Source of the DNA: Candidatus Elulimicrobium sp.
GTDB lineage: Bacteria; Patescibacteriota; Minisyncoccia; Phycocordibacterales; UBA918
Length of the DNA: 44,799 bases
Direction of reading: 5' to 3'
Assembly (NCBI GenBank): GCA_022730015.1
Contig: DZBU01000002.1
Location: 23,043 to 67,841 of the forward strand
Part shown: positions 1 through 44,799 of the stretch, piece after piece
How the letters are laid out: each line of letters starts with the position of its first letter
Position numbering within the stretch: position 1 is the first letter of the stretch
Program-made: the position numbers and the translations under genes
Notes under the pieces: generated by a model
Database searches by the model: none
The model's input: only the letters and a program-made list of their open reading frames with translations
What the model was told of the DNA's origin: nothing

Positions 1-8
1 CGCTGGAT

Positions 9-2789
9 GTGACCCCACCAGCAAACTCCACTACCAATTTTATTTTGAACTGCGACGGCGCGGTTGATGAGGTGCCAGTCAATGTGGAACCACCCGTGAC
101 TACTCTGACTTCAGATCAGGGAACCGACCTAGTTAATAACCCACTCACTGGCCGAGTGAGTGAAGTAATTCTCCGGTGGAATTCAGTAAACGCGACTCGT
201 TGCTCATACATTACTCGCACTTCACCAACTATTGGCAGTGTCACTGAAACTTCATCGAACGATTATTCAAATCGTCTGGGAACGTCTGGTTGGATCCGCT
301 ACGACGGCGATCCAAGATACATCAATGAAACAACCACGTTTTCAATCACTTGCTACAATGACAATACTGGAGCAGAAGAGACAAAAACCCTGACCGTAAA
401 TGTTTCAAATCCACCTCCGCCTGATGCGCCGGTGGTGAACATGGGATCTCCCGATTATCCCGCAACCACCCGCGATCTCCTCTATGGGTATGCTTGGGTT
501 GATGTGTGGTTCAGTTCAGCCAACGTGACCTGGTGTGTCGAGCGGGCCTACTATGCCGACGGTACACAATATTCAAATCCACCAAATTGGGGGACTGGGT
601 CATGGGTGCTCTCGCGAGACTTTACTAATATCCAGATTGCCACCACCACCACCTTTGAGGTGGAGTGTGGTCGGGCGGCGGTGACCATTGATGGAGTCAC
701 TTATCCAGCTACTTCGACCAAAAAGCAACTCACGATCGAAGTGCTGATGCCAGGGGGTACGGTTGGGGAGGATGTAACTAATTGGGACCGTTCGACACTG
801 CCTCCGGTCACGGCCAATATTACTGCTGATCCGAATCCAACGGTAAAGAATGCCTTGACTGGGTATGCTAGTACAATAGCTACGATCAACCGTTCAAATG
901 CGAGCTACTGTTATCTCAGTGCTTATAGATTCGATGACGTCACCGGTCTCTATACTAGTTCGTACACACTTTCTAACTGGAATCGTACACTCTTAAATAA
1001 CGGAACTTCAACTTATACCATTAGCTTAGCGACTACTACAAGGTTGGTTGCAGATTGTTGGCGTGATTACGATCGTTATAATCCGTATGCGACGGAAGCT
1101 GAAATAGAGAATGCGCACGAGGTGGTGGAGTACATGGTATATACCGAAGAATCATTAGAGGCTGCCTTGCCGCCAACACTTTCACTGTATGGAAATGCAG
1201 TCTGGGCGACGTCAGATGGTCGTAACCAATCAATTAACATGTGGACTACGGCCACTGAGAGAATTGGGTTTGATACCAGAATAGGAACTCCTCAGCATTT
1301 GGTAAATTCTATTGCTGCTACCACTAGTAGTACAATCAGTTTTCCTTTTGTGCACCCGCATGGAGCTGACGACGATTACGATATCTACCTGTCAATGTGT
1401 GATGAAAATGACGGAGAGTCAACCTTTCGAGTCTTGGTCGAAGGAGTATTTAGGGGACAATATACAACCAATAGTCCTGATAGTCTGAATCAATACTGCG
1501 GAAGTTCTTATGGAACAGTCGTGAGAGAACGAGTCGCGCAAAATATTCAGATCAATGATGGAGACACAATTACGATTGAATGTGATACTCCGAATGATGG
1601 GGAGCGCTGCAGTCTCGTGGAGGTACTTTTTGGCGCTACGGGATTGCTAACAACTCCGCAAGTGAACCCGGTAGTGACCAGTGTGGATGTCCCAGTTTTA
1701 GTACTGGCTGAAAATGCGACATTTTGTGGCTCCGGCAGCACTGAACAGGCGCATTGGGCATATCCAAATACTGGTAGTCGATATAGCTGGTGGGGAGCAA
1801 AAACTCATACTTTCTTTGATAACACCGAGCATACAGTAAGTATGGTAAGAGTACCGATTGCGACCAGTACCAGATTCACTGTCACTTGCTGGCGAACAGC
1901 AGACAGTCTGACAGACTATCAGGAATTCAATGTGTACGTACCATTTAGTACTACGCTCAGTGCCCAGACAACGGTGGGTTCAGGACAGTGTATCGATGAT
2001 GGTACACTTGGTAGTCCTTTTGGAACCGCGATTGAAGCACCGGTAGGTTATGGTCCAGATGATAATGGTTTCTGTTCGCCGATGGTCGACTTGGCTGCTT
2101 TAAGTCCTTCGGTTAGTCTGGCGGCAGCAACTGAAGACAATGTCAACGGGACGTACGATAATGTTAATGCGCTCATGGTGATACAGAATATTGGACCCGG
2201 TGCGCTTCCGGCTGATAGTTCGATAGCATACAAAGCTACAATGTCTATCATGCCAGCACACAGTCTTCCTGATGTAGATACGTCTATTGGTACTTTTGAA
2301 GGTGGTCTGAGTATCCCGGCTAATCCGGCGATCCCAACTCAATCACCAACCCTTACTCGATCATTTGGTAATGTACCGTTTGGAACTCATACTATCTGTA
2401 GTCGAGTCAATCTTGATGGGTCTCCCAATTATCCAGAATCATCCACCGATTACACGAACAACGTTAGCTGTAGTACGGTTACGCTACCGGTACCTCGACC
2501 ACCAATGAGTATTACTGCAGACCGTCAATTAATCCGTCCGAATCAGACTGTCGAAATTAGTTGGGGAGTGAATGTAACGTATCAGCTGCAGTGTGCCGTT
2601 CTTGGTCCGGGAGGGCTTAATGAGAGTTTTGATACCTCCTTGGTTGGTCCTGGATATACCGATTCATTTACCACCGGACCACTCACCAGTACCGGTATCT
2701 ATGAATTACGCTGCACCGAGCCAATCACTAATACTGCTTTCACTGAACAGGTGAGAGTAGAGATGGTGCCGGATGTGGAGGAGATATAG
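9..2789 (+). CDS. Large secreted/surface protein with tandem Cys-pair Ig-like domains and a C-terminal CARDB-like region; N-terminus truncated by the window edge
   Basis: 926-aa ORF open to the window edge (frame reads L-D-V-T-P-P upstream); repeated 'NAT/NVT/NAS-x-C ... TTxF/L...C' units; Thr/Ser/Asn-rich. Confidence 0.75.
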   Translation: MTPPANSTTNFILNCDGAVDEVPVNVEPPVTTLTSDQGTDLVNNPLTGRVSEVILRWNSVNATRCSYITRTSPTIGSVTETSSNDYSNRLGTSGWIRYDGDPRYINETTTFSITCYNDNTGAEETKTLTVNVSNPPPPDAPVVNMGSPDYPATTRDLLYGYAWVDVWFSSANVTWCVERAYYADGTQYSNPPNWGTGSWVLSRDFTNIQIATTTTFEVECGRAAVTIDGVTYPATSTKKQLTIEVLMPGGTVGEDVTNWDRSTLPPVTANITADPNPTVKNALTGYASTIATINRSNASYCYLSAYRFDDVTGLYTSSYTLSNWNRTLLNNGTSTYTISLATTTRLVADCWRDYDRYNPYATEAEIENAHEVVEYMVYTEESLEAALPPTLSLYGNAVWATSDGRNQSINMWTTATERIGFDTRIGTPQHLVNSIAATTSSTISFPFVHPHGADDDYDIYLSMCDENDGESTFRVLVEGVFRGQYTTNSPDSLNQYCGSSYGTVVRERVAQNIQINDGDTITIECDTPNDGERCSLVEVLFGATGLLTTPQVNPVVTSVDVPVLVLAENATFCGSGSTEQAHWAYPNTGSRYSWWGAKTHTFFDNTEHTVSMVRVPIATSTRFTVTCWRTADSLTDYQEFNVYVPFSTTLSAQTTVGSGQCIDDGTLGSPFGTAIEAPVGYGPDDNGFCSPMVDLAALSPSVSLAAATEDNVNGTYDNVNALMVIQNIGPGALPADSSIAYKATMSIMPAHSLPDVDTSIGTFEGGLSIPANPAIPTQSPTLTRSFGNVPFGTHTICSRVNLDGSPNYPESSTDYTNNVSCSTVTLPVPRPPMSITADRQLIRPNQTVEISWGVNVTYQLQCAVLGPGGLNESFDTSLVGPGYTDSFTTGPLTSTGIYELRCTEPITNTAFTEQVRVEMVPDVEEI

Positions 2790-2802
2790 TGCTAAGATGT
2801 AG

Positions 2803-2829
2803 AAAAGGCCGAGCGCAGCTCGGCCTTTT
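2803..2829. terminator. Intrinsic terminator between convergent genes
   Basis: aaaaggccgagc-gca-gctcggccttttc hairpin with T-run. Confidence 0.8.
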
Positions 2830-2836
2830 CTTTTTA

Positions 2837-3412
2837 CTATTTGATCTGCTTGAGCGCTTGAGTGACGAGGGAATTAACGGTCGAATCTTCGGTAACCATG
2901 TCAAGAATGGTCTCGCGGGCGGTGGTCATGTCGTAGCCGAGGGAGACCAGTACGTCAATCGCGTCGGTCTGGATGGCGCTCAGGTGGTCGACCGGAGCGG
3001 ACACGGAAGTTGGCAAATGATCAAGTTTGCTGTGGAGGTACTGGACGATATTTTCCGCAGTCTTTTTGCCAATACCGGAAAGCTTGTGTAAGTATACCCC
3101 GTCATTCTTTTGGGCGGCCTCGACGAGAAGGGTGGGGGTGGCAAGAGTGAGGATCTGTAGCGCTGACTTAGGTCCGACCTTGGGAATATTGAGGAGGAGT
3201 TCAAACATTGCCAACTCAGACTTTTCTGGAAAACCGTAGAGATCAAGCACGGTCTCGCGCACGGCGAGATAGGTGTGCAGGGTTACGGTACTACCCTCAG
3301 TGAAGTGATTCTGCAGGGTGGGGCAGCCGACTAGGTAGCCAACTCCGTGTACACTCACCACCAGCCAGTTTTCGCCGATGTCATCGATGGTTCCGGTCAG
3401 ACTTCGTATCAT
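2837..3412 (-). CDS. ruvA: Holliday junction branch migration complex subunit RuvA
   Basis: MIRSLTGTIDDIGENWLVVSVHGVGYLV..., helix-hairpin-helix IPKVGPKSALQIL / LSGIGKKTAENIV; internal Met at 3412 matches the family N-terminus better than the 3478 ORF start. Confidence 0.93.
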   Translation of the reverse strand: MIRSLTGTIDDIGENWLVVSVHGVGYLVGCPTLQNHFTEGSTVTLHTYLAVRETVLDLYGFPEKSELAMFELLLNIPKVGPKSALQILTLATPTLLVEAAQKNDGVYLHKLSGIGKKTAENIVQYLHSKLDHLPTSVSAPVDHLSAIQTDAIDVLVSLGYDMTTARETILDMVTEDSTVNSLVTQALKQIK

Positions 3413-3449
3413 ATGAGTCATTGTACCTGAGATGTTGCGTAGCTCAAAA

Positions 3450-3550
3450 AGCTGGTCGGCATCGTATATTTCTCGCACGCTCCGATGTTTGCAGACTTGG
3501 TGTGGCTCTTGACCACCGCGGACGCTTGAAACATACGATGCCGACCAGCT
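3450..3550 (-). repeat. 18-bp perfect inverted repeat closing a 65-nt loop, followed on the minus strand by T5
   Basis: agctggtcggcatcgtat (3450-3467) and atacgatgccgaccagct (3533-3550). Confidence 0.85.
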
Positions 3551-3560
3551 AGCTAAACCC

Positions 3561-3589
3561 TTGCCTTTTTGATACTCCTACGGTACAGT
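3561..3589 (+). promoter_or_regulatory. Sigma70-like promoter of rpsT
   Basis: TTGCCT - 17 nt - TACAGT upstream of rpsT. Confidence 0.6.
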
Positions 3590-3614
3590 AGGCGAACTTT
3601 AGATAAGAAACAGT

Positions 3615-3878
3615 ATGCCAATTACCAAAGGAGCAGAAAAAGCCAATCGTCAGTCAGAGCGCAAGCGTGTATATAATATTCGTCGCAAGAGCGTAATGAA
3701 GGATGCTGAAAAGGCGATTCAAAAAGCAGTCGTTGCTGGTGATAAAGAGAAAGCGAAAAGCCTCTTGCCTGCAGCGTACAAAGCGATCGACAAGGCGGCA
3801 AAGCGAGGTGTCATCAAAGACAACACCGCTTCCCGCAAGAAGTCACGCATCACTGCCCGCGTGAAGAACGCAAAATAA
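3615..3878 (+). CDS. rpsT: 30S ribosomal protein S20
   Basis: MPITKGAEKANRQSERKRVYNIRRKSVMKDAEKAI...NTASRKKSRITARVKNAK. Confidence 0.95.
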   Translation: MPITKGAEKANRQSERKRVYNIRRKSVMKDAEKAIQKAVVAGDKEKAKSLLPAAYKAIDKAAKRGVIKDNTASRKKSRITARVKNAK

Positions 3879-3879
3879 T

Positions 3880-3911
3880 AAAAGGCCGGCCCCTTCGGGG
3901 CCGGCCTTTTT
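3880..3911. terminator. Intrinsic terminator (bidirectional)
   Basis: aaaaggccggcccc ttc ggggccggcctttt. Confidence 0.85.
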
Positions 3912-3927
3912 CCAACTTCAACTTCTA

Positions 3928-4710
3928 TTAACCTCCGCGCATACCCCAACCTCGCCCACCTTTACCTTGGCTGGCATCATTCTTCCCATCATGTTCTCCA
4001 GAACCAGTTTCTTGAGAACTACTGACTATCGAAGTGTAGTCTTCAACAGATAGGTATTGCGGTTCGTAGGTCTCTCCACGCATAGTGAGTTGCCTGGTGA
4101 AGGCGCGCAAGTGGTTTCGTGAACCCCGAGTAAGATTTTCATATACTAGGGCAATGTCCTGATTGTCGGTCTTGGCGATAAGCTCTTGGAGGTCCTTGAT
4201 ATCAAGGTCCTCAATGGTCGCTCCCACGGTAAGTGCGGCCGCTTCAGATTCGCTTCCTTGAGCAACAAGGTCGGTATAAAGCTTTTGCATGTCGGTATTT
4301 ACGAACACACCGATCGTATCGTCAGTCACAGGGTCAGCGATGTTGTATTTTTCAAGTAGATCACGCACCGCTTCAGTATGGGTCTGCTCACTCTGGGCGA
4401 TATTGGTAAAGATCTTGAGTCCCCATTGTTCATAGAGTGTTTGGTAGACGTCACGAGCCAACTTCTCTTCTTCGCGCATGAGGAGTAAACCATCGATCTC
4501 TTCCTGAGAGAGGGTCTCGTTCGGAAGATTATTGATACCTGGTCGTAAAGAAACAAAATCTTCAGCTTGTGGATTTTCATTCATAAAGCGTTCCTGTGCT
4601 TGATTAGTAATTTGGGTCGTATCTGAGGTGTCATTTGATGATAAGTTGCTGCCGACTGCTACACCTCCGAGAAGGGCAATGATGGCAGCGATAATTCCAA
4701 TAGTATTCAT
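3928..4710 (-). CDS. DUF2202-domain secreted protein (ferritin-like fold)
   Basis: N-terminal TM/signal, 'MREEEKLARDVYQTLYEQWGLKIFTNIAQSEQTHTEAVRDLL' and 'GSRNHLRAF' typical of DUF2202. Confidence 0.8.
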   Translation of the reverse strand: MNTIGIIAAIIALLGGVAVGSNLSSNDTSDTTQITNQAQERFMNENPQAEDFVSLRPGINNLPNETLSQEEIDGLLLMREEEKLARDVYQTLYEQWGLKIFTNIAQSEQTHTEAVRDLLEKYNIADPVTDDTIGVFVNTDMQKLYTDLVAQGSESEAAALTVGATIEDLDIKDLQELIAKTDNQDIALVYENLTRGSRNHLRAFTRQLTMRGETYEPQYLSVEDYTSIVSSSQETGSGEHDGKNDASQGKGGRGWGMRGG

Positions 4711-4776
4711 AGAATTGATTACACAGATAAAAAGTTCAGTCGTGTCAGTATTTAGGTTCTTCCACTCCTTACTACG

Positions 4777-5040
4777 TTAGTCACTCGCGAGAGCTTTCAG
4801 GGCTTCCTCTATCTGTGCTTCGCGTTCTGCTTTTGGTAGGGTCTGACAGAGGTGGATGTGGTGTAGTACGAACTGTTCACTGGTGCGCTTCAGTGCCGAG
4901 CGAGCGGCTTTGATCTGGGAAATGAAGGCTTTACAGTCACACACCTCACCCGTTTCAAGTATGTGTCGGAGCGCACGCACTTGCCCCTCCGCCCGACTGA
5001 GTCGATCGATGAGTGCTTTAGTGTCTTTTGCTGATTTCAT
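4777..5040 (-). CDS. CsoR/RcnR-family metal-sensing repressor (Cys-His-Cys type)
   Basis: MKSAKDTKALIDRLSRAEGQVRALRHILETGEVCDCKAFISQIKAARSALKRTSEQFVLHHIHLCQ; internal Met start at 5040. Confidence 0.88.
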   Translation of the reverse strand: MKSAKDTKALIDRLSRAEGQVRALRHILETGEVCDCKAFISQIKAARSALKRTSEQFVLHHIHLCQTLPKAEREAQIEEALKALASD

Positions 5041-5062
5041 AATGATTGTGATAAGGGGAAGG

Positions 5063-5092
5063 TTGACATGCATATACCCCCTAGGGTATATT
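5063..5092 (+). promoter_or_regulatory. Promoter with embedded CsoR-type operator
   Basis: TTGACA (5063-5068), 18-nt spacer, TATATT (5087-5092); operator ATACCC-CCTA-GGGTAT at 5074-5089. Confidence 0.75.
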
Positions 5093-5099
5093 ACCACGC

Positions 5100-6698
5100 A
5101 TGAGATTTTATACAAGTACACAGGTGAAGATGGTGGTTGCTCTTGTGACCGGGATTGCCGTCGTGCTCGGTGGTAGTCACTTTTTAGCAGCCAGCGAACC
5201 AGCGCAGCAGAACGACGTCATTGCAACAAGTGCTGTATCTAAAGTCTACCTCAGTACGAGCACGGTGCCAGTACGGGTGTCCGGAGTAGTCACCGCTGCT
5301 AACAGCGCGATCATCTATGCGCAGGCCGCGGGCGTGATCACCGAACTGCCGGCTCGCGAGGGGGCAAGGATTACGTCAGGCCAATTACTGGCCAGACAAG
5401 CGACTCCAGTGGCTGATGCACACGTGGCGCTTGCCACCGCTGAGCGTGAGCTCATGGTGACACAACAAACGCAAAGCCGAGAAGTGGCAGCCGGCCAAGC
5501 TTCCCAAGCAGAGACCCGTAGCTACTCTGCCGCAGAGATAGCTACCCTGCGAACCGTCGGAAATAGCAATCGAACTACTGAAGTTTCGAACAGTCTTTTA
5601 ACTGCGGTGGAGCAAGGTTTTTTGAGTTCCATCGAAGCGGTGCAGTTCGTGAACGAAAATCGTCCGCTCTTTAGTGCTGAAGGGCTTGATCTGTACGACG
5701 AGGTGGTCGCGGATCTCTACGGACGGATTCCCAACTACTTTCTTGGTCCTGTCCTCAATGCGGAATCAACCAGCGAAAATATTCAACAGTTGATCAAGGA
5801 GATGCGAAATGCTTCAGCAGCTGACTCTGAGAAGCTTGTCCTTCTTGGTACACTCGCTACCGCACAGCTGAGCACACTGCACCAGCTGTTTACGACTGGT
5901 GAGTCAGATGTGTTTGACCGAGGGTCGACGTCTGTTGCTGATAGTGAGCGAGCGGAATATCTTACACAGCGACGCTCGGTCCTAGCGGCAGAGCAGTCGC
6001 TCCTTGGTGTACTCGCGCAGTTTCAGCAGGTGACGGACGAAGTGTTCGAAGACGGTGTCGGACAGCAAACAAATGTCTCAGTCACTGCCATTGATAGCGA
6101 ATTGGCTGCTCTGCAGGCGCGATATGCTGCGCTGATCGCCACACAGTCTGAAGGAGTAGCACGTGCAGGAGAGAGGGTGGCCGTTGCCGAGCAATCGCTT
6201 GGGTCGGTACGGGCGCCCTTTATGGGGACAGTGGCAAAAATACTCGCTGATGTTGGTGAGTATGCTCTCCCTGGCACACCACTCCTGCGCTTGGTCGGTA
6301 CTGGTGCGCGTGAACTTGAAGTATCTATCCCAGTCTCGATGCTTCCTTCAGTGCAAGTTGGTCAAGAATTTCGAATCAACGATCAGGCCGTCGGCTTTGT
6401 CGCTCGCGTGAGTGAGGTATCAGAAGGGGGAAGTGGCAAGGTGATCGTTGCTCTTACTGGTGAAACGTTACCTATCATTGGCACCAGTCTTTTCGGGGAT
6501 CTCATGACAACTTTTGATTCCGTATTTGCCGTACCACGCTCCCATGTATTTTTTGATACGGACGGACCGTACATTACGTACGAAGAGGGCGGATCGTCTC
6601 GTGTCGCTGTGGTCTATGATACTGGTGCAGTGCTGTATGTGACTGTGTCGCAGATAAAAAATGCTCCGCTCCAAGCGGCTACGAGCATTACCCTATAA
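5100..6698 (+). CDS. HlyD/RND-type periplasmic adaptor (membrane fusion) protein
   Basis: N-terminal TM, 'VSGVVTAANSAIIYAQAAGVITELPAREGARITSGQLLARQ' lipoyl half, long helical insert, second half 'VRAPFMGTVAKILADVGEYALPGTPLLRLV'. Confidence 0.88.
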   Translation: MRFYTSTQVKMVVALVTGIAVVLGGSHFLAASEPAQQNDVIATSAVSKVYLSTSTVPVRVSGVVTAANSAIIYAQAAGVITELPAREGARITSGQLLARQATPVADAHVALATAERELMVTQQTQSREVAAGQASQAETRSYSAAEIATLRTVGNSNRTTEVSNSLLTAVEQGFLSSIEAVQFVNENRPLFSAEGLDLYDEVVADLYGRIPNYFLGPVLNAESTSENIQQLIKEMRNASAADSEKLVLLGTLATAQLSTLHQLFTTGESDVFDRGSTSVADSERAEYLTQRRSVLAAEQSLLGVLAQFQQVTDEVFEDGVGQQTNVSVTAIDSELAALQARYAALIATQSEGVARAGERVAVAEQSLGSVRAPFMGTVAKILADVGEYALPGTPLLRLVGTGARELEVSIPVSMLPSVQVGQEFRINDQAVGFVARVSEVSEGGSGKVIVALTGETLPIIGTSLFGDLMTTFDSVFAVPRSHVFFDTDGPYITYEEGGSSRVAVVYDTGAVLYVTVSQIKNAPLQAATSITL

Positions 6699-6701
6699 AA
6701 T

Positions 6702-9700
6702 ATGTCACTTGCAGATGTAAACATTGCCGGGCGGATCAGTCATTTCTTTGCGATCAATCGACCGTTGTCACTGCTCCTGCTTTTGGTGTCACTAGTGTTC
6801 GGGTTGGTGTCATTTTTCTTGACTCCCAAACAGTACAACCCAGAGATCACCAGGCCAGCGTTTGCTGTGTCGGTGCAGTATGAGGGCGCGACCACCGAGG
6901 CAGCGATCGACCGCGTCGTGTATGAACTGGTCGAAAAGGTAAACACGGTGCCTGGAGTGGATGAGGTCTATACCGAAGTGCGAGATGGCGCGAGTATCAA
7001 CACGACCGTTATTTTTGAGGTGGGGTACGATGCGACCAAGGCGAAGATCGACCTCCTTTCACAGCTCGAACAACATAGCTACCTCGCCCGCGGCAACATC
7101 AAACCGCCACACATTATTGAAGTGAACCCCGAGACGGTCCCGGTGCTCCAGATCGCCTTTGGTTCAGACAAACTTTCTATTACCGACCTACGCGAGCAAG
7201 TGGTGGCACTTTCGCATGTCCTTGGTTCAGTACCGGAAGTGAGTGAGATACATGTGCATGGTGGTCACGAAACCGCCCTAGTGGTGGAGGTAGACCCAGA
7301 TCTATTGGCAGCAAACCAGCTCCCACTCCATGCGCTCACGGATACACTTGCCACTGGTCAGGCGCGTCTGGTAACAGAAGGAGTACGCAGCGAGCCGTAC
7401 ACCATAGACATTGTCTTTGAGGGCCTGGCAACTACGCCTGAAGAGATCGGTAACCTGGTGATTGGAAACGGCGTGCGTGTGCGTGATGTAGCTCGCGTGT
7501 ATGAAGGGGTAGGTGGTGAACGGTCGTATGTGTTCTATGAGGATGCAGAGAAGCGGGGAGAAGTGGTGATGCTCTCGGTAGCTAAGGTAGAAGGTTCGAG
7601 TGCGCCAAACGTGACCGAAGCATTTCTGACAGCGCTTGATAGCAGGCTCGCTGAACCAGCCTTTGCGGGACTGAGCTATGAAGTGGTGGGGAATGATGGG
7701 GTGACCGCTGAAGCAGAGATCTTTGGTCTGACTAAAAATCTTCTCACGTCGATCGCTATCGTGGCGGTGGTGCTGATCCTCTTTCTTTCCACGCGAGCCG
7801 CGCTTGTGGTGTTAGTAGCAATCCCGGTAACCTTCCTGGTGGTATTTGGCCTAGGGCTACTGTTTGATCAAACCATCAACCGCATCACGCTCTTTGCGCT
7901 CATTCTCTCACTCGGATTGTTGGTGGATTCGGCGATCGTTGCCACGGAGAACATCTACTCACACTTGAAGCGTTGGCACCACGAGCCAAACGAAAAGACC
8001 AAGGAGCGCGTCATCGCCACCGCGATCGATGAGGTAGGAGTCGGCCTCCTTCTTTCGACACTTACCTCAATCATTGTTTTTTTACCGCTTAATTTCATTA
8101 CTGGCATGATGGGGCCGTACATGGGTCCGATTGCTTTCTTTGTGCCAGCGGCACTCATCGTTTCTTTTTTGGTGTCGATCGTGGTCACGCCGTTTGTTGC
8201 TAGTCACGTGCTCCATGTGGGCGATAAAACCAATCGGGTGACGGAAGCTTTTTCACAGGTCATGCAAAAGGTGACGGTAGCGTACACTAATCTGCTTAAG
8301 AAAATACTGTACAACTCAGTCCTACAGCGAAGTATCTTACGCGCTGCGCTCTTGGTATTTCTTGTGTCCCTTATTTTGCCCTTGACTGGTCTCGTGCATT
8401 TTCAGATGTTACCGCGCGCTGACCGGGACCAGTTCTATGTGTACCTAGACTTACCAGTGGGGACCGACCGAGAAGCGACTAGGGAAGTGGCAGAAACTGT
8501 GTCTGCAGTGCTCCTTGAAAATGAACAGGTAATTAGCACCCAGCAATTTGTCGCGACACCGCCAATCCTTGATTTCAATGGTATGTTCAAAGGAGCGCAG
8601 CTACGTGACGGGTCACATCAGGCCACTGTTCGGGTAAACCTCACGCCAACGGCCGAAAGAGGAGAGAGCTCTACCGCCATCGCTTCAGCCGCTCGGGCAG
8701 CCGTGGCACAAGCACTCCCTGAGATCGCTCCGGCAGTACGTTTCATGGAAGAACCACCAGGACCACCGGTGCGAGCAACCTTGGTGGCGAAAATTAGTGC
8801 TGATGATACAACGACGCAACGCGAAGCCGCTGCAACACTCACCACCTTTTTTGCCTCGATAGACGGAGTAGTTGATACGTACGTGAGTGATGAGGTGGCG
8901 GTCGGACGAGTCGAGTATGTTTTTGATCACGAGGCTGCGACGGCGCTTGGTGTGTCACCGCGTGAGGTGTCTGCTGTGCTCGGTATGTTGACTGGGACGA
9001 ATGAGGTAACCGAATTACTTGGTGCTGACAATCAGGAATATACGCCAATTACTCTCGCGCTTCCGAGTGCGCTTACGGCAGACCCAAATTTTATCGATAG
9101 TGTGACAGTACAGAGCGAGCAAGGTGAAGTAGTACCGCTGCATTCAGTTCTGGCGGTCAATCATGAGATGCGACCATCAGCGGTGTATCTGGAAGATGTT
9201 GAAAAACTCTCTTATGTAACAGCAGAGGTTGAAGATCGGTCGATTGTCTACGTGGTTATTGAGATCATCCGACAACTGACTACAGGGAAACTTGCTGGCT
9301 ATGAAGTAACAGACTGGAGTCTCTGGGGGATGGAGTTGATGAATGAGGCTGGGGAGAGTATCAAACTTGTCTGGGGTGGCGAATGGGAGATGACACTGGA
9401 GAACTTCCGTGACCTTGGCGTTGCGATGGGGATGGCGCTTCTTATGGTGTACGCGGTGTTGGTGGCGCAGTACAATAAGTTCAGTACCCCGGCATATATT
9501 TTGGTGACGGTACCGCTCGGCCTGGTGGGTATTTTGTGGGGCTTCTTTCTGCTCGATGTTGGGTTCAATACCTACCTCACGGCGACTGCCCTCATTGGCT
9601 TCATTGCCCTCATTGGTATCGTGGTCAATAATGCGATCATCTATCTGGAGTATGTCGAGCAGGCAGAGGCCACAGGCGCGAGTTACCGCGAGGCACTCAT

Positions 9701-9899
9701 CCAGGCCGGAGAGGCGCGCCTGCGACCGATTCTCCTCACCTCGCTCACGACGGTGCTTGGCTCACTCACGATCGCGAGCGACCCTGTGTGGTCAGGTTTG
9801 GCGTGGGCGATCATCTTTGGACTCTCGCTTTCCACTGTCCTTACCCTTATAATCTACCCGACCCTCCTCGTTCGTTTTGGTGCGAGAGAAGAGATTTAA
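6702..9899 (+). CDS. RND-family efflux transporter permease
   Basis: 1065 aa, duplicated 12-TM RND layout, 'LGLLVDSAIVATENIY' and 'IALIGIVVNNAIIYLEYVEQA...GEARLRPILLTSLTTVLG'. Confidence 0.93.
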   Translation: MSLADVNIAGRISHFFAINRPLSLLLLLVSLVFGLVSFFLTPKQYNPEITRPAFAVSVQYEGATTEAAIDRVVYELVEKVNTVPGVDEVYTEVRDGASINTTVIFEVGYDATKAKIDLLSQLEQHSYLARGNIKPPHIIEVNPETVPVLQIAFGSDKLSITDLREQVVALSHVLGSVPEVSEIHVHGGHETALVVEVDPDLLAANQLPLHALTDTLATGQARLVTEGVRSEPYTIDIVFEGLATTPEEIGNLVIGNGVRVRDVARVYEGVGGERSYVFYEDAEKRGEVVMLSVAKVEGSSAPNVTEAFLTALDSRLAEPAFAGLSYEVVGNDGVTAEAEIFGLTKNLLTSIAIVAVVLILFLSTRAALVVLVAIPVTFLVVFGLGLLFDQTINRITLFALILSLGLLVDSAIVATENIYSHLKRWHHEPNEKTKERVIATAIDEVGVGLLLSTLTSIIVFLPLNFITGMMGPYMGPIAFFVPAALIVSFLVSIVVTPFVASHVLHVGDKTNRVTEAFSQVMQKVTVAYTNLLKKILYNSVLQRSILRAALLVFLVSLILPLTGLVHFQMLPRADRDQFYVYLDLPVGTDREATREVAETVSAVLLENEQVISTQQFVATPPILDFNGMFKGAQLRDGSHQATVRVNLTPTAERGESSTAIASAARAAVAQALPEIAPAVRFMEEPPGPPVRATLVAKISADDTTTQREAAATLTTFFASIDGVVDTYVSDEVAVGRVEYVFDHEAATALGVSPREVSAVLGMLTGTNEVTELLGADNQEYTPITLALPSALTADPNFIDSVTVQSEQGEVVPLHSVLAVNHEMRPSAVYLEDVEKLSYVTAEVEDRSIVYVVIEIIRQLTTGKLAGYEVTDWSLWGMELMNEAGESIKLVWGGEWEMTLENFRDLGVAMGMALLMVYAVLVAQYNKFSTPAYILVTVPLGLVGILWGFFLLDVGFNTYLTATALIGFIALIGIVVNNAIIYLEYVEQAEATGASYREALIQAGEARLRPILLTSLTTVLGSLTIASDPVWSGLAWAIIFGLSLSTVLTLIIYPTLLVRFGAREEI

Positions 9900-9913
9900 T
9901 TCTAAAGTAAAAT

Positions 9914-10156
9914 ATGTTCACTCTTAAAACCACAGGACTCACTGAGTCAGTAACTCTAAAGAATCTTCCATCGATCCGTCAGGCATTTGTGGTAGCTGCC
10001 GGCATTATCGTCGCCAGTTACTTCCTGGAACACTTTGTGCATCCAGTGTTTGATTGGCTGCCACTCTTGGTCGCGGGTGGGCTCATGGTCGCCGGCCTCT
10101 CGGGTTTTTGTCCGATGGTGTACTTCTTGCAAAAATTGCAGGGCGATAAGAAATAG
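9914..10156 (+). CDS. DUF2892-like small inner-membrane protein
   Basis: 80 aa, two TM segments, 'AGLSGFCPMVYFLQKL' C-terminal motif typical of YgaP-type DUF2892. Confidence 0.65.
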   Translation: MFTLKTTGLTESVTLKNLPSIRQAFVVAAGIIVASYFLEHFVHPVFDWLPLLVAGGLMVAGLSGFCPMVYFLQKLQGDKK

Positions 10157-10178
10157 ATTTCAACGATCCGTACAAAAT

Positions 10179-10203
10179 AAAGCCACTGCTATGCAGTGGC
10201 TTT
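10179..10203 (+). terminator. Intrinsic terminator of the RND operon
   Basis: aaagccactgc-tat-gcagtggctttt. Confidence 0.8.
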
Positions 10204-10208
10204 TATGT

Positions 10209-10604
10209 TCACTCAGGGTGAGAGTGTCCGAGGAGCTGGAAGCTGGTGATTGAGTTTTCCATTGAGAGTCCAAGGATCCGGATCGGAATGGTAACTGGCA
10301 ATGCTTTCTCTCGTAATTGAAAAAACGATTGTCTTCCTCTTAGGATTCGGACACTTCGTTTTTGTATTATGGATAGGAATACCTGCTTATCGAGTTGGCC
10401 ACCATGTATAGAGAGTATCTCTAATCCGTCAGTTTCAATCAATGACAGGTTGGGATATTCATCAATGCAGAAGGTGTCCGCATTGGGTAAGTAATGTAGC
10501 GTTGCATCCAACGGAAGAACAAGGTCAAGCTTTGCACTTTTTTCTTTCTCATGAACGTCTCCTTGTATTGAGTTGTGAGGAATACCAAGACCTGCCTCGG
10601 ACAT
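10209..10604 (-). CDS. Hypothetical protein
   Basis: 131-aa ORF; no family recognised. Confidence 0.45.
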   Translation of the reverse strand: MSEAGLGIPHNSIQGDVHEKEKSAKLDLVLPLDATLHYLPNADTFCIDEYPNLSLIETDGLEILSIHGGQLDKQVFLSIIQKRSVRILRGRQSFFQLREKALPVTIPIRILGLSMENSITSFQLLGHSHPE

Positions 10605-10698
10605 TTCTATGACAAAAGTAAATTTTCGTCAAACGGAGGGGTAAGCAAATGAAACTTTCCTGGTTTATAAAATTGTTGTAAATCGGTATAAACTAAAT

Positions 10699-10714
10699 TG
10701 TGACCTTTGTCACG
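10699..10714 (+). promoter_or_regulatory. CRP/FNR-like palindrome upstream of the amylase gene
   Basis: TGTGA-CCTTTG-TCACG, 20-35 nt upstream of ATG 10734. Confidence 0.35.
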
Positions 10715-10733
10715 TGATACCATTCATAGTGAC

Positions 10734-12461
10734 ATGGAACAACGTACGTCCTGGCAATCGATCGATCAAATTGACTTTACGCCGAGAAAGCAAATGCACC
10801 CCTCGCCACATGATTGGCGAGACCACTTTATTTATTTTCTTTTGGTCGATCGGTTTGATGACAACAAATGGCGCATCCCGTACTGGGGCTCTCGAAAAAA
10901 GAGGCAGCAAGATATCCGAAAGGGGATCGGAGTGCACGGCGGTAACCTTAAGGGGGTGAAGAGTCGTCTAAAATATCTTAAATCGCTTGGTATCACGACC
11001 ATTTGGCTTAGTCCAGTTTTTAAGAATCGGGTGGATCAGGGTGGGTCGCTCCACGGCTACGCGATACAAGATTTCTTAGAAGTTGATCCACACTTTGGTA
11101 CTAAAAAAGACCTGTGTGACTTGGTTGATGCTGCCCACCGACTAGGTATGTATATTATCCTCGATATTGTCATCAATCACACGGCAGATAATTGGGCATA
11201 TGAAGGAGACGCAAAACCACCCTTTTCGACTGACGGTACTCGCTACCCATTTGGTTTCTGGCGTTCCGAACACAATTCTAATGAGCTAGGTCCTGATGAT
11301 GCGGTCTGGCCGGCCGAACTCCAAGACCCCGATTGCTATACCCGCAGGGGAGTGATCGATAATTGGAACAATGCGACGCAAGCCGTGCAGGGGGATTTTT
11401 TTAATCTCAAGGATCTCGATCTAAACTACTTACCTACGCTCAAAACACTGACAGCTATTTATAAATATTGGATCGTTGAAACCAACATCGATGGCTATCG
11501 AGTTGATACAGTAAAGCATGTCGATAACGAGCCGTCGGTTAAATTCTTTAACGCGATCAAGGAATTCACCGAGAGCATCGGAAAGCAAAACTTTTTGATC
11601 TTTGGAGAGATTGTTGACGGAGACGCGGTTATCGCCAAGTACGTCGGTAATCAAACAGTTAACAATGAACAAATTCAGGCGCTTGATGCTTCGCTCGATT
11701 TCCCGCTCTACTTTGTTCTTGATGAGGTTATCAAACGGAGGTTGAGCCCGGCTGCACTACGGAAGCGCTACGAAGTGATGCGTGACACGTACCAGCATAG
11801 TGATGGTAGTGACCTCTTGGTAACATTCATCGATAATCACGATCAGATGAGTCGACCGTATCATCGTTTTCTTTTTGATGCCGAAGATACGCGTCAGGCA
11901 ATCCTCGGTGTGGGGTACCTGCTCACTACGCTTGGTATTCCTTCGATCTATTACGGAACAGAGCAGGGTTTCAACGGAGGAGGGGAAGCTGGTGCGCATC
12001 AAGACAACTTCATTCGTGAATGTATGTTCGGAGGACGGTGGGGAGCTTTTGGTACCCGACACTGGCACTTTTTCAATAAGCGGTACAGGCTGTACCGAGC
12101 GATCGCAGAGACTGCACAGGTTCGTGCCACCGAACCGACACTTCGCTATGGCCGGTTATATTTCCGAGAAATTTCTAAGGACGGGGTCAATTTTCACTAT
12201 CCAGAACTGAACAGTGGTTTTCTTGCTTTCTCACGGATCCATGATGATACAGAGATAGTGATGGTCATGAATCTTCGTGCCGAGACGGACACCAACCACG
12301 TCATGTTAGATGGAGTCTTTTCGCCACCCGGTACCGCTTTGGTCGACTTGCTTGACAGTGGACGGACGTATCTTACGACCGAGGGAGTAAATAGCTCGGT
12401 GGTGCGGATCACGCTGGAGCCGTATGGAATGGTGATACTGAAGAAGGAAAAAAGAAAATAG
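10734..12461 (+). CDS. Alpha-amylase family (GH13) glycoside hydrolase
   Basis: GH13 blocks DIVINHT, GYRVDTVKH, FGEIVDGD, FIDNHDQ; internal ATG at 10734 preferred over the 10707 start. Confidence 0.92.
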   Translation: MEQRTSWQSIDQIDFTPRKQMHPSPHDWRDHFIYFLLVDRFDDNKWRIPYWGSRKKRQQDIRKGIGVHGGNLKGVKSRLKYLKSLGITTIWLSPVFKNRVDQGGSLHGYAIQDFLEVDPHFGTKKDLCDLVDAAHRLGMYIILDIVINHTADNWAYEGDAKPPFSTDGTRYPFGFWRSEHNSNELGPDDAVWPAELQDPDCYTRRGVIDNWNNATQAVQGDFFNLKDLDLNYLPTLKTLTAIYKYWIVETNIDGYRVDTVKHVDNEPSVKFFNAIKEFTESIGKQNFLIFGEIVDGDAVIAKYVGNQTVNNEQIQALDASLDFPLYFVLDEVIKRRLSPAALRKRYEVMRDTYQHSDGSDLLVTFIDNHDQMSRPYHRFLFDAEDTRQAILGVGYLLTTLGIPSIYYGTEQGFNGGGEAGAHQDNFIRECMFGGRWGAFGTRHWHFFNKRYRLYRAIAETAQVRATEPTLRYGRLYFREISKDGVNFHYPELNSGFLAFSRIHDDTEIVMVMNLRAETDTNHVMLDGVFSPPGTALVDLLDSGRTYLTTEGVNSSVVRITLEPYGMVILKKEKRK

Positions 12462-12514
12462 GAGAAGTGGCTCAAAAACAAAAACAACGTGTAGGGCGTT
12501 GTTTCGTAAAGAGA

Positions 12515-12868
12515 TTAGGTCTGGAACAGAAAGGTATCATCATAAAAAGTTATTGAACGCCTATCAGATAGACACTCTTTAACTAAGAATTCCTCGCCTG
12601 TATTGAGCAGTACATACAACCAGTCATAGGTGTTATGTTTCGCTTTCTTCACTACGTATCCCTTAGAGTTAGAATGAATATTACGTAGGTCGACTTCTCT
12701 GTTGGAGGAAAATTTAACTTGAACTCTGAAGAGCTTATCACCCACATCCACGACCAGATCATAGGGTGCAGATTCGGTGATAGGGAGGACTACATCGTAA
12801 CCAAGTTTTGTGAAGGTGGCTATGCACTGAGTGGTCGCGATATCACCCTTTCGTTGGGTCGTTCTCAT
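12515..12868 (-). CDS. PD-(D/E)XK-type endonuclease-like protein
   Basis: MRTTQRKGDIATTQCIATFTKLGYDVVLPITESAPYDLVVDVGDKLFRVQVKFSS: D-V-x9-QVK catalytic-like core; start refined to 12868. Confidence 0.65.
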   Translation of the reverse strand: MRTTQRKGDIATTQCIATFTKLGYDVVLPITESAPYDLVVDVGDKLFRVQVKFSSNREVDLRNIHSNSKGYVVKKAKHNTYDWLYVLLNTGEEFLVKECLSDRRSITFYDDTFLFQT

Positions 12869-12880
12869 AACTTCTGTATT

Positions 12881-12919
12881 ATAACACAAGGACGGTATGC
12901 AATACCGTCCTTGTGTTAT
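12881..12919. terminator. 18-bp perfect hairpin between tRNA-Ser and the endonuclease gene
   Basis: ataacacaaggacggtat-gca-ataccgtccttgtgttat. Confidence 0.65.
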
Positions 12920-12931
12920 TAAAAAACAGTG

Positions 12932-13018
12932 CGGAGGGAGAGGGATTCGAACCCTCGAAGAGCTTTCACCCTTAACAGTTTTCAAGACTGCCGCCTTCAA
13001 CCACTCAGCCATCCCTCC
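12932..13018 (-). tRNA. tRNA-Ser(TGA)
   Basis: GGAGGGATGGCTGAGTGGTTGAAGGCGGCAGTCTTGAAAACTGTTAAGGGTGAAAGCTCTTCGAGGGTTCGAATCCCTCTCCCTCCG; long variable arm; CCA not encoded. Confidence 0.95.
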
Positions 13019-13127
13019 GCACTGTTTTCTAAACAGCGTACGACTTTTCTTTTGTGCGTCCGATAATAACAGAAGAGACGTGAATTGTACACCGTTTCGA
13101 CTTGTCTGTTGTGATACAATTTCACCA

Positions 13128-13598
13128 ATGGAATCAACACCACGAAGCGTCGCTTGGGAGGCGCCTGAACATCATCATATCGAGAAGGGAAACGATTGGT
13201 TTTTTGCTCTCGCGATCATCATCGTTGCGCTCGTTATCGTTGCAATATTATTCAATAATGTTCTCTTTGCTTTACTTATCGGGCTCGCTGGCGGAGCATT
13301 GGCAGTGTCTGCTGCCAAGCGACCATCTATCATCCCATACTCGGTAAGTGTTCGTGGAGTTAAGATTGAAGACCAACTCTATCCATTTTCTGCCCTTGAA
13401 AGCTACCGAATTGATGAGGATGATCCACGGGGGCCGCAGCTACTCATTAAGTCTAGTCGGAAGATCATGCCGCTCATGGTATTACCAATTCCTCCAGACC
13501 ACATCGATGAAATCGAATCTATTTTGAGAGAGAAATTAGAGGAAGAAGAACTTGAAGAGTCACTCTTTGTAAAGATACTGGAATTATTTGGTTTTTGA
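13128..13598 (+). CDS. Small two-TM membrane protein of unknown function
   Basis: MESTPRSVAWEAPEHHHIEKGNDWFFALAIIIVALVIVAILFNNVLFALLIGLAGG...; start refined from 12897 (which runs through tRNA-Ser). Confidence 0.7.
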   Translation: MESTPRSVAWEAPEHHHIEKGNDWFFALAIIIVALVIVAILFNNVLFALLIGLAGGALAVSAAKRPSIIPYSVSVRGVKIEDQLYPFSALESYRIDEDDPRGPQLLIKSSRKIMPLMVLPIPPDHIDEIESILREKLEEEELEESLFVKILELFGF

Positions 13599-13610
13599 TG
13601 TATTATGTGG

Positions 13611-13632
13611 CGCACTTACCAAGGTAAGTGCG
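13611..13632 (+). terminator. Hairpin, possible terminator
   Basis: cgcacttacc-aa-ggtaagtgcg. Confidence 0.5.
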
Positions 13633-13664
13633 AGAAAATAAAGTTTTCCTTTAATTTTCTACTC

Positions 13665-13736
13665 GCTCTCGTAGTTTAATGGATAAAATGCTGGTTTGCG
13701 GTACCAGCGCTCCAGGTTCGATTCCTGGCGAGAGCA
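13665..13736 (+). tRNA. tRNA-Arg(GCG)
   Basis: GCTCTCGTAGTTTAATGGATAAAATGCTGGTTTGCGGTACCAGCGCTCCAGGTTCGATTCCTGGCGAGAGCA; anticodon loop TTGCGGT; CCA not encoded. Confidence 0.9.
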
Positions 13737-13745
13737 CAAAAGGCT

Positions 13746-13771
13746 GGCCCTGATGCATCTGCATCAGGGCC
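13746..13771 (+). terminator. Hairpin downstream of tRNA-Arg
   Basis: ggccctgatgca-tc-tgcatcagggcc. Confidence 0.55.
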
Positions 13772-13873
13772 GTTGCCATATGTTGATCCTGCAAAAATTG
13801 AACTTAAAGCGTCGAAGTCGAGAGGCGGGTATATCACAGCACCTTAGTGATCACTCCACGGTACAATACTTCT

Positions 13874-16279
13874 ATGTTTCAAGGTCTTCCATTAGCTGAG
13901 GTATCAGTGCGACAAGCACAATATGGTAAGAATGAGCTACCACAAACAAGATTTCGGTTTTTGCGATTGCTGGCTCGTCAGTTCAAAAGTATTTTTATAA
14001 TACTGCTGCTACTCGCGGCGCTGGTTACGTTTTCGCTTGGTGAACCGTTTGACGCGAGTTTTATTTTACTCTTCGTATTTCTTGGAGTGTCGCTTAGTTT
14101 ATTTCAAGAATATAAATCAAACGCTACTGCCGATAAGCTTCAATCGTACCTTGTTCGAACAATCACAGTACGACGAGAAGGGAAGGATGTTGAAGTGTTT
14201 GTCACCGAATTGGTACCAGGAGATATTCTAAAACTAGAATCAGGTGAGATCATTCCGGCAGATGCTGTGGTGCGTTTTGCTCAGGGATTCGAAGTCGACG
14301 AGACCACCTTTACGGGCGAGAGTGTTCCCGTGGCCAAGACATCTTCAGTAGAGGGGGTGGGGGTTGTTGAGTCACAGGTATTACAAGGGACGATCGTTGT
14401 GCGGGGTCTTGCGTATGCGGAAGTATTTGCAACGGGGGCAAAGACAAAGTTGGCTAAGATCGCTGAAGCTACCTCAACCATAGAAAGTGTTAGTGAAGTC
14501 ACGAAAGGAGTTGATCGCATCAGTACATTCATACTGCGCACAACCCTGATCACGCTACTGTTTATTACTCTGGCCAATATTCTCATCGAAGGAGCGGCCG
14601 CAGATATTCCACACCTGCTCATTTTTGCGATCGCTTTGGCAATATCAGTCATTCCAGAGGCGTTGCCACTTGTTATGACTTTCTCGCTTTCGCATGGAGC
14701 GCTACGTCTTGCGAAGCGAAGCGTCATTGTGAAGCGGCTCGCCTCAGTGCAAGATCTAGGTTCGATCGAGCTTTTGTGTACGGATAAAACAGGCACGATT
14801 ACCGAAAATAAGTTGGTATATCAAAATGACTACCTTGTTCCGGGCTGCCCGTGGCATCCGCTCGTGCTCTCACGACTTACCGCTCACGATCTCAACGAGA
14901 AACACCCAGAACCGTTTGATCAAGCAACCGATCAAGCTTTACGTTCCGAACAGCGCGCTATTGTGAGCGAGTACACGCTTACCGAAGAGGAGCCTTTTGA
15001 TCCAGTGTTACGAAGTAATGGCGCCTATGTGCAGCACTCAAGCGGCACGGCATTACACATTCGTCGTGGGAGTCCGGAATATTTCATCGAGCAAGAGTTG
15101 ATCGATCGAGCAATGGTTAGTGATTGGTTGCTGGGCGAAGAATCGCAAGGACGACGAGTCCTCGGAGTAGGCTATGACTCTGGAGAAGGAATGCGGTTCG
15201 GGGGGTTTATTTCATTTGCAGATGTGTTGAAAGACACAACTGAAAAGACGCTTCAGCAAGCGCGCGATCTAAACGTAGCAGTCACTATTATCACAGGAGA
15301 TTCGCTCCGTGTGGCAGAGGCGATCGGGAGACAGGTCGGTTTGGTCTGTCGTGCGGAAGAGGTTATGGAAGCAGATGTTTTTTTTGCACTCCCTGAACGA
15401 GAGCAGAATAAACAAATTGGAGAGATCCGTGTTTTTGCGCGCACAACACCAGAGCAAAAACTTTCGCTCGTGCAGCTGCTTAAAGAAAGGTTCACCGTTG
15501 GCTTTTTGGGAGAGGGGATCAACGATGCAGCCGCACTCAAGGCTGCAAACGTCTCACTCGTGGTGCAGTCGGCCTCTGATGTAGCACGAGAAACGGCGGA
15601 CATTATACTGCTCGAGTCTGACCTTCGAGTAATCATTGAAGGTATTCGTTTGGGTCGCGAAACACATGCTAATACGCTCAAATACATTCGATCCACCCTC
15701 ATTTCTAATTTTGGTAATTTCTATTCGGTTGCCATTGCCTCGCTTTTCATCACGTTCTTGCCGATGCTGCCAAAGCAGCTCTTGCTTCTCAACCTCCTTT
15801 CCGATTTTCCGATGATGGCGATCGCTTTCGATCGAGTGAGTAAGGCCGAGATCGCTCAACCACAGAAGTATGATTTTCGCACTTTATATATAATCTTTAT
15901 CACGCTCGGTCTGGTGAGTACCATCTTTGATTTTATGTGGTTCGGGCTCTTCTATCAGGAGGGGCCGGCGGTACTGCAGACCAACTGGTTTATTGGCAGC
16001 GTACTGACCGAGATACTCATACTGCTATCAATTCGCTCAATGTTGCCAATAGAAAAATCTGGCCGCCCAGCACCGATCATTCTATGGTTATCAGGTTTTG
16101 CAATTGTGACTACAATCCTCATTCCGGTGATTCCAGTTACGGCAGAATATTTTGAATTCACCACTCCGACCTGGTCTGATCTAGGATTGATCGTTCTGCT
16201 TGCCGGCATATATTTAGTGGTGACGGAAATAGTGAAAAGGCCACTAGTTCGTTTCTTAAAAAACCGAAATCCAGTGTAA
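13874..16279 (+). CDS. P-type cation-translocating ATPase (P2/P3-like)
   Basis: TGES, DKTGTITENK, LGEGINDAAALKAANVSL; start at MFQGLPLAEVSVRQAQYGKNELP. Confidence 0.92.
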   Translation: MFQGLPLAEVSVRQAQYGKNELPQTRFRFLRLLARQFKSIFIILLLLAALVTFSLGEPFDASFILLFVFLGVSLSLFQEYKSNATADKLQSYLVRTITVRREGKDVEVFVTELVPGDILKLESGEIIPADAVVRFAQGFEVDETTFTGESVPVAKTSSVEGVGVVESQVLQGTIVVRGLAYAEVFATGAKTKLAKIAEATSTIESVSEVTKGVDRISTFILRTTLITLLFITLANILIEGAAADIPHLLIFAIALAISVIPEALPLVMTFSLSHGALRLAKRSVIVKRLASVQDLGSIELLCTDKTGTITENKLVYQNDYLVPGCPWHPLVLSRLTAHDLNEKHPEPFDQATDQALRSEQRAIVSEYTLTEEEPFDPVLRSNGAYVQHSSGTALHIRRGSPEYFIEQELIDRAMVSDWLLGEESQGRRVLGVGYDSGEGMRFGGFISFADVLKDTTEKTLQQARDLNVAVTIITGDSLRVAEAIGRQVGLVCRAEEVMEADVFFALPEREQNKQIGEIRVFARTTPEQKLSLVQLLKERFTVGFLGEGINDAAALKAANVSLVVQSASDVARETADIILLESDLRVIIEGIRLGRETHANTLKYIRSTLISNFGNFYSVAIASLFITFLPMLPKQLLLLNLLSDFPMMAIAFDRVSKAEIAQPQKYDFRTLYIIFITLGLVSTIFDFMWFGLFYQEGPAVLQTNWFIGSVLTEILILLSIRSMLPIEKSGRPAPIILWLSGFAIVTTILIPVIPVTAEYFEFTTPTWSDLGLIVLLAGIYLVVTEIVKRPLVRFLKNRNPV

Positions 16280-16316
16280 GTATTGGTAGAAATCATTTCA
16301 TGCTATGCTACGAACC

Positions 16317-16703
16317 ATGAAACGATTAGGAATTGATTTTGGTTCAAAAAAGATTGGAATTTCGCTCACTGATGATGGAGGGCAAATGGCCTTTCCACAT
16401 GCGGTAGTATCAAATGATGCAAAATTTTTTGCCTACCTAGAATCGTTGGTGAACGAGCGGGGAGTGAAAGAAATCGTCATTGGTCACTCGCTCAACAACC
16501 AAGGAGAACCAAACAAGATCCATGAAGCGGTCGAGGCGCTCATGCTTGATGTAACCCTGCATATCGGTGTGCCAGTACACCTTGAGCCAGAGCAGTATTC
16601 CAGTCGGCAGGCTGCCCAAACGCAGGGGAAGAACAGTCAGCTTGATGCCTCGGCGGCCGCACTAATTCTCGATAGCTATCTTACTAAATTAAAAAACAAA
16701 TGA
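16317..16703 (+). CDS. ruvX: Putative pre-16S rRNA nuclease / Holliday junction resolvase-like RuvX (YqgF)
   Basis: MKRLGIDFGSKKIGISLTDDGGQMAFP...VIGHSLNNQGEPNK...LDASAAALILDSYL. Confidence 0.92.
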   Translation: MKRLGIDFGSKKIGISLTDDGGQMAFPHAVVSNDAKFFAYLESLVNERGVKEIVIGHSLNNQGEPNKIHEAVEALMLDVTLHIGVPVHLEPEQYSSRQAAQTQGKNSQLDASAAALILDSYLTKLKNK

Positions 16704-16706
16704 TCT

Positions 16707-17036
16707 ATGTCTATTTCTTACGAAGATTTTGCAAAGTTAGATATTCGCATTGGTACCATACTCGCTGTTGAGCTGGTCGAAGGAGCCGATCGACTTTTGA
16801 AGCTTTCGGTTGATCTTGGTGAGGAGCAGCCACGACAGATCATTTCAGGTATCCGTGAATCCTTTGCTGACCCTCAGGAGTTGGCTGGTAAGCAGTGTCC
16901 GTTTTTGATCAATCTAGAACCACGTACTATTCGTGGCTTTGAGAGTCAGGGGATGATTTTGGCTGGAGGAGAGGGTGATCTTTTTACCCTTCTTCATCCA
17001 GCGATAGTGGTACCACCTGGTACGCAAATACACTAA
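16707..17036 (+). CDS. tRNA-binding-domain protein (MetG C-terminal/CsaA-like)
   Basis: YEDFAKLDIRIGTILAVELVEGADRLLKLSVDLGEE...IISGIRESF...LEPRTIRGFESQGMILA. Confidence 0.9.
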   Translation: MSISYEDFAKLDIRIGTILAVELVEGADRLLKLSVDLGEEQPRQIISGIRESFADPQELAGKQCPFLINLEPRTIRGFESQGMILAGGEGDLFTLLHPAIVVPPGTQIH

Positions 17037-17041
17037 CAGGT

Positions 17042-17653
17042 ATGTCATTAGAAAAAGATATTGAGCACAAGATCGAAGAGGTGTTAGACGCCGACACGGT
17101 TACCAAAGCGACTGATGTCATTAAATCACGCTTTGGTCTCACTACACTTGGAGTCATCTCTTTCTTGGAGTCGGCATTACCAATTCCGCTTGTTACTGAC
17201 CCATTCATGATTGCGGCAATTTTGGTCGATCGAACGCGTACTGCACGAATTGTTCTTATTACGACACTGACCTCAACCCTTGGAGGTATTGCTGCTTACT
17301 TTATGGCGATGTTTTTCTTCGATCTTCTCGTTACCTATTTACCACAGATAGCAGTTGAAGAATTCTACACACTGCTTAATGGAAATGGATCAAACACGCT
17401 TATTATTACGCTCTTGGGAGCGGTCACTCCCATTCCATACACGACCACAGCGTGGGTGGTGGGGGTACTCAAGGGAAGTCTTCTTATCTTCATACTTGGT
17501 TCTATAATTGGTCGTGGGTTTCGTTATGTGATCGTCGGATTCAGTACCTATTATTTTGGCTCGTTGGCATTTAAGTACGCCAGACAATACATTGGTATCA
17601 TTTCAATGTTCTTGATTGCGGTCGCGGTCATTTATTTTTTACTCAACATGTGA
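17042..17653 (+). CDS. VTT/YqaA-like (SNARE-associated, DedA-type) membrane protein
   Basis: Multi-TM, 'SFLESALPIPLVTDPFMIAAILVDRTRTARIVLITTLTSTLGGIAAYFMA'. Confidence 0.7.
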   Translation: MSLEKDIEHKIEEVLDADTVTKATDVIKSRFGLTTLGVISFLESALPIPLVTDPFMIAAILVDRTRTARIVLITTLTSTLGGIAAYFMAMFFFDLLVTYLPQIAVEEFYTLLNGNGSNTLIITLLGAVTPIPYTTTAWVVGVLKGSLLIFILGSIIGRGFRYVIVGFSTYYFGSLAFKYARQYIGIISMFLIAVAVIYFLLNM

Positions 17654-17701
17654 GTTGCTGCCTCGAAAGGGGCGTAGTAACAGCGTATACTAGAGACACG
17701 T

Positions 17702-18787
17702 ATGTCGGTCTTTTTACGCATAATGCCCACCCCAACATTTCTTACTATGCCAGCTGTTGGGGTCGATATTTCAGATACCTCCCTGAAGTACATCTCCTTT
17801 GATTCCTCCTGGTCAAAGAAAGAAAGAAAACTAAAACAATGGGGCGACATTACCATACCAAACGGTGTGGTAGAGCGAGGACAAGTTCAAGATAAAGGAC
17901 AATTGGTGGCAGTCTTGAAAGAATTTAAGACTGAAACAAAAGCAGAGTTTGTACGGGTTTCTCTTCCTGAAGAGCGAGCGTATCTTTTTGAGACAGAGAT
18001 CAAAAAAAACACACCCTTGAAGGAGGTGCGTGGTCTGCTGGAGTTTAAGCTGGAAGAAAATGTTCCGATCCCGTCACGGGATGTGCACTTCGATTACACG
18101 ATTTTGCCGCAGTCTAGCGAAGGTCGCTCGGTGCAAGTTGCAGTCGCTGCCTACGCAAAGGAAACGATTCAACAATACTACGAGGCAAGTATTGAGGCTG
18201 GTTTACACCCGATCTCATTTGAGATCGAAGCTCAGGCGATGGCTAGAGCGGTCATTCCTCGAGATTTGGGTGGCGCGGTGATGCTTGTTGATTTCGGGAG
18301 AACTCGAACGGGAGTAGGTATCGCGTGTGGAGGTATCTTGCTTTACACTTCGACAATTGATACGGGAGGTGATTCTTTGTCACAAGCATTGCGAAAAGCA
18401 GTCGGTCAGGATATTTCTGAACGAGATCTGACGATGATCAAAAATACCCAAGGATTGATACGAGGAGTTGATTCTTCAGATGCTTACGAAGCGTTACTGG
18501 GGGCAGTCAGTGTCATTAAAGATGAGTTGGCCACTCGCATGCAGTATTGGCATTTGCGTAACGGAAATAGCGACGCTCGACGCATTAATTCAATTGTGCT
18601 CTGTGGTGGTAGTGCAAATTTGAAAGGGATTCCGTCATATTTGAGCGAAACACTTATGGTGCCTACTGTACGTGGCAATGTTTGGGAGAATGCTCTTTCG
18701 CTTGAGGAAACAATACCACCGATTGATCGTCAGCATTCGTTCGGCTATGCGACGGCGATTGGTCTAGCCTTAAGAGACGCATCGTAG
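17702..18787 (+). CDS. pilM: Type IV pilus assembly protein PilM
   Basis: VGVDISDTSLKYISFDSS...; actin-like ATPase, 'LVDFGRTRTGVGIACGGILLYTSTIDTGGDSLSQAL', 'IVLCGGSANLKGIPSYLSE'. Confidence 0.88.
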   Translation: MSVFLRIMPTPTFLTMPAVGVDISDTSLKYISFDSSWSKKERKLKQWGDITIPNGVVERGQVQDKGQLVAVLKEFKTETKAEFVRVSLPEERAYLFETEIKKNTPLKEVRGLLEFKLEENVPIPSRDVHFDYTILPQSSEGRSVQVAVAAYAKETIQQYYEASIEAGLHPISFEIEAQAMARAVIPRDLGGAVMLVDFGRTRTGVGIACGGILLYTSTIDTGGDSLSQALRKAVGQDISERDLTMIKNTQGLIRGVDSSDAYEALLGAVSVIKDELATRMQYWHLRNGNSDARRINSIVLCGGSANLKGIPSYLSETLMVPTVRGNVWENALSLEETIPPIDRQHSFGYATAIGLALRDAS

Positions 18788-18790
18788 CAT

Positions 18791-19339
18791 ATGATAAATC
18801 TTATCCCCCCAACAGCTAGAAGAGGAGTGCTTGTCGAGTATTGGATACGAGTAGTTTCGGTCTGGCTCATCCTGTGGTCAGTAGCACTCTTTGCTGCGAC
18901 CAGCCTTCTATTGCCAGCCTATGTATTTGTAAATTCGCAAGTCAGAGTCTATCAAGAATCGGCCGAACTCGCGTCACAGAAAGTTGCTGATTACGAAGCT
19001 GTCTCGACGGCGCTAGTGCGGGCCAGTCAGCAAGCCAAAACTGTCATGGATGAGGCGAATAGGTTTCAAATTTCTGACTACGTTGAGCTACTCGAACAAC
19101 TCCAAGGTGATGAGATACAGATTAACAGAATAGAACTCGGTCGAGCTGAGCAAGGGGTGTTACCAGCAGTTGTTGGGGGAATGGCAGATAATCGACAGGC
19201 GTTAGCATCGTTTCGAGACCGTCTATTGACTGATAAGCGCATCTCAGCGGTAGATCTGCCAATTTCAAATCTGGCTCAAGATAAAAACATTCCGTTCACG
19301 ATCACGATCACATTGGCTAATCAGCAAGATACAGTATGA
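18791..19339 (+). CDS. PilN-like fimbrial assembly protein
   Basis: MINLIPPTARRG start and single TM, directly after pilM. Confidence 0.75.
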   Translation: MINLIPPTARRGVLVEYWIRVVSVWLILWSVALFAATSLLLPAYVFVNSQVRVYQESAELASQKVADYEAVSTALVRASQQAKTVMDEANRFQISDYVELLEQLQGDEIQINRIELGRAEQGVLPAVVGGMADNRQALASFRDRLLTDKRISAVDLPISNLAQDKNIPFTITITLANQQDTV

Positions 19340-19860
19340 GTCAGAGTACAAAGAGAACTATTGGTATCGCAATCATCTTGTTCACGCTCGCCGTGTCAGT
19401 ATTTGGCGTGATGGTGTATCAGGTCATGGCACGGGGCGAACGTTTGGTCGAACAGATCGCAACACTTGAGGAACAACAAGCCCAGGAAGCCTCATATTAC
19501 CGCTTGCAGCGTATCGCGGAGGACAGTAAAGCGGATCGTGATCAAGTACAGTCATACTTTTTGCAAAAAGAAAGTGATAGTATTGATTTTCTTAACCACG
19601 TTGAATCTTTAGCTCCGGGTGCTGGTGTAGTTTTAGAGACTAATGAGTTGAAACTCTTAACTGAAGATGGTGGGGCGAACTGGATCCAAGCGACATTTTC
19701 TTTTTCTGGAAGTCGATTCAATGTACAAAACTTCATTCAAGCACTTGAGACCCTGCCGTACGTCGTGCAGCTAACAAATGTAAAAATGGAAGCACAGTCA
19801 TCCATGCTCTGGCAAGCATCCGTTGTAATGCAAGTACAAGTATTAACGTATGATAAATAA
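19336..19860 (+). CDS. PilO-like pilus assembly protein
   Basis: Single TM plus coiled coil, overlaps pilN by 4 nt; position in pilMNO order. Confidence 0.65.
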   Translation: MSQSTKRTIGIAIILFTLAVSVFGVMVYQVMARGERLVEQIATLEEQQAQEASYYRLQRIAEDSKADRDQVQSYFLQKESDSIDFLNHVESLAPGAGVVLETNELKLLTEDGGANWIQATFSFSGSRFNVQNFIQALETLPYVVQLTNVKMEAQSSMLWQASVVMQVQVLTYDK

Positions 19861-20341
19861 AAATAGATTCTCGCAATTAGCAAAACGGATCACAAGAGCA
19901 GACCACGGCCTTAGTGATCCGCAACTGATTCACCCATCACGAGAATGGAAGACCGGTTTAGCAGTGGCCTTTGTTATGTTCGTAGCGAGTGCCATTTGGA
20001 GCATTCAGACATATATTACTTTTCGGGAGGTCTCAGCCCAAGAAATAAGCCCCGTTGGTGTAGATGTCGTTGTGTATCGAGAGTCATTAGTAGAAGCTGT
20101 CCTAACAATGTATGAGGAGCGACAACAAGCGCATGAGAAGTTTTTAAATAGTGTCCAAATGGAACAGCCAATTGTCCCAGAGGGGGAAGGGGAGAATGGA
20201 TCAACGGAAGAGCCGCAAGCCAACAGCGACGATGAAACAGAAATCGTGCCAGACACTACCAGTCAACAGGAGGAAGAGGTTGCAAGAAAAGCCACTTCAA
20301 CTGATGAAGTTTCGAGTGTAGAAGAATCTTCAACGCCATAA
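19850..20341 (+). CDS. Single-TM protein with acidic C-terminal tail in the pil cluster
   Basis: TM 'GLAVAFVMFVASAIWSIQTYITF' then Glu/Ser/Thr-rich tail; overlaps the PilO-like gene. Confidence 0.6.
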   Translation: MINKNRFSQLAKRITRADHGLSDPQLIHPSREWKTGLAVAFVMFVASAIWSIQTYITFREVSAQEISPVGVDVVVYRESLVEAVLTMYEERQQAHEKFLNSVQMEQPIVPEGEGENGSTEEPQANSDDETEIVPDTTSQQEEEVARKATSTDEVSSVEESSTP

Positions 20342-20366
20342 ATCTCGGAAGGGGAGTGATAAAGGA

Positions 20367-20393
20367 GACCCCATCTTTCTGAAAGATGGGGTC
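20367..20393 (+). terminator. Hairpin at the end of the pil operon
   Basis: gaccccatcttt-ctg-aaagatggggtc. Confidence 0.65.
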
Positions 20394-20468
20394 AAGGCTC
20401 GAACGTCCTTCTTTTCGTGATGAGTGCTTGAAAAGACAAGGATTTAAATATTTGTGTAATGAGATAAT

Positions 20469-21077
20469 TTATTCGCAAGAAGAATCAGCTATACCGTCAC
20501 TGTTGGCATCAAATCTGTTGCCACTGAAGGGTATCTCAATAAATATTTCATCATCATAAGGAGAATCAATGACGCCATTAGGACCAGCAGATTTAATTAC
20601 GTCTTTTCTATCACAAGGGCCTGGGTAGGTAGGTAGTGCAGGCTCTCCTTCGTTTGGGTCAAAAAGATAGGGGCTTCCCCAGGGGTCTCGTTCCAGGTTT
20701 TCAATACTTACTACGACTCCTTTGGTGGCAGCTTGAATACGTGAGGCTACGTCCATCCAGTTCACATAACAGGGGTCTGTCGATGGTATGTTGCGAAGAT
20801 CTATGCCATAACAAGGGCCATCAGGCCAGTCATATTTCGGTTTGTCGGGCCCCCCGTATGGATCAGGTAAAATATCACGAATTCTCCTTCCTTTTTTCGC
20901 CTGAGCGATAACAGCCATAGAGGAAAATTCTTCCATTTCTACCAGGGCTTTTGTCACCAAAGCCTTTTCTTTAGCTGCGGCAAGCGACGCGAAAATAATA
21001 CTTACCAGAAGCCCGATGATTGCGACCACAACCAATATTTCAAGAAGCGTGAATCCTGAATTTTTTTTAGTTATCAT
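20469..21077 (-). CDS. Type II/IV pseudopilin (prepilin) with GspG-like C-terminus
   Basis: Prepilin motif MITKKNSG|FTLLEILVVVAIIGLL; 'RDPWGSPYLFD'; Ca-site-like 'SPYDDEIFIEIPF'. Confidence 0.85.
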   Translation of the reverse strand: MITKKNSGFTLLEILVVVAIIGLLVSIIFASLAAAKEKALVTKALVEMEEFSSMAVIAQAKKGRRIRDILPDPYGGPDKPKYDWPDGPCYGIDLRNIPSTDPCYVNWMDVASRIQAATKGVVVSIENLERDPWGSPYLFDPNEGEPALPTYPGPCDRKDVIKSAGPNGVIDSPYDDEIFIEIPFSGNRFDANSDGIADSSCE

Positions 21078-21113
21078 TTTTAACTTTTAGGGTACCTTTC
21101 ACTTCACTTTCAG

Positions 21114-21497
21114 TTATACAGCGTCAACGGCTTTTTTGAGTTTCGTTTCTACTTCTTCAGCAATGCTCACGATAGTGCTGTTTTCAACTGCGCTCATGGC
21201 AGCGCTCGGAAGCATCACTGAAACGTGCACCTCGTCACCAGTCTGATAGACAATTACATTACATGGTAACAGAAGTCCAATTTCTTTTTCTGCTTCTAGT
21301 GCTTTATAGGCGAAAGTTGGATTGCAGGCACCGAGAATAGTGTAATTTTCATAGTCGAGATCAAGTTTTTTCTTCATCGTTGCTTTGACATCGATGGTGG
21401 TCAGTACTCCAAACCCTTCTGTACTGAGGGTTTCGGTAACTTTCGAGACAGCTTCCTCAAAAGGAAGGGCTACAATTTTGCTATACCTGTATTTCAT
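21114..21497 (-). CDS. DUF302-domain protein
   Basis: TLSTEGFGVLTTIDVKATMKKKLDLDYENYTILGACNPTFAYKALEAEKEIGLLLPCNVIVYQ. Confidence 0.88.
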   Translation of the reverse strand: MKYRYSKIVALPFEEAVSKVTETLSTEGFGVLTTIDVKATMKKKLDLDYENYTILGACNPTFAYKALEAEKEIGLLLPCNVIVYQTGDEVHVSVMLPSAAMSAVENSTIVSIAEEVETKLKKAVDAV

Positions 21498-21498
21498 A

Positions 21499-21756
21499 TT
21501 AATTTGTCTCTCTTGTTACGAACCAGTTGTACACAAGTGCAAATGCATAGAGAATAATAAAGCTAATAATTGCTGCTTCAATTATACCGGCGATTATACC
21601 ACCAAGAGAGAGGGAGGAGAACATGTGCCAACCCCCAATCATTGAAGCGGCTCCGGTGTAAAATCCAAGATTGCCAAGTATGCCAAGAAGTAGCATACAA
21701 GCTGCGGATACTATCGCCCCTGCGTACCCAAGAGCGAGTGAGTTGAGTGTTTTCAT
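21499..21756 (-). CDS. DUF5676-like small membrane protein
   Basis: ALGYAGAIVSAACMLLLGILGNLGFYTGAASMIGGWH, two to three TM, adjacent to DUF302. Confidence 0.7.
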   Translation of the reverse strand: MKTLNSLALGYAGAIVSAACMLLLGILGNLGFYTGAASMIGGWHMFSSLSLGGIIAGIIEAAIISFIILYAFALVYNWFVTRETN

Positions 21757-21789
21757 ATAAAATATTTTGTTGGTTTAGTAAAAGTGGTA

Positions 21790-21818
21790 TTGACCTTGAT
21801 ACCCCCTAGGGGTATCAT
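21790..21818 (+). promoter_or_regulatory. Promoter with embedded CsoR-type operator
   Basis: TTGACC (21790-21795), 17-nt spacer, TATCAT (21813-21818); operator ATACCCC-CTA-GGGGTAT. Confidence 0.75.
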
Positions 21819-21826
21819 ACCAGTAT

Positions 21827-22096
21827 ATGAAAAAAGAAGTCAAGAAACGTGTCGTCCATCGTCTTAAGATCATTGAGGGGCAGGTACGCGGACTCCACAA
21901 AATGATTGATGATGAGGCGTACTGCCTTGATATCATCACCCAGTCTTCGGCAATACGGCATGCACTCGGTTCAATTGAAGATTTAATGCTTGAGAATCAT
22001 CTGACTACCCACGTGAAGGAACAGATGCAATGTGGTGAGGATAAGAAGGCGGCTAAAGAGATTCTGGCAATTTACAAGCTCGCTAAGAAAAAATAA
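21827..22096 (+). CDS. CsoR-family metal-sensing repressor (Cys-His-His type)
   Basis: RLKIIEGQVRGLHKMIDDEAYCLDIITQSSAIRHALGSIEDLMLENHLTTHVKEQM. Confidence 0.9.
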   Translation: MKKEVKKRVVHRLKIIEGQVRGLHKMIDDEAYCLDIITQSSAIRHALGSIEDLMLENHLTTHVKEQMQCGEDKKAAKEILAIYKLAKKK

Positions 22097-22101
22097 ATAA
22101 C

Positions 22102-24138
22102 ATGAATAGACATTCAAACAATAACCATAGCGACCACCATGCTCACAAGCATCATAACCACAGTAAGTATAATAGTCATGGCATGGGTCACGGTTCGGCA
22201 GAAGTGTTTCTCCGACGTTTTTGGATGGTAACTTTTTTGCTCATTCCACTCGTTGGTACCAACGAGGCAGTTGCAGGATTTTTAGGGATACCAACCTTTG
22301 AACTTGGGAAATGGATATCTTTTGCTATTGCAACCGTTATTTTTGGTTTTGCATTTATCTTCTTTCAACACGCTCTTCATGAGATAAAGGCAAGAAAGTA
22401 CGGCATGATGACATTGGTCTCACTTGCTGTCGGAGCAGGGTATCTATTCTCAGTTGTATCTACATTCATTCCTTCACTTCATGCAGAGTTTTATCTTGAA
22501 ATATCAACCTTGATTTGGGTGCTCCTTTTTGGTCACTATCTTGAAGCACGCTCAGGGGCGGCTGCGGGAAATGCTTTGCAAGAAGTTGCCAAACTTTTAC
22601 CAAAGCAGGCACACAGGTTAGTTAACGGTATAGAAGAAGATGTTGATGTTACTGAACTCAAAGAAAATGACCAGGTACTGGTAAAGCCAGGTGAGAAGAT
22701 TCCAGCTGATGGCGTTATCCTTTCCGGTTCAGCTAATGTTGATGAGGCGCTTATCAGTGGTGAGTCCAAACCGATTCATAAAAGCAAAGGAGATCAAGTG
22801 GTAGCAGGTAGTATTTGTCTCGATGGTTCTTTAACCCTGAAACTTTCTCGTGTCGGTGAGTACTCCACTATCGGTCAGATTCAAAAATTGATTGCAGAAG
22901 CGCAACAGACAAAGCCAAATTCACAGCGTATTGCTGACAAAGCAGCGGGGATTCTCACTTTTGTGGCAGGAATCACCGCTCTTCTTACTATTCTTGTGTG
23001 GTCACTACTACTTGGTGAAACATTCACTTTCTCAATTACGCTAGCAATAACCGTCTTAGTCATTGCATGTCCACATGCCCTTGGCTTGGCGATTCCAACA
23101 GTCACCACCATTACCACCTCGCTTGCAGTTAAAAACGGTTTCTTTATCAAGAACCTTGCTAAGATAGAAGTCATCCGAAAAGCTGACTATGTAGTTTTCG
23201 ATAAGACAGGCACACTTACAACTGGTGTGTTTGGGGTCACTGACGTTGTACCAATTGGCGACATCACTAAAGATAGTGTTCTTAAAGTGGCTGGCTCGCT
23301 TGAACAACATTCTTCTCATATCATCGGACAGTCGATTGTGGCGCACACAAAAAAAGAAAGAATTAGACTTGAAAGTATTTCTGAATTCAAGAACGTAGCC
23401 GGCAAGGGTATTAAAGCGGTACTTGATGGTGTAACGTACACAGTTGGAAATAAAGCAATTTTAGAGGAGGTGGGTATTGATACTACAGATTCAGAAAATG
23501 CCTATAATGAGCTTACGTCTAAAGGCAAGACCACCGTCTTTGTAGCTGACGAAACAAAAGTAATAGGACTCATTGGCCTCTCAGACACGATCAAAGAAGA
23601 ATCGCTTAATGCCCTCAAGCAACTGCACGACATGGGCGTAAAGGTGGCGATGCTTACCGGCGATAATCAAGCGGTTGCACAATCAGTGGCTGCAGAACTC
23701 GACATCGATACCTACTTCGCTGAGGTGTTACCAGAGGATAAATACACGCACATTAAGTCACTACAGGAAGAGGGAAACGTGGTATTGATGGTCGGTGATG
23801 GTGTGAATGATGCGCCAGCACTGACACAAGCTGATGCAGGTATAGCGATTGGCGCAGGTACAGATGTGGCGGTTGAAGCTGGAGATGTGGTTCTTACGAA
23901 GAGCAATCCGGAAGATATTGTAAAGCTCATAAAGCTCTCAAAAAAAGTCTACTCCAAAATGATTCAAAATCTCGTCTGGGCACTTGGGTACAATATTGTT
24001 GCAATTCCAGCCGCCGCTGGAGCGTTCGCTTATTGGGGGTTCTTCCTACGACCTGAAATCGGAGCATTTGTGATGAGTTTATCAACCGTCATTGTGGTCG
24101 CAAATGCTATGTTACTTAAACGCATAGACTTAAGTTAA
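22102..24138 (+). CDS. CopB-type heavy-metal P1B ATPase with CPH motif and His-rich N-terminus
   Basis: NHSDHHAHKHHNHSKYNSHGMGHG; IACPHALGLAIP; DKTGTLTTG; GDGVNDAPAL; MSLSTVIVVANA. Confidence 0.95.
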   Translation: MNRHSNNNHSDHHAHKHHNHSKYNSHGMGHGSAEVFLRRFWMVTFLLIPLVGTNEAVAGFLGIPTFELGKWISFAIATVIFGFAFIFFQHALHEIKARKYGMMTLVSLAVGAGYLFSVVSTFIPSLHAEFYLEISTLIWVLLFGHYLEARSGAAAGNALQEVAKLLPKQAHRLVNGIEEDVDVTELKENDQVLVKPGEKIPADGVILSGSANVDEALISGESKPIHKSKGDQVVAGSICLDGSLTLKLSRVGEYSTIGQIQKLIAEAQQTKPNSQRIADKAAGILTFVAGITALLTILVWSLLLGETFTFSITLAITVLVIACPHALGLAIPTVTTITTSLAVKNGFFIKNLAKIEVIRKADYVVFDKTGTLTTGVFGVTDVVPIGDITKDSVLKVAGSLEQHSSHIIGQSIVAHTKKERIRLESISEFKNVAGKGIKAVLDGVTYTVGNKAILEEVGIDTTDSENAYNELTSKGKTTVFVADETKVIGLIGLSDTIKEESLNALKQLHDMGVKVAMLTGDNQAVAQSVAAELDIDTYFAEVLPEDKYTHIKSLQEEGNVVLMVGDGVNDAPALTQADAGIAIGAGTDVAVEAGDVVLTKSNPEDIVKLIKLSKKVYSKMIQNLVWALGYNIVAIPAAAGAFAYWGFFLRPEIGAFVMSLSTVIVVANAMLLKRIDLS

Positions 24139-24168
24139 ATTGAATAATAGTATACAATTACCATAAAT

Positions 24169-24564
24169 ATGATACGGAGACTCAGTATATTAGTATTTAC
24201 GCTAATCTTTCTCGGAGCAATGTTCGGGGGTCTTTTCCATGTGACCATGGGTATGGATATGACCGGAAATATGTCTGGTTGTCCATTTATGACTCATGAA
24301 GAGGTTGTCTGTTCAATGAGTGTACTCGATCACATTGGATTGTGGCAATCAGCCTTTTCGGCAGTGGTCCCATCACTTACGTTGTTACTATCAGCATTAG
24401 TTGCTGCGGTACTTGTCCTTTCGGTTGCTCCAAATCTACTTCTCAAACAGAAATTTAGAGAACCACCACTACCCAGAGAATTATTGCATCGTACCTATTT
24501 ATATTCCTACCGTCCACTACAGGAATTATTTTCTAGTGGCATTCTTCACCCAAAACTTTTCTAA
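24169..24564 (+). CDS. Small Met/Cys-containing two-TM membrane protein
   Basis: HVTMGMDMTGNMSGCPFMTHEEVVCSM between TM segments; within copper island. Confidence 0.6.
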   Translation: MIRRLSILVFTLIFLGAMFGGLFHVTMGMDMTGNMSGCPFMTHEEVVCSMSVLDHIGLWQSAFSAVVPSLTLLLSALVAAVLVLSVAPNLLLKQKFREPPLPRELLHRTYLYSYRPLQELFSSGILHPKLF

Positions 24565-24629
24565 CGCATTTTAACCCAGTAGGCCACTTTTTGTGCCTGC
24601 TGTTTTTATTAGCGTAATGAAAAGTAATA

Positions 24630-25484
24630 ATGAATCAAACAACAATATTTGTCATCGCTATCGGCATCCTTGCATTGGTTGGTGTGAGTTTCTACTTCAC
24701 AAACAACGCAATGATGACTGGTGAAATAGATGAAATGCGGGAACACAATGATAGTCTTGCACCACATGAAATAAGTCCTGGTGATGTCGTAAAAAAAGTG
24801 CAAGCTGATGAAGATGTGGTGTTACTTGATGTACGAACTCTTGAAGAATACGAAGAAATACATCTCAAAGACGCGCTCCTTCTGCCGGTACAAGAACTGT
24901 CGCAGGAAACTCTTAACAGTATCGGACTTGGTGAAGGTGCGAAAAACAAAGAGATTGTTCTTTATTGCCGTAGTGGTGCCCGAAGCCAAACGGCATACAA
25001 CGTCATGAAATCACTTGGCTATACGAATATCAAGAGTGTGGCTGGAGGCATGATTCATTGGCAAGAAGACCAGTATCCTCTAACAGAATCTGGTGCCTAT
25101 ACCGGACCGATGATGATGTCGGGAAGTGAAGAAAAAGCAACAAATGCGGAAGGACCAAAAGTAGCGATTGACCGCACCCTGCATGACTTCGGTGTAATTC
25201 CTCAGTATGGAGGAACGACTGAAACCACATTTACTGTTACAAATATGGGAGCTGAAACTCTAGAAATTGGCACACTGACAACTAGTTGCAGTTGTACATC
25301 AGCAACAATATCTGAGTCTTCGATCAAACCAGGAGAAAAAGCAACTCTTACCGTAGTTTTCGACCCAGATTTCCACGAGGAACCTCTAGTCGTATTTAAA
25401 CGTACTGTCTTTATTCCAACCAATGACCCCAATAACCCTGAAGCGGAAGTGTCGGTACAGGTTGATATCCTTGAAGGAGAGTAA
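24630..25484 (+). CDS. Membrane-anchored rhodanese-DUF1573 fusion protein
   Basis: Rhodanese loop YCRSGARSQ; DUF1573-like 'DFGVIPQYGGTTETTFTVTNMGAETLEIGTLTTSCSCTSA'. Confidence 0.85.
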   Translation: MNQTTIFVIAIGILALVGVSFYFTNNAMMTGEIDEMREHNDSLAPHEISPGDVVKKVQADEDVVLLDVRTLEEYEEIHLKDALLLPVQELSQETLNSIGLGEGAKNKEIVLYCRSGARSQTAYNVMKSLGYTNIKSVAGGMIHWQEDQYPLTESGAYTGPMMMSGSEEKATNAEGPKVAIDRTLHDFGVIPQYGGTTETTFTVTNMGAETLEIGTLTTSCSCTSATISESSIKPGEKATLTVVFDPDFHEEPLVVFKRTVFIPTNDPNNPEAEVSVQVDILEGE

Positions 25485-25507
25485 TTACTAATGATAAATA
25501 ATAGACT

Positions 25508-25981
25508 ATGAACAAATACATTATCGGCACCGTCATACTTGCTGTTGTGCTAATTTTTGGAGCAAACTATTTTGGCAACATGGGTGAAACAACCAAGGCT
25601 ATCACAAACGTCGCTTCTCCAATTGCTGTGTTAGAAAAACCATACGATTTTGGAGACATAGACATCTTTGCAGGAAAAGTGAGTACAACCTACACACTTA
25701 AAAACGAAGGAGCAGAAGCGGTGACGATTACCCAAGCAGCCACCAGCTGTATGTGTACCGAGGGAGAAATTGCTGGACTTACCTTTGGTATGCATGGCAG
25801 TGAGGTGAAGTCAGTCGTCATACCAGCTGGTGGCGAAGAAGCTGTTGCAGTAACATTTGACCCGCTCGCACATGGTCCAGAGGGTACCGGACCAATAACA
25901 AGAGAGTTAATGCTTAAAACAAATTCAAGTGAGACACCCGACATACGTCTGAAGTTTAGTGGCAATGTAATTAAGAACTAG
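25508..25981 (+). CDS. DUF1573-domain protein
   Basis: YDFGDIDIFAGKVSTTYTLKNEGAEAVTITQAATSCMCTEGEI. Confidence 0.85.
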   Translation: MNKYIIGTVILAVVLIFGANYFGNMGETTKAITNVASPIAVLEKPYDFGDIDIFAGKVSTTYTLKNEGAEAVTITQAATSCMCTEGEIAGLTFGMHGSEVKSVVIPAGGEEAVAVTFDPLAHGPEGTGPITRELMLKTNSSETPDIRLKFSGNVIKN

Positions 25982-25987
25982 ATAAAA

Positions 25988-26719
25988 ATGACTGAAAATA
26001 TCCAAATTAAAACACCAAACAATTATCTTATTCCCTTGGCAATCGTGATTGCTGGTGGGCTGGTGGCAGGAGCTGTCTTCATGGGTAATGGAAGTGGGGG
26101 CAGTGGCACTGCAACAGGCCAGCAAGTGCAAGAAGAGCCAGTTGGCACAACCGACGCGGTGAGAGCCGTTACTAAAGATGACCATATCAAGGGGAGTATA
26201 GATGCCCCGGTTACTATTGTTGTGTATTCAGATTTTGAATGCCCGTTTTGTAAGCGGTTCCATGACACTATGAATGAAGTTATGAAAGAGGTTGATGACG
26301 GTCAGGTTGCGTGGGTCTTTAGACATTTTCCACTCGACCAATTACACCCAGTCAAAGCACGTGCTGTTGCGGTGGCCTCAGAGTGTGCAAGTGAACAAGG
26401 GGGTAATGAAAGCTTTTGGAAGTTTTCAGATCGGTATATGGAACTGACTCTGTCGAACAACAAAACGCCAATCGAAACAGTGATTCCGCAAATTGTACAA
26501 GAAATTGGTCTAAACGAATCAGCTTTTCAGACTTGTTTTGAGAGTGGAAAGTATGACCAACATATAGAAGACGATATAGAGAATGCTGTTGCGACTGGCG
26601 GACGAGGTACTCCGTGGAGTGTAGTCATAGCGCCAAATGGAAAAACCTTTCCGTTAAATGGGGCACAACCACTTGATGCAGTAAAACAACTTATAAGTCT
26701 CGCTGCGCAAGAAAAATAA
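25988..26719 (+). CDS. DsbA-family thiol oxidoreductase (thioredoxin fold)
   Basis: VVYSDFECPFCKRFHDTM, 'VFRHFPLDQLHPVKARAVAVASECASEQG'. Confidence 0.92.
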   Translation: MTENIQIKTPNNYLIPLAIVIAGGLVAGAVFMGNGSGGSGTATGQQVQEEPVGTTDAVRAVTKDDHIKGSIDAPVTIVVYSDFECPFCKRFHDTMNEVMKEVDDGQVAWVFRHFPLDQLHPVKARAVAVASECASEQGGNESFWKFSDRYMELTLSNNKTPIETVIPQIVQEIGLNESAFQTCFESGKYDQHIEDDIENAVATGGRGTPWSVVIAPNGKTFPLNGAQPLDAVKQLISLAAQEK

Positions 26720-26724
26720 TTGGT

Positions 26725-27276
26725 ATGTGGCAAGGGCAACTCGGTACAGTATTCGCTAACCCAGTGTATATATCCACTGCCATATTTATTGCGTGGGCCG
26801 TAGTCACCTTTGCTATCTTATTGCCAAATATTCAACTTATCGGTGTGGTGTTGTTTTCTGACACTGTGTCAGCTATAGAGAAAGTATATTTTCTTTTTAG
26901 CCTCTACGGTTCAATTGGTACTAACTTTACACTTGTATCAGCTTTGTCTGCAGTCGTCATAGCAGTACTTTTTGGCATCAATGTGACACTACTCCTATAT
27001 TACATTCGAAGGGTTCGTGGTGCGGCAAGCAGCATAAGATCTACAGGTGTAGCAGGTATCAGCGGGCTTATAAGTGGAGTCCTCGGTCTTGGGTGTGCTG
27101 CTTGTGGGACATTTGTTCTCACTTCAGCGCTAGCTCTTGTTGGAGCAGCGGGCATAATTACGTATCTGCCATTCAAAGGTGTAGAGTTTGGATTTATAGG
27201 GATAGGTTTATTACTCTACTCAACTTACTCCATCATTCAAAAAATAAACAGCCCATTAGTGTGTCGTGTAGAATAA
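26725..27276 (+). CDS. Multi-TM membrane protein with intramembrane CAAC motif
   Basis: SGLISGVLGLGCAACGTFVLTSALALVGAAGIITYLPFKG. Confidence 0.65.
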   Translation: MWQGQLGTVFANPVYISTAIFIAWAVVTFAILLPNIQLIGVVLFSDTVSAIEKVYFLFSLYGSIGTNFTLVSALSAVVIAVLFGINVTLLLYYIRRVRGAASSIRSTGVAGISGLISGVLGLGCAACGTFVLTSALALVGAAGIITYLPFKGVEFGFIGIGLLLYSTYSIIQKINSPLVCRVE

Positions 27277-27290
27277 TTAATGAATAACAT

Positions 27291-28961
27291 ATGAAATATA
27301 TAGTAGGTCTAGGAGCATTGGCATTGTTGGTAATTGGAGGATTTTGGTATACCAATAATACTGAGAATAGCTACCATATGGACCCCGACGGAGCGATGTC
27401 GGGGATGATGCAGGGTGGCGGTAAGGAAAGTCTCATGGTACTTCCAGACAGAGCGTTAGAGAATGTTAAGCCAACAGAGGTCGTTGAATTGAAAGACGGA
27501 GAAACATTCGACCTTACGGCATCAATCGTACAACAAGAAGTTGGTAATCGGACAGTGAAGCGACTGGCATACAATGGTCAGATTCCTGGTCCAGTGTTGA
27601 AGGTGCAAAAGGGTGCAAAAGTGACCGTCAACTTTACCAACAACATAGATATGGAGACGTCACTACATTCACATGGTTTGCGTGGCGATTATCTGATGGA
27701 TGGTGCAGTTCCAATTACTCCCGCAATTCCAGTTGGGGAGAGTTTCTCATATGAATTGGAGTTCCCTGATACAGGAGTGTACTGGTATCACCCGCACGTC
27801 CGTGAAGACTATCAGCAGGAACTCGGTCTTTATGGAAACATGATTGTTACTGAAGAGGGCTATTGGTCTATCGTCGATAAAGAGGACTATTTGATTCTCG
27901 ATGACGTTCTCGAGGGAGGTGACTTTAAGAAAGAGGTTGTGACAAATACCTTGATGGGTCGTTTTGGAAACACGCTTCTAATCAATGACCAAGAAGACTA
28001 CACCTTAAACGTCAACCAAGGTGAGATAACTCGATTGTTTCTCACGAACGTGGCCAATACACGAACGTTTGATGTCTCTTTCAGCGGAGCAAAGACAAAG
28101 CTCGTTGGGGGCGACAATGGACGGATTGAGAAAGAGGCTATGGTTGATGATGTAATTATTGGTACTTCAGAACGCTATGTAGTTGAAGTACTATATCCTG
28201 AAGCAGGCACATACCCGATTACTCATCGAGGTAAGAAGATTGGTATGGTGGTAGTTAAAAGTAGCACCGTGAATAAAAATGCGGAGTTTATAACTCTTCG
28301 TACAAATTCAGGCGACTATAGTAGTATCCGCTCAAACCAAAGTCAGTTACTTGCTAAGACACCAGATAAAAATCTGCGACTTGATATCGAAATGAAAGGC
28401 GTAATGGGTAACATGATGAATGATATGGGCGGTCAAGGTAACGACATGATGATGGGCGGGAGTAACGACGACATGATGCGAGAACACTGTCAAATGATGC
28501 CAGAAATGGCTGGTTGTGAACCGTATCTTGAGGGAGGAAACGAGGAATCTGAACATGGCGAAGATGGTATTGAATGGGAAGATGATATGGCCATGATGAA
28601 TAACATGAGTACCGATGAAAACATCGAGTGGGTGATTGAAGATACAGACTCAGGAAAGAAGAACGACAAAATCGACTGGTCATTCACGACTGGTGACTTA
28701 GTGAAGGTTCGTATCTACAATGACGAAAATGGGCTGCATCCGATGCAACACCCAATCCACTTCCATGGACAGCGTTTTGTAGTTTTAGCGACAGACGGAA
28801 AAGTAAACGATAATTTACAATGGAAAGACACAGTGTTAATTCCAAAAGGTCAGACAATCGATGTGCTGGTCGACATGAGCAACCCAGGCACCTGGATGGC
28901 GCATTGTCATATAGCTGAACACTTACATTCAGGAATGATGTTTCAGTTTGAGGTCAAATAG
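27291..28961 (+). CDS. Multicopper oxidase with Met-rich insert
   Basis: SLHSHGLRGD, YWYHPHVRED, HPMQHPIHFHGQRF, MAHCHIAEHLHSGMM; Met/Asp-rich insert 'MGNMMNDMGGQGNDMMMGG...'. Confidence 0.95.
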   Translation: MKYIVGLGALALLVIGGFWYTNNTENSYHMDPDGAMSGMMQGGGKESLMVLPDRALENVKPTEVVELKDGETFDLTASIVQQEVGNRTVKRLAYNGQIPGPVLKVQKGAKVTVNFTNNIDMETSLHSHGLRGDYLMDGAVPITPAIPVGESFSYELEFPDTGVYWYHPHVREDYQQELGLYGNMIVTEEGYWSIVDKEDYLILDDVLEGGDFKKEVVTNTLMGRFGNTLLINDQEDYTLNVNQGEITRLFLTNVANTRTFDVSFSGAKTKLVGGDNGRIEKEAMVDDVIIGTSERYVVEVLYPEAGTYPITHRGKKIGMVVVKSSTVNKNAEFITLRTNSGDYSSIRSNQSQLLAKTPDKNLRLDIEMKGVMGNMMNDMGGQGNDMMMGGSNDDMMREHCQMMPEMAGCEPYLEGGNEESEHGEDGIEWEDDMAMMNNMSTDENIEWVIEDTDSGKKNDKIDWSFTTGDLVKVRIYNDENGLHPMQHPIHFHGQRFVVLATDGKVNDNLQWKDTVLIPKGQTIDVLVDMSNPGTWMAHCHIAEHLHSGMMFQFEVK

Positions 28962-28972
28962 TAAAATTGATC

Positions 28973-29017
28973 GCAAAACAATAAAACCACTCAGAATGAG
29001 TGGTTTTATTGTTTTGC
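28973..29017. terminator. 21-bp perfect hairpin terminator after the copper island
   Basis: gcaaaacaataaaaccactca-gaa-tgagtggttttattgttttgc. Confidence 0.85.
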
Positions 29018-29073
29018 TAGACTTACTAAGATTAGTGGGGTATTAACCCCTCTCAGTAGGTCTCTCTAGACTG

Positions 29074-29145
29074 TGCCCCCGCGAGGAATCGAACCTCGAA
29101 TAACGGCTTAGAAGTCCGCAGTTATATCCATTTAACTACAGGGGC
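29074..29145 (-). tRNA. tRNA-Arg(TCT)
   Basis: GCCCCTGTAGTTAAATGGATATAACTGCGGACTTCTAAGCCGTTATTCGAGGTTCGATTCCTCGCGGGGGCA; anticodon loop CTTCTAA. Confidence 0.9.
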
Positions 29146-29229
29146 AAGGGAGGAATAATGTGGAAACTTGCTTACATATTAGTTCCGAACGCCGACTCTG
29201 GTATGTATTTTCATACAGGGGCAAGTAAG

Positions 29230-29262
29230 AAAGTAAAAAGAAAGTTTTTTTCTTTTTACTTT
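29230..29262. repeat. 14-bp perfect A/T-rich hairpin
   Basis: aaagtaaaaagaaa-gtttt-tttctttttacttt. Confidence 0.6.
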
Positions 29263-29373
29263 GAGGACAAATCACGCAAATTTTATTTGCTAGATAACCA
29301 TAGCAGAAATTCCGCATTGAGAAAACTCCTCAGGTGTCATCGTTTTGATTCTTGGTCTGAGAGAGAAAAGAAA

Positions 29374-29399
29374 ATCCTCGACCAAAAAATGTCGAGGAT
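29374..29399 (-). terminator. Terminator of the lipoprotein gene
   Basis: minus strand atcctcgac-attttttg-gtcgaggat followed by tttcttttc. Confidence 0.7.
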
Positions 29400-29423
29400 G
29401 AGAGTGGCTGATTCGACTGAAGT

Positions 29424-30098
29424 TCAATCGAAGAGACCTTTGACTTTTTGTGCAAAACTAGGGTTACTGGTTTTGCTCGTGTCAGCTTGGTTGGCAAGCT
29501 TGCTCTCCTTGAGGTCATCGACAATGGCTTTTGCTAATGCTTCTGCTACCTGTCGCTCAGTGGGGGTCTCTGGACTATTGGCTTTGCCGATGAGGGTGGC
29601 TGTCTGCCGATAAAGGACCTCACCTTTTTTTGAGACCATCGTCACCGCCGCTGATCCATAAATGATCTTGACGGTGAGTCCGCCTCTGGCAGTTTTACCT
29701 CCAGTATCGATCATCAAGAAAGCATCGTATCCACCTTGGCGGGCCATACTGGCCGCGCTTGCGGTACTGATAGGTGCCTTCTTAACGAGCTTTACATGAC
29801 TGAAAAGTTCCTTCTCATTTTGTAAGTACTCATGAGAGTAGAGATTGTCAGTCATGATCGTTTTTATCGTGGGGAGGTCTGAGCTCAGTACACCACCACC
29901 TGGTTTTGCGAGTTCCACCTTCGCTCCACCGGGTAGAAACTGAGAACCCACGATAGCTGCAGGAATGAGTTGCGCCGCATATAGAGCTCCTATTGGTATT
30001 GCAGTGCAACCAGAAAGTTGTGTTGTACCGAAGGCAACCGCCGTCAGTACCACGATTGGGCCAGAGATTTTTTTAAAGAACGAATTGAAGTAATGCAT
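29424..30098 (-). CDS. Predicted lipoprotein of unknown function
   Basis: N-terminal signal with lipobox-like LSGC; strong SD AGGAG 7 nt before ATG; own terminator. Confidence 0.75.
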   Translation of the reverse strand: MHYFNSFFKKISGPIVVLTAVAFGTTQLSGCTAIPIGALYAAQLIPAAIVGSQFLPGGAKVELAKPGGGVLSSDLPTIKTIMTDNLYSHEYLQNEKELFSHVKLVKKAPISTASAASMARQGGYDAFLMIDTGGKTARGGLTVKIIYGSAAVTMVSKKGEVLYRQTATLIGKANSPETPTERQVAEALAKAIVDDLKESKLANQADTSKTSNPSFAQKVKGLFD

Positions 30099-30102
30099 GT
30101 TA

Positions 30103-30164
30103 CTTCTCCTGTAAAATGAAGGGAAATGTCAGGCGGATGCCTGACCATCATTTAACAGGAGAAG
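30103..30164 (-). promoter_or_regulatory. 5'UTR hairpin sequestering the Shine-Dalgarno of the lipoprotein gene
   Basis: cttctcctgtaaaatga (30103-30119) vs tcatttaacaggagaag (30148-30164), 16/17 paired, with inner 7-bp hairpin gtcaggc-ggat-gcctgac. Confidence 0.75.
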
Positions 30165-30228
30165 AAACTTTTGTCAATATCAGTGGTTTATTTTGGTTTC
30201 AGGTCTATCCAGAAGCAAAGCGGTTTGC

Positions 30229-30291
30229 TCTCTCATCGCGCACAAATGAAAAACCCGCAAAGCGGGTTTTTCATTTGTGCGCGATGAGAGA
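30229..30291. repeat. 30-bp perfect inverted repeat (3-nt loop) overlapping the 3' end of tRNA-Val
   Basis: tctctcatcgcgcacaaatgaaaaacccgc-aaa-gcgggtttttcatttgtgcgcgatgagaga. Confidence 0.9.
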
Positions 30292-30350
30292 CTTGAACTC
30301 CCGACCTTCTCGGTGTAAACGAGCTGCTCTACCAACTGAGCTAATCGCGC
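30278..30350 (-). tRNA. tRNA-Val(TAC)
   Basis: GCGCGATTAGCTCAGTTGGTAGAGCAGCTCGTTTACACCGAGAAGGTCGGGAGTTCAAGTCTCTCATCGCGCA; anticodon loop TTTACAC. Confidence 0.93.
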
Positions 30351-30456
30351 ATGTATTTATTCGCACTATCGTACCTAATTTTTGAGAAAAGACAAGCGTT
30401 ATGTCTCGTTTGTAATCATTCGTACAGACTGTGCAGACAGGGTATACTGCAAGATC

Positions 30457-30729
30457 ATGGTTGAAATTCACTGCATTATTAGTGGGAAAGTCCAGAGAGT
30501 GGCGTACCGAGCCTATCTTCAAGAAGCGGCGACCGAGTTACAGATTGTTGGGTATACAAAGAATGTACCTGACGGCACGGTTGAGGTGGTCGCACAAGGT
30601 GACCCAGATACACTTAAAGCGTTTGTCGAATATATGCATGAAGGGTCACTCATGTCTGTGGTTGAAGGTGTAGCGGTTGAATGGCGCAGCACGAGTAAAA
30701 CTTTTCACGAATTCTCAGTGTTACATTAA
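30457..30729 (+). CDS. Acylphosphatase-like protein
   Basis: MVEIHCIISGKVQRVAYRAYLQEAATELQIVGYTKNVPDGTVEVVAQGD. Confidence 0.92.
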   Translation: MVEIHCIISGKVQRVAYRAYLQEAATELQIVGYTKNVPDGTVEVVAQGDPDTLKAFVEYMHEGSLMSVVEGVAVEWRSTSKTFHEFSVLH

Positions 30730-30734
30730 CAACT

Positions 30735-31427
30735 ATGGAAACCACGACCATACACAGCATTGGTTTTATTATGGATGGTAATCGACGGTGGGCGAAAGCA
30801 CACGGTCTACCAACACTTGTCGGACACAAGCAGGGGGGAGAGGTTTTTGTTAAGACTATGGAGTGGGTGCGCGATGCAGGAATACCACACGCCGTTTATT
30901 ACGCTTTTTCGACCGAGAATTGGAACCGAAGTGAAGAAGAAGTTTCGTATCTCATGAACCTGTTTCGTGAATGGCTTATCAAGATCGAAAGTAAACTCAA
31001 GGACGATGATCGCTCTTTTAGGGTACGAGTGATCGGGAGACGAGAAGACTTTTCAACCGAGATCCAAGCTCAGATTGAAGAAATAGAAAACCTAAATAGC
31101 ATAGCAACTGGAGCAGTGACTACTATCTGGGTCGCGCTTTCTTATGGTGGTAGGGCAGAAATCGTCACGGCAGTGAATCGGGCGATAGAGCAGGGAGAAA
31201 CAGTAACGGAAAAAACTTTCGAGCAGCTCCTTTGGACAGCGGAGTTACCAGATCCTGATCTCATTGTACGGACTGGTGGAGAGAAGCGCCTTTCGAATTT
31301 TTTGACATGGCGCTCAGTCTATAGCGAGCTCTTATTTGTTGATACCTATTGGCCAGCTTTGACCAAAGATGATTTTATCGGCATACTCAAGGAATATGAA
31401 TCTCGAGAAAGAAGAAAAGGTATTTAA
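30735..31427 (+). CDS. uppS: Isoprenyl transferase (undecaprenyl diphosphate synthase family)
   Basis: IGFIMDGNRRWAKAHGLPTLVGHKQG ... YYAFSTENWNRS ... PDPDLIVRTGGEKRLSNFLTWRSVYSELLF. Confidence 0.94.
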   Translation: METTTIHSIGFIMDGNRRWAKAHGLPTLVGHKQGGEVFVKTMEWVRDAGIPHAVYYAFSTENWNRSEEEVSYLMNLFREWLIKIESKLKDDDRSFRVRVIGRREDFSTEIQAQIEEIENLNSIATGAVTTIWVALSYGGRAEIVTAVNRAIEQGETVTEKTFEQLLWTAELPDPDLIVRTGGEKRLSNFLTWRSVYSELLFVDTYWPALTKDDFIGILKEYESRERRKGI

Positions 31428-32166
31428 GATCGAACCGGTCATTTTGTATGAAGACGCAGATGTGGTGGTGATCGATAAACCGTACGGTTGGCTGACGCAC
31501 GCCGATGGCTATAACGAAGCGCCGACGGTGGTGGAGTGGCTGTGTCGCCATGTGCCAGAGGCGCGTGGTGTGGGCGAACCAGGGTACTCACCAAAAGGAG
31601 TATCGCTTGATCGTTCAGGGATAGTACATCGTCTGGACCGAGAGACTTCGGGGGTGCTCATTTTGGTGAAGAATCAATCTGCACACCAGATGCTTAAGCA
31701 GCAATTCAAAGATCATAAGGTATATAAAGAATACCGCGCTTTGGTGTATGGTCGACTCAACGACCGGTGGGGAACTATTAATCGACCGATTGGTCGTAGT
31801 GCAAAAGATCACCGACGCCGTTCTGCCGAACGTGGCGCTAAGGGTGTGCTTCGTGAGGCGATTACCGATTTTGAACGAATTGGGGTGGGTGAGTATCAAG
31901 CTGAGCCTTTTTCGTATGCAAAACTTATTCCGAAGACCGGCCGGACTCACCAGCTCCGAGCTCATTTGCGAGCGATCGATCGTCCAATTGTGGGCGATAC
32001 ATTGTACGCAGCTCACAAGCTCGAACAGTCAAATAACCTTGCTTTAGAACGCTTAGCGCTCCACGCACACATACTTGAACTTGAGTTGCCTAGTGGCCAA
32101 ACAAAACGTTTTATTGCTCCAGTACCAGCTGATTTTGAGGAAGCGGCTGAACGCATTGCAGAGTAG
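31396..32166 (+). CDS. RluA-family pseudouridine synthase
   Basis: GIVHRLDRETSGVLILVKN, TGRTHQLRAHLRAIDRPIVGD. Confidence 0.92.
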   Translation: MNLEKEEKVFKIEPVILYEDADVVVIDKPYGWLTHADGYNEAPTVVEWLCRHVPEARGVGEPGYSPKGVSLDRSGIVHRLDRETSGVLILVKNQSAHQMLKQQFKDHKVYKEYRALVYGRLNDRWGTINRPIGRSAKDHRRRSAERGAKGVLREAITDFERIGVGEYQAEPFSYAKLIPKTGRTHQLRAHLRAIDRPIVGDTLYAAHKLEQSNNLALERLALHAHILELELPSGQTKRFIAPVPADFEEAAERIAE

Positions 32167-32231
32167 GAAGGTTTGTGGTAGATTGTGGCACGTTTAAACG
32201 GCTCATTCGTTTAATTATTCAAGAAATTATT

Positions 32232-32783
32232 ATGAAAGCAGCAATGGCAGGGGTGACAGTGTCACCAGTAAATATGGAGGAGCGTAAGGGCCTAGGCATT
32301 CGCCCGGGTGATACTGTGCGCGTTCACCAGAAAATTCAAGATAAAGGAAAGACTCGTATTCAGATCTTTGAAGGTTTGGTACTAGCTCGCAAGCATGGTG
32401 ATGAACCAGGAGCAACTTTTACTGTTCGTAAAGTAGCGAGCGGTGTTGGAGTAGAAAAGATCTTCCCGCTTTACTCACCACTCATTGACAAGCTCGAGAT
32501 CGTGAAGCGCGCTAAGGTGCGTCGCAGCAAGCTCTACTACATCCGCGAGAAGGTGAATCGTGAGATCAAGCGACAAATGCGCCGAATGAGCCTTGTCTCA
32601 ATGGCAACTGAATCGGGAGCAGAGGCAGCAGTTCGTGAAGCTGCCGAAGCAGAAGCTGCTAAGAAGGCAGAAGAGGAGGCTGTAGCGGCAATCGCTGAAG
32701 CTCCAGTGGTTGAGGAAACGGCTGAGGTCGTTTCAGAGGAAACAGCAGCAACGGAAGTTGTTGCTGAAGAAAAAAAGGACTAG
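32232..32783 (+). CDS. rplS: 50S ribosomal protein L19 with long Ala/Glu-rich C-terminal extension
   Basis: IRPGDTVRVHQKIQDKGKTRIQIFEGLVLARKHGDEPGATFTVRKVASGVGVEKIFPLYSP; start refined to 32232. Confidence 0.93.
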   Translation: MKAAMAGVTVSPVNMEERKGLGIRPGDTVRVHQKIQDKGKTRIQIFEGLVLARKHGDEPGATFTVRKVASGVGVEKIFPLYSPLIDKLEIVKRAKVRRSKLYYIREKVNREIKRQMRRMSLVSMATESGAEAAVREAAEAEAAKKAEEEAVAAIAEAPVVEETAEVVSEETAATEVVAEEKKD

Positions 32784-32793
32784 TTTTAAGACT

Positions 32794-32830
32794 AACAAAA
32801 AAGCGCGGCCTTCGGCCGCGCTTTTTTGTT
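32794..32830. terminator. Intrinsic terminator between convergent rplS and channel gene
   Basis: aacaaaaaagcgcggcc-ttc-ggccgcgcttttttgtt. Confidence 0.9.
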
Positions 32831-33560
32831 AATTGTCACTCTCAGAACCGATCAAAAGTTTTCGAACCATCATACCCACCAGTCCAAGCATCATACCGAG
32901 GAGGATCATCGAAGTGAAACGGGCAAAAACGAGGGCGATAATTCCGCCCAGAGTTTCCGGCTGCGGATAGGGGAAGCCGCCAAGAATGCTCTTCAGCGCC
33001 CAGTACATCCCAGAAGGGATGCTACTTGCTTCGGCATGACTTTCAAAAATATAAAAGAGCGAACCGATCAGTAATAGCGCCAGAGTAAGCGTAATAAAAT
33101 AGATTTCGAGGTTGATCTTGTATACAGACTGAACAGCCTTTTCCTTGTTCTTTGAGCGAGAAAACTTTGCTAAGCGCATCATGCGGAGGAGGCGGATGAT
33201 GCGGATGGTACGGGCTGACTTGAGGAAGGTAAGATTGGCGAGTCCCAAGACCGAAGGGAGGATAGCAATCAAATCGATAATACCGAAAAAGCTAAAGGCA
33301 TAGCGGAGGGGCTTTGGTGATACGTACAAGCGAGTGATGTATTCAGCCGAAAAGAGCACTACAGCCACCCATTCAACAGCGACAAAGAGTACATGGTAAG
33401 CTTGAAAAGAATCAACGGTTTCGATAGCTACCGCTGCTACAGACACCAAGGTCATGATAGCAAGTGCGGTATTTGCTCGAGCAAAGTATTTGTTGTGAGG
33501 GTTATCGAAAGGGTTTATAGCAGGTCGCCGTTGCTGTTTATTCTTGTGTTTTCTTTTCAT
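32829..33560 (-). CDS. Voltage-gated-channel-like ion transport protein with non-canonical pore
   Basis: S4-like 'SARTIRIIRLLRMMRLAKFSR'; pore region 'IPSGMYWALKSILGGFPYPQPETLGGIIALVFARF' lacks TVGYG. Confidence 0.85.
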   Translation of the reverse strand: MKRKHKNKQQRRPAINPFDNPHNKYFARANTALAIMTLVSVAAVAIETVDSFQAYHVLFVAVEWVAVVLFSAEYITRLYVSPKPLRYAFSFFGIIDLIAILPSVLGLANLTFLKSARTIRIIRLLRMMRLAKFSRSKNKEKAVQSVYKINLEIYFITLTLALLLIGSLFYIFESHAEASSIPSGMYWALKSILGGFPYPQPETLGGIIALVFARFTSMILLGMMLGLVGMMVRKLLIGSESDN

Positions 33561-33680
33561 AATGAAGATTGTTTTATTAAGTATACACGACCGTTGTTTC
33601 CTGATGGTTTAGAATCAAGATGCTTGAATTTGCCGCACACATGAGGCATAATGGCGCCACCTCACAGAGACGAGACACTT

Positions 33681-33764
33681 GCCCAGGTGGCGAAATTGGT
33701 AGACGCACTACCTTGAGGTGGTAGCGCCTTCACAGGCATGCTGGTTCAAATCCAGTCTTGGGCA
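33681..33764 (+). tRNA. tRNA-Leu(GAG)
   Basis: GCCCAGGTGGCGAAATTGGTAGACGCACTACCTTGAGGTGGTAGCGCC...GGTTCAAATCCAGTCTTGGGCA; anticodon loop TTGAGGT. Confidence 0.94.
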
Positions 33765-33771
33765 CAGAAGT

Positions 33772-33810
33772 ACAGAAAGAGGCACGGCCGAAGGCTGTGC
33801 CTCTTTCTGT
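33772..33810 (+). terminator. 18-bp hairpin terminator after tRNA-Leu
   Basis: acagaaagaggcacggcc-gaa-ggctgtgcctctttctgt. Confidence 0.75.
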
Positions 33811-33822
33811 TATACTGCACTT

Positions 33823-34272
33823 ATGGCAACAAAAACTGATATTTCATATGGGGTGATTCCAATCCGTCGTGTTGCAAATGGATGGGAAGTTTTTCTTATC
33901 CATCAATACAGCCGGATCGGAGATAATACCTACTGGGTCCTTCCGAAAGGCCATCCTGAAGTTTCAGAAACACCTCGTGAGACAGCCTTGCGTGAGCTAA
34001 AGGAAGAAACTGGACTGGTGCCAGCAACACTTATTGACTCTCCCAGGTTTGACCTCAGGTACTCGTTTGATTTCAGTGGTGATCGCATCGAGAAAACGGT
34101 GGTATTTTTTATTGGTGTTATTACAGAGTTTGAAATTACCCTCGATCCTGATGAAGTGAAGGAGGCTGGTTGGTATCCCCTGGAATTAGCCGCCACGAGA
34201 CTTGATTACCAAGATACAAAAAGTCTATTTTTAAAAGCGAAAGATTTTATTGATCGAGAGCTCGCAGAGTAG
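33823..34272 (+). CDS. NUDIX hydrolase
   Basis: GHPEVSETPRETALRELKEETGL Nudix box; start refined to 33823 (upstream ORF part lies in tRNA-Leu). Confidence 0.92.
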   Translation: MATKTDISYGVIPIRRVANGWEVFLIHQYSRIGDNTYWVLPKGHPEVSETPRETALRELKEETGLVPATLIDSPRFDLRYSFDFSGDRIEKTVVFFIGVITEFEITLDPDEVKEAGWYPLELAATRLDYQDTKSLFLKAKDFIDRELAE

Positions 34273-34314
34273 TTCTTAAAAGGCTGGCAGCTTCGCTGCC
34301 GGCCTTTTAAGAAC
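34272..34314. terminator. 20-bp bidirectional hairpin terminator
   Basis: gttcttaaaaggctggcagc-ttc-gctgccggccttttaagaac. Confidence 0.85.
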
Positions 34315-34321
34315 ACCACCA

Positions 34322-34696
34322 TTAGTTGGTGTAGATATTCAGACGAACTTTGTTGATGATATCATCAAGACTACTGTGAGCTTTAATGAGATAGTCTTCA
34401 ATCACTCCGTCATGAGCATTAGCTATATTATTTACATCATCCATAGAAGTGAGCATGATCACTTTTGCATTTCTTCCCCAAGGGTCATTGCGTAACTTTT
34501 CCAAAAAAGTGTGCCCATCCATGATAGGCATTATGATATCGAGGAGAATGAGGTCTGGTTGTTCATCAAGCGCGAGTCGTAATCCAGCGGCCCCATTCTC
34601 AGCGGTAGAAACAACAAAGCCAGCTTGCTCAATCGCTTCGGCGATCGCTTCTCGAATATCTGGTTCATCTTCAACGATCAAGATTCTTTTTTCCAT
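34322..34696 (-). CDS. Single-domain response regulator (CheY-like)
   Basis: RILIVEDEPDIREAIAEAIEQAGF...PDLILLDIIMPIMDGHTFLEKL...KVIMLTS. Confidence 0.93.
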   Translation of the reverse strand: MEKRILIVEDEPDIREAIAEAIEQAGFVVSTAENGAAGLRLALDEQPDLILLDIIMPIMDGHTFLEKLRNDPWGRNAKVIMLTSMDDVNNIANAHDGVIEDYLIKAHSSLDDIINKVRLNIYTN

Positions 34697-34788
34697 AGGT
34701 ATGTTGTGTATTCGCTAAATAGTATCACGGGTTTTGGTTTTGCTCATATTGACTGTTTTGTCTCTTTCGAGCCTGTTACTATATAGCT

Positions 34789-36078
34789 ATGATACCACTC
34801 AAACGATTTCGTCTCTTCCGCTCCCTAGAGAACCTAATGTTAGTGTTGGGTATTGTTTGGTCTGGCGGCGTGATATTTTTGTTTGCAAACAAGGAGCTCG
34901 GCCAGCAGGAAATCATTGCGGGAGTTGGCGTGTCATTTTTATTTTTTGCGGTACGTTGGTTTATTCAAAAGAAGATTGATGATTGGTTCATGGTGTCATT
35001 GTCGCAAAGTGGCTATGCACACGATGATACTTTCGCCGCGCTTTTTGAACGAAGCCCAGTAGCGTACTTGATCATTACTGGAGAGGGTACGATCATCGAA
35101 AGTAATCCGGCTGCTATAAAACTGTTGCAAACAGAGACCTCAACAATTACCCAAACTAATTTCTTTAGTTGTTTTTTGTCTTCAGAGAAGGTTGATCTGA
35201 CTGTCCTGCGAGCTAAAGTGAAAGCCGGAGTTACGCTGACTGATATCGAAATTCCACTACAGACGACAAACGGTGAAAAGATCTGGGTGCTTTTTTCCTC
35301 ATTCGCGTACCGAGGTTCGGGGCAGCGACTGGTAGCCCTTGTCGACATTACTGAACAAAAACATCTCGATACCGTTAAGTCAGAATTTGTCGCACTAGCA
35401 ACTCATCAATTGCGCACCCCAATCGCCGCTATTAGGTGGAATGTGGAGTTATTGCAAAAGAGTCTCGCTGAGACCGCGACAGAATCACAGAGTAAATACT
35501 TCACTAAGATCGACCGAAACGTTATTCGTATGATCGCGTTGATCAACGATTTTTTGAGTGTTTCAAAGCTGGAAATGGGTACCTATGCTACTACTGAGGA
35601 AGTCGTTGATTTAAGTGATCTCTTTTCTACGGTTGTTGATGAATTCTCAGGTAAGATCACAGAAAAACAGATCATTTTGCAACGGTTTGAAAATCCACCA
35701 CATGTCACGATTAGTACGGATCCTCGATTGCTCCATATCATCGTCAGTAACTTGGTTTCAAATGCTGTGAAGTATCTCAGCCCACAAGGTGAATTAGATC
35801 TGTCATACGTGACTCAAAACGAAACGGTCACTATTGTGGTTGCTGATAATGGTATTGGTATTCCGGAAGCAGAATTGAATAAGCTCTTCGACAAGTTTTA
35901 TCGAGCGAGTAATGCGCAGTCTCATCAGACTGAGGGGACTGGTCTTGGGCTGTACATCGTTAAGCAATCAGTCGAACTGCTTGGCGGCCGTATAACAGTT
36001 GACTCGAAGGAAGACCAGGGGGCTCGTTTTACCGTGTCGCTTCCGATAAAAATGGTCGCAAACCAAAAAATCAGCTAA
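34789..36078 (+). CDS. PAS-containing sensor histidine kinase
   Basis: Two TM, PAS, 'FVALATHQLRTPIAAIRWNVELL', 'VADNGIGIPEAELNKLFDKFYRASNAQSHQTEGTGLGLYIVKQSVELLGG'. Confidence 0.94.
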   Translation: MIPLKRFRLFRSLENLMLVLGIVWSGGVIFLFANKELGQQEIIAGVGVSFLFFAVRWFIQKKIDDWFMVSLSQSGYAHDDTFAALFERSPVAYLIITGEGTIIESNPAAIKLLQTETSTITQTNFFSCFLSSEKVDLTVLRAKVKAGVTLTDIEIPLQTTNGEKIWVLFSSFAYRGSGQRLVALVDITEQKHLDTVKSEFVALATHQLRTPIAAIRWNVELLQKSLAETATESQSKYFTKIDRNVIRMIALINDFLSVSKLEMGTYATTEEVVDLSDLFSTVVDEFSGKITEKQIILQRFENPPHVTISTDPRLLHIIVSNLVSNAVKYLSPQGELDLSYVTQNETVTIVVADNGIGIPEAELNKLFDKFYRASNAQSHQTEGTGLGLYIVKQSVELLGGRITVDSKEDQGARFTVSLPIKMVANQKIS

Positions 36079-36087
36079 AATGTCGCT

Positions 36088-36996
36088 ATGAATAATATTT
36101 CACTTGTTTGTGTGAAGCTTTTGCTATTTGTGTCGTTACTGACGCCGACTATGAGTATGGCTCAAACAACTGGAGCTAATGAAGCGGCCTATCGTAATTT
36201 ACTCTTACAGCTTATTGCATCACTTCAACAACAGATCACGCTCTTGGAGATGCAGCTTGCAGAGCAGAATACAATCGCGCAGCCTGCGGTGAGTGAAACC
36301 GGAGGTTCATTGAGCCAGATCGTCGACATAGTCGCTACGTATCCGGTCACAAAAGTAGCAGATACGAGCGCTGTCCGTGATCGAGAGCAGCGAGCATATT
36401 TTGATCGAGTCTTTGCTCTTTTCCCTACGGTGTATGATCAACTGATCGGTCGAGTAGTGGTGTTTAGTGGAGAGACAAGCTCATTCGATGCTTTTGTGGA
36501 AACCGTACCACCGACCCATGAGAAATGGTTGTATGCAGTCAATGAAGATATTATCGATGAGCCACTGGCAAAATGGAATACCGAACTTATCGTTCATGAG
36601 CTCGCACATCTTGTTGCTTATGAGTCTGTATCAAACGCCGCGAAAAAAGAGTACACCTGTGAGGCGTACTTCTTGCGACACGGTTGCCCACCAGATGATT
36701 CTTTTTTGAGATTGTACGTCAGTAACTTTTGGGAGGCTACTGATCTCAGGCGAGCAGATCGTTTCATAGAAGCTGCTGATGATTATGAATCAGCCTATGC
36801 ATACTACGATGATCACCAAACAGATTTCGTGAGTGACTATGCAGCTATCGGCCCCGAGGAAGATTTTGCTGAATCGTTCATGTATTTTATGTTCGACAAA
36901 CCTGTTTCAGGACGAATTGCTCAGGAAAAAGTCGCTTTTTTTGGACAGTACAAAAAAATGATCGATATACAAAACGATATCAACCAGATGCAATAG
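36088..36996 (+). CDS. Secreted putative zinc metallopeptidase-like protein
   Basis: Signal peptide; HELAH motif (IVHELAHLVAYE) and downstream 'GPEEDFAESFMYFMF'. Confidence 0.65.
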   Translation: MNNISLVCVKLLLFVSLLTPTMSMAQTTGANEAAYRNLLLQLIASLQQQITLLEMQLAEQNTIAQPAVSETGGSLSQIVDIVATYPVTKVADTSAVRDREQRAYFDRVFALFPTVYDQLIGRVVVFSGETSSFDAFVETVPPTHEKWLYAVNEDIIDEPLAKWNTELIVHELAHLVAYESVSNAAKKEYTCEAYFLRHGCPPDDSFLRLYVSNFWEATDLRRADRFIEAADDYESAYAYYDDHQTDFVSDYAAIGPEEDFAESFMYFMFDKPVSGRIAQEKVAFFGQYKKMIDIQNDINQMQ

Positions 36997-38107
36997 GGGA
37001 TGTACGTAAGGTATTTTTAAATGCCCGCACTCGTTGGTAGCTATCATCGATACGGGTAAGCGGGAGTGTGCCAGTGCCGACTGCTTCAAGGGTCTGTGTG
37101 ATCGCGGGCAAAACCAGCTCTGGCTCGGCGGCAAAAAGAACAATATCGGCGCCGGCAGTGACTGCTTGCACGGCAGCGGCATCACTCGCGGTTGAGGTGA
37201 TGACGGCGCGCATGATCATGTCGTCAGTAATAATGAGACCACTGTAACCAAGCTCATCTCGAAGATAGGAAGTGAGGAAAAAAGGTGAGAGAGTGGCTGG
37301 TTGCGGATCGATCTTGGGAAAGAGTACGTGGGCGGTCATGAGCGCAACCGGCGGATTATTTTTAATGATTTCAGCAAAAGGTGCTGTGAAGACATCTAGT
37401 TCCGCTTGCGTGATTGGCACTTGGGGGAGCTCGGTATGAGAATCTTCGGCAGTATCTGGGTGGCCAGGAAAATGCTTGATCACACCAGTTACTCCTGCCG
37501 TTGCCATTCCTTCAAGAAGCGCAGCAGCAAGGATGGCGCTTTGCTCCTTATCTACAAAAACCCGCTCGTACAAAAAGGATGTCGGATGAGTTGCGCTTTC
37601 AAGTACTGGTGCAAAATTCATATTGATACCGAGCTTCGCAAGTTCTGCCCCGCGAGCCTTTCCGACATGGTAGGCCATTGCAACATCAGTAATTTCTCGC
37701 TGGCTCGTGGTCGTAAAGGCTGGTCCACGCAGACGACTGACCGGACCACCTTCTTGGTCTATTGCAATGATAAGCGGGGTAGGAGAAACCGCTTGCCAGG
37801 CCCGAACCCATTCCTTGATTTCAGTTGGATCTTCCGGAACACTCATGATAACAACTCCGCCAAGGTGATGATCTTTGATGAGTGCCGTAGTACTGGCGAC
37901 AGGAGTCTTTGCCCAGTGACCAACAATGAACAGTTGCCCAACCTTTTCAGATAGGGAGACTGTGGCGTATTGGTCTACTGGATCAGTTGCTTCAAATGAG
38001 CTGTCTGAAGTAACTGGTTCGTCTGGTTGAACCGAAAGGTGTGAATAAAGCAGGAAGCCACCCATCGTAAAAAGAAGGAATAAAACACTGAAAAGATATT
38101 TCTGCAT
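36980..38107 (-). CDS. Glycoside hydrolase family 3 beta-N-acetylhexosaminidase (NagZ-like)
   Basis: IAIDQEGGPVSRL, GVIKHFPGHPDTAEDSHTELP, 'LIITDDMIMRA'. Confidence 0.9.
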   Translation of the reverse strand: MQKYLFSVLFLLFTMGGFLLYSHLSVQPDEPVTSDSSFEATDPVDQYATVSLSEKVGQLFIVGHWAKTPVASTTALIKDHHLGGVVIMSVPEDPTEIKEWVRAWQAVSPTPLIIAIDQEGGPVSRLRGPAFTTTSQREITDVAMAYHVGKARGAELAKLGINMNFAPVLESATHPTSFLYERVFVDKEQSAILAAALLEGMATAGVTGVIKHFPGHPDTAEDSHTELPQVPITQAELDVFTAPFAEIIKNNPPVALMTAHVLFPKIDPQPATLSPFFLTSYLRDELGYSGLIITDDMIMRAVITSTASDAAAVQAVTAGADIVLFAAEPELVLPAITQTLEAVGTGTLPLTRIDDSYQRVRAFKNTLRTSPIASG

Positions 38108-38146
38108 GTTGCTACAGGGTATCGTAAAAGTTGTTTTTGTAAAACA

Positions 38147-38184
38147 GTACCGGCGCCAGGCCCCTTGGGGCCTGGCGCCGGTAC
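38147..38184 (-). terminator. 18-bp GC-rich perfect hairpin
   Basis: gtaccggcgccaggcccc-tt-ggggcctggcgccggtac. Confidence 0.7.
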
Positions 38185-38199
38185 GTCACACTAGGAAAC

Positions 38200-38646
38200 C
38201 TAGCGTCGTATTTCAGTTAAGTCAACAATTGAAAGCTCGCCGCTTCCGGCATCAAGCCAACGAACAAATTGTGGGGTAAGTTTGAACATTACAAAGTCTT
38301 CCGCTCCTTCCACGTAGTATTTTGAAGGATTCTTTTGCTTGAACCAGGTATGCACGTTTTCTTGATCTGCTGGAGTTAGTTGTTCAACAGTTCCTCGAAT
38401 ATCGACCACCTTAAGTGGATCGAGCGCTTCTTCGATCACTGACAAAGAGACTGTCGGATGATCAAGGATGTGTTGATATTTAGAAAAGGCTTTGCGTGTA
38501 CCAAAAAATACATTGAGCTCATCATCAATAACGTAGAGCATAAGTGACGTAGTGGGGAGAGAGTTCTGATCGAGAATAGCAAAGACCGCCTTGCGGTGAT
38601 TATTTAAAAAATCAAGGATAGTCTGACGAAGTTGCGCTTGTTCCAT
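38200..38646 (-). CDS. Pyridoxamine 5'-phosphate oxidase-like flavin-binding protein
   Basis: FLNNHRKAVFAILDQNSLPTTSLMLYVIDDELNVFFGTRKAFSKYQHILDHPTVSLSV. Confidence 0.75.
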   Translation of the reverse strand: MEQAQLRQTILDFLNNHRKAVFAILDQNSLPTTSLMLYVIDDELNVFFGTRKAFSKYQHILDHPTVSLSVIEEALDPLKVVDIRGTVEQLTPADQENVHTWFKQKNPSKYYVEGAEDFVMFKLTPQFVRWLDAGSGELSIVDLTEIRR

Positions 38647-38703
38647 AGAAAGAGCGATTACACGATAATGTATTAAGTATACCGCATGCTTTCTTTAAAA
38701 AAC

Positions 38704-39717
38704 TTACCAATGGTGCGCTTCTTGTTTGAGGGAATGGTGTATTTGTCGAAGTGAATTCATCCAGGTAGTTTCGTGGTACGGGAACTCTTTTTCTTTGCAG
38801 AAATTTTTCACGATTACTTGGACGTTACGGTAATAAAAGCGCGACAGAGAAGGGAAGAGGTGGTGTTCGATCTGGTACTCAAGTCCGCCGAATATATATG
38901 AGACGACCGGGTTTGAAAAAAGATTTCTGGTCAGGGTAATCTGGTGCACCCAATTGTGAGTTTGATCGGGAGAAAGCATGTCTTCACCTTTGTGATTGGG
39001 AGCAAAGATCATTGCCATGTACGCCCCCATGACCAAGAAGACAGTTACGTTAAAGATACTAGCGACGAGTGATGGTAGTAGCCAAAAAGTAATACCAAAC
39101 GTGAGTGTGAAGTGCATGAGGATGAGAATGATTTCAAATGCAGAGCGCCAGGTTATATCTCGAAGTAAAAAGCGCATGCTGTTGAGAATGTTATAAGGAT
39201 AGACAAACCAAATACCGATCCAAAAAAGAATATGCTGGTGAGGAAAAATATATTTTTTATAAAACTGAGGCCGAGACGAGGCTTGTTCGGGCGAGAACAC
39301 AAAAGGGATATCGACATCGGGGTCATGGCCGATGTGATTGGGGGAGCGATGATGAGCATTGTGCTTATAGAACCAACGGCCTTCACTTAGACCACAGCCC
39401 AGACCCCAGACAAGAACAGCAAAAAAATAATTGATTCGTTTTGAAACAAAGACACCGTGGTGTGAAAGATCGTGTCCCAATAGACCAAGCTGCACAGAAA
39501 AGAAAGCGGCCACGCAGGCATTGAGAAGCTGCACCCAAAGCGTATCGGTACTTGCCAGAACAACAAGAGAAAAAAGTAGTCCTAAAAGGGTTGTGAGAAA
39601 AATGAACAAGTGGGCTCTATAAGTACGTTTGAACAAACCTGCTGCCGCAACTCTTTCAAGTAGTTTTTCATACTCAGCCTGAGGGAGGTGATATTCGCTG
39701 CCACGTTTACTATTCAT
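38704..39717 (-). CDS. Membrane fatty acid desaturase
   Basis: Three His boxes: HDLSHH, HNAHHRSPNHIGHD, YQIEHHLFPSL. Confidence 0.92.
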   Translation of the reverse strand: MNSKRGSEYHLPQAEYEKLLERVAAAGLFKRTYRAHLFIFLTTLLGLLFSLVVLASTDTLWVQLLNACVAAFFSVQLGLLGHDLSHHGVFVSKRINYFFAVLVWGLGCGLSEGRWFYKHNAHHRSPNHIGHDPDVDIPFVFSPEQASSRPQFYKKYIFPHQHILFWIGIWFVYPYNILNSMRFLLRDITWRSAFEIILILMHFTLTFGITFWLLPSLVASIFNVTVFLVMGAYMAMIFAPNHKGEDMLSPDQTHNWVHQITLTRNLFSNPVVSYIFGGLEYQIEHHLFPSLSRFYYRNVQVIVKNFCKEKEFPYHETTWMNSLRQIHHSLKQEAHHW

Positions 39718-39888
39718 TGGTTTGTACAGTAACGTGTACCGTGTTTTTCAGCAAGACGACCGTAGACTTGGTGTAGTTCTTAAACTACGCCTCATATCCC
39801 GCGAGAGGGGTAATTTCAGTACAGCGGGAAGCGTGCTATGCTAAAAGCACAATAAGCTAGGCGGGAGAATCACCTAGTATCTAAGTCT

Positions 39889-40248
39889 ATGAAACGTCGC
39901 TATAGTCAGAAACGAGAGCAGATATTACAAACCCTCAAAGAGTCATCGGGAGCGTTTTCAGTGGCACAAATTCACACAGTTCTCCCAGAAATCGACCAAA
40001 CCACCATTTATCGTAATGTTGAACTCTTTGTGGCAGATGGGGTGGTTAAAAAGCTGAACCTCGGTGGTAAAGAAGCAACCTACGAGTATCATACACAGCC
40101 ACACCACCACGCGGTGTGTGTCGAGTGTGAGCGAGTGATCCATTTCACTGCACCAGATGAACAGATCAAACAGTTGCTTGGGGTGAAAGATTTTCAGGTT
40201 GACGAGCTGGAAGTCACCGTGCGAGGAATATGTAATCATAAAAAATGA
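39889..40248 (+). CDS. Fur-family transcriptional regulator
   Basis: RREQILQTL-type wHTH, 'DQTTIYRNVELFVADGVVKKLNLGG', 'YEYHTQPHHHAVCVECERVIHF'. Confidence 0.92.
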   Translation: MKRRYSQKREQILQTLKESSGAFSVAQIHTVLPEIDQTTIYRNVELFVADGVVKKLNLGGKEATYEYHTQPHHHAVCVECERVIHFTAPDEQIKQLLGVKDFQVDELEVTVRGICNHKK

Positions 40249-40416
40249 ACCCTTTTTTCCGAAACGAAAACCAATACCAGTATTACAAAGACAACTCCGA
40301 GAGCGAACTTACACATTTTCATACTGATCACTCCAAGAATTGTTTTCAAGCGGTATTCTTAACCCTAAAGTTTCTTAGTACACTAGCTTCTAATTTATTC
40401 ACTAACGAAAAATAAA

Positions 40417-41070
40417 ATGAACAAAGAAACAATTTTAGTTGCAATCATTGCAGGTTTGATTGGTGGTATTGGTGGGTATTTTATAGCGAATGACTATAAG
40501 TCTTACGGGTTTTGTGGTAGTTATGGTGAACAAAACGAAGAGGAGATACTAATGGGCATGCACCGTATGCCCGATGGATCACTGATGGGAAACCCTGGTA
40601 TGGGTGATATGGGTCAAATGGACCATATGATGAGCATGATGGTTTCGAGTGAACGTGAGTTTATCGAAGGCATGATTCCGCATCACCAAGAAGCGGTTGA
40701 TACCGCTAAGGAAGTGATCACTCGTGGCGGTACAACTCCTGAGATAAAGACCTTGGTAGAAAACATCGTAGTAGCGCAGGAAAGAGAGATTGCCAGCATG
40801 AAGCAGTGGTATGAAGCATGGTATGGCACTCCTTACCAAGACAAAGGAACTTACCAGCCAATGATGCGTGAACTCGCTTCACTTTCTGGAGCGGAGCTTG
40901 ATAAAGCATTCCTCGCCGACATGATCATGCATCACATGGGGGCGATCATGATGGCGCGGAGTGTGCAGTCATCCATCGAGCATGATGAGATGGCTGAATT
41001 AACACAAGCGATAGTGGCTACACAGTCAGCCGAGATCACACAGATGCGATCACTCTTGCAGTCGCTGTAA
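40417..41070 (+). CDS. DUF305-domain protein with Met/His-rich N-terminal segment
   Basis: FIEGMIPHHQEAVDTAKEV ... ADMIMHHMGAIMMARSV. Confidence 0.92.
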   Translation: MNKETILVAIIAGLIGGIGGYFIANDYKSYGFCGSYGEQNEEEILMGMHRMPDGSLMGNPGMGDMGQMDHMMSMMVSSEREFIEGMIPHHQEAVDTAKEVITRGGTTPEIKTLVENIVVAQEREIASMKQWYEAWYGTPYQDKGTYQPMMRELASLSGAELDKAFLADMIMHHMGAIMMARSVQSSIEHDEMAELTQAIVATQSAEITQMRSLLQSL

Positions 41071-41097
41071 TGTGGTGTAGGTAAAGACTGCTTACAT

Positions 41098-41126
41098 GAA
41101 AAAGACCCCACAAAGGGGTCTTTTTC
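41098..41126 (+). terminator. Intrinsic terminator
   Basis: gaaaaagacccc-acaaa-ggggtctttttc. Confidence 0.85.
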
Positions 41127-41294
41127 TGATGAGTAGCGTTGTGGCAAGTGTCAAATTATTTTTGGACTGGGGAATAATATGGATTATTTATATTTCCATT
41201 TCGTTTGCAAATACATCACATTGCAGGGATACTTTAATATATTCAGAATAGTTTGATTGATTTCAAAATTTTATTTAAGTAATACACTCAACAT

Positions 41295-41735
41295 ATGGCA
41301 ACTACGAATATTTATCTAAATTTCAAAGACCAGACAGAAGCAGCGTTTGTATTTTATAAGTCGGTGTTCGGGGGAGAGTTTGAGAGGGGAGGTATCAGTC
41401 GCTTTGGTGATGTTCCGCCACAAGAAGGGGTGCCTACCTTATCTGAGGCAGATAAGAATCTGGTGATGCATGTGTCGCTACCAATTTTAGGTGGGGTGAA
41501 GTTGATGGGGACAGATGCACCGGAATCGATGGAATTTACAGTTACAAAAGGAAATAATGTACACATTAGTCTTCATCCTGATACGCGCGAGGACACCGAC
41601 CGGCTCTTCGCGGCTTTGAGTGAAGGAGGTAAGGTTGAAATGCCGCTGCAAGAAATGTTTTGGGGTGATTACTTTGGTTCTTGTGTCGATAAGTTTGGGG
41701 TGCAGTGGATGTTTAATTGTGAGAGCAAAAGCTAA
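41295..41735 (+). CDS. VOC-family (PhnB-like) protein
   Basis: IYLNFKDQTEAAFVFYKSVFGGEFE...EMFWGDYFGSCVDKFGVQWMFN. Confidence 0.9.
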   Translation: MATTNIYLNFKDQTEAAFVFYKSVFGGEFERGGISRFGDVPPQEGVPTLSEADKNLVMHVSLPILGGVKLMGTDAPESMEFTVTKGNNVHISLHPDTREDTDRLFAALSEGGKVEMPLQEMFWGDYFGSCVDKFGVQWMFNCESKS

Positions 41736-41741
41736 TTTACT

Positions 41742-42203
41742 ATGCAAAAAATAACCCCCAATCTTTGGTTCAAAGGTAACGCTGAAGAAGCTGTTAATTT
41801 TTACCTGTCGGTCTTTCCTGAAGCGAAAATCATAACCAATAGCTACTATCCAACAGAAGGACTGCTCGATTTTCAAGAGCCCTTTGCCGGCAAGGTATTA
41901 GCGATCTACTTTGAACTTTTGGGTCAAGAGTTTGTTGCGATCAATGCTGGTGATGAATTCACTTTCAATGAGGCCGTGTCATTTAATATCGCCTGCAAAG
42001 ACCAAACTGAAATCGATTATTACTGGAACGCTCTCACGGCTGATGGTGGGGAAGAGAGTGTTTGTGGGTGGTGTAAAGACAAGTACGGTCTGTCGTGGCA
42101 GATAAACCCAGAAAATATTGAGGAGATAATGCTGCTACCTGGTGCTTGGGAGAAGTTGCTGCAAATGAAGAAGATCGACATACAGGCGTTGCAAAATAAT
42201 TGA
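41742..42203 (+). CDS. VOC-family (PhnB/3-demethylubiquinone methyltransferase-like) protein
   Basis: MQKITPNLWFKGNAEEAVNFYLSVFPEAKI...GWCKDKYGLSWQINP. Confidence 0.92.
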   Translation: MQKITPNLWFKGNAEEAVNFYLSVFPEAKIITNSYYPTEGLLDFQEPFAGKVLAIYFELLGQEFVAINAGDEFTFNEAVSFNIACKDQTEIDYYWNALTADGGEESVCGWCKDKYGLSWQINPENIEEIMLLPGAWEKLLQMKKIDIQALQNN

Positions 42204-42205
42204 TC

Positions 42206-42487
42206 ATGGAGATACAAATAGTTGCAACTGGTGTCGTGCATAGAGTGCCAAAAGATCTTCGCGAGGTACTTATCGCCGCACCAAAAGTGCTGGAGCTGTG
42301 GAACGCGCTCACGCCGCTCGCGCGCAATGAGTGGATCTGCTACGTGACAATCGTAAAGAAAGCCGAAACGCGAAAAGAACACTTAGTTCGTCTGCAGGCA
42401 GATCTACTAAAAGGCAAAAAGCGTCCCTGTTGCTGGCCCGGCTGTCCGCATCGTCGACCAAATGCAGCAAAGTGGTTTCGTGATTAG
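42206..42487 (+). CDS. YdeI/OmpD-associated-like small protein
   Basis: VPKDLREVLIAAPKVLELWNALTPLARNEWICYVTIVKKAETRKEHLVRLQADLLKGKKRPCCWPGC; start refined to 42206. Confidence 0.65.
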   Translation: MEIQIVATGVVHRVPKDLREVLIAAPKVLELWNALTPLARNEWICYVTIVKKAETRKEHLVRLQADLLKGKKRPCCWPGCPHRRPNAAKWFRD

Positions 42488-42630
42488 AAAACCAAGAGGC
42501 TGCAATATTTTTTACTTTTCTTACTAATGCTAAGAAGAATCGCTGGCACTGGCTGTCCCTCGGGTGGAACCAGTTTGAGGAGATGTGTCTTGATTGGTTA
42601 AGTGAAGCAAGGGAGGTATTTAAACAATAA
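42484..42630 (+). pseudogene. Start-less reading frame, likely gene remnant
   Basis: LENQEAAIFFTFLTNAKKNRWHWLSLGWNQFEEMCLDWLSEAREVFKQ* open without ATG. Confidence 0.4.
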
Positions 42631-42771
42631 AGGCACCTTTGATATTATTTTTGGTGTGTAAAATTCCAATACTTACACCCGCAGCAGAGACCCGGTCGTA
42701 CTCATAGTATTTCCCGCTTTTTCCTCCAGATTAGGAATGTTACCGATTGGGGTCAAGCCAATAATGTCCCC
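42620..42771 (-). pseudogene. Frameshifted protein-like remnant
   Basis: minus frames GDIIGLTPIGNIPNLEEK.. then ..KSGKYYEYDRVSAAGVSIGILHTKNNIKGAFIV* in the adjacent frame. Confidence 0.4.
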
Positions 42772-42779
42772 AAACTAAA

Positions 42780-43364
42780 CTAACGTGCTGATAGTAATTT
42801 TTTCAGCTCATTCTTTTTCTCATCATTAAGTACAGCCTCAACTATGTCACGATATACTTCATGTTGGTAAAAATTTTCTTGGAGGGCTATTTTCATGAAT
42901 TCATCAAAATCTACAGTAATCACTTCAATTTTTTCACTAGCCCCAAGCGATTGTTCAGATGATTTTTTTACACCCCGTGCCACAAAGACGTACACCGCCC
43001 ATTCTATCCTACTGATTGGCTGGACTGCTTTCCATAAAATAAATTCATCTGCTTCGTAACCAGTTTCTTCGCGCAATTCGCGCTTAGCAGCGTCAAAAAT
43101 GTCTTCTCCTGGTTTGACTCTTCCGCCAGCAGCACCAATAAACGGTTCTTTACTAGATTGCTCTTGTTTTGTTAAAACAATTTTTCCATCATCTAAAACT
43201 GCAAAGACAGTGACAGTATCTGACCTTTTTAATTTTTCGTAGGTTTTTTTACTACCATTAAACATTTCTTGTTCCCATTGGTACACATCGAACATGGCGC
43301 CTTTAAATACCAGCTGTGCGTTTTCGGGTAACGGCTGTTTTGATTTTGGTCGTTCAATATTCAT
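42780..43364 (-). CDS. NUDIX hydrolase (ADP-ribose pyrophosphatase-like)
   Basis: GGRVKPGEDIFDAAKRELREETGYEAD Nudix box. Confidence 0.9.
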   Translation of the reverse strand: MNIERPKSKQPLPENAQLVFKGAMFDVYQWEQEMFNGSKKTYEKLKRSDTVTVFAVLDDGKIVLTKQEQSSKEPFIGAAGGRVKPGEDIFDAAKRELREETGYEADEFILWKAVQPISRIEWAVYVFVARGVKKSSEQSLGASEKIEVITVDFDEFMKIALQENFYQHEVYRDIVEAVLNDEKKNELKKLLSAR

Positions 43365-43512
43365 AATTTACAAGTATATCAAGAAACGTCTTATATAGAG
43401 AGTCTAAAAATAAAATGTGATGAAGAAATGAGACAAATAATCTCAATGACATGTAAGTCAACCTCCAGACTGGTTGTTAGTATTTAAACTGCCTGGTAAG
43501 CTTTAAATACTC

Positions 43513-43619
43513 ATGAATATGCTTGATATATATAAATTGACTAATCAAATTGAGTATCTCTATTCTCAAGATAGAAATGAAGAGGCAAGAGCTTTTCTGG
43601 ATAATCTTCCTAAGTCTGT
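43513..43619 (+). pseudogene. 5' fragment of a small gene apparently interrupted by the IS element
   Basis: MNMLDIYKLTNQIEYLYSQDRNEEARAFLDNLPKS reads into the IS left end at 43620. Confidence 0.5.
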
Positions 43620-43682
43620 TGAAAGGTACCCTTTTCTTAAGACAACAATTCTAAGTATTATAACTAAACTAATACAACGAAT

Positions 43683-43957
43683 ATGGCAAAACAGGGCTAC
43701 CGAATTTCAACTGAAATAAAAGAGGAATCATCAAAAAGATAAAGCACGAGGGTTTAAGCGTGATGGATGCTGCTAAACAATACGGTATCAGTGATAAAAC
43801 CATCTATAACTGGCTCGGTACCAAAGCCCGCGGTACCGTGAGCATCCTCGAACACAACAAAGTGAAGAAAGAGAACGAACAGTTAAAACAGATTATCGGT
43901 GACCTCACCATTAAAATGTCCATGGACGCTAAAAAAGGGCTCTCCAAGGTTTGGTAA
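43683..43957 (+). pseudogene. IS3-family OrfA (HTH), frame broken near 43725-43735
   Basis: MAKQGYRISTEIKEE (43683 frame) continues as IIKKIKHEGLSVMDAAKQYGISDKTIYNWLG only after a 1-nt shift. Confidence 0.75.
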
Positions 43958-44727
43958 TTGGTTTCTCTAGAACGCATCAGTACTATCACCACAGACAACC
44001 AGCGAAGGATTGGACAACTAAACAGCTAATTGAAACAGTCCTCCGTGACCACCCCAGCTATGGCCATAAGCGGTTAGCTCTCCATCTCAACCTAAACAAG
44101 AAACGGATACTTAGAGTGATGCAGCTATTTGGTATCAAACCGTATCGCAGAGTTACTCCCAAACTGTATAAAAAGCCCAAAGACAGTGTTTTCCCGAATC
44201 TATTGATGATGGAGACACCGCTTGGTCCTGGTGATATCTATGCGAGCGATTTCACGTATCTAAAGTACCACGGACGATGGGTGTATGTGGCGACCGTACT
44301 TGATGTATTCACCAGGGAGATAGTGGGGGTGTCGGTATTAACCACGCACCATACACAGCTCGTATTAAACGCTCTTGGTTCGGCAGTGTTGCATCGACCA
44401 CCACCTCGTGTCATTCACTCCGATCAAGGAAGTGAGTATACAAGTATGGACTATACCAACTTGGTGCAGTCTCTCAAGATCCAGCAGTCTATGAGTGCAC
44501 CAGGCTGTCCGTGGGAGAATGGATATCAGGAGTCCTTTTATAAAGGATTCAAACTTGATCTCGGTGATCCGAATCGGTTTGATACTCTTGGTGAACTGGT
44601 AGCTGTTGTATACCAGACGATTAATTACTATAACCAGAAGCGGATTCATTCTGCTCTTAAACTACCGCCACGGTTGTTTAAAGAGCAACATGAGGTATCA
44701 TTAATGGACTTAGAAAAGGTGTCTTAA
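43951..44727 (+). CDS. IS3-family OrfB DDE transposase/integrase
   Basis: HTH_21 'LIETVLRDHPSYGHKRLALHL'; rve DDE: ASDFTYLKY...HSDQGSEYTS...CPWENGYQESFYKGFK. Confidence 0.94.
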   Translation: MVIGFSRTHQYYHHRQPAKDWTTKQLIETVLRDHPSYGHKRLALHLNLNKKRILRVMQLFGIKPYRRVTPKLYKKPKDSVFPNLLMMETPLGPGDIYASDFTYLKYHGRWVYVATVLDVFTREIVGVSVLTTHHTQLVLNALGSAVLHRPPPRVIHSDQGSEYTSMDYTNLVQSLKIQQSMSAPGCPWENGYQESFYKGFKLDLGDPNRFDTLGELVAVVYQTINYYNQKRIHSALKLPPRLFKEQHEVSLMDLEKVS

Positions 44728-44799
44728 TTTTGGGGTACCTTCCACTAGCCCTCTCGAGCGCACTAAACAAACAGCTGAAACTATTTCTGTTAAGACAGG

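Follow-up and report, generated by a model that had tools for sequence, protein, structure and literature searches.

An inverted repeat over the ribosome-binding site of a lipoprotein gene in Candidatus Elulimicrobium sp. may span the promoter of the gene and act, at most, on read-through transcripts

Is a hairpin that encloses the Shine-Dalgarno (SD) sequence of a lipoprotein gene an RNA thermometer or a translational switch, as the initial annotation of this locus had proposed, or does the messenger of the gene lack the hairpin? We analyzed this question in a stretch of 44,799 nucleotides of Candidatus Elulimicrobium sp. (the window), in which the lipoprotein gene is indeed alone between two tRNA genes, tRNA-Val (30277–30350) and tRNA-Arg (29073–29145). 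Our best reading, to which we give an even chance, is that the hairpin reflects a promoter-spanning inverted repeat with a predicted start of transcription between its arms, and that it is at most a read-through silencer, not a thermometer or a riboswitch. The features needed for the argument are the following.

29424–30098, minus strand: lipoprotein gene, 224 aa, lipobox LSGC, near-orphan with one homologue, in genome G499 (ORF, codon usage, homologue with E 2.7e-10)
30099–30119, minus strand: proximal arm of the repeat, which holds the SD (sequence, folding, inverted-repeat scan)
30128–30145, minus strand: apical 7-bp hairpin GTCAGGC-ATCC-GCCTGAC, with the predicted start site at about 30141–30144 within it (folding; start deduced from the promoter-like pair)
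30148–30168, minus strand: distal (anti-SD) arm, overlapping the promoter spacer and the −10-like TTAAAT (sequence, inverted-repeat scan)
30150–30177, minus strand: promoter-like pair TTGACA (30172–30177), N16, TTAAAT (30150–30155), in register with the G499 leader and with a low score in the promoter models of this genome
30229–30291, minus strand: 30-bp perfect palindrome comprising the 3′ end of tRNA-Val, its terminator and an inverted copy of that 3′ end, a barrier to read-through
30277–30350, minus strand: tRNA-Val(TAC), possible source of read-through RNA (tRNA call, promoter score)

The leader sequence quoted in the initial annotation was found on the minus strand where it had been placed, and the repeat can be computed directly from it. 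Arm 30148–30168 pairs with 30099–30119, and the stem that had been described as 17 bp with one mismatch, opposite an anti-SD, is present (CTTCTCCTGTTAAATGA / TCATTTTACAGGAGAAG) but forms only the core of a longer structure, in which the 21-nt arms comprise 19 Watson-Crick pairs and two T·T mismatches. The proximal arm stops directly before the ATG (30098) and contains the SD (AGGAG, 30106–30110), correctly located 7 nt from the start codon, and the second hairpin of 7 bp said to cap the stem was also recovered. A distance of 28 bp separates the arms, neither of which is symmetric by itself. Folding of the leader, the check that had been suggested, gave a minimum free energy of −35.5 kcal/mol; shuffled sequences averaged −14.5 kcal/mol (sd 2.9; z = −7.35), and none of the 200 was as stable.

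Such a closed SD is unusual. When full leaders were folded, the SD of the lipoprotein gene was the least accessible among 154 genes carrying SD-like motifs, taken from the 294 kb of stretches that served as background for this genome. Among 969 ORFs from six genomes (~1.09 Mb), it was also the sole genuine leader with an SD within a strong inverted-repeat arm; one other match in this sample coincides with a hairpin directly behind tRNA-Ser, which is most likely the terminator of that tRNA. As claimed, no other gene in the window combines an SD of this kind with a matching anti-SD. No 16S rRNA gene, from which to read an anti-SD, was found in the assembly. An Rfam search with the hairpin returned nothing at gathering score, the weak E-value matches being microRNA models, and a covariance model of the hairpin detected, in 49 genomes of the family, only an intergenic hairpin at an unrelated place (G037). 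In the genus, the apical hairpin motif was matched exactly only in the window, with one-mismatch matches in three genomes, and a DNA search for the leader returned only pieces at chance level. A terminator or attenuator role was rejected because the apical hairpin has no proper U-tract, and so was the idea that the hairpin is a piece of the tRNA-associated element described below, whose two motifs are absent from the window.

The effect of the repeat on access to the ribosome-binding site (RBS) was computed directly for different transcription starts. With the distal arm present (starts at 30172 or further upstream), opening of the RBS costs 19–23 kcal/mol at 37 °C, compared with a median of 8.8–9.3 kcal/mol in this genome and 8.5 kcal/mol for the G499 homologue. 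Starts at 30141–30150 reduce the cost to 8.1–9.0 kcal/mol, and a start at 30138 gives 9.7 kcal/mol; the opening cost of an mRNA that begins in the loop is ordinary for this genome. The proposal that ribosome access depends on opening of the stem was thus supported for RNA carrying both arms, as read-through RNA would, but not for the gene's own mRNA.

The position of the start is suggested by a comparison of the window and G499 leaders, which were aligned ungapped and anchored at the ATG. They were identical at 21 of 90 positions, which is chance level, outside two 6-mer runs. These runs, TTGACA and TTAAAT, are the only in-register 6-mers common to both leaders, and they lie 16 nt apart and 79 nt from the ATG in both. 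Two runs of at least 6 nt occurred, at any position, in 7 of 25,878 unrelated leader pairs from this genome, and in none of them at this spacing. Because we tested the likeness only after noticing it, and with a single homologue to compare, we consider it strong but not conclusive evidence of a promoter. A promoter at this pair would place the start at about 30141–30144, within the apical hairpin, with the distal arm lying entirely upstream; this predicted position corresponds to the one that the initial annotation had named as evidence against a hairpin in the mRNA. The gene's own promoter thus probably sits inside the distal arm, which is most likely promoter DNA, and the normal mRNA would be devoid of the hairpin. 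The −10 element of the pair, whether read as TTAAAT at N16 or as TAAATG at N17, is weak. The pair received a low score from promoter models trained on this genome, in which an extended −10 of the TGCTACACT type is preferred. Between the tRNA-Val terminator and the gene, the two-block model scored one site highest, at 8.6 bits, with its −10 at about 30219 and TGCGCG as −35; 14% of shuffled leaders exceeded this score. A start at this site, upstream of the stem, would yield the full leader, and it is mainly because of this site that we do not place more confidence in our reading.

The codon usage of the lipoprotein ORF is typical for the genome, that of the other frames being low, and the ORF is coding; its product reads as a lipoprotein, judging from the lipobox. 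The homologue in G499, a genome of the order-level set, showed 27% identity over 195 columns by BLASTP. No protein homologue was found in 49 family genomes, 380 phylum genomes, a collection of genome contigs, viral contigs, plasmids or phages, and profile searches with both proteins (window and G499) returned no further homologues. Reading of the loci with other weak matches (L124, L126, L127, and L129, with L128 left out) showed that they carry other genes, and these candidates were rejected. Pfam, NCBIfam, and PDB gave no usable match, and the AlphaFold model (pLDDT 36.5) was too poor, so that the resulting Foldseek list was uninformative. In G499, the SD is free, no comparable stem was found in the leader, and the neighbouring tRNA is divergent, a single case that is only suggestive. 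Compensatory changes in homologous leaders, proposed as a check of the stem, were not seen, since the sole homologue has no stem; with one homologue, this result weighs little. No related leader was found among the 49 family genomes.

The interval from tRNA-Val to tRNA-Arg (29073–30350 in the window; compared in L055–L061) is a variable spot: the two tRNA genes lie close together in G026, G040, and G029, and are separated by unrelated cargo in G019, G033, G012, and the window. The lipoprotein gene was absent from this interval in all near relatives examined. A plus-strand ORF of 89 aa (30116–30385, DLNSRPSRCKRAALPTELIA) runs antisense to tRNA-Val and is of a kind often annotated by mistake. 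As a separate observation, an intergenic 21-bp inverted repeat with a 5-nt loop, containing TTGACA in both orientations, was found in L063 (16774–16820). The tRNA-Val gene is co-directional with the lipoprotein gene, upstream of it, and has a good native promoter score (12.1); its terminator may leave only little read-through.

Taken together, we propose that the inverted repeat spans both the promoter and the RBS of the gene. The gene's own transcript would begin between the arms, would not include the distal arm, and would be translated normally. Only RNA entering from tRNA-Val, past its terminator, would carry both arms, and in this putative read-through RNA the stem would close the RBS, so that translation would be blocked. 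A comparable arrangement has been reported for sigG of B. subtilis, in which a large hairpin with a stem of 20-odd bp closes the RBS in read-through transcripts, while sigG has its own promoter and a start inside the repeat, giving an mRNA of its own without the stem, a layout that is itself a proposal (PMC5942855). The two loci are alike in that a stem with both arms closes the RBS, at the opening cost given above for the window against the genome median. They differ in that the start has been mapped and read-through from spoIIG is known for sigG, whereas we infer both here, and in that the upstream gene in the window is a tRNA gene with a terminator. A related layout is documented for gene e and others of phage T4 (e, soc, 49, and I-TevI), and the longer early transcripts of e and I-TevI are untranslated (PMC3014915). 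The T4 genes differ in belonging to a phage and in having early and late promoters that are timed.

Several other explanations were weighed. The repeat may be an accident without effect, produced by template switching during replication, absent from the mRNA, with negligible read-through and nothing regulated; we regard this as possible, if somewhat unlikely. The repeat resembles template-switch hairpins (PMC8794818), including quasipalindromes of E. coli (PMC7202029), in its long, near-perfect arms and in the excess of such repeats in the genome, and template switching both makes and mends hairpins (PMC8794818). The genome sample (294 kb) contained 18 inverted repeats with long loops (score of at least 14, loops of 10–60 nt; L062, L064, L065, L067, L069, L071, and L075), where 0.2 would be expected; 7 of the 18 were flagged as lying within ORFs. 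The arms of one repeat in a coding region (L065, 18314–18405) are perfect here and imperfect in the relative G026. The 30-bp palindrome adjoining the hairpin is absent from G026. Repeats of these sizes placed at random covered an SD in 24–33% of trials, and a single SD-covering repeat therefore needs no selection. Against an accident, the arm stops precisely at the ATG, the whole RBS is covered, and some of the other repeats belong to tRNA-associated elements (for example L065, 9081–9167), so the purely mutational background is lower than 18. If the promoter is the older element, template switching may have copied the promoter spacer into the SD arm, in which case, speculatively, a mutation process would have written a ribosome-binding site. 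The arms could alternatively be binding sites in DNA for a transcriptional repressor acting over the promoter, since the repeat covers the promoter-like pair. Such an operator seems highly improbable: the arm sequence occurs nowhere else in the 294 kb, even allowing 1–2 mismatches, it is not common to G499, and the spacing and asymmetry of the arms also argue against it.

Two explanations retain the hairpin in the main mRNA. A translational switch would involve a start upstream of 30168, with the RBS locked until opened by a protein, a small RNA, or an RNase. The full pairing of the SD in the full leader, the candidate promoter site upstream, and the lack of a strong native promoter in the loop-proximal region are consistent with this scheme, but the start predicted from the conserved promoter-like pair lies in the loop, the G499 homologue has a free SD and no stem, the opening cost is high, and related leaders are lacking in the family genomes. 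A switch in the gene's own mRNA, one of the two functions initially put forward, thus appears unlikely, and the more specific version, with the full leader as main transcript and a dedicated trans-acting factor or RNase that opens its unmeltable stem, very unlikely. If true, the locked full leader would put a lipoprotein gene of a small-genome bacterium under a new type of control. The other function, that of a thermometer with a stem opened by heat, was not borne out and is barely credible. As in the ROSE and fourU thermometers, the SD is paired in a hairpin of the 5′ UTR; unlike in them, the stem is far too stable and has none of the weak pairs that permit melting. With both arms present, the SD was more than 99% paired in silico from 10 to 70 °C, the unpaired probability being 0.000 at 37 °C and 0.007 at 70 °C.

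In parallel, the region behind tRNA-Val drew attention to a feature of the genus. In the window (30196–30291), the terminator of tRNA-Val is followed by an inverted copy of the tRNA's own 3′ end. Inverted copies of at least 10 exact nt, within 160 nt downstream, were found for 26 of the 83 tRNA genes of the genus sample, as compared with none in shuffled sequence, none in upstream sequence, and 9 of 559 CDS ends. The copies behind the terminator correspond to the acceptor and T-arm and end at the T-loop (for instance in L093, L097, L098, L104, L121, and L091), and several contain an inserted hairpin that splits the acceptor and T-arm parts. Behind some of them, two recurrent motifs were detected, motif A (TACTG-stem-TGTAA-stem) and motif B (GTACTTAG-hairpin-CTTAGTAAC), followed in turn by a direct copy of the tRNA 3′ end. 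Together, the two motifs occur 18 times in the genus sample, including 13 occurrences no more than 400 nt downstream of a tRNA, against none in shuffled sequence (loci L090, 14470; L098, 13132 in minus-strand count; L105, L106, L121, and L122). Motif A often leads directly into the direct copy of the tRNA 3′ end. One example region had no match in Rfam. The inverted copies look like a tRNA-associated structured or mobile element.

For the lipoprotein gene, these results suggest that a promoter-spanning repeat, absent from the gene's own mRNA, can pass for a thermometer or switch. For the genus, the inverted copies of tRNA 3′ ends may merit more attention than the hairpin itself.
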